A DNA stretch of 64,000 nt, taken from Siphonodentalium dalli (taxonomy: Eukaryota; Mollusca; Scaphopoda; Gadilida; Siphonodentaliidae). The stretch spans positions 95,656,707-95,720,706 of the forward strand of contig CP136067.1 in NCBI GenBank assembly GCA_032622095.1. The letters are read 5' to 3'. A model generated the notes under the pieces. That model searched no databases and was not told the origin of the DNA. It saw nothing but the letters and a program-made list of their open reading frames with translations. The position numbers and the translations under genes were made by a program. Below, piece by piece: positions 1 through 64,000 of the stretch. Position 1 is the stretch's first letter, and each line of letters opens with the position of its first letter.

Positions 1-1214
1 CAGTTATGTTCATCTTTCTTGTTGAAAGGCTTTAAACAATTTTCACAAAAGTAAGATAGGCCGTAGAATCCTGAAACACTGACTATCGGTGTGTAGTGGT
101 CCTGATTATGATACAGATATATATTCCTGTCATAGTTGTTGCTGACTCTGGATACTTTTTTTCCAATTTCGCCGCATATGATTATAATATTCACCTTGAA
201 GAACGATTCATACTTTGGTAGGTCGGCGTATGATCCCGGTCGGTCGGCGGAAATACACAATTTTTTAAGCAGAGTGTTTGCTAACACTTTTTGGTCATTT
301 CGCCCTTTTTTCGTTAGGTTCTTATAATAGGTTTCCGTCACTTTACCGTGTTTTAGAAATATTTCGAGCAGTGATAATCCGGGATAAGACGATTTAAGAT
401 CTTCTGAAACTGTACTAATCTTGGCCATCGCGACGCCTATAGCTCTAGGCAAACAGGTGTTGTCAGTGTTGTGGATGAAGACTGTTGATTTTTTGTCCAG
501 AAGTGATTTGTCACCGTCGATAGGAACTCCACTGCCTGAGCCACTGGGTTGCCTCAGTGACCCTACAGTTATTCGAAATGATCGGTCCAAGGCGATATGT
601 TCGTGCGATGTCAGCACATTAGCTATTTTGTCGATAATCAACTGAGAATTCAGGTCCGACCATGCCGTTAACGGTACTATGATGGGTTTATCCAACTGAT
701 CGGTATGAAGGATAACTCTTCCCAGATCATTGTCTGCCAAATCACCTCTCGTCGTTCTTAGTATATGGTCGAACATGTTGGTAAGTCGTTCCGTCAAGTC
801 TGACAACAGTTCACCGCGCCATTGATGGTCAAATTTCACGTCGTATATACTTTCCACAGCCGATGACCTCATGAATGATTTTATTTCACGAAGATTGATC
901 GTGTAGGACTGATTAGCCGTCTGTTGCGTTTGCTCATCGTGACTAGTGTCGAGAGTAACTTCCTGCGGTTCATTCCGTCCCGTTAAATCTAGAGCGGATG
1001 ACTGGTGAGCGGCTCGGGATGAGTCCTGGGGTTGAGACGGTGCGGGGTTTGGCCCGTCATTATCGGGCGACTGCTGTCTACCCTCCAGATATATCAATCT
1101 GTCATACGTATTTCTGTCTGTATCGGACATTGAGTCCACTCTCCCGGTGATGCCTCTTAGAAAGTCACCACTACTATATCCCTCGGCGTGCAATTCATCG
1201 ATTAACCGCTCCAT
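1..1214 (-). CDS. Protein-primed family B DNA polymerase, N-terminal part (Polinton/adintovirus type), runs off left edge
   Basis: An open frame of 404 codons reads from ATG at 1214 down to base 1 with no stop, so only the N-terminal region is present. The first ~100 residues are polar and probably disordered (several QQ, DD and SS runs). Around residue 250 a segment reads NTDNTCLPRAIGVAMA, matching the (N/D)x(M/L)CxxR(A/S)(I/L) segment found before the exonuclease domain of Polinton polymerases; the right-hand polymerase in this window has DDVMCMARSIVVGM. The end reads HYTPIVSVSGFYG, then CENCLKPF and DEHNC, a zinc-finger-like motif that parallels HFDTITSIKGFLG, CEFCDIGF and DHRC in the other polymerase. 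The exonuclease and polymerase domains would lie left of the window. The ATG directly follows a pyrimidine-rich tract ending in CAG (1215 onward on this strand), so it may be the start of a second exon. The family is replicative and virus- or transposon-encoded. The frame is intact over the visible part. Confidence 0.82.
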   Translation of the reverse strand, partial: MERLIDELHAEGYSSGDFLRGITGRVDSMSDTDRNTYDRLIYLEGRQQSPDNDGPNPAPSQPQDSSRAAHQSSALDLTGRNEPQEVTLDTSHDEQTQQTANQSYTINLREIKSFMRSSAVESIYDVKFDHQWRGELLSDLTERLTNMFDHILRTTRGDLADNDLGRVILHTDQLDKPIIVPLTAWSDLNSQLIIDKIANVLTSHEHIALDRSFRITVGSLRQPSGSGSGVPIDGDKSLLDKKSTVFIHNTDNTCLPRAIGVAMAKISTVSEDLKSSYPGLSLLEIFLKHGKVTETYYKNLTKKGRNDQKVLANTLLKKLCISADRPGSYADLPKYESFFKVNIIIICGEIGKKVSRVSNNYDRNIYLYHNQDHYTPIVSVSGFYGLSYFCENCLKPFNKKDEHN

Positions 1215-1263
1215 CTGAAAAAAGTAAATACTTTAATGAGCTAGAGGTTCCATATAACATATT

Positions 1264-1798
1264 TATAGCAACTCGAAATCACGGTGCTTAATGATTGGTT
1301 GCTATTTATAGCGCATGAGTCGTCCATTTATTTGAAACCCGTGACGTGTAAGACCTATATATAGACATTACGAAATTTCATTGACCTATGATCATTATAG
1401 CATCAACTCGAAATCACGGTGCTTAATGATTGGTTTATATTTATAGCGCATGAGTCATACATTTATTTGAAACACGTGACGTGTAAGAGCTATATATAGA
1501 CATTACGAAATTTCATTGACCTATGATCATTATAGCATCAACTCGAAATCACGGTGCTTAATGATTGGTTTCTATTTATAGCGCATGAGTCATACATTTA
1601 TTTGAAACACGTGACGTGTAAGAGCTATATATAGACATTACGAAATTTCATTGACCTATGATCATTATAGCATCAACTCGAAATCACGGTGCTTAATGAT
1701 TGGTTTCTATTTATAGCGCATGAGTCATACATTTATTTGAAACCCGTGACGTGTACGAGCTATATATAGACATTACGAAATTTCATCGTCCTATGATC
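1264..1798. repeat. Four 135-bp direct repeats with promoter-like motifs
   Basis: The word ACTCGAAATCACGGTGC starts at 1271, 1406, 1541 and 1676, an exact 135-bp period; the last unit decays near 1798. Each unit carries an inverted CCAAT box (GATTGG), an AP-1-like TGAGTC/TGAGTCAT, a CRE-like GTGACGTG and a TATA-like CTATATATAG. The array lies between the minus-strand polymerase and the plus-strand PC4-like gene, so it probably acts as a shared enhancer/promoter or replication-linked control region. That function is inference. Confidence 0.9.
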
Positions 1799-1884
1799 AA
1801 AAAAGGGGCGGGCACTAATTATTAATGGCTCCGCCGTAGGCGCTACTCGATTGGTCTATTTCATTTTTTCAACGTCACCCATCA

Positions 1885-1892
1885 TATAAAAA
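1885..1892 (+). promoter_or_regulatory. TATA box of the PC4-like gene
   Basis: TATAAAAA lies 57 nt upstream of the ATG at 1949. An inverted CCAAT (GATTGG, about 1849) and a GC-rich GGGGCGGGC (about 1804) precede it, a typical animal RNA polymerase II core promoter layout. Confidence 0.7.
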
Positions 1893-1948
1893 GACGGTGA
1901 TTCGATGTACTAACTCATTCGCAGCTAAATTTTCATTAAGAACGGATC

Positions 1949-2461
1949 ATGGATTCTAAGATTCTCGTCAAAAATTTAGGGAGGGACCGATTTCTCACAG
2001 TCGGTGAATATGAGGACCGGAAATACGTTGACTTACGAATATGGAAAGAAGGCAAAATCCCTACGACATTCGGGGCTCGTATGAGCTTACAAAGATGGCA
2101 ATGTCTGACTGAAAATATAAAGTCCATCGGTGAACATTTAGTATCCAGGAGTCCTATGGATAAAGTGCATCTGGGACACAATCTACATGCGGTTTTAGAC
2201 CATAATAATGGTGTAGTACACTTACGCCAGTATTTCACCCCGAAGGACTCTGAACATTTGCACCCCACGAAGAAAGGCTGTACGATTAACCAACAGGAAT
2301 TTGATGTATTGTTTCAACACATTGACGCCGTTAATCATGTTTTACCTGAATTAGAGAATGTGAAAGCTTGTTATTTAACGCACGATGGACAGATGGAAGC
2401 GTTAGCGTGTACAGAATGCAATCCCGGAGGTTATGGATTTTACACTCAACGTGATTATTGA
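1949..2461 (+). CDS. Protein with two PC4-like ssDNA-binding domains
   Basis: The 170-residue frame starts at ATG 1949 and is intact. Residues ~5-55 fit the PC4/Sub1 fold pattern: a first strand, then YVDLRIW, then a K/P-T-x-x-G segment (KIPTTFGARMSL) and a helix (QRWQCL). Residues ~72-130 repeat the pattern: VVHLRQYF, then LHPTKKGCTI, then a helix (QQEFDVLFQHI). PC4-type domains bind single-stranded DNA and act in transcription or replication; tandem copies would form an internal pseudo-dimer. The C-terminus has a lone CTEC pair. The gene has its own TATA box and an AATAAA 37 nt after the stop. Its position beside a Polinton-type polymerase suggests an element-encoded ssDNA-binding or late transcription protein. 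The family call rests on motif pattern only; the frame itself is well supported. Confidence 0.72.
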   Translation: MDSKILVKNLGRDRFLTVGEYEDRKYVDLRIWKEGKIPTTFGARMSLQRWQCLTENIKSIGEHLVSRSPMDKVHLGHNLHAVLDHNNGVVHLRQYFTPKDSEHLHPTKKGCTINQQEFDVLFQHIDAVNHVLPELENVKACYLTHDGQMEALACTECNPGGYGFYTQRDY

Positions 2462-2497
2462 ACTTTGACCGTGTGAGGAATACTTATTTTCATCGTA

Positions 2498-2503
2498 AAT
2501 AAA
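2498..2503 (+). terminator. AATAAA poly(A) signal of the PC4-like gene
   Basis: AATAAA begins 37 nt after the stop codon at 2459-2461. It shows that this element uses ordinary polyadenylation, unlike the right-hand element. Confidence 0.7.
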
Positions 2504-3460
2504 ATATTAACTTATACCATGTTATTCTCAATTATTTCGGACATATACCCCGCGTTGGGGGGAGGGTGTGTGTGTGCGACGATTATTCATGTTTAAATGT
2601 TTTGGTGAATTATCGAAAGATCTCTATTTTTATTTATTTTATTGACGGCGACGTCGAACCTTCCTACATGGTGAAAACCGCGTCAAGATCCGACTTCTAG
2701 AACTCTAGATAAGGCATATTATGTCCACTGCACGTGCGGCTTTAATGACGTCATAGATATTTCAAAATAGCCTATCTCCGAGGCGGAGAGAGGTACGGAC
2801 GAGTCGTTTTCAGATTATTTTTCAGACAGAAGGGGACTATCGTTTGTGGTCGGTTAAGACGAGATATTAAGTTTTTTAATTTATTTTGCCAATTAGTGGG
2901 ATCCCTCTATTTTACCCCCATGGAAATAATGTATATACTCGCGAACACTCATTTTAAAGATTACCCCGAAGAACTGTTTAAACAATTTAGTTCATTTCAG
3001 AACTGAACGAGTACCGTAGGCCATCACTATCATTTACACGATACATCGCCGAAAAAGATTACAAATTCTCCAAATTGTGAATTTATTGGTCCGAAACGTG
3101 GACCCTCTTTATAATAGGGCGACGTAGGAATTTGACTGCCAATATTCAAAACCGTGTTATATCTGTTTAAAAGTAGACAACTATGTTCGCACACAACTAA
3201 TGCGTTATTTAATTAAGCATGGCGGATATTTAACCTTTTATAGGACAGGCCGGCAGTATGCTAATAAGCCAATTATACTACATTACAAACTGTACTCGCT
3301 GTTAATACACCGCTGCGCACGTGTCGCGGAATGAAAATGACTGCGAGTGTATCGGCTAATTCCAATGAACGGAAATGGGCAGAACGTTGAAACATCTGGT
3401 GTAATTATACTGTAACGTGAATTTCGGTCAAGCATAGTGGCGATGATATTAGTTACTGGG
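2504..3460. other. Gap between genes of the left element, no gene seen
   Basis: No coding-like frame was found on either strand. A short G-rich tract (GGGGGGAGGG near 2557), a small inverted repeat (CTCCGAGGCGGAG near 2776) and AT-rich sequence are present. The minus-strand frame near 3283-3492 has no ATG and no recognisable composition. Confidence 0.5.
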
Positions 3461-3470
3461 TATAATATAA
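3461..3470 (+). promoter_or_regulatory. TATA box of the small spliced gene
   Basis: TATAATATAA lies 35 nt upstream of the ATG at 3505, the spacing expected for a short 5' leader. Confidence 0.6.
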
Positions 3471-3504
3471 GGTGAAATTCTTCACTTGACACAAAACTAC
3501 AGAC

Positions 3505-4134
3505 ATGGAAACACCTAACGCATTTAGTGACGGCGAGACACCCACGATGGAAATGGTATGTATAAATATAACTTTTATTTCATTTTAAATTGAACATGAT
3601 ATTTAGTTAAAGGCAATAGTAGCGTTCGTTTGAGAAATATTCATACTCGTTGAAACCGGGGATTTCTTTGTGTATTGTTTTTGAATTCGAACAATTTATA
3701 TAGTATACTCGTATTCTGTCAGCGGTGCGATTTTATTGGTTTTTAATTACACAACCCCAAACGCTCTTTATTCATATCGGGAAAACAGTAACTAATAACG
3801 CTTTTAATATATCCGAGGGCTAAACGAAAGACGAGTTGCTTGGAACAAGATTTTTATAACATATTCATGTAAAGCCTATATTTTTTACTACTGGCCCTAA
3901 AATAGTAAGGAACCATATTGATAACCCAACATTGACACACCTTCGTTAATCACTCGTATCCGTATAATAATTTTTTTTTAATCCGAACGTCTTTTCTTCT
4001 GTTTCCAGCCAAAAGACGAAATGAGCAATTGGGACGATTGGGAGCTGAGCGACGAGGAAAAGACAATGACTTCGTGCACGTGGGACAGCGATGACGTAGA
4101 GCCGCCGAAGAAGAAAGGGGACAATAAGGATTAA
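3505..4134 (+). CDS. Small acidic two-exon protein (58 residues)
   Basis: Exon 1 (3505-3555) encodes 17 residues starting METPNAFSDGE. It ends at a donor GTATGT. A 453-nt intron (3556-4008) ends with a strong pyrimidine tract and CAG. Exon 2 (4009-4134) continues in frame with PKDEMSNWDDWELSDEEK, then CTWDSDDVEPPKKKGDNKD and TAA. Without splicing the frame stops shortly after the donor. A TATA box sits 35 nt upstream and AATAAA 20 nt downstream of the stop, so all parts of a small RNA polymerase II gene are present. The protein is rich in D, E and W with a basic PPKKKG patch near the end. No family is recognised; small acidic proteins of DNA viruses often bind host regulators, but that is speculation. 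The splice prediction is by eye. Confidence 0.62.
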
Positions 4135-4153
4135 CGCCCCTGACAATTTCTAT

Positions 4154-4159
4154 AATAAA
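4154..4159 (+). terminator. AATAAA poly(A) signal of the small spliced gene
   Basis: AATAAA starts 20 nt after the TAA at 4132-4134. Confidence 0.65.
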
Positions 4160-5013
4160 CGGATTAATGTTTTATCGGATTTCGTTCCATTCTGTGTAAA
4201 AAAAGGGTATAGTAAACATATATATTTTATTCACTATAATTTGATCTACGCATTTTATAACTGTGTGCGTGGGGGGTGCGTTCATACACTCGCAAATTTT
4301 ACGGCAAACACTAAAACATTTCGTATATATTAATTTATGAGGGCGTGGATTATAAATAAAGTTTACCTGGCAAATTTGCGAATTTATCAATGTACCACCA
4401 TAGACAGAGATATATTTCAAAACAATTTTGTATAGAATATATACTTATACTCACATTATATCAAACGTTCCTCGTCGTATCTATTTTCATTGAGCCATCT
4501 ATGATATCACATCAAGAAACGACCGTTTATATACCTGAGGGGGGTCGACGAAAAGCTATATATAATAAACATGTCCGTACGTGTTTATATATTTATAGAT
4601 GGGGGATCGAGTCTGAACGTGTTATAGCGAATCGACTGGCATGCAGAAAGCGGCTGTGTCATGACACGTATTAATAGATAATTTATACAGAAGCACATCA
4701 CCGAGTGGACACAGAGTAAATCGATATTGACTCGTAGTATGTGACGTGAGAATGCGTGTTTGAACATGCCCGGCCAAAAATATCCCTTACGTATAATTAT
4801 ATGCTAATGGGGATCATAGACCGACGCGTGGGCGGAGAATATAGGTCAAACTCCGTGTACTGCAGAGAATAGAGTTATCGTTCCTGAAATGACCCCAAAC
4901 AGGCGGGGTATCATCACCCCTCCATTGAAAATAATACATGTTTGCACCACAATCCAGATGACACTTAAGCTCAAAAACACGGCAGCAACCCAACAAAAAC
5001 AACACGTTCACTG
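4160..5013. other. AT-rich interval, no confident gene
   Basis: A plus-strand frame from ATG 4501 to 4674 could encode 57 residues, but it contains an internal AATAAA and many TATATA runs and has no recognisable motif, so it is not called. Minus-strand frames here lack ATG starts. The interval probably belongs to the left element, whose right terminus was not located. Confidence 0.4.
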
Positions 5014-5019
5014 TTTATT
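5014..5019 (-). terminator. AATAAA poly(A) signal of the basic minus-strand gene
   Basis: On the minus strand AATAAA lies about 12 nt after the stop at 5032-5034, supporting transcription in this direction. Confidence 0.6.
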
Positions 5020-5031
5020 CAGGCTATGGTC

Positions 5032-5208
5032 TTACAATCTCGTCCAAATACGGATACGATAGGCGAGAATCGCATGCGTTTTGATATGTCGATGCCGTCT
5101 GGAGAGTTTGGCGGGACCAGCATCCCGTCTCGATTTGCTCAGTCTACCCTTGATGCTATAAAGTGGTAGCCGCGGGCGCTTATATATAGAGTTGTTTTTA
5201 TGAGCCAT
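5032..5208 (-). CDS. Small very basic protein (58 residues), core-protein-like
   Basis: From ATG 5208 the frame encodes 58 residues beginning MAHKNNSIYKRPRLPLYS. It is dense in K, R and H (SKSRR, KLSRRHRHIKTH, YRIRIWTRL at the end). The frame stays open upstream without an ATG to about 5307, through a GRASDRCRGGLMAH segment, so a spliced longer form is possible; a CAG acceptor-like site lies near 5250. AATAAA follows the stop closely. Small basic proteins that condense DNA, such as the adenovirus mu/pX type, are encoded by adenoviruses and reported for adintovirus-like elements, and the GG-containing upstream segment could be a protease site. That assignment is inference from composition and neighbourhood only. 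Confidence 0.45.
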   Translation of the reverse strand: MAHKNNSIYKRPRLPLYSIKGRLSKSRRDAGPAKLSRRHRHIKTHAILAYRIRIWTRL

Positions 5209-5339
5209 CAGGCCCCCGCGGCAGCGGTCGCTGGCGCGACCTGACTGCCTCGATATCAATTTGAAAAAGGGGTGACGTTGCTTAAGTTTGAATTTTGTGT
5301 TTCCCAACAGGTCTTAGACAGTGCCGTCCCCCAACCCCA

Positions 5340-6100
5340 CCCACCCTAAAAGTGATTTTTCCTATAGTGTTTTTGAAACGTGTCTCTTTGTGGTGTCATT
5401 CTTTTGGTATGATTTTTTACTAAATAACGGGTATGTTAGAGTTACATTTCTTTGAATTTTACAATCGAAACATATTCGCATGCGATGCTGAGTCACGCGG
5501 GACACGGCAAACTAAATCGCGCGCAAATTGGCTTGCGATTTTTCAGCATCCCACCCCATTTGGCATGCGATAGCGTTTGTACTAGGTGCAGGCGTTTATT
5601 ACACCGGATAAGTTGATAATACAATGTGTTGGAGCTTCCTCTTTCAAATGGTACATAATATGGCATAATATATTTTATATATGTGATCTGGGGGTTCGAA
5701 AATTAAGTGGGTCTTTATGTTGTTTCGCTTGCACCCATTTCGAAGGCCTTTAGCTCCTTTAAACATATATTACTATTGTTCGATCAGTTTCTATTTCACA
5801 TACTTTGCCTTCGCGCGCAATGCCATTTTCGCAAAATTCTTGTATCGGAGGACAATTTAGTTATACGTCGTCCCTGAGGGTAGATTTAAAGACAAACGTG
5901 ATGCGTTCATGTGAAACAAGTATAATTTTCTTAAAGGCGCGGGTGGCCTTGGCTGTGGGTATGCTGTTAAAATAGTCACACCCTTTAAAACTGCCAGAGG
6001 GAGGAAGACTATTATAATATATATTTTGTTCTTACATCAATCATAAACTAGAGGGTTAAAACTCTGTCCTGCAGAATTTTGATACTTAAATAAATAAATA
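5340..6100. other. Unannotated interval after the left element
   Basis: No gene, RNA gene or clear repeat was recognised. The right end of the left element must fall somewhere between about 5.2 kb and here, but no terminal inverted repeat partner is in the window. Confidence 0.4.
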
Positions 6101-6104
6101 AAAT

Positions 6105-6535
6105 AAATTCCCCATCCCCGATCACCATCCATAATTGAATCCTCTACCCACCCCTATCCAAACCTTACCCATAAACCACTTCATACCCCTAATATTTCGA
6201 TAAGAATAACCTTAATCGTAGCCAATCCATAATCATAACCCCTTCCGAGCCCTATCCACAGCACTTAACTCTAACCCAATAAAACATCCTGACCATATTC
6301 ATTGCCCTCCTGCAAACCATATCCATAGCCATACCTTTGAACCTCACCATAACCCTTTCGATAAGCCTAGTCATACATAAAACCAAATCCTTTGCATAAC
6401 ACTGTCACCTTTTTAACATTAACAATATCCACAACTCTAACCCAATTTATAAACCCGATCCTACACATACCATTAACCCTAAACATAACTCTGATCTACA
6501 CATATCCATAACCCTACCCTTAATCTTAAAGTGGA
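6105..6535 (+). repeat. G-poor, CCATAACC-rich decayed simple repeat
   Basis: About 430 bp are almost devoid of G on the plus strand and consist of variants of CCATAACC, CCCTAA, AACCCTA and CCATATCC. This looks like a heavily decayed telomere-like or minisatellite array. No reading frame fits it. Confidence 0.6.
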
Positions 6536-7115
6536 TTATCTCTTTGTAAACATGTATTATATAGTTACCAGGGTATAACATATTAGATATGAGTCGAAGA
6601 CTCCTTTGCGGAAATGCTTCTATCGATTAATATTGATTTTATTTCGAATATCTTCTGGTCTAAAAAGGTGTGATCGTTTAGCTAACGAACAATTGTGGTT
6701 ACTTTTACCAGTGACCAGGTATGTTCTAAAAATAGATAAATAACGTGTCCCAATTAAACATCTCATTTCATAATAACATTTTCGAAATAAATTCAATATT
6801 AGCTGATAGAAGTCTTTTCGGACAAGAGTTTTCAATTCATATTTATTATTTTATACCCACGAAACTATTTCAAATTTGTTATTTAAAGAGATAATCATAT
6901 CGCTAACCCTTTACATGAATTTCCTAAGTGTATACAGTCATTCGGGGGTATTTTCCTACATAATAAATGAATACATGTAATATCGGGCACTTAATCCCGA
7001 TTAACTCATTGCGCATTCTTTTGAAAAGTTAAAAATATTCACTGAATTTGCGCGTGGATAGTACCAACCACATCCAATTTGTTTTATCTCGATTCGCGAT
7101 TTCTCCATTTTTTTT
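6536..7115. other. Unannotated AT-rich interval
   Basis: No supported gene. Open frames at 6620-6835 and 7001-7255 on the minus strand lack coding-like composition. Confidence 0.4.
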
Positions 7116-8050
7116 TTCTTTGGGAGTTTTACTTGAATTTGCCAAAAGCCTCGACCAAACCGATGCGCGTTCTCCATTAGACGGATTGCTTTTATACCAC
7201 GACAGTCAAACTTCCAGGATGTATCTATGGTATATCGAGGTAACTGCTCGCGCATTTAACTCGCTCCTTCATTAGCCTGTTTGAATTTGGTGGGAAAATT
7301 GGCGAATTTCGCCTTTTGCCATATATCGACTGTAGGCTGTGTTCCTCTGCATGCAGTACGTATTATACGCTATATACCGTCGCCGCGAGTGAACCCTTTG
7401 CTCTAAAACTTAAGAAATCGCTCCAGAGTTGGCCGTTGATACCCCCTATCACACCCACTCGTCAGCAAAATTGTATCTCCATGTTTGATTTTTTGGAGTA
7501 TGTTACCACTTTTGGTGTTTGTTTGAATTTGCCAATTTGAACCCACCGGAACAAGAGCTCTCAGTTGGTCGGGTTGCTTTTTAAGTAGAGCGGTCAAACT
7601 GTGGGAGATTACCAACAGTATATCGACATACCTGCTCCTGCATTACTTCGCTCCTTCATTAACGCGTTTGTTTTGGCGAGAAAAATAGGTTAGTGATACT
7701 GCACTTAACTATACTTATTTACATTATAAAGCCTCGCCACGAGTAAACCATCGACTTTTAGCGCGAATTAAGCAGACACTAATAAGTTGTGCTTGGATAC
7801 TATCTATCATATCCACTATTCAAAAAATGTTTATCTCGATGATTTATTTTTGGAAAATCCCCCCCCCCTTTTGATTTTCGTTGGAATTTGCAAAAAGTCT
7901 GAACCCACCCGAAGCTCGCTTGCAGTTTGGCAGGTTGCTGTTACAGTGGTAGAGCTATGACACTTTGCAGGCCTATACCTACGGGATACCGGCGTACCCG
8001 CTCCTGCATTAACCTTGCGTTGGATTTGGCGCCAAAAATATGTCATTTCC
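7116..8050. repeat. Three diverged tandem units of about 360-390 bp
   Basis: The block GAATTTGCC/GAATTTGCA followed by a degenerate CGACCAAAC/GAACCCACC segment begins at about 7135, 7525 and 7884. Each is followed by GGTTGCTTTT-like, TATACCTA/TATATCGA and GCTCCTTCATTA or CTCCTGCATTAA words. A TCGCCACGAGTAAACC/TCGCCGCGAGTGAACC segment links units. Open frames inside (for example 7831-8142 minus) are by-products. Confidence 0.7.
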
Positions 8051-8159
8051 TTGTCCATTCCGTAGATCGGTAACGGTTTGGACAAAAAATTTATAAATGG
8101 TAAATTCCGGTCCGAATCACTCTTCCCATCTGGTCCACGCAATAAAAATATTATACCGC

Positions 8160-8857
8160 TGGACTTTTTTTTTCTTTTTTTTTGCTAAATCTGACGTTTA
8201 CATCCGCCACCGGCCAGCCTGATCTCACCACCCTCGGCCTGGTTTCACCGCCCCGACCAGGTATCACCAACCATCATGGTTTCGTCGCAACCCCTGTTAT
8301 GGTCTCACCCTCTCCCATGCTCCTTCATTAGCCAAGTTATTTAATTTCCAATGGTCTGTAACTTTGACATTTCTCAACCGATTTACAAAATGAATGAAAT
8401 CATCGCAAAGCAAAATTTTGCCCCCACCCAAAACCCAAAAAATATAAGTTCGTCCCTGTTCAAAACTTTTTTCTCGTATCAAGTTGCTAACGATTAACTG
8501 CATAGAAGCTCTCAAATCTGGATACCTTGTATGTCATAGGCAGACACAGGATATGAAATAAATCGAGTTTTGCCAGACATGGGCTCATACTTTTCGAGAT
8601 ACAGCAACCCAATTTTTTCACAAAAAGAGGGATAACTCTGTAGATCAAACGGGGACAATATCCTATATAGTCTATTCAGTTAGAATTAGTATAGGTCTAC
8701 ATGTATATACATACGAAATTCCAACTCCCTATCTCTTGTAATTCCAGAGATAAATTAGTTGAAAAATTGCTAAGAATAATAAATGATAATGGAAAAAAAT
8801 ATATAATTGAATAACAATATACTTCCATATTAAAATATGGAAGTATAATAACGAGGA
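8160..8857. other. Unannotated interval with short T- and C-rich runs
   Basis: No gene seen. A short palindrome ACTTCCATATTAAAATATGG lies near 8821, and a GGCCTGGTTTCACCGC-like CCACC-rich stretch near 8210-8290. Confidence 0.35.
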
Positions 8858-8975
8858 AAATAGTATGTTATTGTCAAGTACGTCGTGTTATATGTAAACA
8901 AAAGCCAGGTTATATAGCGTATTTTGCTTTTGTTTACATAACAAAGCGTAAAACCTTGACAATAACATACTATTT
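8858..8975. repeat. 118-bp palindromic hairpin element
   Basis: The 21-nt arms AAATAGTATGTTATTGTCAAG (8858-8878) and their exact reverse complement (8955-8975) enclose a second pair of arms built on TGTAAACAAAAGC and GCTTTTGTTTACA. This is a small foldback or MITE. Confidence 0.8.
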
Positions 8976-10178
8976 ACGTAATATTTATGATTGGTATAAG
9001 AACAAAATCTGTCCATATTTTAATATTCTTAATGTTTGTGGCGGTTTTAACGGATGTGACTATCGAAAAACCTGGAAAACAATGCAGGAAATTTTCCGGA
9101 TACATGTATTTCCAATCAACGTTAAGTGCATGTAACAGAGGAACTATTTTTGTCAACCATACCGCATGATGTTGTTCTTCTATGGATATACATGTTTAAC
9201 ACATGAAGTGCTGTTTACACATTTACACACACAGTAGAAATGTATACTCATTATATGAAGCTTTATACCTACATGTACAATATGGTGTAAATATGGAATG
9301 TACAAAATGTGTGTTTACGCACAATAAAACAGGCAATTATGGTATAAATAGGTTTGTTCTGGTGACATGCTAGTAACCACACGCGCAAGTGTCGGTCCTC
9401 TATACAACACACACTTATCCCCAGCTAAATTTTGCATATAATAATATTTATTCTCTGATGGAAACAAAAACAGATATTGAGAAGTACAAAGAGAAGATAT
9501 ATATACAAACTATTGATTTGTAACAGCCTAATTATGTATAATACTTGGGGGTTGCCCGTCAAAAATGACTGATGACACAAATGACATGCAGGAAAATTGG
9601 GAAGAATTTGTGAATTATTAGTGCCCCTACAAGTAATTTAAAGTAATTATTAGTCACCGGAGGTAAACAGCGCCTATTGCATGACAATCCCCGGACAAAG
9701 TTACCATCTATCTTTTAACGTGATAGAAAAAAAGGCTATTTATTGCTAATTATTAGTGTCCATTTAAGTCATTTTATGTCAACGACACATACATATGTAT
9801 CCTGTTACATTCATGTGGCATGTTACCTAGGTATGTGTACATGTTTTACCAAATGTTTTCTGAGCTGATGATAAACGCTCTTTATCATGCGATTTATTAG
9901 TCCCCCGTTAAATAGTTTTGTGAGGTCAAAGGCGCCCATCCCCTGATATTCCCATGGTCATGTGAACATATGTGTACCAATGTTCTTACATATCTTCTAA
10001 GCTTATAATGAACACTCTGTATTGCTCATTTGTGCCAATTTAAATCGTCTGAAGTCAAAAATGACGGGTGACAAACAAGACTGCAAGAACATATCCTCAC
10101 CGTTGTAACACTGCACCGCTGATAACGATTAAAGAAAGCCGGCAAACGGTTCGCGGAGTTTGTTCGAAATTTAGCTTT
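8976..10178. other. Unannotated interval with weak internal repetition
   Basis: No gene was supported. Loosely similar words (GTCAAAAATGAC, TTATTAGTCC/TTATTAGTGT, ATGTGTAC) recur between about 9550 and 10070, suggesting an old diverged repeat. Confidence 0.35.
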
Positions 10179-10256
10179 GGCATGGACCCTGCTGACACCA
10201 CATTTGTCTGATATCATGGCATGGACCCTGCTGACACCACATTTGTCTGATATCAT
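10179..10256. repeat. Two exact 39-bp tandem copies
   Basis: The unit beginning GGCATGGACCCTGCTGACAC and ending CTGATATCAT occurs at 10179 and 10218. The copies are identical, so the duplication is recent or held by slippage. Confidence 0.9.
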
Positions 10257-10477
10257 CTTGTTCGCACCGTATCAGTAAAACATGGACTTGATAATCTTTG
10301 GGAAACGCGTTATGTCTCAGGTCTTGCACCGGTTGGCCTGACATTTTGCATGTCGTATTCTAAGATGTTTTGCAGGATATGGTAAAAATTTAGGTGCAAT
10401 CGGACATTATGTTCATATATATATTTAAACGCGCTGAAATCGTGACAGATAAACACACATATATACACACACATACA

Positions 10478-10532
10478 AACAGCAACGGTCAGATGCTCAT
10501 ACCCCGTTTATATATAACCATGGGTATATGCC
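10478..10532 (+). repeat. Dispersed repeat, partner of 14155-14210 in inverted orientation
   Basis: A ~50-bp segment with CAGATGCTCATACC, GTTTATATATAACCATGGG and TATATGCC is the reverse complement of the segment near 14155-14210. The pair could be ends of one larger inserted block or two copies of a dispersed repeat. Confidence 0.65.
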
Positions 10533-10799
10533 AGATATAACCGTACACAAAAAAACGCCGTTCTTTTGACCGTGTATTTATCCATGTATTGTTTTGAAAG
10601 GTAATCATGTTCGACTGGTGTTGTTAGATTGGTAATATGAGATTAGCGGTTTCTATGTCTTGTCTGGTCATATTTACTGTTTGAACTTCGTCTGAAATAG
10701 ACGCACTTTTTATACTAGAATTTGGGCAACATGCAGGAGCGCAGGGAAATCGCACGTCGAGTTGGTTTAAGGGTTTTTAGAAAAAGTATTTATATGATA

Positions 10800-11110
10800 T
10801 AGACAGAGACGTGGCGACGGGGGGGGGGGGTCAAAATTTTCAACAATTGGAAATTCCATACCTGCCAAAACATTAGTTGGAAACTTCACACCAAAATTAA
10901 GTTGAAAATGTTCTTGTAGTTTGATATGCAAACAATTTATTTGGCATCAGTCAGGGGGGGGGGTCGGAACAAAATTTCCAGGCGAGTATGATCATTTTTA
11001 TTTTTTCCACCCACCCAATTTCTTCCGTTCCAGGCAATTTTGGACACCCACCCTTTTTTTTCCGTTTCAGGAATTTTTTTCCAGTCAGTTTTTGACACCC
11101 TCCCCCCCTA
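10800..11110. repeat. Poly(G)-containing dispersed repeat
   Basis: The words AGAGACGTGGC and a G11 run at about 10820 are followed by TTGGAAAATT/TTGGAAACTTC-type words. Related sequence with homopolymer C or G occurs near 13270-13500, 41400-41530 and 42780-42880. Confidence 0.6.
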
Positions 11111-11974
11111 AATTTGAGAACATTATCAACATAATCACATTTCTAGGGATAGGCAGAGCGCCAAAGTTTTTATTAACATTCATTTTCATAATATATAGTC
11201 AGATGTATGATCTAGTCACATAATCCCATTTGAGTATTCTACAGACTACATTTCAGATTATTTGATATTTTGATATTTGCTATGACTATGTGATATATTG
11301 CTTGAATCAAATTGAATATCAAAACATGTGGAAATACAACTGTTCATCCCAGTTCATCCCAGTTTGAAGAATAATGCTAATACCAAACATAACCATGATA
11401 TACCCGCATGACTCTTCTTGGGGCATCTCAGAAACCAGAACTGAGGAAACATGTTATAGCGTGCAATGGCAGTATGGTAGCCACTGCCTGAAGTAATAGG
11501 CTTCGTAATAATTGGGAATAACATATGGATGGACAGCCCAATCTCACTTCTTTTTTGCTCACGATATCAGTGACGATAAAATCTTTGTTACTGTGATTAA
11601 CATTACAAGCTGATCCACATTAACTTGGAAAACAATTTGAAATTGTTCAAGCTGGCCCGGCTGGCCTTGAGTTTGAAGTTCAATTCATATGCTAAGATTT
11701 TTATGTTTTAAGTTGTCAAAAGTCTATTTTATTCCATTATTTATTATATCTTTATTTTCATGTCACATATGGTCAAGTGTTCATTCATTTTATTGCTTAT
11801 TTTCAGCTGAGTTCTGCATAGTTATTCTTATTTTGTTGTATCAGTAGATGGAATACTGATTAAATTTTATTTTTCCAGTAGCGCAGTTTCCTTTTTCTAT
11901 CAAGTTGAATTTGGGTTATTGTTGGCCATTGTGCAACTGATCCAACTTCTGATAAACCACTATATATAGTACTA
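11111..11974. other. Unannotated interval
   Basis: No gene or clear repeat was recognised. Confidence 0.35.
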
Positions 11975-12945
11975 GAAGGTGACCCGACTTCGTCCGGGCT
12001 TTGACCTTGAATTGTCTATTTTGAAGGCCAAGGTCAAGTGGGGTCACGATTTGACCCGTCCAAAACACTGCCCGAACAAAAGTACCCGACAAAAGTACCC
12101 GTCGAAATCCATCCGGTTTTACCCCGATTTGACCTTGTAGAAGGTGACCCCGACTTCGTCCGGGCTTTGGACCTTGAATTGACCATTTTGAAGGTCAAGG
12201 TCAGGTGGGGTCAAACACCAACACCCCCAAAAATGGTGGAAATCGGCCCAGCCGATACGGGGAAATCGGCCCAGCGGATACCGAGATACCCTATGCATAG
12301 AACGTGACCCCGAATTCGTCCGAGCTTTGACCTTGAATTGTCTATTTTGAAGGCCAAGGTCAAGTGGGGTCACGATTTTACCCGTCCAAAACACTGCCCG
12401 AACAAAAGTACCCCGACAAAAGTACCCGTCGAAATCCATCCGGTTTTACCCCGATTTGACCTTGTAGAAGGTGACCCCGACTTCGTCCGGGCTTTGACCC
12501 TTGAATTGACCATTTTGAAGGTCAAGGTCAGGGGGTCAAACACCAACACCCCAAAAATGGTGGAAATCGGCCCAGCGGATACCGGAAATCGGCCCAGCGG
12601 ATACCGAGATACCCTATGCATAGAAGGTGACCCGACTTCGTCCGGGCTTTGACCTTGAATTGTCTATTTTGAAGGCCAAGGTCAAGTGGGGTCACGATTT
12701 GACCCGTCCAAAACACTGCCACGAACAAAAGTACCCGACAAAAGTACCCGTCGAAATCCATCCGGTTTTACCCGATTTGACCTTGTAGAAGGTGACCCGA
12801 CTTCGGCCGGGCTTTGACCTTGAATTGACCATTTTGAAGGTCAAGGTCAGGTGGGGTCAAACACCAACACCCCAAAAATGGTGGAAATCGGCCCAGCGGA
12901 TGCCGGGAAATCGGCCCAGCGGATACCGAGATACCCTATGCATCA
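11975..12945. repeat. Three-unit satellite, period about 324 bp, each unit of two related halves
   Basis: Units start at about 11975, 12300 and 12623 (GAAGGTGACCCGACTTCGTC and variants). Each unit has an A half (CTATTTTGAAGGCCAAGGTC, GTCCAAAACACTGCC) and a B half (CCATTTTGAAGGTCAAGGTC, AAATCGGCCCAGCGG), themselves related through GACTTCGTCCGGGCTTTGACC. The frames read across it are by-products. Related GACCTTGACCTTGAA words recur at about 42000-42180. Confidence 0.85.
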
Positions 12946-13275
12946 AATTTCGTCCGTAAAAATCCGCCAGTTTAACCCGATTTGATTTCCACTTAAGTAT
13001 ATAAACCGCGCCTCATATACACACGCTCATTAATTATCAAGTTTCAACGTAAAGATAAATTACCATCGGTGCCCGAGATATCGCCAAGACGTCTGAAACA
13101 GTCAAATGCATCGGCCGGTTAAGCGTTAACGTGATCTAACGTTATGACCTCTAACGACGTCATAGAAGTTACGCATTGTTTTTTATCCTGATGGAAGATA
13201 GTACCATGGAAGATAGCTATTAACTATATATGACCTGTTTTTGTTCAAAACACATCAAAATAAGACTCAATAGCA

Positions 13276-13607
13276 GAAATGGAAAAAAATTTGACCCATG
13301 GAAAAACCTGCTTTTTGGACCCTGAGAGACACCCACCCACCCACCCCATCATACGTGCCTGGAAATTTTTTCCGACCCCCCCCCCCCCCCCCCTGCATCA
13401 GTCGGAAATTTCCAACCTTAGGAGGGTGACAGGTAGGAAATTTCCAACACTTGGAAAGTGTGTGTCCTGGTCCCCTCCCCCCGTGGCCAGTCAAAAAACT
13501 GCTAGTTAATTTAAGAAAAAATAGATTGGGGTGCAAATTTGTGTGGTGTTATACCAGTAGATGTTACGATTTTTTAATCTCATACTGGGCTGAACCATCT
13601 TTTTCAC

Positions 13608-13649
<42 letters not shown>

Positions 13650-13660
13650 CTGCATGACAA
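13276..13660. repeat. Low-complexity block with C18 and C39 homopolymers
   Basis: C18 lies at 13376-13393 and C39 at 13610-13648, with CACCCACCCACCCACCCC between 13330 and 13350. Flanking words GGAAATTTCCAAC and CATCAGTCGG link it to the poly(G) repeat near 10.8-11.1 kb. Confidence 0.75.
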
Positions 13661-14154
13661 GTGGCCACAATATTACTGGTTCGTTTAGAATAGGCTACCA
13701 TCTAGTAGTCTGTGAGGGAACATTTGGGAAAGAATGAAAGCACCGGGGGTGCAAATTGATTTACGCAAACTTAAATGAGCTTGAGTTTGCTGTGGTTCAA
13801 TGCAGTTGGAATTCCAAGGTCGAGACCACCCCAAAGAGAACCCTCTAACCAAGTCCCGAGTGCCAAATATCCCACACTCACCCAGGGGTGCCCCTCGCAA
13901 CTTAGTTTCTGCCCAAGGCATATGCCTATTTGTTTCCTATCCGAGATACACTTCACCGGCAGCAATGTATTGCCCATACTCTGAAAGAAACCGCTTCTGT
14001 GACGATCACACGATAAAGTCGTGCTGCAAGTAAGACGATAAATGTATTTGTAGAAATGATACGGAAAACCGATTGTGAAAAAACTCAACATCAAAATACA
14101 CAGGACAAGACTTATCGATCCAAACTGTGGAGTGTGTTTTCGTTGTGTATTTTT

Positions 14155-14210
14155 CGCATATACCCATGGTTATATATAAACGGGCTACGAGCATCTGACT
14201 GTTGGCTTTT
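14155..14210 (-). repeat. Inverted partner of the repeat at 10478-10532
   Basis: CATATACCCATGGTTATATA and the following GCATCTGACTGTTG are the reverse complement of the segment near 10.5 kb. Confidence 0.65.
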
Positions 14211-14347
14211 ATATAGATAGATCATGGTGCATATATAGTAAACACCGTCAGTGTGTAGCAATATCGTCAGGATCGTCATCAGCAACATCATCATCACTAT
14301 GCGAAATCGCATCATTGGAGCAATATTGCATGCATGGCAATGCAATT

Positions 14348-14541
14348 AACCCTTTCAGTGCCAAGTCCGATTTTTGTATCAACCCATATTTCCTTGATCA
14401 TTTTTCAAATTTATTGATTATAATAATGTGATGCATTGTTGGAAAGAGCTCTTATCACATTATTATAATCAATAAATTTTTAAAAATGATCAAGGAATTA
14501 TGGGGTTGATACAAAAATCGGACTTGGCACTGAAAGGGGTT
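14348..14541. mobile_element. TTAA-flanked palindromic MITE
   Basis: Arms CCCTTTCAGTGCCAAGTCCG and the reverse complement enclose nearly palindromic DNA over 194 bp, with TTAA at both ends. CCC...GGG ends at TTAA sites are typical of piggyBac-type non-autonomous elements; that class assignment is inference. Confidence 0.8.
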
Positions 14542-14549
14542 AAGAACAA

Positions 14550-15865
14550 ATTCGTTCTGTTTTTGCATGTTCTTCTCGGTACATGTAGTAATGGTCTAAC
14601 AAAATAATATGATTAAGCATGTGTATGCATACCCATGCACCACGCGGACGCATTGAGATACTTTGAGATAGCATTCAAACATTCTAACCCCAATCAAGTT
14701 GAAATTGTTAAATGTCCTGATTTTTTTTTCCTTTTTTTTTCTTTTTTCGGTTTTTCACTCCAGAAATCGAGTACAAATGAGAACGCTGATTGATCTTCTA
14801 TATTTTATTGATACTCCTTAGTTACAAAAGCCGGGTGCGCGATCAAGGACGTGTCCAGAAGGTCTCCGTTGGTTGGCAGTCGGTGTTCACCTTGCAATTT
14901 TCAATAACACTCCTCCCGCCTACCCCATCACACCCATATCGACACGTCCCTGATCGCGATTCCTTCTCCGATCTATATGTTGGTCTCCTTGCATCGTTAT
15001 CAACTGTTTGCCAATTGTGCCATCAATTGTGTAGTCGTAAACTAAAATAGAAGAAAGAGGCGAACGAATTAACCCCGCGTTTGCAAAATTTCCTGAATTT
15101 TAATTTGGCGGTTAAGGGTACGTTCATACACTGGCAAGTTTGCACGGACTTTTTGGCAGGTATTTTCTCATAGAAAACCATATGGTGTCAGAATATGAAC
15201 AGAACGCGCATATTTACCAAAGCTAACGACATGAGAAGTAAAATGTATGTAGTTCCACATGTACCGGTGCTAACATATTGCCTTAAAATACTTGTATGAT
15301 TTATTCTTTCTAGATAATTGCATGCTAATTACATGTATAGTTACTAACTAACTACTAGTTAGCTGTGGCACTGATACATTTTATATTCATGTATCCGTTC
15401 ATATTCTGGCGCCATGTGGGTTTCTGTGAGAACATGACGTGCGTATGAACGAAACCTAACAAGTTATATATGCAGACTATGCGAACCATTCCTGGTTAAG
15501 AATTGCTGCTAATTGTCTATGATGTTGGTGGGTCCTTCTAAATTGCTATGGTACTGATAAAGAAAATGATGCAACTTAGAAAAAGTACCGTTATTTTACT
15601 GAAAGGGGGTCGCACTTTTTGCATAAATCCAGCCAAAAATGGCAAGATATTTTCAACAAAGAATTTCTCTGAATCTATCTGGTGAAAAACCTTGAATTTC
15701 AAATATCAAGATCTTCATCGTATATATAATCTGAGCAATTTTTAAGAGACCATAAAAACGATGGATTTTAATACATTTGAGACGATGGAAATATTAGTTT
15801 ATTGTTTGCCTTTTTCGGTACCAACAACAACTAGAATAATGAATCAATTCCAATCACCAAATAAG
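14550..15865. other. Unannotated interval
   Basis: No gene was supported. It includes T-rich runs near 14720-14750 and a plus-strand frame at 14790-15050 without family resemblance. Confidence 0.35.
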
Positions 15866-16113
15866 CCTTGAAATATGGTGTTATGTCATTTGCAGAATGA
15901 GGTCCCCAGAGGGTGAATTTAGTGATGCTACCCCGCATAGCGGGCTAGCATAACTAAATTCACCCTCTGGGGACCTCATTCTGCTTACACCTCAGCAGAA
16001 TGAGGTTCCTAGAGGGTGAATTTGGTGATGCTAGCCCGCTATGCGGGGGTAGCATCACTAAATTCACCCTATGGGGACCTCATTCTGCAAATGACAGACA
16101 CCCTATATCAAGG
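15866..16113. mobile_element. Palindromic MITE, CCTTGAAATA-ended family, short form
   Basis: Two adjacent hairpins built on GCAGAATGAGGTCC and GGTGAATTTAGTGATGCTA lie between ends CCTTGAAATA and its complement. The same ~248-bp layout recurs at 54004-54249; longer forms lie near 48989-49409 and 49894-50298. Confidence 0.85.
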
Positions 16114-16284
16114 CGTGTCACCAAACAGCTTATTGTCTTGGCTCTATGAGAGGATGCTTCATTTGTATCTTAATGTTGAGTTAGATTTTTAATTGCATAA
16201 CAAAGCAGTCACAAATATTCCAGCCCAATGATATCAAACGTTGTTATGCAATGCTGGGAGCAATGAACTGGAATTAGGCCACAG

Positions 16285-16709
16285 TTTTAACCCTTTACCC
16301 AACAAAACGGCCAAAAACGCCCAAATAAAGCTTCAACAGCCTAAAATACCCTGTGCCAATGCATTCTCTTATATATGCGAGTCGACCATAGGTCGCCTCG
16401 CATATATAAGAGAATGCATTGGCCTAACAATTTTTTATCATTTTTTTTAAATAAATGTTTCTTACAATTTTTAGGACATAAAATAAAAAAAACATCCATT
16501 ACCCTGCCCGGAGCCCCACACATATATAGAAGCATATAGAAGAGTATCGTCTGCTCATGTTTGTCTGGGGCTCTTTATGGGTGAAATTATAAAATTGTTA
16601 AAGAATACAAGAAAAAATTATTAAAATTGTAAAAAATTGTTAGGTCGACTCGCATATATATAAGAGAATGCATTGGCACAGGGCCGTTCTGTTGGGTAAA
16701 GGGTTAAGT
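16285..16709. mobile_element. TTAA-flanked MITE with CCCTTTACCCAACA ends
   Basis: The ends are TTAA-CCCTTTACCCAACA and TGTTGGGTAAAGGG-TTAA. Inside are hairpins of CCAATGCATTCTCTTATATA with GCGAGTCGACC. The same hairpin family recurs at 23118-23378, 28865-29264, 29261-29508, 46667-47113 and 57322-57440. Confidence 0.85.
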
Positions 16710-17084
16710 GATATGGTGATAAGATATAACTTGTTTAGGAACCCATAACACAGAACTCATCTCAGCCCGATTTTCCTTGATTAACAGGCAAGACATGAAC
16801 ATTCTCAAATATAGAAATTTATTTATCGGTAGTTGCCTTTCTAATTGAAAATCATGATTAGATTTTACGAATCAATAATAATTAAGTCTCCTCTCATGAT
16901 CTTCGGGTATAATATCATGGATATATGAACTGCACTTTTGAAAACAAAATCTATTTTACAGAAGTTCTTGGTACCGATAACAGAAAGTTTTTTAATATTT
17001 TGTTTGCATTATCAATTATCACTTTTCATACTGTCATAAATAATTGAGATATTTCAGTTATATTTGCAGTAAATCTAGTGGTAT

Positions 17085-17618
17085 ATGATTATAACAAAAT
17101 CTGGGAAGATTCATTTGTTAAGTGTGGCATATATTACATGCCCAGAACAAATGTCACTTTATTTTAAATGTAGTCTGAATAGTCAATTCCGTGGCATCTG
17201 GTTATCTAACATTGAAAACTCTAGTCGAGGCAGTACTTATAAAATATTCAAACATGATATACATTTCGAAAAATATTTTGACCATTTGGATACTAGGAAC
17301 GTAATAACTCTTTGTCAATTCCGTACTAGTAATCATCGCTTGCCAATAGAGAAAGGTCGATGGAATGACACCAACATATTCCATAGACTATGTCCGCTGT
17401 GCACTAAAAGACATATTGGAGACGAACTGCACTACTTATTAGAATGTGAATGTTTATGTGAGGCCAGACATCGCCTCTTGCCTAGCAAATATACCAGCAT
17501 AGAACATGCAACTATTGATATTTTAGATGACATTCTGAATTTGGAAGATGTGGCTTGTCTGCGCAGACTATGTTCATTCATCCGACTGATAAATCTTAAG
17601 TTAAATGATATTGACTAA
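17085..17618 (+). pseudogene. C-terminal remnant of a non-LTR retrotransposon reverse transcriptase
   Basis: A 177-residue frame contains a segment with FRTSNHRLPIEKGRW, followed by CPLCTKRHIGDELHYLLEC. This CPLC...DE.HYLLEC zinc-knuckle arrangement is typical of the C-terminal region after the RT domain in animal LINE proteins. The upstream RT and endonuclease regions are not visible, so it is a 5'-truncated copy, as is usual for LINEs. GTT- and GAY-rich microsatellite sequence and an AATAAA (about 17872) follow, consistent with a 3' UTR ending near 17895. Confidence 0.75.
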
Positions 17619-17933
17619 TATGCAGTTTGTTGTTGTGGTTGTTGATGTTGTTGTTGAATATAACGATGAAAATGGTACTGGCGATTGTGACGACGAGTAG
17701 ACGAAGACGTTAACGTGATGACAACGAAGACGGTGATACTGATGACGACTGCCATGATGTTGATAATGATGACGATGAGGGAAGTTCGTGTATATATTGT
17801 ACATATGCTGCAACATTCTCAATCTTTTGTATATATCTTCTAATTGTATCTCAATAGCTATTTGATAAGAGAATAAACGTATTACTATTAAAAGGAATGA
17901 CTGGAAGATTGATTCGGAATTCACACACTTTGT

Positions 17934-18386
17934 TTAAAGGTACTAAATCCGATCATACGCTCCCAAATTACTATATCTTTGACTTTGGGGGTAAAAAATA
18001 TTTGATTCGAGTCGAGGAACTCACCTTCTTAGCTCAGAGTGATCAGATATCGATTTTTGAAGAGTGTTCATTTTTGGTGATGTGGGCCACTTCAACGTGG
18101 TCAAACGGACAAATTGCGGTTGTAAAATGGATAACTCGAAAACCAAGTGGTTACTATTAACAATAATAACCACTTGATTTTAGAGTTATCCATCTTACAC
18201 CCGCAATGTGTCTGTTTGAGCACGTGGAATTGGACCACATCTCCAAAATTAACAAACTTCAAAAATCGATATCTGATCACTCTGAGCTTTGAAGGGTGGG
18301 TTCCTCGACTCGAATCAAATATTTTTTACCCCCGAAGCCAAAGAAATAGTAAATTAGGGGTGCTTAATCGGATTGAGTATCTTTAA
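17934..18386. mobile_element. TTAA-ended MITE with AGGTACTCAATCCGATCA ends, copy 1
   Basis: The ends read TTAAAGGTACTAAATCC and GGATTGAGTATCTTTAA. The arms share TTTGATTCGAGTCGAGGAAC and GTTATCCATYTT words. Other copies are at 20317-20734 and 55638-56095. Confidence 0.8.
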
Positions 18387-19134
18387 TTGCTCTGTCGGTC
18401 AAAACCCACTTACCCCAATCGATATTCCAATCATTTCTTATATAATCTTTTCTGCATTTTATGACACTGGAGATGGTATTTCTAATAAAAACACGACGGT
18501 CTCTTTTGTGAATAATCACTGGATGTATTCCCCATAATTCAACTTTTTTTTTCAAGTTGAGTTGCAACTTTATATTTGTTTTCGACTTTGTCTCCTGACG
18601 ATGCAGCGATGTGTTACTAAGAAAAACTGGCAAAATTTTGAGGCTTAAAGTAAACGGGGCAAAAAAAGAAAGAACATTTTGAACCAAATAAGACGAAAAG
18701 ATAATACAGGATTCTTTTGGGGGAAAAGTTCAGATAATAAGTTCAACAATCGACCTATTGGTTGTTTGTTGAACTTATTATATGAACATTTTCTAAGCGA
18801 ATTACTCGTACACGAGTACTTAGTATAGAAAGGTTAAATCAGGCAAAACTGAACTTGAAAGTTGGAACACTACAAAAAGTCAGTAAAAGTAAATGTGCCA
18901 CATACTTTGAGAGGTGAAAAGTGCAAGTTAATCTGAAATACAGATCAAATGAAACTGATGTACTGTGATTATATATATAGTAAATACAAAAAAGAACATG
19001 ACATGTTGATATGTTTTCGTCATATACAACTAAAAATGCACTTTGTGTCACTATATTGTCAGTTAATGCCTGATAAGTTGTCAGGTGGTTCTCATAATAA
19101 CCAAGCTAAGAAATTTGGGATCGTTGTGTTGATA

Positions 19135-19344
19135 CAGTAATGCCCTAAGTAATCGACTCCTTAAACACAGCAGAATTATGTGTAACTTTTCAGGATTTAG
19201 TCGGAAATATGGCTTGTTGCCATTCATCGGAAAGCCCTGAGAGCTTTCCGATGAATGGCAACAAGCCATATTTCCGACTAAATCCTGAAAAGTTACCCAT
19301 AATTCTGCTGTGTTTATAAGGAGTCGATTACTAAGTCATTACTG
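19135..19344. mobile_element. TA-flanked MITE, CAGTAATGCCC-ended family, full copy
   Basis: The ends CAGTAATGCCCTAAGTAATC and complement are flanked by TA. The arms are almost perfectly palindromic (CTTGTTGCCATTCATCGGAA). The paralogous block near 55.19 kb lacks it and gives the empty site. TA flanks suggest a Tc1/mariner-type source. Other copies are at 24430-24642, 39066-39275 and 48225-48295, with a partial copy near 50298-50413. Confidence 0.88.
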
Positions 19345-19361
19345 TATATCATCTCACGTAC

Positions 19362-19472
19362 TTGCACAGAGGAGCCCAGTGAATCCAGTTGGACACGCAC
19401 ATGTGTATGTAGTAACCCCTTCAAAACATGTCCCTCCATTCTGGCAAGGCGAGCTGGCACATTCGTCAATAT
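19362..19472 (-). CDS. EGF-domain exon D (last of four seen)
   Basis: On the minus strand an acceptor (TCTCTGCAG) precedes 111 nt encoding one EGF repeat, and GTACGTGAG follows as donor. Both introns are phase 1. The repeat begins [16 protein letters not shown] and ends GFTGLLCA, with six cysteines. DIDEC is a calcium-binding EGF signature. CASSPC fits the O-glucose consensus and CQNGGTC the O-fucose consensus, as in Notch and fibropellin. The Asp/Asn-hydroxylation motif is lost here because the expected D is E ([12 protein letters not shown]). It is one exon of a large extracellular or membrane protein gene, and a stand-alone reading would be wrong. Confidence 0.88.
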
Positions 19473-19560
19473 CTGCAGAGATAATCATATATGTTATGAA
19501 TGTATGCACGGTCCCAGACCTGCAGTTACAACAACAACATGTATTGAACTCGGCCATGTA

Positions 19561-20316
19561 ACACTAAGCCCATGCATGTGTCAATTTACATTGCGTGACA
19601 CTGAGGCTGACAGCCAGTCCCTTGAGCGACGTAACCTTGTGTGATTGTAGCCCCATAGTATAGAATACAATTGTTTGTAATATCAGGGTTACTTCAGCCG
19701 CACAGAAGGTGTCGAGTACTATAGACCACTGTAATCTAATATCGTGGGCGATTTCCTATAATTAAAAAAATAAGGGAACTCGAGTACTATTGACCACCGT
19801 CCATTGCACACACATCTAAAAATAATTTGATTTTGTCAAGGGAAATTACTCTAATGATATATGCGAATGATATGGCAATGTCTATCTGTGTCAGTAACTG
19901 TAAACAGTTGGTGAGTGATTTAGTTGAACTTGATGGATATAGGATTATAGATACATTATATGTGACTATTTCCGATAGTTGTGGTTATTATTTTGACCAC
20001 AATTGCGCACTGTGACAAATATATTCCATCGCTATCGCGTGATGTTCAGATGTTTTATCCCTCCTCGATTACGTATTAAAGCGGAATTTGGGGAATCCAA
20101 TGTACGCGTGATGTGACACCCCCACCCCAGCCAATTCATAGTTGCACCCACATGCCCCATGGATGTCAGCTTGTTCCGCCTCTGTATGGTGGGGATGCGA
20201 TGGCTGACTCGGACTTTGTATTGTCGATCTGTTTCAATGATGATGTTCATTTGGAAATTCCGATGTCAAGCGTCTCCAGTGATATCCAACCTCGATTTTC
20301 AAATTGCATCATCTAC
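19561..20316. other. Unannotated intronic or intergenic interval
   Basis: No gene seen; GTCGAGTACTATAGACCAC recurs loosely at about 19709 and 19779. Confidence 0.35.
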
Positions 20317-20734
20317 TTAAAGGTACTCAATCCGATCAGACCCTCATAAATTACTATTTCTTTGGCTTCGGGGGTAAAAAAATATTTGATTCGAGTCGAG
20401 GAACCTACCCGTCAATGCTCAGAGTGATCAGATATAAAATTTTGTTATTTCTATTGTTTGTGGCCCAGAAACACGCCGTCAAAAGGATGGTATCGGTCAA
20501 AATTGCGTCATTATTACCACTTGATTTTAGAGTTATCCACCTTCGTCCGTTTGAATAAGTGTTTCTGGTGCAATTATTAGTACACATCTCGAGAAATAAC
20601 AAACTTCAAAAATCAATATCTGATCACTGTGGGCTTTGATGTGTGGGTTCCTCGACTCGGATCAAATATTGTTTACCCCCTGAAACCAAAGAATTAGTAA
20701 TTTAGAGGTGCTTAATCGGATTGAGTACCTTTAA
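20317..20734. mobile_element. TTAA-ended MITE with AGGTACTCAATCCGATCA ends, copy 2
   Basis: TTAAAGGTACTCAATCC and GGATTGAGTACCTTTAA mark the ends. The interior matches the copy at 17934-18386. Confidence 0.85.
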
Positions 20735-20932
20735 ACAACCACCAGATCCGCATATAAAGCATGATCAGACACAGATACTAAATTGCGGATTGTTTGCCAT
20801 CTATATATACTTAATTGTGTACCGTGTACGTCAATCGAGCACACATTTACGTTAAATAAATCGTAATACTGAACTGACCACGGGGACAACATTATGATTA
20901 TATTGACGAAATAACGGATATTCAGACATTAA

Positions 20933-22141
20933 GGGCGCGTACACATGGCGGGCAAGAAAATATCAGGTATTTACTTACTTGTGACTTACTTGACCAATGA
21001 AATTAATAATACCGGAAAATATCCGACGAAGACAGCGCGCTGATATGTTATCGCCAGTTGGTGATATGTGTTCACCTTGATTGGTGGCCATCGGTATCCG
21101 TTAACTAATCTCTATAAGGGAGACGCTGGTACCCTTTCACGCACTCGAGTTATGATCCATCAATATATCGCCTGTTTAAACAATTGACTTCGTAATTCAA
21201 TTTTGGATTGTTTGACATAATCGCTGAGCTATTATATGGATATGTGTGGGGACATATATCTTTTGAAGGTTTCCGCTGGCGGTGGATTTCCAACTGCACT
21301 CCCTCTTGAATCGGGCCAAAGACCCAAGATCACATAATTTAATTTGCACACCTCCCATCGTCTTTGAATTTCCCATCTGGTACCTCACATACCTTGAATT
21401 TTGACTGGACACCGAGGAGCGAGGGGCCTAGAAGAAATTCCAAACCAATATTTTGACCAAAGTAGGAAGAAATGCAAATGTTGGTCTAAAACCACTAATT
21501 CCACATACATTAATGGTTGAAAAATCAGACTCAATTTCAAACCATTGTTGGTGTGAAATTTCCAAGTAATATTGTTTCCAACTGGTGAAAACTTTGGCCA
21601 CAGTTGGCGGGGGTCTCATGTCCCCACGTGCAACCATGTAAGTTCGGTAACGTAATGTACACCCCAGTCCCATGAACCAAGAAACAATCTCCTGAAAACT
21701 TCATATGGGGTCCCAATGGGGGTGGGGTCATCCGATTTGCCACAAAACCATAATAACATTTGTCACCCCACATATGCATGCACTATGAAATTATAACATT
21801 TCCAAATTTCCAAGTGACCACTTTCTCATTATGCAGAAGGTCTTTATGCATGCATGAGATCAGTAACGTTGCTTCAGGTCGGTGGGTGCCTAATCCCACC
21901 CGACTTCGGTAATACATGTCAACAGATGGAAATTTCACAAAGCTATGAATTGCCAAAATGGACTATAGCTGATTTACCGGACGCAATTCACTTGAACCAG
22001 CATGACTAATACTGTTCTGATTGAGCTCAATCAACGCCGCGTTCTCGCGGGCGTAATCTTTGCAGCAAGAAAATATCAGTGTGCAATTTTACCTGATATT
22101 TTCTTGCAGATATTTTCTTGCAGCTTCATGTGTACGCGCCC
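20933..22141. mobile_element. 1.2-kb TIR element, copy 1
   Basis: The ends GGGCGCGTACACATGGCGGG and the complement CATGTGTACGCGCCC, followed inward by CAAGAAAATATCAGGTA words, define the element. A second copy lies at 39830-41001 with the same internal order (GCACTCGAGTT, TTGTTTCCAACTGGT, CCCACATATG, CGCAATTCACTTGA). No transposase frame is visible, so it is non-autonomous. Confidence 0.85.
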
Positions 22142-23117
22142 TAAACACAAAATAAAAAACATCTTACGGGTCAATTTATCCTTGTGTTTCAATTTTCACC
22201 GACCGGTTTGCCATCATTCTGGGTATATAATTAATTATTTAGTTAAATCAATTATTAGTGCTCTTTTAAGATATCTTATGTATAGTGCTCTTAAGCCATG
22301 GTTTTTTTTACCACGCGATTTTTCCTCGCGATTGACGTCTGTGGAACAGGAGCTGTGAGAAAGACTTGATTTTTAGAAATGGGCCAAGATGATGTAATAT
22401 ATTGTTTCCAAATATGAAACTCATTCTTGGTGTCTTAAATGTGTGTGGGTATCGTGGTATTTAGTAGTATTTATTTATTTTTTAAACAGATTGAGAACGA
22501 ATTATCGGTAATAAATACTATTGACTGATAAAAACTCGAAAATAATGTCTCCTAGATTACGATGAGTAAAATTAATTATGAATATGTCCCCTCAATTCGG
22601 TAATTTAAATTTGTTTTGTTTCGTAGTGCGTGGGAAAATTGTCAAGACGTCATTCGCTTCCAATCTCTCAATTTAAATATAACCTTTCGTTAAGCGGTGT
22701 TTGTAATTGTTAAAAATCAATGTTAAAAAGACTGGATTCCACCTTACAAAGAACTGTTGCATGCATAACCAATGAAATAGCGCCCAGTCTGAGACATAAC
22801 CAATTTAATTGAGATCCTATATATATGGCATATGTGTATAACACATGAGTGCAATACTCAGCTGAATGGACATTTTTTTCCAGACAAATAGATTCCAGAA
22901 GAGAAATTGAAACAACGCCAATTGTGGGGCCCTTTTTGTGAAGCAGTCCTGATGGTGAACATCCACATCAAATTTCATGCGCATGCATCCGATCACCCAT
23001 GGCGGACAGACAAAGAACCATTATTTCCAGATTAAGAAAGAACATTATTAACTATAGAACGGAATATGCAAATTGTCACATGGCCCTCTATTGAAAGCAT
23101 TCCATAGCTATGTCAAA
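22142..23117. other. Unannotated interval, old dispersed repeat at its end
   Basis: No gene. About 22860-23040 resembles about 23400-23600 (GGGCCCTTTTTGTGAAGCAGT versus GGCCCTCTTTTGAAGCAGTA, then AAATTTCATNCNNATNC), a diverged repeat split by the TTAA element between them. Confidence 0.4.
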
Positions 23118-23378
23118 TTAACCCTTTCATGACGGGAGCTGCCCTTGTGCAGCATTAAATATCATGTGCCAGTGCATTATCTTATATATGCGAGTCTCCC
23201 ACAGGGAGTCTCGCATATATAAGAGAATGCACTGGCTCACAAGGTCAAGGTAAATATTGTTAGGCCAGTGCATTCTCTTGTATTTGCGAGGCGCCCTATG
23301 AGAGACTCGCATATATGAGAATGCATTGGCACAGGGTTTTCGCAAAATTTCAGGAAGCTCCATTCATGGAAGGGTTAA
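23118..23378. mobile_element. TTAA-flanked MITE, TTATATATGCGAG hairpin family
   Basis: TTAACCCTTTCATGACGGGA at the left and GGAAGGGTTAA at the right enclose two hairpins of GCCAGTGCATTCTCTT / TATATGCGAGTCTC. Confidence 0.8.
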
Positions 23379-23619
23379 TCACAATATCTAGATCTGCACG
23401 ACCAAATAGAAAATCACTGTTTCCAGCTGGAAAACGGAAATGTCACTAGGCCCTCTTTTGAAGCAGTATATAGCGAACCAAATTTCATTCAAATCCGATA
23501 ACATGTAGCTGAGAATATTCCCGGACGGTCAGATGGACAGATGAACGAAGTCAATCTAGTACACCCCCACTTCCTTCGATAAGTTGGGGCCACAATGAGC
23601 ATCATTCAAGTCTGCAAAA

Positions 23620-24429
23620 AGTGTGTCTGACAAAATAGCTTTAGAACATATTACCCCACAAGAATAAGATTTTATTTTATGCCAAAAGTATAATTTATAC
23701 ATTTTTGCAGTGAGTTGAAAAGATGCCAACATGTTTGGATAGGATCATTATCAGTTGCAGATTGCTGACTATGTGCCGTACTAAGCGCATGTCACATTGT
23801 GTTTCGACTCGTTACCTGCGACGTTTATGTTTATGCAACTATTTTTGAGTTACGGGTTGAAAGGGTTAAGATACATTTCATCAATACCTATGATACAATG
23901 TTGACAAATCATAAGAAAAAGGTCATTTTCATCGTGACTTAAATGTGGTTTCTCTACCTCGACTTTCTCAACGGATTAAACAACATTACGTCCATGTGCA
24001 GCTACACCGCGCCCCTCCAAAGTAGATGTGGCAAGAATGCAGGGACCAGCCAAGACGGCGACTAGGGAGACATCCTCTCGACCGAAAATGTGCCACTTCT
24101 CCCTATAGTTTTGACACAGGGAGAAGTGACAACGCTCTCATATACAAGTATGCATATATCACAACAGCATATTTAAAGTGTATTTACGGTTTATAATGGT
24201 GTTCTTACTCACTATAATGGATTTATAAATGGGTTATTGTGTTGCATCATACTTAATATTGGATCATAGAATGATGGTTTTGAGGTGAAAATTGAACATC
24301 AGCCATTAACTGCTACTTCTCCCGGTAACAGTCCAAGCTTTTCTCCTTAAAAACTAAACAGTGAAAGTGACTTCTCCCAAGTTTAAACCTCTAGATTGGT
24401 TCCTGAGCAAGAGTAACCCAGCATAATTA
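23620..24429. other. Unannotated interval
   Basis: No gene. A short local inverted repeat of CTTCTCCCT/AGGGAGAAG lies near 24100-24130. Confidence 0.35.
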
Positions 24430-24642
24430 CAGTGATGCCCTAAATAATCGACTCCTTAACCAGAGGAGAATTATGGGTAACTTTTCAGGATTTATTCGGA
24501 AATATGGCTTGTTGCCATTCATCGGAAATCTCTCAGTGAGAACTTTCCGATGAATGGCAACAAGCCACATTTCCCACTAAATCCTGAAAAGTTACCCATA
24601 ATTCTTCTGTGGTTAAGGAGTCGATTATTTAGGACATTACTG
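24430..24642. mobile_element. TA-flanked MITE, CAGTAATGCCC-ended family
   Basis: It runs from CAGTGATGCCCTAAATAATC to GGACATTACTG, flanked by TA on both sides, with the family's palindromic interior. Confidence 0.88.
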
Positions 24643-24666
24643 TACTAAAAAAATATATACAATGTT

Positions 24667-24803
24667 GTGTGCAGTATGTGTTTTTCTTGTACGTGTCCAG
24701 GTTGTGGTGAAAAGTCATATTGGACGAGACACGCAGTGTCGATTCTAATATGACTTTTCACCACAACCTGGACGAGAACAAGAAAAACGCATACTGTACA
24801 CAC
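24667..24803. repeat. 137-bp inverted repeat
   Basis: Arms of about 55 nt (CCAGGTTGTGGTGAAAAGTC and complement CTTTTCACCACAACCTGG) surround a short spacer with GACGAGACACGC. The short frames over it are by-products. Confidence 0.85.
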
Positions 24804-26899
24804 CATTGTATAATGAAACTTTTATTATCCATCTGTATGTCTATCAAAATTATGGGAATAAAACTTTTGTGGTTATTTTTGGTATTTGTCACCGCTAATG
24901 ATTCTCTATAAAAGCCTGTAATGACTGGTGCTCAACTGCTCCAGGAAGCATGATTTGGAACAGTAAACACGGAAGTGAAAAAAAACTCAATGCGGAAGTG
25001 AAACGTCTGCTAAATCCACCAGAGTACTGTGCGGGCTTCACAATTTCAGCGATTCATTTGTCAGCAATGAAGATACTTTTTGATGTCACAGAGTCCTAAT
25101 AAAAAATCACGTTGGACTGGTTTGAGTCCAATATGACTTTCAGGAGTCCAATATGAATTTTTCCTGGATTATCATGCGACGGCTTTTGCCCAATCAGAAA
25201 TAGTGTTAGTTAAGGGATAGATAATAATATCGATTATTGTATTCAATTGCCTGTTACAGCCCAGTGTAATTAATTGATTCGTTCCATTACAATTGTTGTA
25301 ATAGGCTCAAAGCCATCACTGTTACCATGTTACCGTCAATCCACAACAATAACACATATGTCCTGCCGACAGTTATGGTAATTCATAGCAATTTGGTATT
25401 TATTCTGAAGAATGATGTCAAAATCTCCTATCGCTCTAGCCATAATGTTGTTCGACGTAAATGATGTCATGAAAAAAGCAGGCCAGTGAGAGACGATGAA
25501 ATGGTTGTCTTAGTTTCCCTTATAGTCGGGGAGCCAATAAGGCCCACCTGCACCCCCCCCCCCGATGATTACAAATAACCTTATTTTTATTGTTCCCTAT
25601 GGTATCCAGATAAAGAATCCGGATTTCACCGAAAAATAAAGGTGGCCCTACTAGGTGCTAGAGCCATTTGAATCCAGGATGGCCGCCATTTCCTCTAATT
25701 CCGACCAGCTGTATTTAATCGTTGTAATAGATCGGTTGTTAGCAAAAGACACAGACAAAATATATGCCATTTGTTGGTATGATGTCCTTCTTCAAAATGA
25801 CGGCAAAAAATTTCGAAACAAATTCAAAATGGCCGCCGAAAAATGACGTCATCTGCACGAAAATAGGAAATTTAATTAATATTTCACCATATCTTCCAGT
25901 TTTCTTCACATTAATCATTAGTAAATGGCAATGTTTTTGAGACAGTCATCAAGCGTGATATTATAGCGTCATTTTAAGACATTTGCCATTGATGAGGGTT
26001 CCATAATAGATACAGAAAGAGGATTTGAAAAAGAGGGGTAAAATTTTCGATTTTTTGCAAGACGATTTTGATAGTCATTTTATCGACAAACCACACAGGC
26101 TGTTAATAGAATGTCAACAACTATGTGCTTTATTTTATTGGACGGATGTTTTACTTCAATGGGAATGAAATTGGTGTAGAAAATTTCCAAAATGGCCGCC
26201 GAAAATATGAAAAATGGTAAATATTGCCCCAGGGTGTCCTGCAATGGCTTACAAGTTGTGGTTAATATATAAAATTGGCTAATATGTATTATATACATTG
26301 CATACTAACATGTCTGATGCACCATGGATCATTGTTTCTATTGTCACCACTGACATCACCAGAAATATTGGATTTTTCTCTCACAAACTTGACATAAATT
26401 TCGGCAAAAATTCACTTTTCAGGGTTGGACAATTGTTTTAAGTAAAATGCAACTATCATTGGTATCAAAGGTATTTATTGTTTTGGTCTATCTTAAATGT
26501 GTCACACTACGGTGTTTATAGACCAAATTGCTCAAGATGGCTTCCAAAATGGCAACCAAATTTGTAAAAAGTTAATTTTTTACATATATCCCGAACATTA
26601 TTCTCTGCGTTATCCGACAAGGTAGTAAATTGTGACTCACTTGGTTATTGTACGTGTTAGTTAATTAACTGACAACTACGTTATATTATGTTTGTCCCAG
26701 TTCCGTATGGGGCATGACAAATTCATTTTAAAGTTGCAGTATGGAATTTTGCGGAGAACCTCTTTTGTGTTTCTTGCCATATTATTGAAAGGAAATGGGC
26801 AGAACTTTGAAACGGAACTGAGGTGAACCATAATATGTGGCTATTCTGGTCCATTATGATAAAACATATCAACTGGATACACGGTGGATGCCAAGATGG
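24804..26899. other. Interval with scattered AAGATGGC/AAATGGCCGCC words, no gene
   Basis: Loosely repeated CCAGGATGGCCGCC, AAAATGGCCGCCGAAAA and CAAGATGGCTTCC words lie at about 25674, 25828, 26190 and 26535 with TTGTGTAGAAA-type spacers. This looks like an old, diverged relative of the tandem array at 27460-28510. Confidence 0.45.
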
Positions 26900-27130
26900 T
26901 AGCCAGGGAGTTACTATATGATCATAGGTGAGGTGAATAGGTATACAGGGAGTTATTGTATGGTCAACGGTGAGATGAGTACATGTATGTATACAATTAG
27001 TGACTGTATGATCATAAATGTAATGAATAGCTATACAGGGAGTGACTAAATGGTCATGTGTCAGGTGTATGAGTATACCCGGTGTTCCTGCTTGGTGACT
27101 CGTGGCGGTATGGTCATGTGTATACAGACT
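26900..27130. repeat. About 39-bp minisatellite, roughly six units
   Basis: Units of ATACAGGGAGT, ATGGTCAT and GGTGAGGTGAATAG-like words repeat at about 39-bp spacing. The long minus-strand frame 26723-27196, with its repeated H-L-T-x-D-H pattern, is produced by this array. Confidence 0.75.
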
Positions 27131-27459
27131 GTCTTCTTTAAAATAAACAATCAAGAAAAACTGCAAACAAAATTTCCCAATCGGCCTCTGTGCCAAGTTT
27201 AAATGAAAGTGTCAATGACACTGTAACTCAACTTGGAAAGGGAATAATTTCATGTGTTACAGTCAATGGAGCGATTAAGAATGTGGAAAGTTGAAATATT
27301 TAAGTAATACTAGATTATCAACATGAAGAAATATATATAAAGTAAATTCAAGAACGCCGCTGACGGCTATGCTTTCCAATAAAATTCAAAAAAAAATTCA
27401 TAGCTCCCTTCTAGTAGATCAATATCAAGATCAAAATGAAGTTTGGTGATGATCGAAAT

Positions 27460-28510
27460 GGGGCAGTGGACTGTAGCAAGTGCCAAAGGATTTAGTTATG
27501 CAAAGAGTAAAATCCAAGATGGCTTCCATCGGCCATGTTTTATGGCCGAATGACCCCAAAATGACTTGTTCCCATCTACATGTCAATTTTAACATTCATG
27601 ACAAATTTCATCATGACCCAACCAAAGGTACGACCTCTAGCCCGTGCCAAAGGATTGAGTCATGCAAAGAGTAAAATCAAAGATGGCTGCCGGCGGCCAT
27701 GTTTTATGGCCGAATGACCCCAAAATGAAATCCACGATATAGTCATGCAAAGAGTAAAATCCCAGATGGCTGCCGACAGCCATTTTTTTTTGCCAAATGA
27801 CCCCAAAATGACTCGTTCCCATCTACATGTCAATACTAACATCCACATGATGATCAGTCACACAGTACAGCCTGTAGCCCGTGCTAATGGACTGTATTTT
27901 GAAATCCAAATTGGTCGCCGGCGGCCATGTTTCTTGGCCAAATGACCCCAACATGATTAGTTTCCCATCTACATGTCAATTTTAACAGACATGACAAATT
28001 TCACAATGATCTGACCAAAGGTACAAACTGTAGCCCGTGCCAAAGGATTTAGTCATTATGCAAAGAGTAAAATCCCAGATGGCTGCCGACAGCCATGTTT
28101 TTTTTGCCAAATGACCCCAAAATGAATCGTTCCCATCTACATGTCAATACTAACATCCACGACAAATGTCATGATGATCAGACGTACACTCCGGCCTGTA
28201 GCCCGTGCTAATGGGTTGAATTTCGAAATCCAAGATGGCGGCCATGTTTTTTTGCCGAATGTCCCCAAAATAACTCGTTCCCATCTACATGTAAATGTCA
28301 ACAGCCACGTGAAATGTCTAAACAATCCACCCAAAGGTACGACTTGTAGCCCGTGCCAAACGATATAGTCATGCAAAGAGTAAAATCCAAGATGGCTGCC
28401 GGCGGCCATGTTTTATGGTCAAATGACCCCAAAAGCCCATCTACATGTCAATATTAACATCCATGAAAAATGTCATGATGATGAGACAAACAGTACGGCC
28501 TGTAGCGGAA
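27460..28510. repeat. Tandem array with AAGATGGCNGCC core
   Basis: Six or so diverged units of about 150-190 bp each carry GTCATGCAAAGAGTAAAATC, AAGATGGCTGCCGGCGGCC, CCAAATGACCCCAAAATGA and TCCCATCTACATGTCAAT. The same unit recurs in decayed form at 51830-52440. Frames across it are by-products. Confidence 0.85.
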
Positions 28511-28864
28511 AATACAAGCTCGGACAAAATTATGCATGTTGTAAAAAAATTTAAGTCGAAAAATGGGGATAAACCCAAATAAAAAGTCGGACAAACTTCA
28601 TAATCGCAGATGCACAGGTTTCCTTGGTATTAAATAGCTGTGCCAAACTTAAATAAAATTGAAGGAAAATGTGGGAAGAAAAGCTCGGACAAAACTACAA
28701 TGATTATTCAAAGATCGGTAGTAATAAAATTCAATCCATTGAAACCAAATGTAACCGACAAAATAAAAATGATGGCTGTAATTTGGTGACAGAGATAGAC
28801 AGGATTAACTTTTGCCGTATCTTGCCAAAAATACATAATATGAACTAAAAATCTCTATCAATCT

Positions 28865-29264
28865 TTAACCCTTTACCCAACAGAAGGGCCCTGTGCCAAT
28901 GCATTCTCTTATATATGCGAGTCGACCATAGGTCGCCTCGCATATATAAGAGAATGCATTAGCTTAACACATTAAAAATTATAAAATTGTTAAAGAATGT
29001 AAGAAAAAATGGTAAAAAGTGTTAAAAAAAGATTTTTTTTAGGCCAATGCATTCTCTTATATATGCGAGGCGACCTATGGTCGACTCGCATATATAAGAG
29101 AATGCATTGGCACAGGGTATAACTGTAACTATCACAATGTGGTCAATGAGCCGGTTCCAATGATATCCATATTTGTATGGTTCTATTGAGACAGACCGAA
29201 GATATTTTAGGCTGTTGAAGCTTTATTTGGCCGGTTTTGGCCGGTTTGTTGGGTAAAGGGTTAA
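28865..29264. mobile_element. TTAA-flanked MITE with CCCTTTACCCAACA ends
   Basis: TTAACCCTTTACCCAACAG to TTGTTGGGTAAAGGGTTAA. It contains two ATGCATTCTCTTATATATGC hairpins and is closely related to 16285-16709. Confidence 0.88.
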
Positions 29265-29508
29265 CCCTACCATGACTGGAGCTTCCTGAAATTTTGCAAA
29301 AACTCTGTGCCAATGCATTCTCTTAAATATGCTAGTCTCATATATCAAGCCTCGCATCTATAATTAAGAGAATACATTGGCGTAACAATATTTACCTTGA
29401 TATTGATATATGTGAGGCTCCCTATGGGAGACTCGCATATGTAATAGAATGCACTGGCACAGGATCTTCAATGCTGCGCCAGCACAGTTCCCGTTGTGAA
29501 AGGGTTAA
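29261..29508. mobile_element. Second TTAA element abutting the previous one
   Basis: It starts in the same TTAA (29261-29264) with CCCTACCATGACTGGAGC and ends GTTGTGAAAGGGTTAA. The interior has the family's GCGAGTCTC-type hairpins. Its ends match 23118-23378. Confidence 0.75.
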
Positions 29509-29717
29509 CAGATATGTTGAAGGTGTCTGTGTCATTTCCACTATAACTGCTACCACGTACGGCATTGTGGCATGTCAAGACAATTAAATTATCACTCCTC
29601 ATTCAATATGAGTGGCCAAATGATTCAAATGAGTGGGATAATTGACAATTTTCAGGTATTTCTGGCAAAACATTCCTGGTTGATTGCAAGCCTGATTAAG
29701 CGTGTTTGTTATTTACA

Positions 29718-30079
29718 GAATGAGGTTAGCGGGCTAGCAACGCTAAATTCACCTTCTGTGGACCTCAATCTGCTCAGGCCTCATTTTCTCTTGAAAGTTT
29801 CTTTATTATCAAATTTCTATAGAAACTTAGATTCTTTTTATTTTTATTTTAGTTTCTCTATATCCCCAAATTGGCAGATGACACATTGCATAATCGAGGT
29901 TTCCAATGGGTGTACATCACAATATTCACCATTTGGGAATTTCCATCTGAGCCTATGTCTCCCATAGCAGATGAGGCCATGCAGAATGAGGTCCCCAGAG
30001 AAAGAATTTGGTGACGCTAGCCCACTATGCGGCATGTCACTAAATACACACTATAGGGACCTCATTCTGCAAATGACAG
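29718..30079. mobile_element. Palindromic MITE, GCAGAATGAGG family, long degenerate form
   Basis: ACAGAATGAGGTTAGCGGGC at the left and CTCATTCTGCAAATGACAGG at the right enclose CATAATCGAGGT and GTACATCACAA words, the same interior as the long copies at 48989-49409 and 49894-50298. The 131-codon frame across it is not a gene. Confidence 0.7.
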
Positions 30080-30327
30080 GTATGCTATATTATCAGGCAT
30101 TGTTGATTGAGATTGATTATATTTTGTGATGCTTGATTTTTACTTCGGGATGAGCAAACCGTTGATCAAAGTAAAAGACCAATATGATATTAAGTTCCAA
30201 TCTGCCGTTTATGTAAGAAAACTCGAACCAAAGAAATTGGGCAAAACCGTTCATTTAATGTGAATTGGAGCAAAACAGTTAGATCGACAACCAGATTCAA
30301 AATGGTTACCAATATGGCAGCACAATT

Positions 30328-30362
30328 AACTATAATCTATAATCTATATCTATATTTGCGAA

Positions 30363-30401
<39 letters not shown>

Positions 30402-33190
30402 GTTCTATAGAAATTCACAGGGGACCATCTAGATGATGCCAAAGGGGTCTACTAGGAGTAGCTTTTTACGAGAAAGATAATGGTCGGGGTTAGAATTTTC
30501 TAAAGTGACGCCGTTGTTGTCAGGGGCAGAAAAGGGGGAGGGGAAGAAACAAAATTTGTCGCCGATTGCCACCAAACTTATATATAATCATCCCCATAAT
30601 ATGAGGAATCTAATGGCGAGGTTTAAATATGGCAAAAGTCGCGCCGTTCGCGTCAGGGGTGCCCGGAAGGGGGGGGGGGCAGATTTTTTTTTCTGTCGCC
30701 GATTGCCACGAAGCTTACATATCATCATCCCCATGATATGAAGAATCCAACGGTGTGGTTTAAATATGTCAACAGTGGCGTCGTTTGAGTCAGGGATGAA
30801 CGGAAGGGGAGAGGGGCACCAAAATTGATAAAACTAATTTTAGCGCCGATTTTCACCAAATTGATATATATTCTTCTTCGTGATACAAGGAATCTAATTG
30901 TGCGATTTAACAACGCCAAATTGTTGTTTTTGGATGAGAGATTGGGAGGGGTGGGCACTAAAATTGATAATAAGTCGCCGATTGCCACCACACTTATACA
31001 AAATCATCCCCATGGTATGCGGAGTCTAATGGTGTGGCTTTTATCTGTCAAATGTGGCCGCATTCGAGTCAGGGTTGCATTGAAAGGGACAGGGGTACCA
31101 AAATTGATGCACAATTTTTTTAGCGCCAATTTCCACCAAATTGATACACGTTCTTATCCATGATACGATGAATCTAATCGTGATTTAAAGACGCCATAGT
31201 TGTGCTGTTTGGTGAGAGATGGAGAGGGGAGGGATTGGCACCAAATTTGATAAAAAAAATTATTTAGTCGCCGATTATCACCAAACTTATAAACAATCAT
31301 CTCCATGATATCAGGAGTGTAATCGTGTGGTTTAAGTATGTCACAAGTGGGGTCATTCGAGTCAGTGGTGTATAGAGATGAGAGGGACACAGAAAATTAT
31401 ATCTATATGTTTAGTGCCGATTTCCACCAGATTGATACATATTCTTCTCCGTGATACGAGGAATCTTATCGTGTGGTTTAGATACACCAAATTGGTGCCC
31501 TATGGGTGAGAGATATGGGGACCTTAAATTTGATACGAATTTGTATACTCGCCAATTTTCACCAATTTCATATATATTCATCTATAATCTCTAATGAGTC
31601 TTAGTGTGTGCAGCTTGAGTCCGAAATAGGGATGGGAGGGTCACCAAAACTGATACAAAATATTTTTAGTACCAATTACCATCAAATTCAGACACGTTCT
31701 TCTCAAATGATACAAGAAATAAAATCGTGCTGTCTGTCTGTCTTTTTGTCTGTCTGTGTGCGTTCTATTTATAACTTCACGCGATACAATCGAGATGGCA
31801 CCAAGGCGTTCTAAGAGGGGTAACTTTTTAAAAGGAAGATAAGGTGAGGGTTAAAATTTTCTAAAATGACGCTGTTGGTGGGAGGGGAAATTTACAAAAT
31901 ATGGTGAAATAGTTTTGTCGCTGATTTCCACCAAACGAATACATAATCACCTTCGCAATATGGCGTTGTTCGAGTCAGCGTTGCATCAAAAATTGATTTA
32001 ATAAACCAAATTCCACCAAATTCATACACGTTTTTCTCTAATGATATACCATGAATTAAATCACATTTGGTGTCGTTTGCGTGACGGATGGCGAGCGGAT
32101 ATGCACTATCATTGATAAGATTGCTATTTGCCGATATCCACATATAAGTTATATACAGTCACCAGGCCATCTCCATATCATTTTAAGTAGTTGGGCGTTC
32201 ACATTTCACAATACCGACATACGGTGACCCACATAAGTGACTTGAACAATTATATAGATTTTTCGTTTATATAGATTTTTCGCAAAGTCATATTTATATG
32301 GGAATGGCAATCAAGGCATTCACACAATCAGCTAGCAAAAAGAGATAACTAGAAGAAGCATTAAACGTATATTTATCATTCTATTGAAGAGATACATATA
32401 TTCGTGCAAACTGAGAGACCTCGAACCGTCAGAGGATTGCATATATATAATAACAAAATTTAGTCTGTTCCATTCAATACAGTTTCCACAAAAAGTTACA
32501 ATTTGGCCTGTTCAAAAATAGTGGTCACAGTGTGCAGTCAAATATAGTTTCTTCTGATATACAAGAAAGTGCAGTTAGTGGCACAAGACTTTTCAGGATC
32601 CTACCAATACTGACATCTGACAAGGGTTTTAGAACAGACTCATCGACTGACATAAACAACTCAAAATCTCGCTCTGTGCCTGGCACATGTAGCTGATATA
32701 TTTGCGCAGCAACATTTCGTTCAAACTAAGAATATTTAGCCAATATATAGCACCATGAACAGAGGAGCACCTGGAAATTTCTTTGAAACATCTGTATCTT
32801 CATGGAGATATGATAGCCAGGTGTCCTCGAGATCTTAGTCCAACCCACTAGATTGATTGATACATTTCAATATGTAAAACCCAATTATCATATTTTATCG
32901 AACTAATGTGTTTATGATGTTCATGTATCATATAACGTCTAATGTATACGCAGTTGTAAATAAATAAATACTTCATTATTGGTGGAACGGATTAATCGCG
33001 ATAAACAGAATGACAATTGACAAGGTGAGCCACTAATTATAGTCCATGAGTGTAATAATCATGTTTTGTGATGCTATTTGACTATACAATTTATGAGAAA
33101 ACGTATAACACTTTAAGCAAGAGCATTCTCTATTCCCAACAAATATCCACAGCATACATTAACCTGGGCAACGCCGGGTAACCCTGCTAG
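30328..33190. mobile_element. Helitron-like non-autonomous element with tandem core, copy 1
   Basis: The 5' side has CTATATCTATATTTGCGAATG followed by (TGTC)n. A core of tandem ~150-200-bp units (CCGATTNCCACCAAACTTAT, CCATGATATNAGGAATCTAAT) runs to about 32.1 kb. The 3' end reads GGGCAACGCCGGGTAACCC then TGCTAG before T. A CTRR-type end after a GC-rich hairpin and insertion before T fit Helitrons. The architecture resembles tandem-core Helitron-like elements described in bivalves. Copy 2 is at about 44760-48143. Confidence 0.65.
30363..30401. repeat. (TGTC)n microsatellite, about 9-10 units
   Basis: An uninterrupted TGTC run lies at the 5' side of the Helitron-like element. A shorter run lies at 31728-31760. 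Confidence 0.95.
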
Positions 33191-33289
33191 TTTACTATAT
33201 AAATGAGCAGATCTTGATCTAATTTTACGTCTTCAGCAGAAAATCCCATTTATGGGCCATGTTACCCTAGTAGAAATGAATGATTCCCG

Positions 33290-33545
33290 CAACTTTCCCG
33301 CAATCATAATTTTAGGTTGCGAAGTATTTTCATGATTGCGGCGATAATTCCTGTGGTTGCGATATGATTCCCAAAGTTGTGGACATGCTTCCCAAATTTC
33401 CCAAAGTTGCGTGTATGATTCCCATGGTTGCAAGAAGAAAATATGAAGCTTCCCATGATTGCCAGCTGCAATCATCATGATTGCGAACGTTTCGTTGATG
33501 GTTGCGATGATGGTTGCGAAGGTTGCGATACAAAAACCAACAGAA
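33290..33545 (-). repeat. Subterminal GATTGCG/GGTTGCG minisatellite, left
   Basis: Irregular 12-24-bp units of TTGCGATGAT, CCCAAAGTTGCG and CATGATTGCGG fill the left subterminal region. Confidence 0.75.
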
Positions 33546-35894
33546 ATTGTTCAAGTACAGCATTTGCATTCCCATAAAAGTTTTACGTCCAGATTTTATA
33601 GGCCCAGAAATAAACTAAGTCCAACATTTAAATTATTTTTGATTTTTATGTGCATTTAGTTTAAAATATGTTTTTACCATTCATAGGAAAGGTCTCGAGT
33701 GGAGCATTCCAATAAATGGCATTAAGCAATATTTTGGATTAAATCCCGGAAAAATACTGACATGCTTAAGGGATCCAGAATAGTTCATAACATCAAAATT
33801 TCACACAAAGAAGAGAGTAAAATGACAATTTTGTTAAATTCCTTCCTTACACAATATTAGGTTCCCTATTCAAAAGAGGATTGGTGGCCCTGAAGTAGGA
33901 ATCAAATATCCAAAGAATATGCTTCAATATTAAAACTATACTTCAATGAGCCCGAAAAAATCATTTTGAACAACAATCAATCAGATTTAGAAACATGTCC
34001 ATTTATAATAATACATGCATTTATATAAAACAAAAACTATGAAGAGTTTTTTAATTCCCTTTGCAGTCTCAGCTCACAACCATGCATAATTTTGCAAAAG
34101 TTCTATGTCAGATTCAAATTCAATGCATGCACTGCCCCCATTGCTAAGGAAAAAACTGATACTTCCTATACATGTAATGGCATTTGTCAATGACTAAAGT
34201 TTCAGGTTTTGAGAGAACTTTGAAAAGAGGTGACATATTATTTTCACCATCTAAATTAAAGACATGCATCTTCAGTTGCATAGCTTTGACCTCTGCAGAG
34301 TGAAGTTCAGTTATATAGTTTGAGGCCCTTTCTGTAAAGATATTTATTCATGTTTTATTTGTATTTCAAAATGTCAACTTATAAATTATACCATTTTGAA
34401 TCCCTATCCATATATAACATTAGTTGATATTTAATACGAAATTAACGATCAAATCTAACTCAATTAAGGTGAAAGATAATTTGCTTATTAATTCAAGTCA
34501 TAAATTTATCTCACTCTCTGAATCAGTCTTTAGATAACAATTATTTGCACACCTGCTTATACCAGACACATACTAACAATATACTCTTTGAACCAGACAC
34601 AATAATACCAGAAACTCTGTCTCTGAATGCAATGTGTATGTCAGGCAATTTAAATTTAACATAGCTATAGAGATAGCACAGAGATCAAATTTCCTTGAAC
34701 ATTGTACGATCATCATTCTGTGACACATGGATATTACCCATAGTGTGTGCTGTCACCTCTCTGTGTCGCTTTTCAAATAAAAACAGTTTGTTTGGCTCCC
34801 GCTAAATGCATGCATCATGCATACAAATAACTGGACATTCTGCTCTATGATTCTGTTCTTGGAATTAACATTGAGTTTACGTCTATATCAGAGAACATAT
34901 TTGTATGTGAAAATAGATTATTTCTCATGTTTTGTATTTTGTGAAGCATTTACAATTTGACTCCACAGAATGGATCCACACCACCTGGATAACTATTTTA
35001 TCATATCTCTGGTAAGTACTATTATAAATCAATTTTTGTTATTGATCTAGTATGATGAAAATTCAACACATGAAATTTATATATAGATAAAAAGGTTTAT
35101 ACTGCATTCATCCTTGCAACCACCTTCATCAGTCAGATACCCCCCCCCCTGTAACAATAAATTTAGTTACAGCTGGGAAGCTTTAACAATTCCCCCAAAA
35201 GTGAACTATTGTCTCTTTCCAGATTACCTTGAAACGAAACACTGTACATACAAATATGACTAATTTAATGTATTCACCTCAAATATCTCAATTGGCATAT
35301 AGCTATAGATAACCCAGAATTTGAGTTTCTTTGGAGCCAGAGGGCCGGGGGGGTCTGTTGAATAAATCTGAATTTACGAAAATAAATAACTGACCTGGCA
35401 TGAGTTCTTACATAAAATACTGATGTTGCTAATCCACTTCTATCATGTTTTATATCGATCTATGTCAATTATCATGCGTTTACACCATAAATTATAATAA
35501 ATTGATTGATATCTTAATGAAACACAACTGTCCATTTATGTATTCAGAATATACACACTCCCAACAGAACCCCCCCCCCCCCAAATCTTCATGCAGTTGA
35601 AGTTTTATTTCAAGGTGGGATTATCATTTGCTCTTAATTTATGATGTAAACAAACTCATTTTCATTATAATCACCATGCTGTTTACATTGTCCATAGAGC
35701 ACTTTCACATGAATGTATTTTTCACTCATCCTAGCTAGGCTCAAATTTATTCATTTGTTGCAAATATTTTGTTGAGTATATAATAGGAGATGGCCGCCCC
35801 ATAAATGGTTGGATTTAGTTTGCATTCCCCATTTAAACTACCAAAGACAACATAATTTCCCACAATTGATAGGTTTTAAATACAAATTTGCAGG

Positions 35895-36052
35895 TTATAT
35901 ATCAACGATTACGGCCATGTCAGGGTCCCCAAAGATTTCAAGAACTATCATTACAAAGATGGTGAATGCTCGCTGCTCTACAGCAAGAAGGGCTTTGGAA
36001 ACTTTAGAAAAGAGAAAAAAGAAGAAAGTTGCATGGAAAGAGGATAGTTTAA
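35895..36052 (+). other. Possible exon or exon relic inside the 4.5-kb element
   Basis: After an acceptor-like TTTGCAG at about 35888 one frame reads YINDYGHVRVPKDFKNYHYK and continues with GECSLLYSKKGFGNF to a stop near 36052. It has protein-like composition. A second exon-like segment with acceptor and GTAAGT donor lies at about 34969-35011. No family is recognised and no complete gene model could be built, so this could be a captured exon, a decayed transposase exon or chance. Confidence 0.22.
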
Positions 36053-37225
36053 GTTGAATAACTCGCACCAGTCTTAATGTATAAATTGAAGCAATTAAAT
36101 GCATATGTATTACCACTGGTAGTTATTTGAATCTCATGAACAATTCAAGCATACGTACACTATAATATACAGCTGTTTATATAGAGAATACCTACAGATT
36201 TTGTTTTAATACTGAAATATCTCATTAGAGTCTGGAAAGAAATATCAAATTTTCACGAGCGGCAGACACCAATGAGATGGTTCAGGTATTCAAACAATAT
36301 ACTGTTGGCATTCTTTTAATTATATGTGCCTTATTAATGCTCAGTTATTAATATATGCTTTTCACTGGTAATACTTCAACACATTGAACAATGCGCACAG
36401 TTTTTGAATTTGTCTTCAAAATTTTCGGTTTAATATAACTGCATAATTCAATCATAAGCTGTCAACCACGGAATACTATAAATCCATTATTTGTCACACA
36501 TTTAGCCATCAAAGGTAATTTTCGATAACCTAAATCTATTGATTATAACGAACCAAAGCCGGACGCTTTGGGTCGTATATAGGCTATATCTGATTTTGTG
36601 ACGTCACCAATTATTAACTAATACGACGCTCCAATTTTTGAATTTTGGGAGCGCTAATGTCGCACAGTAGATCGGTGCGCCTAAAGCTATATTGTCGTAA
36701 TCGGATGTCAAGAGGCCAACACAAATCAGTCGATGTGCAACATTATCCTATTTATATAAACGTCATAAAATCATTTATTTGTTTTTATTTATAAGGGAAA
36801 GTAGGTCCATAATGAATTTCTAACGGGTCTACTCTATTGTTATTATATGCTTCAGATGATCCTTTTCAATTGTTAAGAAAATATTTTTAGCCAATAATGG
36901 TGGACTCTCACGGTGCTTCAAAGTCAGTATTTTGATAAATATTATCGGTTGGGCCTTGTGATGAAAGAAGATCAACTGTAGCAATGGAATGCACTATTGA
37001 TTTGATTTGATGCCCTTTCAACTCTCTTTCGTGTCCATATTGCATATTTTGCTACACTGTTATGTGAGCTAATTCATGTAATTTGGAGCCCCCATTTGTA
37101 TACCAATTAGATTACAATGATGATTTGATTGACACAGCGTTCATTGCCAGAATTTTTTAGTTCAGCATATGCCCACTGTGAGGGTTGTGGTGTTATTGTT
37201 TTTAATTTGGGGGGGGGGGGGGTAG

Positions 37226-37735
37226 GGATGATTGCAGTGGTTACAATGATGATTACATGAATCATAGCGATGTTTGCAATGATGATTGCGAGGAATCAAG
37301 GTTGCGAATAGACTGCAAGGAATTAAGGCTGCGATGATGATTGTGAGGAATTAAGGTTGCGATGACGACTGCGAGGAATTAAGGTTGCGATGATGATTGC
37401 GGAGGTTGTGAGGAAGGTTGAGATGAAGATTGCGGGAATCATGGACAAGGAAGCGATGATGATTGCCTAAGGTTGTGAGGAAGATTGCGATGATGGTTGC
37501 AATGATGGTTGCGAGGAAGATTGTGGGTATGGTTGCGATGGTGATTGCAGAGGTTGTGAGGAAGATTGCGGAATCATTGCGTTGGTTGCGATCAAGATTG
37601 CGCAACCATCGTGATGGTTGTGCAAGCTAAAATACTCTAACTTGGAGGTTACGATTCGTTCCAAATGCAACCTTCCTCAGATGATTGCGGACAAGGTTGC
37701 GGATATGATAGCGAGGTTGGTTGCGGGAATCATGC
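37226..37735 (+). repeat. Subterminal GATTGCG/GGTTGCG minisatellite, right
   Basis: Units of GGTTGCGATGATGATTGCGA, GAGGAATTAAG and GTTGTGAGGAAGATTGCG repeat for about 500 bp. A G14 run at 37209-37222 precedes it. Minus-strand frames here encode only low-complexity S/Q/P or I/T/A repeats. Confidence 0.85.
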
Positions 37736-38027
37736 CATTTCTACTAGGGTAATCATCACCATCAAATTTTACAATAGGGTCTCTGTTTTCACAAATAAAA
37801 TAAAATAATTGATTCATCTATTACATGCATTCTTCAGGTACTCTGTTCAGATGCGTGGAACAATTATTACTATGATGAGCCTGCGCAATCAACTATATAT
37901 TTGTCTGTCACTTGATAAAGTCTATGTTAGACGAAAGCTCGTGAGAAAACAAATATACAATAGGTCTTAAAGGTGTTACCATTTATTTCAACCCAACTAT
38001 CAATCAGACCTATACGGCTACACTACT

Positions 38028-38053
38028 TTATATATATATATATACATATATAG

Positions 38054-38093
<40 letters not shown>
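38028..38093. repeat. (TA)n microsatellite
   Basis: A TA dinucleotide run with a few C and G interruptions near 38045-38053. Confidence 0.95.
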
Positions 38094-38095
<2 letters not shown>

Positions 38096-38527
38096 TTTAC
38101 GGGTATTACAATGTCATAATTGTCATTCTTTGTATCAGATTAAATTAGTTTATATCCATTACAAAGTTCTCCCTACATTTTCTGGACATGGGAAGGTATA
38201 ATAACCCATGCTTACTATGAGCAGAAAAAAAATAATAACAAATCATAATAAAACCCTCGCGCCCGCATTACAAAAAAATTGCCTGAGAATCAAATATCTT
38301 TTTTCGTTTGACCTAAGCTAGATTTTTTGAACACCGCGTCCAATTTTGACAAAAACAGTATAAACCATGCAACATTACACCCACAATACTATTATATTTG
38401 TACTGCCGTGTGCAACCAAATTCCAAAACACGCTCTGACATTTTTGAAGTTTGTCGAATCTTGACAAAATAGATATTTTTACATTCTTTAGCTTATATTG
38501 AGCAATAATTTCTTACAAAATTGTTGT

Positions 38528-39062
38528 TAGAAAGTTGAGGGACGAACATAATACTAGAACTGAATCTAATTTCGGAACACGTGACCGCGCTTTGTTATCA
38601 CTAAGTCCCATTGGCTGTTGTCCCATCACATTTTCATAAAAACCATAATTACACCAAATCACGGAAACCCACCATTTCCAGCACTATCTCAGTAATTACA
38701 TCAACCATTGTTGCCAATACAAATGTTTTTTCTCTATACTACAAAACGCGAAAAACTATTCGTCTTCCCTCCAATGGAATTAATAACCAACACCCAATTA
38801 TGTTTGGAAACTAGCCACGACGAGCGACTTTAGAAAGTTTACGGGACGAACGTCGCGCTGGAAGTGAAACTAATTCCCGAACACGTAACTGCGCATTGTT
38901 ATCACTAAACCCCATTTGCTATTGTCCTGTCACGTGTTCATAAACAGCAATAATTACACCCAATCACGGAAACCCACGCTTCCCACGCTATCGTATTAAA
39001 TTAACCAATGTCGCCAAGACAAATCTTTTTTTCTATACTATGAAACGCGAAAAACTATTAAG
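38528..39062. repeat. Two tandem units, period 300 bp
   Basis: TTAGAAAGTT..GGGACGAAC at about 38528 and 38830, followed in each by AACACGT, GCATTGTTATCACTAA-like, AATCACGGAAACCCAC and ACGCGAAAAACTATT. Open frames within are by-products. Confidence 0.85.
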
Positions 39063-39065
39063 ATA

Positions 39066-39275
39066 CAGTAATACTCTAAATAATCGACTCCTTAACCACA
39101 GCAGAATTATGATTAATTTTTCAGGATTTAGTAGGAAATATGGCTTGTTGCCATTCATCGGAAAGCTCTCACGGAGCTTTCCGATGAATGGCAACAAGCC
39201 ATATTTCCTGAAAATCCTGAAAAATTACCTATAATTCTGCTGTGGTTAAGGAGTCGATTATTTAGAGCATTACTG
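39066..39275. mobile_element. TA-flanked MITE, CAGTAATGCCC-ended family
   Basis: It runs from CAGTAATACTCTAAATAATC to GAGCATTACTG with TA on both sides. It lies just downstream (in transcription) of EGF exon C. Confidence 0.88.
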
Positions 39276-39330
39276 TATCTGCTCATATCATATACATGAA
39301 ATATGTCTTTACCACTTTGGTGTCACTTAC

Positions 39331-39444
39331 CAGTTGAGCATTTAGCATCAGTGTAGCCAGCAACACAAGCACAGGTGTAAGCATTAACCGCATCAGTACA
39401 AGTTCCTCCGTTAACACAAGGACTTGATGCACAATCGTCAATGT
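39331..39444 (-). CDS. EGF-domain exon C
   Basis: On the minus strand a CAG acceptor (after CCTTTT) precedes 114 nt, and GTAAGTGAC follows as a consensus donor. Introns are phase 1 on both sides. The encoded repeat starts [16 protein letters not shown] and ends GYTDAKCST. It has six cysteines, O-glucose (CASSPC) and O-fucose (CVNGGTC) consensus sites, and a complete Asp/Asn-hydroxylation motif ([12 protein letters not shown]), so it should bind calcium. It belongs to the same gene as the exons at 19.4, 48.8 and 55.2 kb; the transcript order is 55.2, 48.8, 39.3, 19.4. Confidence 0.9.
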
Positions 39445-39829
39445 CTGAAAAGGTCAACAAAAGAGCTATTTTTCAGAAATCGTCGTCTTGAAAGAAGGTT
39501 TGGATCAGCAAATTATAGTTAGTAATTCTTTTGTTTGCCTCAAATTTTCCCAGTTCCAGGGATATAAAATATAGGCTTATAAATAAGGTAAATAATTTAA
39601 AGTGGCCTTATCTGCTATGGACAGATCAGAGAAATTACCAATTTGAAACAAAAAGGGTCATTTTCTCCTCAAGACACTTTTGCATAAATATATCAAACGG
39701 AAAATAATAAGAAAGCATGGTTTCAGAACTATGTCGACTGAAGTTTGGTCGGAAATATTCCTCATAGGTGTATGATTTGATAAACTTCTTTATTATTGGT
39801 TCAAAAACGCTATATTTCTCTTCAATAAT

Positions 39830-41001
39830 GGCGCGTACACATGACGGGCAAGAAAATATCAGGTATGCCCCATGTGACTTAATTGACCAATGAAAAAAAT
39901 AATACAGGAAAATATTCGATTGAGGCAGTGCAGTCGTATGTTATCCTCTGGGTGATATGTGTTCAACTTGATTGGTGGTCATCGGTATCCGCTAAATAAT
40001 CTCTAAGGGATACGCTGGTAACCGTTCACGCACTCGAGTTTTAATCCATCAATATTATCGCCTGTTTCAACAATTGACTCCATTTTATATTGTTTTACAT
40101 AATCGCGGAAGTATTATATGGATATGTGTGTAGTGATGTATATCATTTGAGGGTTTCCGTTGACGGAGGATGTCCATGCGGAATTTCCAACTGCACCCCC
40201 TCTTGAACCTGGCAAAACTCCAAAGATCACATAATTCAATTTGCACTCAACCCCCCCCCCCCCCCCCCCCCCCCCCCCTCGCCCTCTCGCTTGAATTTCT
40301 CACTTGGTACATCACATTACTTGAAGAAAAGTGGGAAGAAATGCAAATGTTGATCTAAAACCACAAATTTCACATACATTACTGGTTGAAAAATCAGACC
40401 ACCAGAACAATTTCAACCCATTATTGGTGTGACATTTCCAACTAATATTGTTTCCAACTGGTAAAAACTTTGACCATACATGGCGGGGGTCCATGTGCCC
40501 ACATGCACATCTGAATGTTTGGTAACGTAATTTACACCACAGCCCCACGAACCAACAAAGTCCATCACTCTAGAAAACTTCACATGGAGTCTCTCCGATT
40601 TGCCACAAAACCACGATAAGGTTTGTCACCCCACATATGTACTATGAAATTATAACATAGGCGTGTACAAAATAACGTGACCACTTTCTCATTATATAGA
40701 AGGTCTTTATGCATGAGATCAGCAACATGGCTGCATGTCGATGGGTGTCTCATCCCACCCGACTTTTGTAATATTGGACATTTCATAAATTTATGAATTG
40801 CCAATATGGACTATAGGTTGTTTACTGGACGCAATTCACTTGAGTCCGCACGACTGACACTGTTCTAATTGAGTTCAATCAACGCCGTATAAACCGCTAG
40901 CGTTCTCACGGGTGTAATCTTTGCAGCAATAAAATATTAGTGTACAATTGTACCTGATATTTTCTTGCAGATATTTTCTTGCAGCTACATGTGAACGCGC
41001 C
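39830..41001. mobile_element. 1.2-kb TIR element, copy 2
   Basis: The ends GGCGCGTACACATGACGGGC and CATGTGAACGCGCC match copy 1 at 20933-22141, with colinear interiors. A C28 run (40251-40278) has expanded where copy 1 has CACACCTCCCATCG. Confidence 0.85.
40251..40278 (+). repeat. C28 homopolymer
   Basis: An uninterrupted run of C inside copy 2 of the 1.2-kb TIR element. Confidence 0.95.
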
Positions 41002-41120
41002 ATAAATGGGCCCTGCAGGACAGAAAATTTAGTTCCAATCTTGATTCAGAGGTAAGTTCTACATTTGCCACTGTTACCAACTGTCATTTAGCTCACTAAA
41101 TGAACAGTATATAACATTGG

Positions 41121-41282
41121 TTGAGTTTAGTGTGCCTGTCATTTGCAGAATGAGGCCTGAGTTTAGTGTGTCTGTCATTTGCAGAATGAGGTTTGCAGAG
41201 GGTGAATTTAGTGATGCTATCCCGCACAACGGGCTAGCATCACCAAATTCAGCATCTGGGAACCTCATTCTGCTTAGGCCTC
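41121..41282. mobile_element. Palindromic MITE, GCAGAATGAGG family, rearranged
   Basis: The left end GTGTGCCTGTCATTTGCAGA is present twice (41133 and 41169), then a hairpin with GGTGAATTTAGTGATGCTA. The doubled end suggests nested insertion or a template switch. Confidence 0.75.
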
Positions 41283-41399
41283 AACTGCTATGGGAGACCT
41301 ATGATCAGATCGAATTTCCCCAGTTGAAGTTGGTGATGTTCACCCATTAGTCACCTCGATTATGCATTTTATCTTCTGCAAATTAGGGGATATAGAAAC

Positions 41400-41560
41400 A
41401 GAGACGTGGCTAGAGGGTAGGGGTGTCCACCTTGATAATTCCAACTGTCCCCCCCCCCCCCCCTGAATCAGATCAGAGACAAGGTTTTGCATAATTCCAT
41501 TTGCACCCCTCCCCCCTTGAATCAAACCAAAACACCTCTTGAATCAGACCAAAGGTTTTG
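41400..41560. repeat. Poly(C)-containing dispersed repeat
   Basis: AGAGACGTGGC, a C13 run (41451-41463) and a repeated GAATCAGACCAAAGGTTTTGC-like word occur; related to 10.8-11.1 kb. Confidence 0.6.
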
Positions 41561-41639
41561 CATATTTTCATTCCATCCTTGCACCTAAGTGTTCACAGGC
41601 CTAATAGCCTATTTATAAACCATGGTTCTATCTACCCGG

Positions 41640-42312
41640 TATGATAATCTACTATATATTTTGAGAACTACGAATATCCATATATATATATATCCTTTAT
41701 AGAATCGAAAACGGCTGCACCGATTGAGACCAAACTTCATGTCTAAGCCTAAAAACCCACGGACAATGCATATCACAGCTTCTGAGAACGTCCGAGCACT
41801 CATTCTCCACACCCAGTCACAAAAAAACGGCACTGTGGGGTTAATCGCGTTGATAGTTAATAAAGAGCGTCTATATACACGACGAGTATAAATACGGCTC
41901 CATTGACCGTCTTGAGACGAAATTTCGTACTTAATTTCGTACTTAGGGGTTCCAAAGAACGGGGGAGATTTTTATCGGGTCAGTTTTTCCGCGCGAGGTG
42001 ACCTTGACCTTCAAACGGGTACCCACAAATGATCTATATGTGCGTGTCCTTTATAGACTCGAACCGATTGAGCTCAAACTTGCTACCTACGGGTACTTTT
42101 GTGCGGGAAGTGTCATGGACGGGTCAAATTGTGACCCAGACCTGACCTTGACCTTGAAAATTATCAATTCAAGGTCAAATCGTATAAAACTGGCGGATTT
42201 CGACGAAATTTTACACCTAGGTGCAGCACACGTGTCTCGGAAGCTGTTGCAATTGCCTTTTCGAACAAAGTCATGAGACGAACCACGCCAGTTGCAGGCT
42301 AACATGCTAGTA
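41640..42312. mobile_element. Helitron-like fragment with CTAG end
   Basis: It opens with CTACTATATATTTTGAGAAC and TATATATATATCC and has CGGCTGCACCGATTGAGACC near 41710, and it ends CATGCTAG before T. GACCTTGACCTTGAAAATT words link it to the satellite at 12 kb. The Helitron call rests on the end structure only. Confidence 0.4.
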
Positions 42313-42389
42313 TTATATATTTTGAACCTGAAAATTGCACAAATCCTAACATCTAGTAATCTAACTCCAGACAAATGCACACGACTACG

Positions 42390-42702
42390 GGCAATAGACC
42401 AGGGCACACCGGGCCGACCATGTTTATTCGGCCCGGTGTGAGAACAAATTGAAAACTAAACAAGAAAATCGCAAAATCCTAGCATCTAGACTGCAGACCT
42501 CAAGCTTTCCTAGTGTTGGAATTTCAAACCTCATACTCTCCCTTAGTTTGGAATTGTTCCAACTGATGACCATTTCAGTTAACAATTTTAACCAAATGTA
42601 GTGAAATATTGTTTTCTTAAACTCATTAGAAGTTGTTTATTGGCCACGGGGAGGGACATGGACACATCGGGCCGACCATGGTTCGGCCCGGTGTGCGAAA
42701 AT
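42390..42702. repeat. Two copies of a GGCCCGGTGTG hairpin repeat
   Basis: CACACCGGGCCGACCATG..CGGCCCGGTGTG at about 42402-42440 and CACATCGGGCCGACCATG..CGGCCCGGTGTG at about 42663-42697 are each small hairpins, each followed by GAACAAGAAAATCGCAAAAT. Confidence 0.75.
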
Positions 42703-42840
42703 TTTGAAATCTGAACAAGAAAATCGCAAAATCATAGCATCGAGATTAGCCTCAAGCATTCATAGAGTTGGAAATTTTTAACCTGACACCCCGACTTAGG
42801 TTGGAAAAATTCCAACTGATGACCAAAGTTGAGGCCTCCG

Positions 42841-42860
42841 CCCCCCCCCCCCCCCCCCCC
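42841..42860 (+). repeat. C20 homopolymer
   Basis: An uninterrupted run followed by TCGCCACGTCTCTGT, the inverse of the AGAGACGTGGC start of the poly(G) repeat at 10.8 kb. Confidence 0.95.
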
Positions 42861-42961
42861 TCGCCACGTCTCTGTATAGAAACTTCCCAGAAGTGAAAAC
42901 ATAACTAAAAACACCGTTAATTTGAGACAAAAGATACTTCCCAGAAGATGAATCCTAAGCA

Positions 42962-44700
42962 GAATGAGGCTTAGATGAGATTTGCCTATTTAGAATACAT
43001 TTCTAACAAGTGTCACCCAGTATTGCTTTAATATGCTCATTGTGGAGTATTTAAATTTGCACTCAACTCAATAGGCCCATAACTCTGGAAATAAACTGAA
43101 ATTGAAATATTTTGGTAGTAAATCTACCATCTAAATTGTATTGCATTCATGTTAGTAGTCCAACGAGAATTGGGTCCAAATTCCAATGAAAGGTAACACC
43201 GTACCCCTGAAAATGTGGCCTTTTGTGTGGGGGTAGGAGGTTACCTTTGTTTAGAAAAAAAAACAAATTCCGGCAAAAATCTTTCAACAAATATTCACTT
43301 CATTTATTCGCAATATTAATTTGGATTCAGAAATCTTTGAATATTACAAAAGATAAATTATATTCATATTCATTAAAATCTTGAATAATTTGTACCTTAA
43401 ACAGATGGAAAATGATTAAAAATTCTAAAAGCATTTGCTAGGGTGCTAGTGAACATCTTATTTACGCTACACAGTACAAAAATAGGAACAATGCCAAGAA
43501 CTGACCAAGATCAACGTTAATAAGCTTTGTCGAAACCAGGAATATTGTGCAACTAAAACAGTTTCAAACTACTTGCTCTAAAATAGAATTGTTTGGGGTC
43601 ACAGTAATAATGATCTTTGACAAAGAGAATGAGTTTTCCAAGTGCCTTATTTCCTTTCTTGTTCACACATCAATAGGCAAACTACATATTGGCACAATAG
43701 TGTGTCTATCCAAAAGTTTATATTGAACTAGCAATTGACAATGAGGGTATATTTTATTGAGGGACTTATTTTTTAAATCGCTAGTTCCAAGCAGTCATTA
43801 TATCGCCGACCGATGAAAAATATTTCACGCTTCCGTGCACAATATATATATATATTCCCCACATGAATTATACCCTTAGTTAAGAACTTTCTTGCCTTGT
43901 TCGTTTTTTTATTATGTTTGTTTGATATTAAATTTGATTCCCGATTATTAATTTGTATGTATTCAGTTTGATATTAAGTTCAAATTAAAATGTAAAATAT
44001 TCACAGGACCCTACTTCAAATGGACGTTGACTGTCAAAAATCAGTAGACCGTGACAATTTATTAACTTGATCTGTGTCATCTCAAAGACATAAAAATCAT
44101 TAAACCAATAACAAATTATCCCGTGACCGGCATCTTCTCAAATTTGAACCACATTATTCCAAATAGAAAACAATTCTGTTGAATAAATCTCAAGTCGTCA
44201 TCAAGACGTTCCAAAGTTTCATTTCTAAGTCGATAAAGGGGTATAACCCTGTCAAAAAATAATCAACTTTTTAAGGGGACAACAATTAAAGGACTATGAA
44301 TATGTGAAATATGGGTGACCATTATTATGGGTGACCATTTGGTATAAAAATACATCAAATAAGTATCAATTTGTGCTAAATAACAATCAATACATCAATT
44401 TCAACTTTATAGAAATTGTTTCAAAAAATGTCAAATGAAAATTAATAGATATAAAATAATAAAATAATAATTTAATAGACGTCTAGCGAAAATAAAGTAC
44501 ATGTACATGTATACAATAAATTTGTATGGTTCGTGGATAACTATTAAAACGAAATGTAGCATTGAATTATTCATGATGAAATCGAAAACATAATTTAAAG
44601 CTTAAGATATGTTTATTAATTTGGAATTGTCATATGTGTTGAAAAGAAACTAGACATTTATTTTTGCGTGACATCTATTAAATTGTGTATTCATCATTTC
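42962..44700. other. Intronic interval without recognised features
   Basis: No gene, RNA gene or clear repeat seen over about 1.7 kb; AT-rich. Confidence 0.4.
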
Positions 44701-44759
44701 CATGTATTCACCATTGGTTACAATATATATGATAGATATATGTCTCCACTACATTACAT

Positions 44760-47700
44760 TGAAAGCACCCTCTAGTGACAGCTGTTGAAAATTGTGTTTG
44801 TCCATTGGGGTCTAACAGGGGTAACTTTTATGAGAAAATAATAATGTGGGTTAGAATTTTCCAATGTGATGCTGTTGTTGTCGGGCCAGAAAAGGGGGCG
44901 GGGCAGCAAATAAAATTGTCGTCAATTTTTACCAAAGTTATACATAATCATCTCCATGATATCAGGAGTGGCATCATTTGATTAAGGGTGCACTGAAGGG
45001 AAGAGGGGCACCACAATGGATAACAATATTTTTAACACTGATTTCCACCAAATTGATATACATTCTTCTCCATCGTGTGACTTAAAGAATCCAAATCGGT
45101 GCCATTTGTGTGAGCAATTGAGGGGGACACTAAACTCCATAAAAGCAGGAGTCTAATTTTGTGATTTAAAGATGTTAAAAGTGGGGTCATTCGAGTCATA
45201 GGTTCATGGAGGCGGAAAGGGACACCAAAATTTATAACAAATATTTCTAGTGTTTAAATAGGCCAAATTGGTCCCACTTGGTGAGAGATGGGACACATCT
45301 GTCTGTCTGGCAGTGCTCTAAATAACATCACAGGGGATAACTTCACTAAATTTGATAAGAATTTGTTTTGTCACCAATTACCATCAAACGTGTATATAAT
45401 CATCTCCATGATACCAGGAGTCTAATTGTGTGGTGTAAAGCTGTTAAAACTGGCATCATTCTCCATGATACAAGGAATGTATTCTTGTGATTTAAAGAGA
45501 CCAAATTTGTGCCATTTTTATGAAAAATGGGAGGGAGCACTAAATACGATAAGATTAGTCGCCTATTACTACCAAGCTTATGAATAATCATCTCAACGAT
45601 AGTAGGAGTCTAATTGTGTGATTTTAAGATGTCAAAAGTGGGAGTGTTCAAGTCAGAGTGGATGGAGGGGGAGAGGGATCCCAAAAATTTATAACAAATA
45701 TTTTAGCCCCGATTTCCACCAAATTGATATATATTCTTCTCCGTGATACGAGGAATCTGATAAGAATTTGTTTAGTCGCTGATTTCCAACAACTGTATAT
45801 AATATGTCAAATGTGGCACCGCTTGTCAGGGATAGGAAAGAAAACTGATCAAAAATATATTTAGTGCCAATTTCCACCAAATTCATGCACGTTCTTGTCT
45901 TATGATATGAGGAATTAAATCATAATGCAAAATTGGTGCCTATATTTGCAAATATCTGTCTGTCTGGATGTGTTCTATATAACAAAAAGAGGGAGGGCAG
46001 CAAAACAAAAACATACATAATCATCTCCATGATATGGCGCCATAAGAGTCAGGGGTACACAGAGGAAGAGATGGTACCAACATTGATAAAAACAACAATT
46101 TTAGCACCGATTTCCAGGAAATTGATATGTATTCTTCTCCATGAAATGAGAAATCTAATCGTATGATATAAAGATGCCAAATTGGTACCGTTTGGTGAGA
46201 GTTGGGGTGATGGGGGTACATTAGACATGACAAGAATTTGTTTAGTTGCCGATTACCACCAAACTTATACATAATCGTGTCTATTATATCAGGGGGTCTA
46301 ATGGACGTGGTTTAGATATGTCAAAAGTGGGGCCATTTGAGTCATGAATGAGAAGAGGAGGGGCACTGAAGCTGATACATATATGTTTAGCACTAGTTTC
46401 CACCAAATGCATACATGTTCTTCTCCAATTATACGAGGAATACAATCATGTGGGCTAATGATGGTCCACATATGGTGTTGTTTGGTTCAGGGATCGAGAG
46501 AGAAGGGACACTGATATCCACAAAAATTATATATAGTCATAACCATAATTCATTCTAAGGACTTTTTGGCATTCAGATTTGACAACCTCGACAAAATTAA
46601 TGGTGATCGAGTTAAGTCACTTGAACAATTATATCTTCTCAACTGTCATATGTGACCCGCCATATCAAATCCAGTTGTAAGTCGGGATTTTTTTACCCTG
46701 TGCCAATGCATTCTCTTATATATGCGAGTCGACCATATGTCGCCTCGCATATATAAGAGAATGCATTGACCTAACAATTTTTTATCATTTTTTTAAAATA
46801 AATGTTTCTTACAATTTTTAGGACATAAAATAAAAAACATCCATTACCCTGCAGGGAGCCCCACACATATATATAAGCATAGAGAAGAGTGTCGTCTGCT
46901 CATGTTTGTCTGGGGCTCTGTATGGGTATAAATTATAAAATTGTTAAAGAATACAAAAACAAATTATTAAAATTGTAAAAAATTGTTAAGCCAGTGCATT
47001 CTCTTATATATGCGAGGCGACCTATGGTTGACTCGCATATATAAGAGAATGCATTGGCACAGGGTAAAAAATCCCGACTTACGACTGGATTTGATATGGC
47101 AGGTCACATATAGGAACGTGAAACAGGGCATTATTATAGTGAGTTAGCAAAAACAAATACATAGAAGAATTAATGCAGTAAAAGTATATTTATCTATTTA
47201 AAAGATACATATATGTTTGCAAGATGAGGGACCTTGAACCGCCAGAGGATAGCATGTTAGAATTAATGGCTCATGTATTATAACACAATTGAGTCTGTCC
47301 CATTCAAGATGTTTTCCACAAACAGATACAATTTGTCGAGAGTGATGGAAATGTATTTATAGATGACCTGTTAAAAAATAGTGATCACAGTGTGCAGTCA
47401 CATATAGTTTCTTCTGAGTAGCACATGACTTTTCATGATCCTCCAAAACTGGCATCTGAAAAGGGTACATCCGCCCAATACAGAGGATTTCTTTAATTTT
47501 TTTAGAACAGAACCATAGCCTAACATAAACAACTTAAAACACCGCTCTGTGTCGGACACATGTAGCTGATATATGGCAACATTTCTTTTAAACTGAGAAT
47601 AATTAGCCAGTATAGCACCATGAACAGAGGAGCACCTGGACATTACTTTAAAACATCTGTATATTCTTGGATATATGATAACAAGGTGTCCCCAAAATAT

Positions 47701-48143
47701 TAATCTAACCCACTGGATAGATTTATACATCTCTATGTAAAACCCAATTGTCGTCTTTAATTTTTGTGAAATAATGTGTTCATGATGTTCATGTTTTGAT
47801 CCCAATAAAAAAAAAAAATTTTAAAACATGTCAATTCCAACCATGTTGAATGTACGATTTAAAAAATGATAACGTCTGAAGTACACGCAGTTGTAAATAA
47901 ATAAATTCTTCTTTGTTGGTGGGATGAATTAATCGCGATAAACAAAATGACATTCACCCCGACAAGGTGAACCACTACTTATAATCCATGTATAATAATG
48001 ATGATGTCATTTGGATTTACAATTTACGAGAATACGTGTAATACTTTGAGCGAAAGTGTTCTCTATTTCCACAAAATGTCCATAGCAGAGGGTTTCATCA
48101 TTCATGTCACTTTAGCATGGGCAACACTGGGTAACCCTGATAG
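44760..48143. mobile_element. Helitron-like non-autonomous element with tandem core, copy 2
   Basis: Colinear with 30328-33190: GGGTCTAACAGGGGTAACTT, the tandem CACCAAATTGATATNNATTC core, CTGTCTGTCTGG words, then GTTGTAAATAAATAAAT and AATCGCGATAAACA, ending GGGCAACACTGGGTAACCCT then GATAG. A TTAA-hairpin MITE (46667-47113) is nested inside. The 135-codon minus-strand frame at 47398-47805 has no ATG and lies in conserved non-coding tail sequence. Confidence 0.65.
46667..47113. mobile_element. Nested palindromic element inside Helitron-like copy 2
   Basis: The outer arms TGTGACCCGCCATATCAAAT and complement enclose a GTGCCAATGCATTCTCTT hairpin interior nearly identical to 16350-16690. So the hairpin interior is combined with different ends here. 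Confidence 0.8.
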
Positions 48144-48224
48144 TATATAATATAAACGATAGAATTCTTTCTCATTGATTGCCTTTTGACATGCTGTGTA
48201 GGCTATTAATTTGCACAACATATA

Positions 48225-48295
48225 CAGCAATGCCCTAAATAATTGACTCCATAATTCTGCTGTGGTTAAGGAGTCGATTACTTAGGGCATTACTG
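48225..48295. mobile_element. Deleted TA-flanked MITE, CAGTAATGCCC-ended family
   Basis: Only 71 bp remain: both ends (CAGCAATGCCCTAAATAATT and GGGCATTACTG) with TA flanks, and the palindromic interior is lost. Confidence 0.85.
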
Positions 48296-48828
48296 TATTG
48301 GTTGTTATTTCTATAGTTCCATCTATTTATTTTCATTTGTAGTATTTCAATTTTGAAACGACTTCTGTTAAGTTGGTATTGACTTATTGACCGAATTTGG
48401 CCCATTGAATTTCATTTGACATATATTTAAACCAAATGGCCGCCCATATGACCATAACCCAAAATGAAGTCTGTATGATCTGCATTGCGTGGTGGTATTA
48501 GCATGGCAAAATTTATTGCATTCAATTTTTCAAGCCAGTAAAACTAATCAAGGTTAACATTCAGAAATGAAAACTGCATGAATACAAATTCTAACAATGG
48601 GGCTGGTAAAGAATTAGAGACCACACAAAATTGCACTTAATTGCATTGAATATCATATTAATAAACTAATCCAGGCCAATTTTAATGGAATGCAGACAGT
48701 AGAAATAAAGTTATCATCTAGAAAAAAATGAGTGATGGACAACCAATACATAATTGTCTTGGTTTTTTACATAACAGGTGCACAATTTTTTTTCATACAT
48801 ATATCTAGAATGAATCAATTGAACATAC

Positions 48829-48942
48829 TTGTAGCACAATCGACGTTCCTAAAACCAGCCACACATATACATATCCACTGTGAAGCTCCATCAACACATG
48901 TCCCTCCATTCAGACAGGGCTGAGATTCACACCAGTCCACAT
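48829..48942 (-). CDS. EGF-domain exon B
   Basis: On the minus strand a TTTGTTTCAG acceptor precedes 114 nt, and GTATGT follows. Both introns are phase 1. The repeat starts DVDWCESQPCLNGGTC and ends GFRNVDCAT, with six cysteines. CESQPC fits the O-glucose consensus and CLNGGTC the O-fucose consensus. The hydroxylation motif has W where F or Y is expected (CVDGASQWICIC). It lies between exons A and C of the same gene, with introns of roughly 6.3 and 9.4 kb. Confidence 0.88.
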
Positions 48943-48988
48943 CTGAAACAAATTAACAATTAATATAAATGGTCTTGACAAGCCAACA

Positions 48989-49409
48989 AATAGTGTGTCT
49001 GTCATTTGCAGAATGAGGTCCCCAGAGGGTGAATTTAGTTATGCTGTCATGCAGATCGGGCTATCGCTGAATTCACCTTCTGGGGGGGACCTCATTCTGC
49101 TTTAGGCCTCATCTTCGGGGAAGTATTTGTAGTCTCAAATCAACTTTGTTGTAAATTACTTTTTCCATTCCGGTAAGTTTGTATATCCCCTAATTTGCAG
49201 AAGATAAAATGCATAATCGAGGTGACTGATAGGTGAACATCACCAACTGGGGAACCGCAATTTGAACCCAAGGTCAAGGGAGAAGTTGGGGCCTAAGCAG
49301 AATTATGTTCCCGGAGAGTGAATTTGGTGATGCTAGCCTGTCGTGTGGGATAGCGTCACTAAATTCACCCTCTGGGGACCTCATTCTACAAATGGCAGAA
49401 ACACTGTCT
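48989..49409. mobile_element. Palindromic MITE, GCAGAATGAGG family, long form
   Basis: AATAGTGTGTCTGTCATTTG to the complementary CAAATGGCAGAAACACT. Each end is a hairpin on GGTGAATTTAGTNATGCT. The interior has CATAATCGAGGTGACTGATA and GGTGAACATCACCAA. Confidence 0.8.
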
Positions 49410-49893
49410 GCAGGCGGGAGCATAATTTTTTGTGGTTTCTCAACAAATTTCACCTAGCTCACTCATGTGACCATATATAAGTCACCATTTCATCTACTAC
49501 AAATACACATGCACTAATTCCATTTAGAAGTTTTGCGCATCATACAGGCCAAGACTCGCTGCCAAGTAGCAAACAGGAATAATCCAATCCTTCTCATTAA
49601 TAACCAAAATCCCCAACGCTGCAGCCGGTGAGGGAATGGGATTTGCCTGCATGGAAATATCTCATTTTTATTGAAACCAATTAGATGTATCGGTGGTCAC
49701 AGCTAGTATTCACATGTTTTGCTACACGTTGAGCCTGATATCTATAAACAAGTAGCTTTGGCACCACACACTCATGTGAATTTTTCCGCCAAGTAACACA
49801 TCCATAACATAATACTATTGCAATACACGTTTAGATAACATGACAATTTTGGGTAATCATTTTTGAGAACATGGCCCTCCAGCAAGCCTGAGT

Positions 49894-50298
49894 TTAGTGT
49901 ACCTGTCATTTTCAGAAGGAGGTCCACATAGGGTGAATTTAGTGATGCTATACCGCATAGCGGGCTAGCATCACCAAATTCACATCTTGGGACCTCATCT
50001 GGTATGGGAGACATAGACTCAGATTTGAAGCTCCCAAATGGTGACTATTGTGATGTACACCCATTGGAACCTCAATTATGCAATGTGTATTCTGCCAAGT
50101 TGGGAATGTAGAGAAACTAAAATAAAAAAGAAAAAGAATCTAAGTTTCTATAGAAATTTGATAATAAATAAACTTTCATGAGAATATGAGGCCTGAGCAG
50201 AATGAGGTCCCCAGAGGGTGAATTTTAGTTATGCTAGCCCGCTATGCGGCATAGTGGCACTAAATTCACCCCCGTGGACCTCATTCTGCAAATGACAG
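49894..50298. mobile_element. Palindromic MITE, GCAGAATGAGG family, long form
   Basis: TAGTGTACCTGTCATTTTCA to CTCATTCTGCAAATGACAGG with the same interior as the copy at 48989-49409, and a truncated CAGTAATGCCC-family piece directly after it. Confidence 0.75.
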
Positions 50299-50413
50299 GC
50301 TCTCAGTGAGAGCTTTCCAATGAATGGCAACAAGACATATTTCCGACAATATCCTGAAAAATTACCCATAATTTTGCTGTGGTTAAGGAGTTGATTAGTT
50401 AGGGCATTACATG
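50298..50413. mobile_element. 5'-truncated MITE, CAGTAATGCCC-ended family
   Basis: It retains CTCTCAGTGAGAGCTTTCCA, the right arm and GGGCATTACATGTA; the left half is missing. Confidence 0.75.
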
Positions 50414-50582
50414 TATATACAACATACTCCCTATTATATACCATTTGGAAGAGGAAGCTTCAGAACATTGTATTATCAACTGATCCGGTCGAATAAACTG
50501 TGGACATGTTGTTTTATCTCAAGATACGAACATGTGTGCTGTGCTTAATTTTGAACTGATCTGTACTGCCAGTTTATAATTA

Positions 50583-50775
50583 TCAATGGAAGGGGAATAA
50601 TTCTATCTCTTAGTTGTGAATTATGATGCATTCATTCTGGGATAAATAACGGGCGAAGTCTTGGGGTGAATCTGAGAATGGAAGGGGAATAACTCTATTG
50701 CTTAGTTGTGAATTATGATGCATTATGGGATAAATAACAGGGGATGTCTTGGAGTAAATCTGAGAATCTCTCTCA
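50583..50775. repeat. Two tandem units of about 104 bp
   Basis: ATGGAAGGGGAATAA, CTTAGTTGTGAATTATGATG and GGATAAATAACNGG occur twice, at about 50585 and 50688. Confidence 0.85.
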
Positions 50776-51829
50776 CTTGGTGAACACTCCTGGGCCACAG
50801 CTGTTCCGTATTCAGGGGGAACATATATATTTTTGGTTTATATAACATGAGTGGCACATGAAATTGTGTTGATTTTCACATGTGAGTATGTGACCGATGC
50901 GACTGTGGAGATAGTCTGCACCAGTCTGCATGATAATGAATTTACACGACAGAAGCAAACACCACAACATCGGAAAACTACACGAGAATTCGGGCGGATT
51001 CGGAGGCGTCCGGGATCTCGTGTTAAATGTTTGTGGTATACACTAAACTGTGGACACCGTGATTACCGGTGAGATACATGTATGCTCTCAATCGAACTTG
51101 CTCTGATGACTGGGCATCATTTATTTTGGAGGGAGAAGGGGGATAAATCTTTATGATATAAGCAAATTTACAGGAAGAATTTAGTGCACGTTTACATCAA
51201 CAGAATATATTACTTCCGGTGTTCAAGGCTATGTACCCCATCAATGGACAGGACATATCGTGGTATCGCCCATTACTCATTCTGAGATGGGCACCATAAA
51301 ACAAATTTACAATATATTTTTTGGGAAAAGTTGTGTATAATGTTATCTGGCATTCGAAAATTGAGTGGGCCTTTAATGGGTTTCCACGCCTGAACGGATG
51401 TCAGGAATTGGAAAGTTTAAATGAACATACACAGAAAACTATACTTAATTGTTAAGCTAGTGCACCACCAATGAAGTCAAAATATTTTTTCTTCACCGAT
51501 GGTGGGGTATCCAAGGTAGTAGGGGAAGATATCCAGAATGGGGGAGAGATATCATTAGGGAGTACATGGCATGGTACACCCAGACAGTTGTTAGTTGTTA
51601 CTGGACTGAACATTTATTACCACCGGTATTCGGTACTAGACGGCACTCGAATACATACATATGTATATGGGGAAAGATACCCAGGCCTGTGTATCTTCCA
51701 CCCACCCGGCCAGCAGCTATATATATGACAATGAAAGTGTCAATGACAATGTAACTCAACTTGGGAAGAGCTATGTTTTTGCTGAGCAATGAAAAGAATG
51801 ATAAAGACGAAATCACGCTGAAGATCCAT
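50776..51829. other. Unannotated interval
   Basis: Several short frames are open here (50851-51072, 51471-51728) but none has a recognisable motif or splice support, so none is called. Confidence 0.35.
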
Positions 51830-52440
51830 ATAAACTTTGATCATGATTTTATGAGGGATATGGTCAGTACGGTGTGCCAAAGGATTTAGTCATACAAAGA
51901 TTAAATCACAAGATGGTAATGAATTTCGGTATAAATAGTATGTTCCCATCTAGAGGTCACTCCAGAGTCAAAGATCCATATGATCCATACGAAGATTGGT
52001 AATGATCGAATGAGGGATGTCCTCTGTAGATGCACCAAATTATTTAGCCATACATATAGTAAATTCCAAGATGGCCATTTTTTCATCGAAAATTATTCAA
52101 ATTTGATAGCTTCTATAAATGCGGGCTGCGGGATGTGCTGATGGATTCAAAATTTCAAGATGGCTGCTGACAAATTTCGATCAAAATAGGAGGCTCCCAT
52201 CCAGATGTCACCCCGAAGATCCATATGAAGTGGAGAGTGGTAGCCATCTTTTTCAAAACATTTTGGTCAAAATAGGAGGCTTCCATATAGAGGTCACCCC
52301 GAAGATCCATATGAAGTTTGGTGATGATTGGATGAGGGATGTGGTCTGCATGGTGTGCCAAATGATTGAGTCATGCAAAGAGTCAAATCAAATATGGCTG
52401 CCGGCAGCCATGTTTTTCATCGAAAATGGAGAATCATAAG
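51830..52440. repeat. Decayed tandem AAGATGGC array
   Basis: Three to four units with GTGCCAAAGGATTTAGTCAT, CAAGATGGCTGCTGAC, AAATAGGAGGCTCCCATC and GTCACCCCGAAGATCCATAT match the array at 27460-28510 in part. Confidence 0.75.
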
Positions 52441-52894
52441 ATATATCACTAAGATATGCGATGGATGAAAGTGTGATAGATGGTGTGCATATGTTAATGA
52501 AAGTTAAGAAATGCAACCACATGAGAGATACACATGTGTAAACGCCATATGGCCTAAGTGTTGTCTCTGGGTTCTGTGTTGTTTTTGTAGCTCTCAACTA
52601 AAATGTTAAAAGCAAAGAGCCCACCATTTTGGTGTTGAGCTGCACCTCCTCCAACATAAAATCCATAGACCTCCCTGAGAAAAATATTCAAATTGTAAAA
52701 CTTACATGATGAATGTGCAATAAAAACCTCTAAAAGGTTTGAAAGAAACCCATATGTATATATACTGAATAACTATAAGAGGTAGCAAAATGGTGGCATG
52801 CTACCACATCAATGTGCATTCAAAAATTACACTGAAATCACACAAACGTCCCACAATAAAGGGGCAGCCATCTTTATATTGGAGTACCAATGTT

Positions 52895-53502
52895 TAGGGC
52901 CCTGCGAATTTGCCATTTTCGTTTTGAATCGAATCTTGCATCGAATCAGCCAAATTATTCAGAATCGCATCGAATATCGAATCGAATCATTGCATCAGGC
53001 ATAATGATAGTGAACATGAATATAATACATGACACAGAGGCCGTAGCAATATCAATTTGCTCACTTCGTAACGACGATACATGGTCATCAGTATAGCGAC
53101 AATGTAAATATTATCTATAAATGAATCAAATGCATGTCTAACAAATTAAGTGCGCATTCTTTGTGGCGGTCTCTGTTATGCAATAATGAAACAGTTCAGA
53201 AGCCATATCGAAGCCAGAAAGCAATCGGGTTCACAAGTTTGACACATATATGAAATTGTGTTAGATCAGTTGCAAGGTGGTAATTAGTTAGCTCAGGTCA
53301 ACGACAATGTTATTTATATGCATTGGTATCATAATATACATGTATCTTCGCGAAAAAGCAATGTAGTCTGTTGAATTAATGACAATGCAACTGGTGCCAA
53401 TTATTCGATACAAATACAATTCGAATCAGGACAGCCAATTTCTAATCAAATCAAATCAGATGAAAGATTCCGAATCGCATTGAATCGATTCGCAGGACCC
53501 TA
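52895..53502. mobile_element. hAT-like non-autonomous element
   Basis: The ends TAGGGCCCTGCGAAT and ATTCGCAGGACCCTA are inverted. The 8-bp flanks CCAATGTT and CCAATTTA match at 6 of 8 positions, fitting a decayed hAT target duplication. The inner ends are rich in GAATCGAATC words. No transposase is present. Confidence 0.75.
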
Positions 53503-54003
53503 CCAATTTATTACAGATGGTAGTGTAATGTGGAATCATCCGAATATTATATTAGTATACTTTTCTATCAAAACAGATTAAACTGACTTCAAAGTTCATG
53601 TTATATACTATGGTGGCCATGTTGGACACAGCTTTGGATTCTAGGAAATGCTCAAAGGTGAGAACTTCACACCCACTGAGATATTGATACACACACCACC
53701 TAAAAACACAATTGACAAAGAAAAAAACTTTAACAGAGAATTTTCACTTTACACCTATTTTACTATTGCTCCCGGGACTATATGTATGGTACTGGGTTTG
53801 ACGGGTTAACATTTTTATCATCATTTCATACCATAATAATACAAAGAAAGTGAGAACAAAATGTATATGGTGGGGGAGATACACAGGGTGGGGGAACATA
53901 CCCCAGAGGGGGGTAAACTGTTACAATGGAACTGGTACTGGAACCGCAGGATCATGCACAGAAGCGACTCAGTACCAATAGATCTGGTACCGTTCATACC
54001 AAG
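53503..54003. other. Unannotated interval
   Basis: No gene or clear repeat. Confidence 0.35.
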
Positions 54004-54249
54004 CCTTGAAATAGTGTGCCTGTCATTTGCAGAATGAGGTCCCCAGAGGGTGAATTTAGTGATGCTACCCCGCATAACGGGCTAGCATCACCAAATTCAC
54101 CCTCTGTGGACCTCATTCTGCTTACACCTCAGCAGAATGAGGTTCCCAGAGGGTGAATTTGGTTATGCTAGCCCACTATGCGGGGTAGCATCACTAAATT
54201 CACCCTCTGGAAACCTCATTCTGCAAATGACAGACACACTATTTCAAGG
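54004..54249. mobile_element. Palindromic MITE, CCTTGAAATAGTGTG-ended, short form, best-preserved copy
   Basis: CCTTGAAATAGTGTGCCTGT to ACAGACACACTATTTCAAGG are near-perfect inverted ends. Two hairpins lie between them. This copy defines the family termini. Confidence 0.9.
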
Positions 54250-54458
54250 GTTGGTCCATAGTTCGAGAAGCCTGGTTTTGTGTCACCCAAACGACATACT
54301 TAATTTCCTCTATGGGAAACATAGGTTAAATTAAACAGATTTTACTGTTTCATTATATAGAACAGGACTGACATATTATGCACATGTTGGAACTGTATTC
54401 ATTATGATGAAATGAGACACAATGTTAACCACACAGTCTTGTTGCTATATAAAATTAA

Positions 54459-55400
54459 TCTCTTTGCATTTTATGACACTGAAAATGGTACTTCTAATAA
54501 AAACATGACTGACTCTTTTACAAATAATCACTGCACTTATTCCTCATAATAAAATAATTGAAGTTGAAATACAATTTTATAATTTTTGCGATAGTCTAGA
54601 TCTCTAGACGAGGCAGCGATGTGTTATTTTTAAAACTCGGAAATCGTTGGGCCTAAAAGTAATCTAGGCCAAAATGAAGAAAATTTTGAACCAATATAAT
54701 GAAAAGATAAATAAAACCAGTGCAGAAGGAGAAATCATCTTTTGAAGGAAAAGTTAAGATAATAAGTTCAACACACGATCTATGACATATGGTCATTTAT
54801 GAGCTTATTGTCTGAACATTTCCTAAGAGAACTATTCGTCGATGAGTATTTAGTATAGAAAGGTTATATATTAATAAGACAAAACTGAACTTGAAAGTTG
54901 GAACACTACAAAAAGTCAGTGAAAGTAAATATGCCACACACTTTGAGAGGTGAAATGTGCAAGTTTACTTGTTAGTGACTGAAATACAGATCAAACGAAA
55001 CTGATGTACAGATAATGTACTGTTATTCTGCATAAAAAAATGTGAAATACTGATATTTTGTTTGGTCATTACAGATATAAATTAACTATTTATCACTATA
55101 TTGTCAGTTTATGCCTGATATGTGCCAGGTGGTTCTCAAAATTAATTAAGCTAATTCAAGCTAAGAAATATGGGATCGTTGTGTTGCTATATAGTTTCAC
55201 GTACCTGCACACTCGACGCCAGTAAATCCATATGCATATGCACATGCACATGTGTATCCATTAACCCCGTCAACACATGTCCCTCCGTTCTGACAAGGAC
55301 TACTGACACATTCATCAATGTCTGAAGAGATAATCACAGGTTTTAAGAAGGTATTCATTGTCCCATACCTGCAGTTACAACATCAACATGTATTTCACAA
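54459..55400. repeat. Duplicated block carrying EGF exon A (copy of 18437-19560)
   Basis: Order and sequence match the block at 18.4-19.6 kb, but it lacks the TA-flanked MITE present in that copy. It also carries extra small insertions, such as AATTAATTAAGCTAATTCAA near 55140. Confidence 0.85.
55205..55321 (-). CDS. EGF-domain exon A (first of four seen)
   Basis: On the minus strand TCTCTTCAG precedes 117 nt and GTACGTGAA follows. Both introns are phase 1. The repeat starts [16 protein letters not shown] and ends GFTGVECA. The O-glucose (CVSSPC), O-fucose (CQNGGTC) and hydroxylation ([12 protein letters not shown]) motifs are all intact, so it should bind calcium. It is two residues longer than exon D because of a GCATAT duplication between cysteines 5 and 6 (CAYAYGF). 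Upstream exons of the gene must lie to the right, beyond or within the 55.3-57.6 kb interval, where none was found. Confidence 0.9.
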
Positions 55401-55637
55401 AGATTACTTTAGAAGAATGTAAAATAAATTATACAGAAGCTAGTAAAGTCATAAACGATGCCAATCTGTTGTCTTTACAAATAAATCATAGCATTTTATA
55501 TACCAACACGAAGTTCTATAAATGTAAACTATCAGAAACAGAAATATGCCTCTTTGGCATACAGGGAGAGAAACAACTCTACACTTATTTGATTAATGTC
55601 CAGTGACAAAATCAATCCTACTAGAATGTCAACAGTT

Positions 55638-56095
55638 ACTAAAGATACTCAATCCGATCAGACGGTCCCCATATCATCAAGTTACAACAACAACAACATT
55701 TCTTCAAAATACGCTTTAGTTATCAGAATCTATTTATTGCAAAGAAAACAATCCTAACCACTGTCAACTATGGTATCAAATTTCACAAAACTTGTTATTT
55801 GTCAACATTTTGTTCAACAAGATATTGCCGTATTATCACGTAAGTATCACGAAATTTGGCCGTATTGCCACTTGATTTTAGAGTTATCCATCTTCAACCG
55901 CAATTTCGTTCGAGACCTTCCGTTTGACCACGTGTTTCTTGGTCACATATTATTACACATCTCGAGAAATAACAAACGATATCTGATCACTCTGAGCTTT
56001 GATGGGTGGGTTCCTCGACTCGAATCAATTTTTTTTCCTCTCGAAGATAAAGAAATTCTAATTTAGGAGCGTCTGATCGGATTGAGTACCTTTAA
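55638..56095. mobile_element. TTAA-ended MITE with AGGTACTCAATCCGATCA ends, copy 3
   Basis: CTAAAGATACTCAATCCGAT to GGATTGAGTACCTTTAA. The left TTAA is mutated to CTAA. Part of the left interior is replaced by unrelated sequence. Confidence 0.75.
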
Positions 56096-57321
56096 AAAAT
56101 ATATGTGATCTAAACTTTGAAATATCTCCCGTAAAAAATATTTTTTGGAACCCACATTATTGCAGGAAATTTAGTAGATGACAACTTAATAGGCATGAGC
56201 ATACTTTTATTTAAAAGATATATATACCCCAGCAGAATGAGAGCAATTGAGCTAAATATTAGTGGACTATTAGAATGGATCAAGCGCTATAAATAAATCG
56301 AAACTACAAGCTTATTATACAATGTAAAAAACAAAAAAGATAAACCATACTGTGGCAGATGGCACAGAATGGAAAGTATTTTTGCAAACAGTGGTCACGG
56401 TGCTGCAGCTAACATTAAATATATTTATAACATTATATATCATATAATATAACAAGTCAGCTCAACCACAAATAAAAGTTATAAAACTCATGTTTTTGTT
56501 TTTTATAAGAAGAGCTCACGACATATTATGAAATTATCGAACGAACAGCTATACTTAGGTGTGTTTGGTTTAAGGAACTCATTTCATAAAATTACACAAT
56601 CTAAGCTAAAAATTCAAAGTTCCATCAATCGGCCCCACACCAAAAACCTTTGAAATACCAAAACGATAAATAAGATTAAAGGTACACAGTGTATTTTGAA
56701 ATAAATATTACTTTGGCATACACAGTTTGTTTCGTACATAAAATAGATACTTTCTAAATATCAAGTAATCTGTTAATAACATTGAAAAGCCTTTATGATG
56801 ATATTGCATTTTAACCATTTTGTAATGAATTGCTATACCGTATATATATGTACAGTGTTCCATGTTTATGACATTAATAAAAATTATTTTTTTAAAACAA
56901 CAACATGTGTTTTAACTTATCATAACCCTGAGCCCATGGCAATTACATTGCCTGGCAACCATTCTCAACAGACAAAACCTTTAATGATTATAGCCAGGCT
57001 GGGGTTCCAGAGGAGGTATGCGCTTATCCAGATTTCATATTATGTGGCCCAGATGTCAATAATCACCCAGTAATTTTAAGATTGTCACTTGTTGTCGGTA
57101 GGGTTGAAGTGAATACAACTAAAATTGGCACATCATTATTCAAACGAAAACGTATTCAACATGTCCTGCATAAGATGTATTGACAAGATCACCCTGATAG
57201 AATTATACTACTTCCAAATTTGTTCATGCATATGAAAACTAGAAATATATGCCCAGATATACGGACAAATTTAAGTCAATCCAGTATAGCCCCCCCCCCC
57301 ACAATTTGTATTTCTTGACAC
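56096..57321. other. Unannotated interval
   Basis: No gene or RNA gene seen; a C10 run lies near 57291. Confidence 0.35.
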
Positions 57322-57440
57322 TGTAAGCCAGTGCATTCTCTTATATATGCGAGGCTCCCCATGGGAGACTCGCATATATAAGAGAATGCACTGGCACAGG
57401 GTCTTTAATGCTGCACCAGCACAGCTCCCATCACGCTCAG
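57322..57440. mobile_element. Truncated TTAA-family hairpin MITE
   Basis: GCCAGTGCATTCTCTTATAT hairpin with GCGAGGCTCCCC/GGGAGACTCGC and the family tail CAGGGTCTTTAATGCTGCAC, without a full left end. Confidence 0.75.
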
Positions 57441-57624
57441 TATCTAGCCTATGAGTCAATTAGCTCAAGGTGTTAATATCAGCAATCCTATAATTTTAAA
57501 ATATTTGTTATATTGTCCCATATTATGTTTATATATTATCACGTCTTTGTTATATTCTCCCATATTATGTTTATATATCACGCCTTTGTTGTTCCTATAC
57601 TGTAACTTGACGATGCCTAGCCAA

Positions 57625-57642
57625 GCCTGAGTTTAGTGTGCC
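57625..57642 (+). mobile_element. MITE end interrupted by the right-hand element
   Basis: GCCTGAGTTTAGTGTGCC is the left end of the GCAGAATGAGG palindromic family (compare 41121 and 49888). In intact copies it continues TGTCATTTGC; here it stops at 57642 and foreign sequence begins. Confidence 0.7.
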
Positions 57643-57702
57643 AGTAGTAATGGTGGGCACTATGTTCAAGCACGACAGCGAACAATTTATTCACATTCAA
57701 AG

Positions 57703-58167
57703 ATGACTGCTGTAAACATAACAGATCTTGACGAGATAATGGGCGGTGGGGTATACTGTAAAGCAGTGTACGGTGAAGAAATATCGCTATTTTGGAGGGC
57801 ACTCAGCCTCGGGATTTACGGGACGACCGATGGATGGATGATTCTGAGAGATGCGGCAGTTGACCTGTACTACACAGAGAGTGACGAACTTGGTGCGTCG
57901 GCACAAGATTTACGGCGCACACCACTTTTAGCCGAATCAAGATTGATGGTTGAATTAGCGGCGACTGTTATACAGCGACCTATCGTCATGTTTGATGCTA
58001 CCAAAGGCGGCTACAAATCAACACCAAGATTCAAGTCATCAATACCTCTAGTGTGGATCCCCCATGTTTGCCACGAGCATTATTGTGAATGCGAAATATG
58101 GATGAGGCGAGGAGACAAATCAATTGAAGTTTTGGCGAACAAAGAAGTTCAATGTGGCGGATTCTAA
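57703..58167 (+). CDS. OTU-like protein, copy 1 (154 residues)
   Basis: ATG 57703 follows the leader CATTCAAAG. Residues ~21-45 read GEEISLFWRALSLGIYGTTD, then WMILRDAAVDLYY, which matches the first OTU protease motif (dGxCxFRAls..iyG....W..lR) except that the nucleophile cysteine position holds L or S. Residues ~95-105 (IQRPIVMFDAT) fit the middle OTU strand. HEHYCECEIW (residues ~126-135) fits the His-Tyr of the third catalytic motif. If this is OTU, it lacks the cysteine and would be a non-catalytic ubiquitin-binding or decoy protein. The frame is intact and compact, ends TAA, and is followed 19 nt later by a histone-type stem-loop. A near-identical convergent copy lies at 58509-58973. The fold call is by eye; the gene call is strong because both copies are intact. 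Confidence 0.7.
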   Translation: MTAVNITDLDEIMGGGVYCKAVYGEEISLFWRALSLGIYGTTDGWMILRDAAVDLYYTESDELGASAQDLRRTPLLAESRLMVELAATVIQRPIVMFDATKGGYKSTPRFKSSIPLVWIPHVCHEHYCECEIWMRRGDKSIEVLANKEVQCGGF

Positions 58168-58186
58168 ACTATAACAAAAATAAAAC

Positions 58187-58202
58187 GGCCCTTTTCAGGG
58201 CC
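58187..58202 (+). terminator. Histone-type 3' stem-loop after OTU-like copy 1
   Basis: GGCCCTTTTCAGGGCC forms a 6-bp stem with a TTTC loop, preceded by AAAAC and followed by ACCAAA. It fits the histone mRNA consensus (GGYYYT-TTYH-ARRRCC, CAACC/ACCCA flanks). A purine-rich GAAAAGA, like the histone downstream element, starts 12 nt after the stem. Confidence 0.85.
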
Positions 58203-58230
58203 ACCAAATGATCGAAAAGATACTCTTGAT

Positions 58231-58320
58231 AGTGCCCATGTATGGGGGGTACTGGGCCATAGTGCCCATGTCTGGGGGGTACTGGGTCATAGTGCCCATG
58301 TCTGGGGGGTACTGGGCCAT
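58231..58320 (+). repeat. Three exact-length 30-bp repeats in the inverted-repeat spacer
   Basis: AGTGCCCATGTCTGGGGGGT + ACTGGGCCAT repeats at 58231, 58261 and 58291 with few changes. A plus-strand frame from ATG 58208 to 58507 would encode IVPMSGGYWA repeats, but it starts inside the downstream element and runs antisense into the opposite gene's 3' region, so it is not called a gene. Confidence 0.9.
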
Positions 58321-58473
58321 AGTTCCCACCCTGAGGATAGATGTTCCTGTCATTGATGTGACATTTCTGATCGAAAAAAATGAAAATGGACTTAGAATTA
58401 TTTTTTTTAAAAGGAAAATCTCACTTTGGAAAATATCAATTAGCTATCAAGAGTATCTTTTCGATCATTTGGT

Positions 58474-58489
58474 GGCCCTGAAAAGGGCC
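58474..58489 (-). terminator. Histone-type 3' stem-loop after OTU-like copy 2
   Basis: On the minus strand GGCCCTTTTCAGGGCC follows the stop by 19 nt, with AAAAC before and ACCAAA after, and GAAAAGA downstream. Confidence 0.85.
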
Positions 58490-58508
58490 GTTTTATTTTT
58501 GTTATAGT

Positions 58509-58973
58509 TTAGAATCCGCCACATTGAACTTCTTTGTTCGCCAAAACTTCAATTGATTTGTCTCCTCGCCTCATCCATATTTCGCATTCACAATAATGCT
58601 CGTGGCAAACGTGGGGGATCCACACTAGAGGTATTGATGACTTGAATCTTGGTGTTGATTTGTAGCCGCCTTTGGTAGCATCAAACATGACGATAGGTCG
58701 CTGTATAACAGTCGCCGCTAATTCAACCATCAATCTTGATTCGGCCAAAAGTGGTGTGCGCCGTAAATCTTGTGCCGACGCACCAAGTTCGTCACTCTCT
58801 GTGTAGTACAGGTCAACTGCCGCATCTCTCAGAATCATCCATCCATCGGTTGTCCCGTAAATCCCGAGGCTGAGTGCCCTCCAAAATAGCGACATTTCTT
58901 CACCGTACACTGCTTTACAGTATACCCCACCGCCCATTATCTCGTCAAGATCTGTTATGTTTACAGCAGTCAT
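58509..58973 (-). CDS. OTU-like protein, copy 2 (154 residues)
   Basis: Starts at ATG 58973 after the same CATTCAAAG leader. The only residue difference seen from copy 1 is I to M just before SLFWRAL. The OTU-like motifs and the missing cysteine are the same. An in-frame ATG lies further upstream (59105), but the shared leader and equal length with copy 1 favour 58973. It is transcribed toward copy 1; the two 3' ends face each other across the 30-bp repeats. Near-identity of the arms implies a very recent duplication or ongoing gene conversion. Upstream lies the divergent promoter block 59020-59541 shared with the 59873 gene. Confidence 0.7.
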   Translation of the reverse strand: MTAVNITDLDEIMGGGVYCKAVYGEEMSLFWRALSLGIYGTTDGWMILRDAAVDLYYTESDELGASAQDLRRTPLLAESRLMVELAATVIQRPIVMFDATKGGYKSTPRFKSSIPLVWIPHVCHEHYCECEIWMRRGDKSIEVLANKEVQCGGF

Positions 58974-59019
58974 CTTTGAATGTGAATAAATTGTTCGCTG
59001 TCGTGCTTGAACATATATC

Positions 59020-59541
59020 ACGATTACGCGGGCGGTAGAGAAAGCACATAATACTTTGACGTTAAAAATGACAAATGTTTCCTGACGTGTTTCTTTACAG
59101 TGCATTATCTGTTAGTTTCACCATTTCGATATGTTATAGATTAAATTCATGATAGTATATACAATTAATTAAGATGTTTTAACATATGAATTCATCTTCG
59201 TTCATAAACGATGACCAAGTAAAGTTATCAAATGCAATGATCAAGAAAAATGTTCAGTATGTTTCTTGTGTTCAGTTTTTATGTATAAAATATGTACAAT
59301 TCCAAAACCAAAAACTAGAAAAACATTCCATATTTGCCTAACGAGGTAATAAATATATCAATCATGTGTACCAAATAATAGATAATGATCTAACGAAATT
59401 AAAAACAATTGTTTGATCGCTATGCAATAATGATCAAGAAAAATATGCATGTTGATCCGGTTCTGAAAAAACACGTCAGGAAATATTTGTCAATTTTAAC
59501 GCCAAAGTATTATGTGATTTCATTGACGCCCGTGTAACAAT
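59020..59541. promoter_or_regulatory. Divergent promoter block, copy A
   Basis: Between the minus-strand OTU-like gene and the plus-strand 59873 gene. Its two ends are inverted: CACATAATACTTTGACGTTA (from 59044) and, near 59473-59515, ACGTCAGGAAATATTTGTC with TAACGCCAAAGTATTATGTG. Each end thus presents the same TGACGT/CRE-like element and leader outward. The whole block recurs as copy C at 60890-61432, and its right part as copy B at 59542-59834. Confidence 0.75.
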
Positions 59542-59834
59542 CTTGTGTTCAGTTTTATGTATAAAATATGTACAATTCCAAAAACAAAAACTAGAAAAAC
59601 ATTCCATATTTTCCTAACGAGATAACAAATATATCAATCATGTGTACCAACTAATAGATAATGATCTAACGAAATAAAAAACATTTGTTTGATCGCTATA
59701 CAATAATGATCAAGAAAAATATGCATGTTGATCCGGCTCTGAAAAAACACAACTTGAGGAAATATTTGTCAATTTTAACGCCAACGCGACATGTGATTTC
59801 ATTGTCGCCCGTGTCAAATGTATACAAATATTTT
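59542..59834. repeat. Tandem partial copy (B) of the promoter block
   Basis: From CTTGTGTTCAGTTTTATG to GTCAAATGTATACAAATATT it repeats the right ~280 bp of block A with small changes, so the 59873 gene has two tandem promoter halves upstream. Confidence 0.88.
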
Positions 59835-59872
59835 CGAATTTGATCAACCTTAGATTGCATTGCTATCAAGAG

Positions 59873-60355
59873 ATGGATCCGTTAACAGAATTTCTTCAGA
59901 GTGAGATATACAGTAGTCCTGTTGCACAGAATACATATGCGGCACCACAGTCAACAGGCCAAGCTAATACGACAATGACTATAGGTGGTGATACACTCAT
60001 TTTAAAAGCGATTTTAGATGAACTGAGATGTCTTCGCAGGGATATTGACGTGAAAACGCAAGTAACGCATCAAGAAGTGAAAGTGAATCTTCATTTCGTT
60101 GCAGAAGAGATAGATATACCAATCAGGGTTCATGATGTTCAGAGATCGAAAGAGCAGAAACAGATCAAAAAAGAAAAATTATTGGCGGCGAAAGAAAAAC
60201 AACCTAAGAGTATCATGAAGACTGAGACAAAAGTCAGATTTCATCTTCCTTGTAAAGAATCTAAAGATACAGAGAAAAGTGATGAATTCGCAAAAGCTCT
60301 CGGTTCTCATGGGAAAGATATGTCAAGATATAAGAAAAACACAAAACGGTGTTAA
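59873..60355 (+). CDS. Unknown 160-residue protein with basic C-terminal half
   Basis: Starts MDPLTEFLQSEIYSSP at ATG 59873. Residues 1-40 are polar with Q, T and S. Residues ~42-65 (LILKAILDELRCLRRDI) look helical, possibly coiled-coil. Residues ~95-125 are strongly basic and charged (EQKQIKKEKLLAAKEKQ, KSIMKTETKV). The end reads RYKKNTKRC. No family is recognised; a helical oligomerisation segment plus basic tail would suit a DNA- or virion-core-associated protein, but that is a guess. Its stop is followed after 22 nt by a histone-type stem-loop. It shares the divergent block A/B with the OTU-like copy 2. Confidence 0.68.
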   Translation: MDPLTEFLQSEIYSSPVAQNTYAAPQSTGQANTTMTIGGDTLILKAILDELRCLRRDIDVKTQVTHQEVKVNLHFVAEEIDIPIRVHDVQRSKEQKQIKKEKLLAAKEKQPKSIMKTETKVRFHLPCKESKDTEKSDEFAKALGSHGKDMSRYKKNTKRC

Positions 60356-60377
60356 AGTCAGATGATAATTTTAAAAC

Positions 60378-60393
60378 GGCCCTTTTCAGGGCC
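60378..60393 (+). terminator. Histone-type 3' stem-loop after the 160-residue gene
   Basis: GGCCCTTTTCAGGGCC with AAAAC before and ACACACA after; AAAAGG starts 13 nt downstream as a candidate downstream element. The following ~85 bp recur after the stem-loop at 61844. Confidence 0.85.
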
Positions 60394-60603
60394 ACACACA
60401 TTTCCCAAAAGGTTACTCTTTCATAGCTGAAAAATCAAAACACGATTGTTCAATTCATATTTTATTCAACAACAAATATTTGCAAGTATATTTTGTTTTA
60501 AATTATTCGTGGCGTGATTTTTTCAAAACGAAACATAGGGTACAAGGAACATTATTAGTTCTTAAGCAAATGCTAAAAGTTTTTCTTTTTGAAAAAATTG
60601 GTT

Positions 60604-60619
60604 GGTCCTGAAAAGGACC
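60604..60619 (-). terminator. Second histone-type stem-loop, compensated variant
   Basis: On the minus strand the stem is GGTCCTTTTCAGGACC: C-G in the other copies is replaced by T-A on both sides, so pairing is kept. AAAAAC precedes, AACCAA follows, and CAAAAAGAAAAAC lies about 12 nt downstream, the best histone-downstream-element match in the window. Confidence 0.82.
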
Positions 60620-60632
60620 GTTTTTTGTTTTT

Positions 60633-60648
60633 GGCCCTGAAAAGGGCC
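60633..60648 (-). terminator. First histone-type stem-loop after the 58-residue gene
   Basis: GGCCCTTTTCAGGGCC on the minus strand, 20 nt after the stop at 60669, preceded by AAAAC and followed by AAAAACAAAAAAC rather than an ACC flank. The variant stem-loop at 60604 follows it in tandem. Confidence 0.8.
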
Positions 60649-60668
60649 GTTTTGTACGCCATCAAAAT

Positions 60669-60845
60669 TCACTCACCAATTTTCTCAGAGTGTGAATTTT
60701 GCTTTTGTTCCCCCGCTGTTCTTTTTTGCAGGACCAGCTTTGAACGGGCGGTCACTTCTCTTGCGTGTCTGTCCCACATTATCTGCGGCGTTATCCCCAT
60801 CGTTCCTCTCAGTATCGCCATCAAGGGTTCGGGTATTGCAGTCAT
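60669..60845 (-). CDS. Unknown 58-residue basic protein
   Basis: ATG 60845 follows the leader CATTCAAAG and begins MTAIPEPLMAILRGTMG, ending KRTAGEQKQNSHSEKIGE. The leader and first codons (CATTCAAAGATGACTGC) match those of the OTU-like genes, so the promoter and start were duplicated while the body differs. The product is small and basic (DRHAREVTARSKLVLQKR). Two tandem stem-loops follow. It may be a short gene, or a remnant placed behind a copied promoter. It is divergent from the 61459 gene across promoter block C and convergent with the 59873 gene. Confidence 0.55.
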   Translation of the reverse strand: MTAIPEPLMAILRGTMGITPQIMWDRHAREVTARSKLVLQKRTAGEQKQNSHSEKIGE

Positions 60846-60889
60846 CTTTGAATGTAGAATAAGTCTGAAGATCCGTCTTGAACTTGTAT

Positions 60890-61432
60890 TACGATTGCGC
60901 GGACGGTAGAGAAAGCACATAATACTTTGACGTTAAAAATGACAAATGTTCCCTGACGTTGTGTTTCTTTTCAGTGCATTATCTGTTAGTTTCACCATTT
61001 CGATATGTTATAGATTAAATTTATGATAGTATATACAATTAATTAAGATATTTTAACATATGAATTCATCTTCGTTCATAAACGATGACCAAGTAAAGTT
61101 ATCAAATGCAATGATCAAGAAAAATGTTCAGTATGTTTCTTGTGTTCAGTTTTTATGTATAAAATATGTACAATTCCAAAACCAAAAACTAGAAAAACAT
61201 TCCATATTTGCCTAACGAGGTAATAAATATATCAATCATGTGTACCAAATAATAGATAATGATCTAACGAAATTAAAAACATTTGTTTGATCGCTATGCA
61301 ATAATGATTAAGAAAAATATGCATGGTGATCCGGTTCTGAAAAAACACAACGTCAGGAAATATTTGTCAATTTTAACGCCAACGCGACATGTGATTTCAT
61401 TGTCGCCCGTGTCAAATGTATACAAATATTTT
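60890..61432. promoter_or_regulatory. Divergent promoter block, copy C
   Basis: Matches block A from ACGATTGCGCGGACGGTAGA through CACATAATACTTTGACGTTA to AACGTCAGGAAATATTTGTC and then the end of block B (GTCAAATGTATACAAATATT). It separates the minus-strand 58-residue gene from the plus-strand 61459 frame. Confidence 0.78.
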
Positions 61433-61458
61433 CACTTTTTCAGTGAACTTCATTCATT

Positions 61459-61824
61459 ATGCCGTCTTTAAAGAAATTTATCAAGAAGTTGTGAAGGAAG
61501 AGAGATTCGTCAGAGGAGACGGAGATAAAAAGATATAGGAAATGGCAGGATTCTCCTGAACAAAAGGTGGTACAGAAGCAGATGCTAAGAGATTTTCTGG
61601 CTCGGCGACGACCATCGCCTGAAGTATGTGATCAAGAATCAAGCAATCAAGAATCAAGCAATCTTGATCTCGTGGAGATCTTGTCACAGATCAAGAAGAA
61701 AGATCTGTGCAATGCAGCAATTGACAGCTTCGCTCAGGCTGCTGCGGCGCACAGATCAAATCCTACTTGGTCTGTGACAATTAATCCCAACGGGATATAT
61801 CCTGATTTGGCAGAATTTTTATGA
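61459..61824 (+). pseudogene. Unknown ~121-codon gene with one in-frame TGA
   Basis: ATG 61459 opens MPSLKKFIKKL, then TGA at 61492-61494, then the frame continues RKRDSSEETEIKRYRKWQDS through LARRRPSPEVCDQESSNQ and NPNGIYPDLAEFL to TGA at 61822. The start sits at the same place relative to promoter block C as other genes, and a histone-type stem-loop follows the final stop after 19 nt, so the whole frame was probably one gene. The TGA may be an inactivating change, readthrough, or mean that translation starts at ATG 61582 (80 residues). A 12-bp GAATCAAGCAAT unit is duplicated near 61638-61661. No family recognised; the N-terminus is basic. Confidence 0.55.
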
Positions 61825-61843
61825 ATTCTGGAAAAGAAAAAAC

Positions 61844-61859
61844 GGCCCTTTTCAGGGCC
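61844..61859 (+). terminator. Histone-type 3' stem-loop after the 61459 gene
   Basis: GGCCCTTTTCAGGGCC preceded by AAAAAC and followed by ACCCACA, the closest match in the window to the canonical histone flanks. AAAAGG starts 13 nt downstream. Confidence 0.88.
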
Positions 61860-62043
61860 ACCCACATTTCCCAAAAGGTTACTCTTTCATAGCTGAAAAA
61901 AACAAAACACGATTGTTCAATTCATAATTTATTCACACAACATAATTTTCAAATGTTTGTATCGATTTGTTTATCTGTTTTGGAATGTAGAATGGTCTCA
62001 GCTTCTTTTTCTTGGAAGTTTTCTTGGAATTTTCAAAATCTGG

Positions 62044-62113
62044 AGAATTACATCTGCTTTTATAGCATTTTCATCGCGAATGCTATAAAAGCTATAAAAG
62101 CAGGTGTAATTCT
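62044..62113. promoter_or_regulatory. Palindromic TATA promoter of the polymerase gene
   Basis: AGAATTACATCTGCTTTTAT on the left mirrors ATAAAAGCAGGTGTAATTCT on the right. TATAAAAG occurs once on the minus strand and twice in tandem on the plus strand (62084 and 62093). The plus-strand boxes lie about 90 nt upstream of the polymerase ATG. Confidence 0.72.
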
Positions 62114-62180
62114 ACACTTTACACTTCAACTCCGAAGAAGCCAGTCGCAATATTTTTTGCTGACAAAACTCAAGACAAAA

Positions 62181-64000
62181 ATGTTTAAGAGAATTAAAAG
62201 ACCTGTTTCAGACGACGCCACCAGCGAAGAAGATATTGTTAGAAAAAGACCAAGGCCTGCAGTTATTGAAGAGAGCGATATGGAAACTGATGAGGCAGAA
62301 AGTGAAGAGAGCGATATGGAAACTGATGAGGCAGAAAGTGAAGAGAGCGATATGGAAACTGATAGGGCAGAAAGTGAAGAAAGTTCTAGTGATGGGCAGA
62401 TTGGACGCGGTCGAAGACAGAATAGAGAAATTGGTGGGAAGAGAAAGAGAAGTCTGGCTAGAGAGCGTGTTGTGTTCAATCCAACAAAATATTTCAAATT
62501 GGAGCTGAACTCGGAGAAATTTTCCAGAAAATTTAAATCAGCATCACGACAATTTGGTGTGAAATTCGAGAAATTTACAGATCCAATCGAAAATATTCCA
62601 GAGATATTTGAGAAGTTGACAGAAGAATTGAAACAGAAATGTTCAGCAAATGAGAAGACAAGAATCAGAGTTACGATAAATCATCCAGGACTTGATATGA
62701 GCATTTTCATTCCATTCACAAAAGCCAGTGAATTGAATGGTGGGACACTCATGGATAATATTCAAAATGTGGTTCAATCAAATGCAGACTTTACAATTCA
62801 TGACGGTGCACTCAATTTCGAAATCTTCGTTACAGATATTCCGGAAGGTGGTACACGACACTCACTACATTATGGACCATTTGCAGACAAGAACAAGCTG
62901 ACAAAAGTAAAAAGAAGTATTGTCCGGATTGAAAATGCTGATGATGTTATGTGTATGGCAAGATCTATTGTCGTCGGAATGTGTAAGGCAGATAGTGATG
63001 GATCTGCGTGCTGGTCAAAGAAATGGAAAAGAATAAGACAATCAATATACACAGCACAAACAGATGCAGCAAAAAATCTACTCAACCGTGCTGGCATTCC
63101 ACACGATACAGTTTGCAGTATCAATGAGTTCCACAAGATTCAAGAAATATTGTATCCAGAATATGTTGTGAAAATTCACAATGAATTTGCTGGCGCTGGA
63201 TTTCTATTTGAACCTGCAGAAATGTGTTCGGAGAGCAAATGTGTACACATCTACTACAACAACAATCACTTCGACACCATAACATCAATCAAAGGATTTC
63301 TAGGCACCAGCTACTACTGCGAATTCTGTGACATTGGATTCCATATGCGTGGCGATCATCGATGCAGATTTGTTTGTGCATGCTGGTCATTGACACAGTG
63401 TAATTTCACAAATTGGGTGAAGTGTAGAACGTGTCGACGATCATTCAGAAGTAAATCTTGTTTCGACAACCATTTGAAGACGGAAGGAAAACAGAAAGGA
63501 AAAATATGTGATTTGGTTCAACTATGCAACAAATGTGATGAAGAAATTCTCATCAATAAATCAAGCAGACATATATGTGCGGGGTTGAAGAAATGCAAAC
63601 ATTGCAAAGAAATCGTTGAAGCAGATCACAGGTGCTACATTCCAAAATATGAATCACCGGAAAAGAAACCTGCAAAGATTCCATATGTATTCTTTGACTT
63701 TGAATGCAGACAAGACACAGGTGTTCATATTCCAAACTTCTGTGTTGCACATACCGCTTGTGGAGATTGCATGTGCAAACCAATCGAAGAAAAATGTGAA
63801 ACATGCAGACCGGATTCCAGAGAATTTGTATTCAATGGCGACAACGTTTTAACAGACTTCACAAACTGGTTATTCCACCAAGATCACAAAGGATGTGTTG
63901 CAATAGCACATAATGCTCAGGGATACGATGCACAGTTTCTACTTCAAGCACTCATACAAAGTGGAATTCATAAACCAGAACTGATCATGAATGGAAACAA
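62181..64000 (+). CDS. Protein-primed family B DNA polymerase, N-terminal 606 codons (Polinton/adintovirus type)
   Basis: An uninterrupted frame runs from ATG 62181 to the window end. Residues 1-30 carry basic clusters (MFKRIKRP, RKRPRP) likely for nuclear import. Residues ~31-68 have three acidic EESDMETDEAES repeats. DDVMCMARSIVVGM (~255-268) is the family's conserved pre-exonuclease segment. Residues ~385-480 hold several zinc-binding pairs (CEFC, CRTC, CNKC, CKHC). VFFDFEC (~500) is exonuclease motif I, and AHNAQGYDAQF (~575-585) is motif II. Motif III and the polymerase domain lie beyond 64000. Such enzymes replicate linear genomes with terminal proteins. The intact long frame implies a young or still functional element. 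The homologous left-edge polymerase diverges strongly, so the two elements are different lineages. Confidence 0.9.
   Translation, partial: MFKRIKRPVSDDATSEEDIVRKRPRPAVIEESDMETDEAESEESDMETDEAESEESDMETDRAESEESSSDGQIGRGRRQNREIGGKRKRSLARERVVFNPTKYFKLELNSEKFSRKFKSASRQFGVKFEKFTDPIENIPEIFEKLTEELKQKCSANEKTRIRVTINHPGLDMSIFIPFTKASELNGGTLMDNIQNVVQSNADFTIHDGALNFEIFVTDIPEGGTRHSLHYGPFADKNKLTKVKRSIVRIENADDVMCMARSIVVGMCKADSDGSACWSKKWKRIRQSIYTAQTDAAKNLLNRAGIPHDTVCSINEFHKIQEILYPEYVVKIHNEFAGAGFLFEPAEMCSESKCVHIYYNNNHFDTITSIKGFLGTSYYCEFCDIGFHMRGDHRCRFVCACWSLTQCNFTNWVKCRTCRRSFRSKSCFDNHLKTEGKQKGKICDLVQLCNKCDEEILINKSSRHICAGLKKCKHCKEIVEADHRCYIPKYESPEKKPAKIPYVFFDFECRQDTGVHIPNFCVAHTACGDCMCKPIEEKCETCRPDSREFVFNGDNVLTDFTNWLFHQDHKGCVAIAHNAQGYDAQFLLQALIQSGIHKPELIMNGN

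Follow-up and report, generated by a model that had tools for sequence, protein, structure and literature searches.

Histone-type 3′ stem-loops follow the accessory genes of a Polinton in the scaphopod Siphonodentalium dalli

A Polinton in the genome of Siphonodentalium dalli carries, behind each of its small accessory genes X, Y, Z and W, stem-loops of the kind that forms the 3′ end of replication-dependent histone mRNAs. The block lies near the right-hand end of the 64,000-nucleotide stretch of DNA analysed here (the window), and the positions of its features are given in the table. Histone mRNAs are textbook examples of metazoan mRNAs that lack a poly(A) tail and, to our knowledge, accounts of the SLBP/U7 route to such ends are usually confined to histone genes. 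We consider it probable (roughly 0.7) that the Polinton borrows the host histone pre-mRNA 3′-end machinery for X, Y, Z and W, with its replication and virion genes having ordinary ends.

Table. Features of the Polinton and its accessory block in the window.
Feature	Position	Strand	Details
Polinton/Maverick (adintovirus type), left part	57643..64000	+	Continues to L032:700 (G000:C7:95731406); total about 17,058 bp
X′, fold-back inverted duplicate of gene X	57703..58167	+	154 aa; 572-nt arms 57661-58232 / 58444-59015, 99% complementary
Stem-loop of X′	58187-58202	+	RF00032 match 58182-58227, 37.8 bits; stop-to-stem gap 19 nt
Stem-loop of gene X	58474-58489	-	RF00032 match 58449-58494, 37.8 bits; stop-to-stem gap 19 nt
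Gene X	58509..58973	-	154 aa; no family match
Putative divergent promoter region, X-Y (from position)	59006..59835		Recurs at 60877-61433 between Z and W
Gene Y	59873..60355	+	160 aa; no convincing family match
Stem-loop of gene Y	60378-60393	+	RF00032 match 60373-60417, 40.1 bits; stop-to-stem gap 22 nt
Second stem-loop of gene Z	60604-60619	-	RF00032 match 60578-60624, 37.1 bits; stop-to-stem gap 49 nt
First stem-loop of gene Z	60633-60648	-	Stem intact, below Rfam gathering score; stop-to-stem gap 20 nt
Gene Z	60669..60845	-	58 aa (83 aa from upstream ATG)
Gene W	61459..61824	+	Frame interrupted by one premature stop in this copy; 80 aa remain open (61582-61824)
Stem-loop of gene W	61844-61859	+	RF00032 match 61839-61883, 40.8 bits; stop-to-stem gap 19 nt
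PolB gene, 5′ part	62181..64000	+	Frame broken in this copy; runs on into L031 as a number of open pieces

The element, predicted from the window to be Polinton-like, is a Polinton/Maverick of the adintovirus type. As in other Polintons and the Adintoviridae, it has an inverted terminal repeat (58233-58404 against L032:628-457), a 6-bp target duplication (TGTGCC) that bounds the termini AGTAGTAATGG and CCATTACTACT, and genes for PolB (Pfam DNA_pol_B_2, 3.4e-27), an A32-type ATPase (Pox_A32, 8.3e-9), a chromodomain integrase (Chromo, 8.9e-6) and an adenain-like protease (Peptidase_C5, 3.6e-4, its 20.7 bits being just under the cut-off of 21.3). Relatives of its PolB include that of the Rhodactis coral adintovirus. 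The capsid protein, which has no Pfam match, was assigned from homologues, bivalve ones among them, and gene order alone; the domain search gave no match for the integrase core in the element, and the integrase gene seems broken in this copy. Unlike Polintons and Adintoviridae as described, this element carries in addition a block of four accessory genes whose 3′ ends are of histone type.

A pattern rule applied to the window confirms the six predicted stem-loops, all of which stand behind a gene and in its sense. When all six pairs of the 16-nt hairpin are required to form, a loose version of this rule matches these six sites only in the whole 64 kb, compared with a mean of 0.55 matches in 40 first-order Markov windows. 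Their histone type is borne out by the Rfam covariance model RF00032, for which five of the six reach the gathering score (37.1-40.8 bits, E 1.4e-8 to 3.4e-7). As at the 3′ end of a replication-dependent histone mRNA, the 16-nt stem-loop comes close after the stop codon, is preceded by AAAC and followed by ACC or ACA, and has a purine-rich element (AAAAGA or AAAAGG) 12-13 nt beyond the stem; the purine element is present for X, Y and W and behind the second stem-loop of Z. The first Z stem-loop (60648 -) has no such element, lacks the usual histone-like downstream flank and is not among the matches at gathering score. In the second, one stem pair is altered on both sides (GGTCC..GGACC). The hairpins are stable and GC-rich amid AT-rich surroundings. 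The divergent and convergent pairing of the genes also resembles histone genes, whereas the location of the signal, behind Polinton accessory genes and in one case as a tandem pair, does not.

Two parts of the original prediction have to be narrowed. All six stem-loops are present, but those of X and X′ both lie in the 572-nt inverted arms, which are 99% alike, and so represent one duplicated signal; the X′ duplicate, with the stem-loop at 58187, is missing from all six other copies compared. The usual set is thus one stem-loop each for X, Y and W and two in tandem for Z. The proposal that every complete gene of the element ends in this way holds for the accessory block in the window, but not for the remaining 10.7 kb, which holds the ATPase and virion genes and is free of RF00032 matches; there is none after PolB or any later gene of the element, and none in the next 20 kb past the window, within which those 10.7 kb lie.

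Comparison with the host's own histone genes, which the original prediction had proposed, shows the same signal. Each of the 25 host histone-array loci inspected (L006-L030) contains the 16-mer GGCCCTTTTCAGGGCC, identical to that of the element; in the three loci whose frames were inspected it lies behind H4 and H2B in every case and behind H2A in two, the genes being named by eye. The spacing from stem to purine element is equal to that in the Polinton, whereas the gap from stop codon to stem is longer in the host genes (29-36 nt compared with 19-22 nt). The host has SLBP, whose RNA-binding domain was matched as two separate pieces (60.6 and 31.4 bits). For host U7 snRNA, a profile search reached 26.8 bits at best, against a cut-off of 34, and a search by pattern returned 122 hits, of which nearly all that were listed belong to one repeat and the five inspected show no U7-like hairpin. 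The motif GATCC, which we take to be a histone-promoter motif, occurs upstream of Y, W and three host histone genes, but farther from a TATA-like stretch.

The signals are found again in other copies of the element and in its subfamilies. In 29 copies compared with the window (21 for the W signal), changes are found at 6 of 1,728 stem-loop sites and 9 of 2,162 sites in the downstream elements, compared with 384 of 21,928 in non-coding flanks and 555 of 23,352 in coding sequence, although such counts are not independent because the copies are related by descent. Five more diverged copies give 3/320 and 2/410 for the stem-loops and downstream elements, and 146/2,727 and 170/2,070 for the flanks and coding sequence. 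The query used to collect the 29 copies spans the stem-loops of Y and Z, and L001-L005 were picked up through their W stem-loop; inside that query the difference is small, with 6 of 1,392 sites changed in the Y and Z stem-loops and 35 of 4,350 in the intervening non-coding sequence. The two-sided change in the second Z stem-loop is exact in 32 of 34 copies, and the X stem-loop reaches gathering score in five of six other copies, being deleted in the sixth. Signals are present also in copies picked regardless of the stem-loop. Among ten chosen by their ATPase only (1.66 kb each), eight have an RF00032 match; of the other two, L107 is non-homologous in that stretch and L111 has lost the accessory block. 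Seven copies chosen blind to the stem-loop show no change at 112 sites of the W stem-loop; the rate in their W downstream element (7/189, one change being common to all seven) is no lower than in the flanks (103/3,353).

The accessory genes themselves are judged intronless from open frames only. Gene X includes an OTU-protease-like stretch, presumably so from its likeness by eye; a fold predicted for X without an alignment was uninformative (pLDDT 33.9). A search for homologues of protein Y found none at E 0.001. Ratios of nonsynonymous to synonymous change are 0.42 for X (5 copies) and, in counts where L038, L041 and L042 overlap one another in a tandem array, 0.22 for Z and 0.25 for W (29 loci each) and 0.81 for Y (31 stretches in 29 loci, 18 of the 31 with a clean frame). 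The X, Z and W proteins thus look constrained, and that of Y shows little apparent constraint. The intergenic repeat shared by X-Y and Z-W consists of the direct repeats D1, D2 and D4.

Poly(A) signals are distributed unevenly. No AATAAA or ATTAAA occurs in the sense of Y or W within more than 350 nt past the stop codon, and an AATAAA follows the last late gene of the element (L032:342). In gene X, AATAAA lies 2 nt ahead of the stem, and in gene Z about 140 nt past the stem-loops; poly(A) ends are therefore possible for these two.

The presence of the signals could reflect history and not use, if the element took a histone 3′ end together with a host segment and duplicated it along with its genes, so that the signal now does little. 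The identity of the 16-mer with that of the host genes would be expected from this, the accessory block did grow through duplication, the copies among the matches listed are young, and common descent confounds the conservation counts. Beyond about 26 nt, however, the flanks are unlike host histone 3′ ends and unlike one another between the accessory genes, the stems have been kept, one with a two-sided change, and the distant Polinton described below has the signal behind an unrelated gene; we regard such a capture as unlikely. That the hairpins act simply as DNA, or as plain RNA stability or termination elements, with a superficial likeness to histone ends, seems to us highly improbable. Their stability, their GC-richness in AT-rich surroundings and the AATAAA beside the X stem could be read in this way, but a plain hairpin would have no need of such sequence-specific features as the TTTTC loop, the ACC flank and the purine element 12-13 nt further on, which are matched by the covariance model and found in the host histone genes.

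A further explanation concerns the abundance of the element, of which at least 150 near-identical ATPase copies stand among the matches listed (3,113 candidates). Its transcripts might serve as a decoy that binds SLBP and starves host histone mRNA processing, leaving the element DNA nucleosome-free or lengthening S phase, with processing of the element's own mRNAs being secondary. The copy number, the tandem stem-loops behind Z and the finding that the best five of the 75 RF00032 matches reported genome-wide come from copies of this element and not from histone genes are all consistent with this. Processing, and not SLBP binding, requires the downstream purine element and a near-fixed distance to the stop codon, however, and each signal stands behind a gene, in sense, so that we give the decoy little credence. 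Genuine use of the SLBP route is favoured.

If the Polinton does use this route, host SLBP would bind its stem-loop, U7 snRNP would pair with the purine element, and the RNA would be cut a few nucleotides past the stem and receive no poly(A) tail. From such processing it would follow that production of the X, Y, Z and W proteins falls mainly in S phase, the time at which the element can be replicated; this step and the pairing with U7 are the weakest in the scheme. The placement of histone-type ends on accessory and not capsid genes suggests that the accessory genes are tied to the DNA-synthesis phase of the host, their designation as 'early' being by analogy.

The signal was found in one of 16 other adintovirus-PolB loci. 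L070, another and distant Polinton (35% identity in the best PolB segment), has a perfect stem-loop (RF00032, 35.8 bits) 28 nt past a C2H2 zinc-finger gene, with the purine element AAAAAAGAGATTTT 12 nt beyond it. Applied to other loci, the loose rule found nothing in L084 and picked out only L070 and a single, unconvincing site in L069; six other MAG contigs and L069 have no RF00032 match at a permissive Rfam threshold, and in a second Polinton family of this host the single copy inspected lacks the signal. Neither PolB nor the capsid protein, whether queried as single sequences or as alignments, returned relatives from IMG/VR, and the phage collection held no PolB relative; viral_contigs contains no match to a strict stem-loop pattern and 11 to a looser one, none of which passes RF00032. 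The odds seem to us evenly balanced that at least two separate Polinton/adintovirus lineages independently brought 3′ processing of the SLBP/U7 type to their small accessory genes, giving tail-less, S-phase-coupled mRNAs apart from polyadenylated structural genes.

A literature search found no description of a Polinton accessory block with histone-type 3′ ends, in keeping with the expectation that no standard description exists, except that a survey of Polinton-like viruses and virophages, elements related to this one, lists RF00032 with n=6 (PMC12220804; 8,300 genomes scanned according to its methods). The Rfam family is thus common to both; the available parts of that paper give the number as a list count, without discussion and without places, genes or interpretation for the matches.

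Because the element is young and has so many near-identical copies among the matches listed, the idea is testable at once. If it is true, poly(A)-selected transcriptomes would be blind to X, Y, Z and W, and the element would offer an outside test of the requirements of SLBP/U7 processing. It would also show how selfish DNA, here a virus-like element, can couple the expression of its genes to host DNA replication.

Six short stem-loops had been predicted behind genes in this region, and each is present in the window at its predicted position. When the entire window was compared with 4,227 Rfam families at the gathering score, the covariance model of the histone 3' stem-loop, RF00032, matched five of the six, with E-values of 1.4e-8 to 3.4e-7. 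The sixth, at 60648-60633 on the minus strand, has the stem, with the next stem-loop close behind it, and gives no RF00032 match at the gathering score. A loose pattern, GG....T.T....CC with a requirement for six base pairs, matches the same six sites and nothing else in the 64-kb window; applied to Markov-1 windows it gives a mean of 0.55 matches. We regard it as close to certain that, at the level of sequence, the stem-loops on the small accessory genes of this element (X, Y, Z and W) are histone-type 3' ends.

Matches to the histone 3' stem-loop model RF00032 in the window
Feature	Position	Strand	Score (bits)
RF00032 match	61839-61883	+	40.8
RF00032 match	60373-60417	+	40.1
RF00032 match	58182-58227	+	37.8
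RF00032 match	58494-58449	-	37.8
RF00032 match	60624-60578	-	37.1

The element that carries these genes is, judged by its sequence, a Polinton/Maverick of the adintovirus type, and in this respect the original prediction of a Polinton-like element was sound. It starts at 57643 and ends at position 700 of L032, the second of two loci (L031 and L032) through which it continues beyond the window, with AGTAGTAATGG termini and a 6-bp target duplication, TGTGCC. Its genes include Pfam matches to DNA_pol_B_2, the Pox_A32 ATPase and Chromo, with adenain falling just below the cut-off. The PolB of a Rhodactis coral adintovirus (P0138) is among the relatives of its PolB, at 42% identity. The capsid gene was assigned from homologues and gene order, and the nearest named relatives of its product are from the clam Mercenaria, on which ground the host is probably a mollusc or something akin to one.

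A search of the host genome (2.23 Gb in 9 contigs) with the element ATPase as query placed copies with 99-100% identity at no fewer than 150 sites, 150 of the 3,113 first-look candidates having been scored; the element appears to have undergone a very large and recent expansion across this genome. The left end of the copy in the window (57643-59015) is a fold-back, in the order terminus, inverted copy of X, terminal repeat and gene X, and resembles the product of hairpin-type replication or repair. Among other copies picked by their ATPase, L102-L106, L108 and L110 apparently lack the Y/Z part, with W directly adjoining a putative promoter region (in L105, with X); most of them contain a stretch homologous to ~62142-62281, in the orientation opposite to W. 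Gene X itself (58509-58973, minus strand) includes an OTU-protease-like stretch, LFWRALSLGIYG, in which Ser or a neighbouring residue stands at the would-be catalytic Cys; a family search with gene X gave no match and its predicted fold was uninformative.

The putative divergent promoter regions of the accessory block share a repeated GATCCG, at 59454, 59730 and 61328. This hexamer resembles the GATCC motif that is a feature of invertebrate histone promoters, and it is also found upstream of three host histone genes. It occurs 10 times in the 64-kb window, with five of the 10 within 59454-61328 and one of those five inside gene Y.

The stem-loops had been expected to end every complete gene of the element, and this does not hold over its full length. 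An RF00032 scan of L031 and L032, which carry the remainder of PolB and the ATPase, integrase, capsid and protease genes, gave no matches, and an AATAAA lies 3' of the last late gene, at L032:342. On these two grounds the element seems to have 3' ends of two kinds, accessory and late. AATAAA is also present 2 nt ahead of the stem of X and ~140 nt past the Z stem-loops, the latter on the minus strand.

Public MAG contigs yielded 17 adintovirus-type PolB loci, and one of the 16 scanned with Rfam, L070 (CALIZB010000033.1), contains an RF00032 match. By its sequence L070 is a Polinton different from the element in the window. Pfam identifies PolB, an integrase (rve, with Chromo below the cut-off) and a TBP-like gene, and the capsid and protease genes were called from position only. 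The L070 stem-loop, GGCCCTTATCAGGGCC, lies 28 nt 3' of a C2H2 zinc-finger gene and is followed 12 nt further on by AAAAAAGAGATTTT. For the remaining MAG loci the absence of the signal is weak evidence, most of them being partial; six of these, and L069 as well, gave no RF00032 match even at E-values up to 5. IMG/VR provided no element with a histone-type stem-loop. A second Polinton family in the host was located with the L070 capsid protein as query; the one copy examined, covered by pieces spanning terminal repeat to terminal repeat, the capsid gene excepted, lacks any RF00032 match. As a sequence feature, the histone-type signal is thus found in at least two distant Polinton lineages and is absent from another.

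Both L070 and the second host family encode TBP (PF00352; 1.2e-27 at L070:7189-7695, minus strand, and 2.9e-32, respectively). In the latter, TBP is accompanied by a PC4 coactivator (PF02229, 4.5e-15); the two genes lie at L115:811-1335 and 1347-1958, both on the minus strand. Polintons with TBP or PC4 genes would bring their own transcription-initiation factors.

PMC12220804 reports six RF00032 hits, as a bare count, for a collection of Polinton-like viruses and virophages, and its methods put the number of genomes scanned at 8,300. We found no literature linking SLBP with Polintons, and the available part of the text of PMC11071296 mentions histone-like proteins and does not contain the term 'stem-loop'. 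The accessory-gene ends are probably processed by SLBP and U7, a reading to which we assign a probability of roughly 70%. The restriction of the stem-loops to the accessory genes, in our view, raises the interest of the finding. Since coupling to S phase is the known behaviour of histone mRNAs, expression of the Polinton accessory genes would, by analogy, be coupled to S phase as well.
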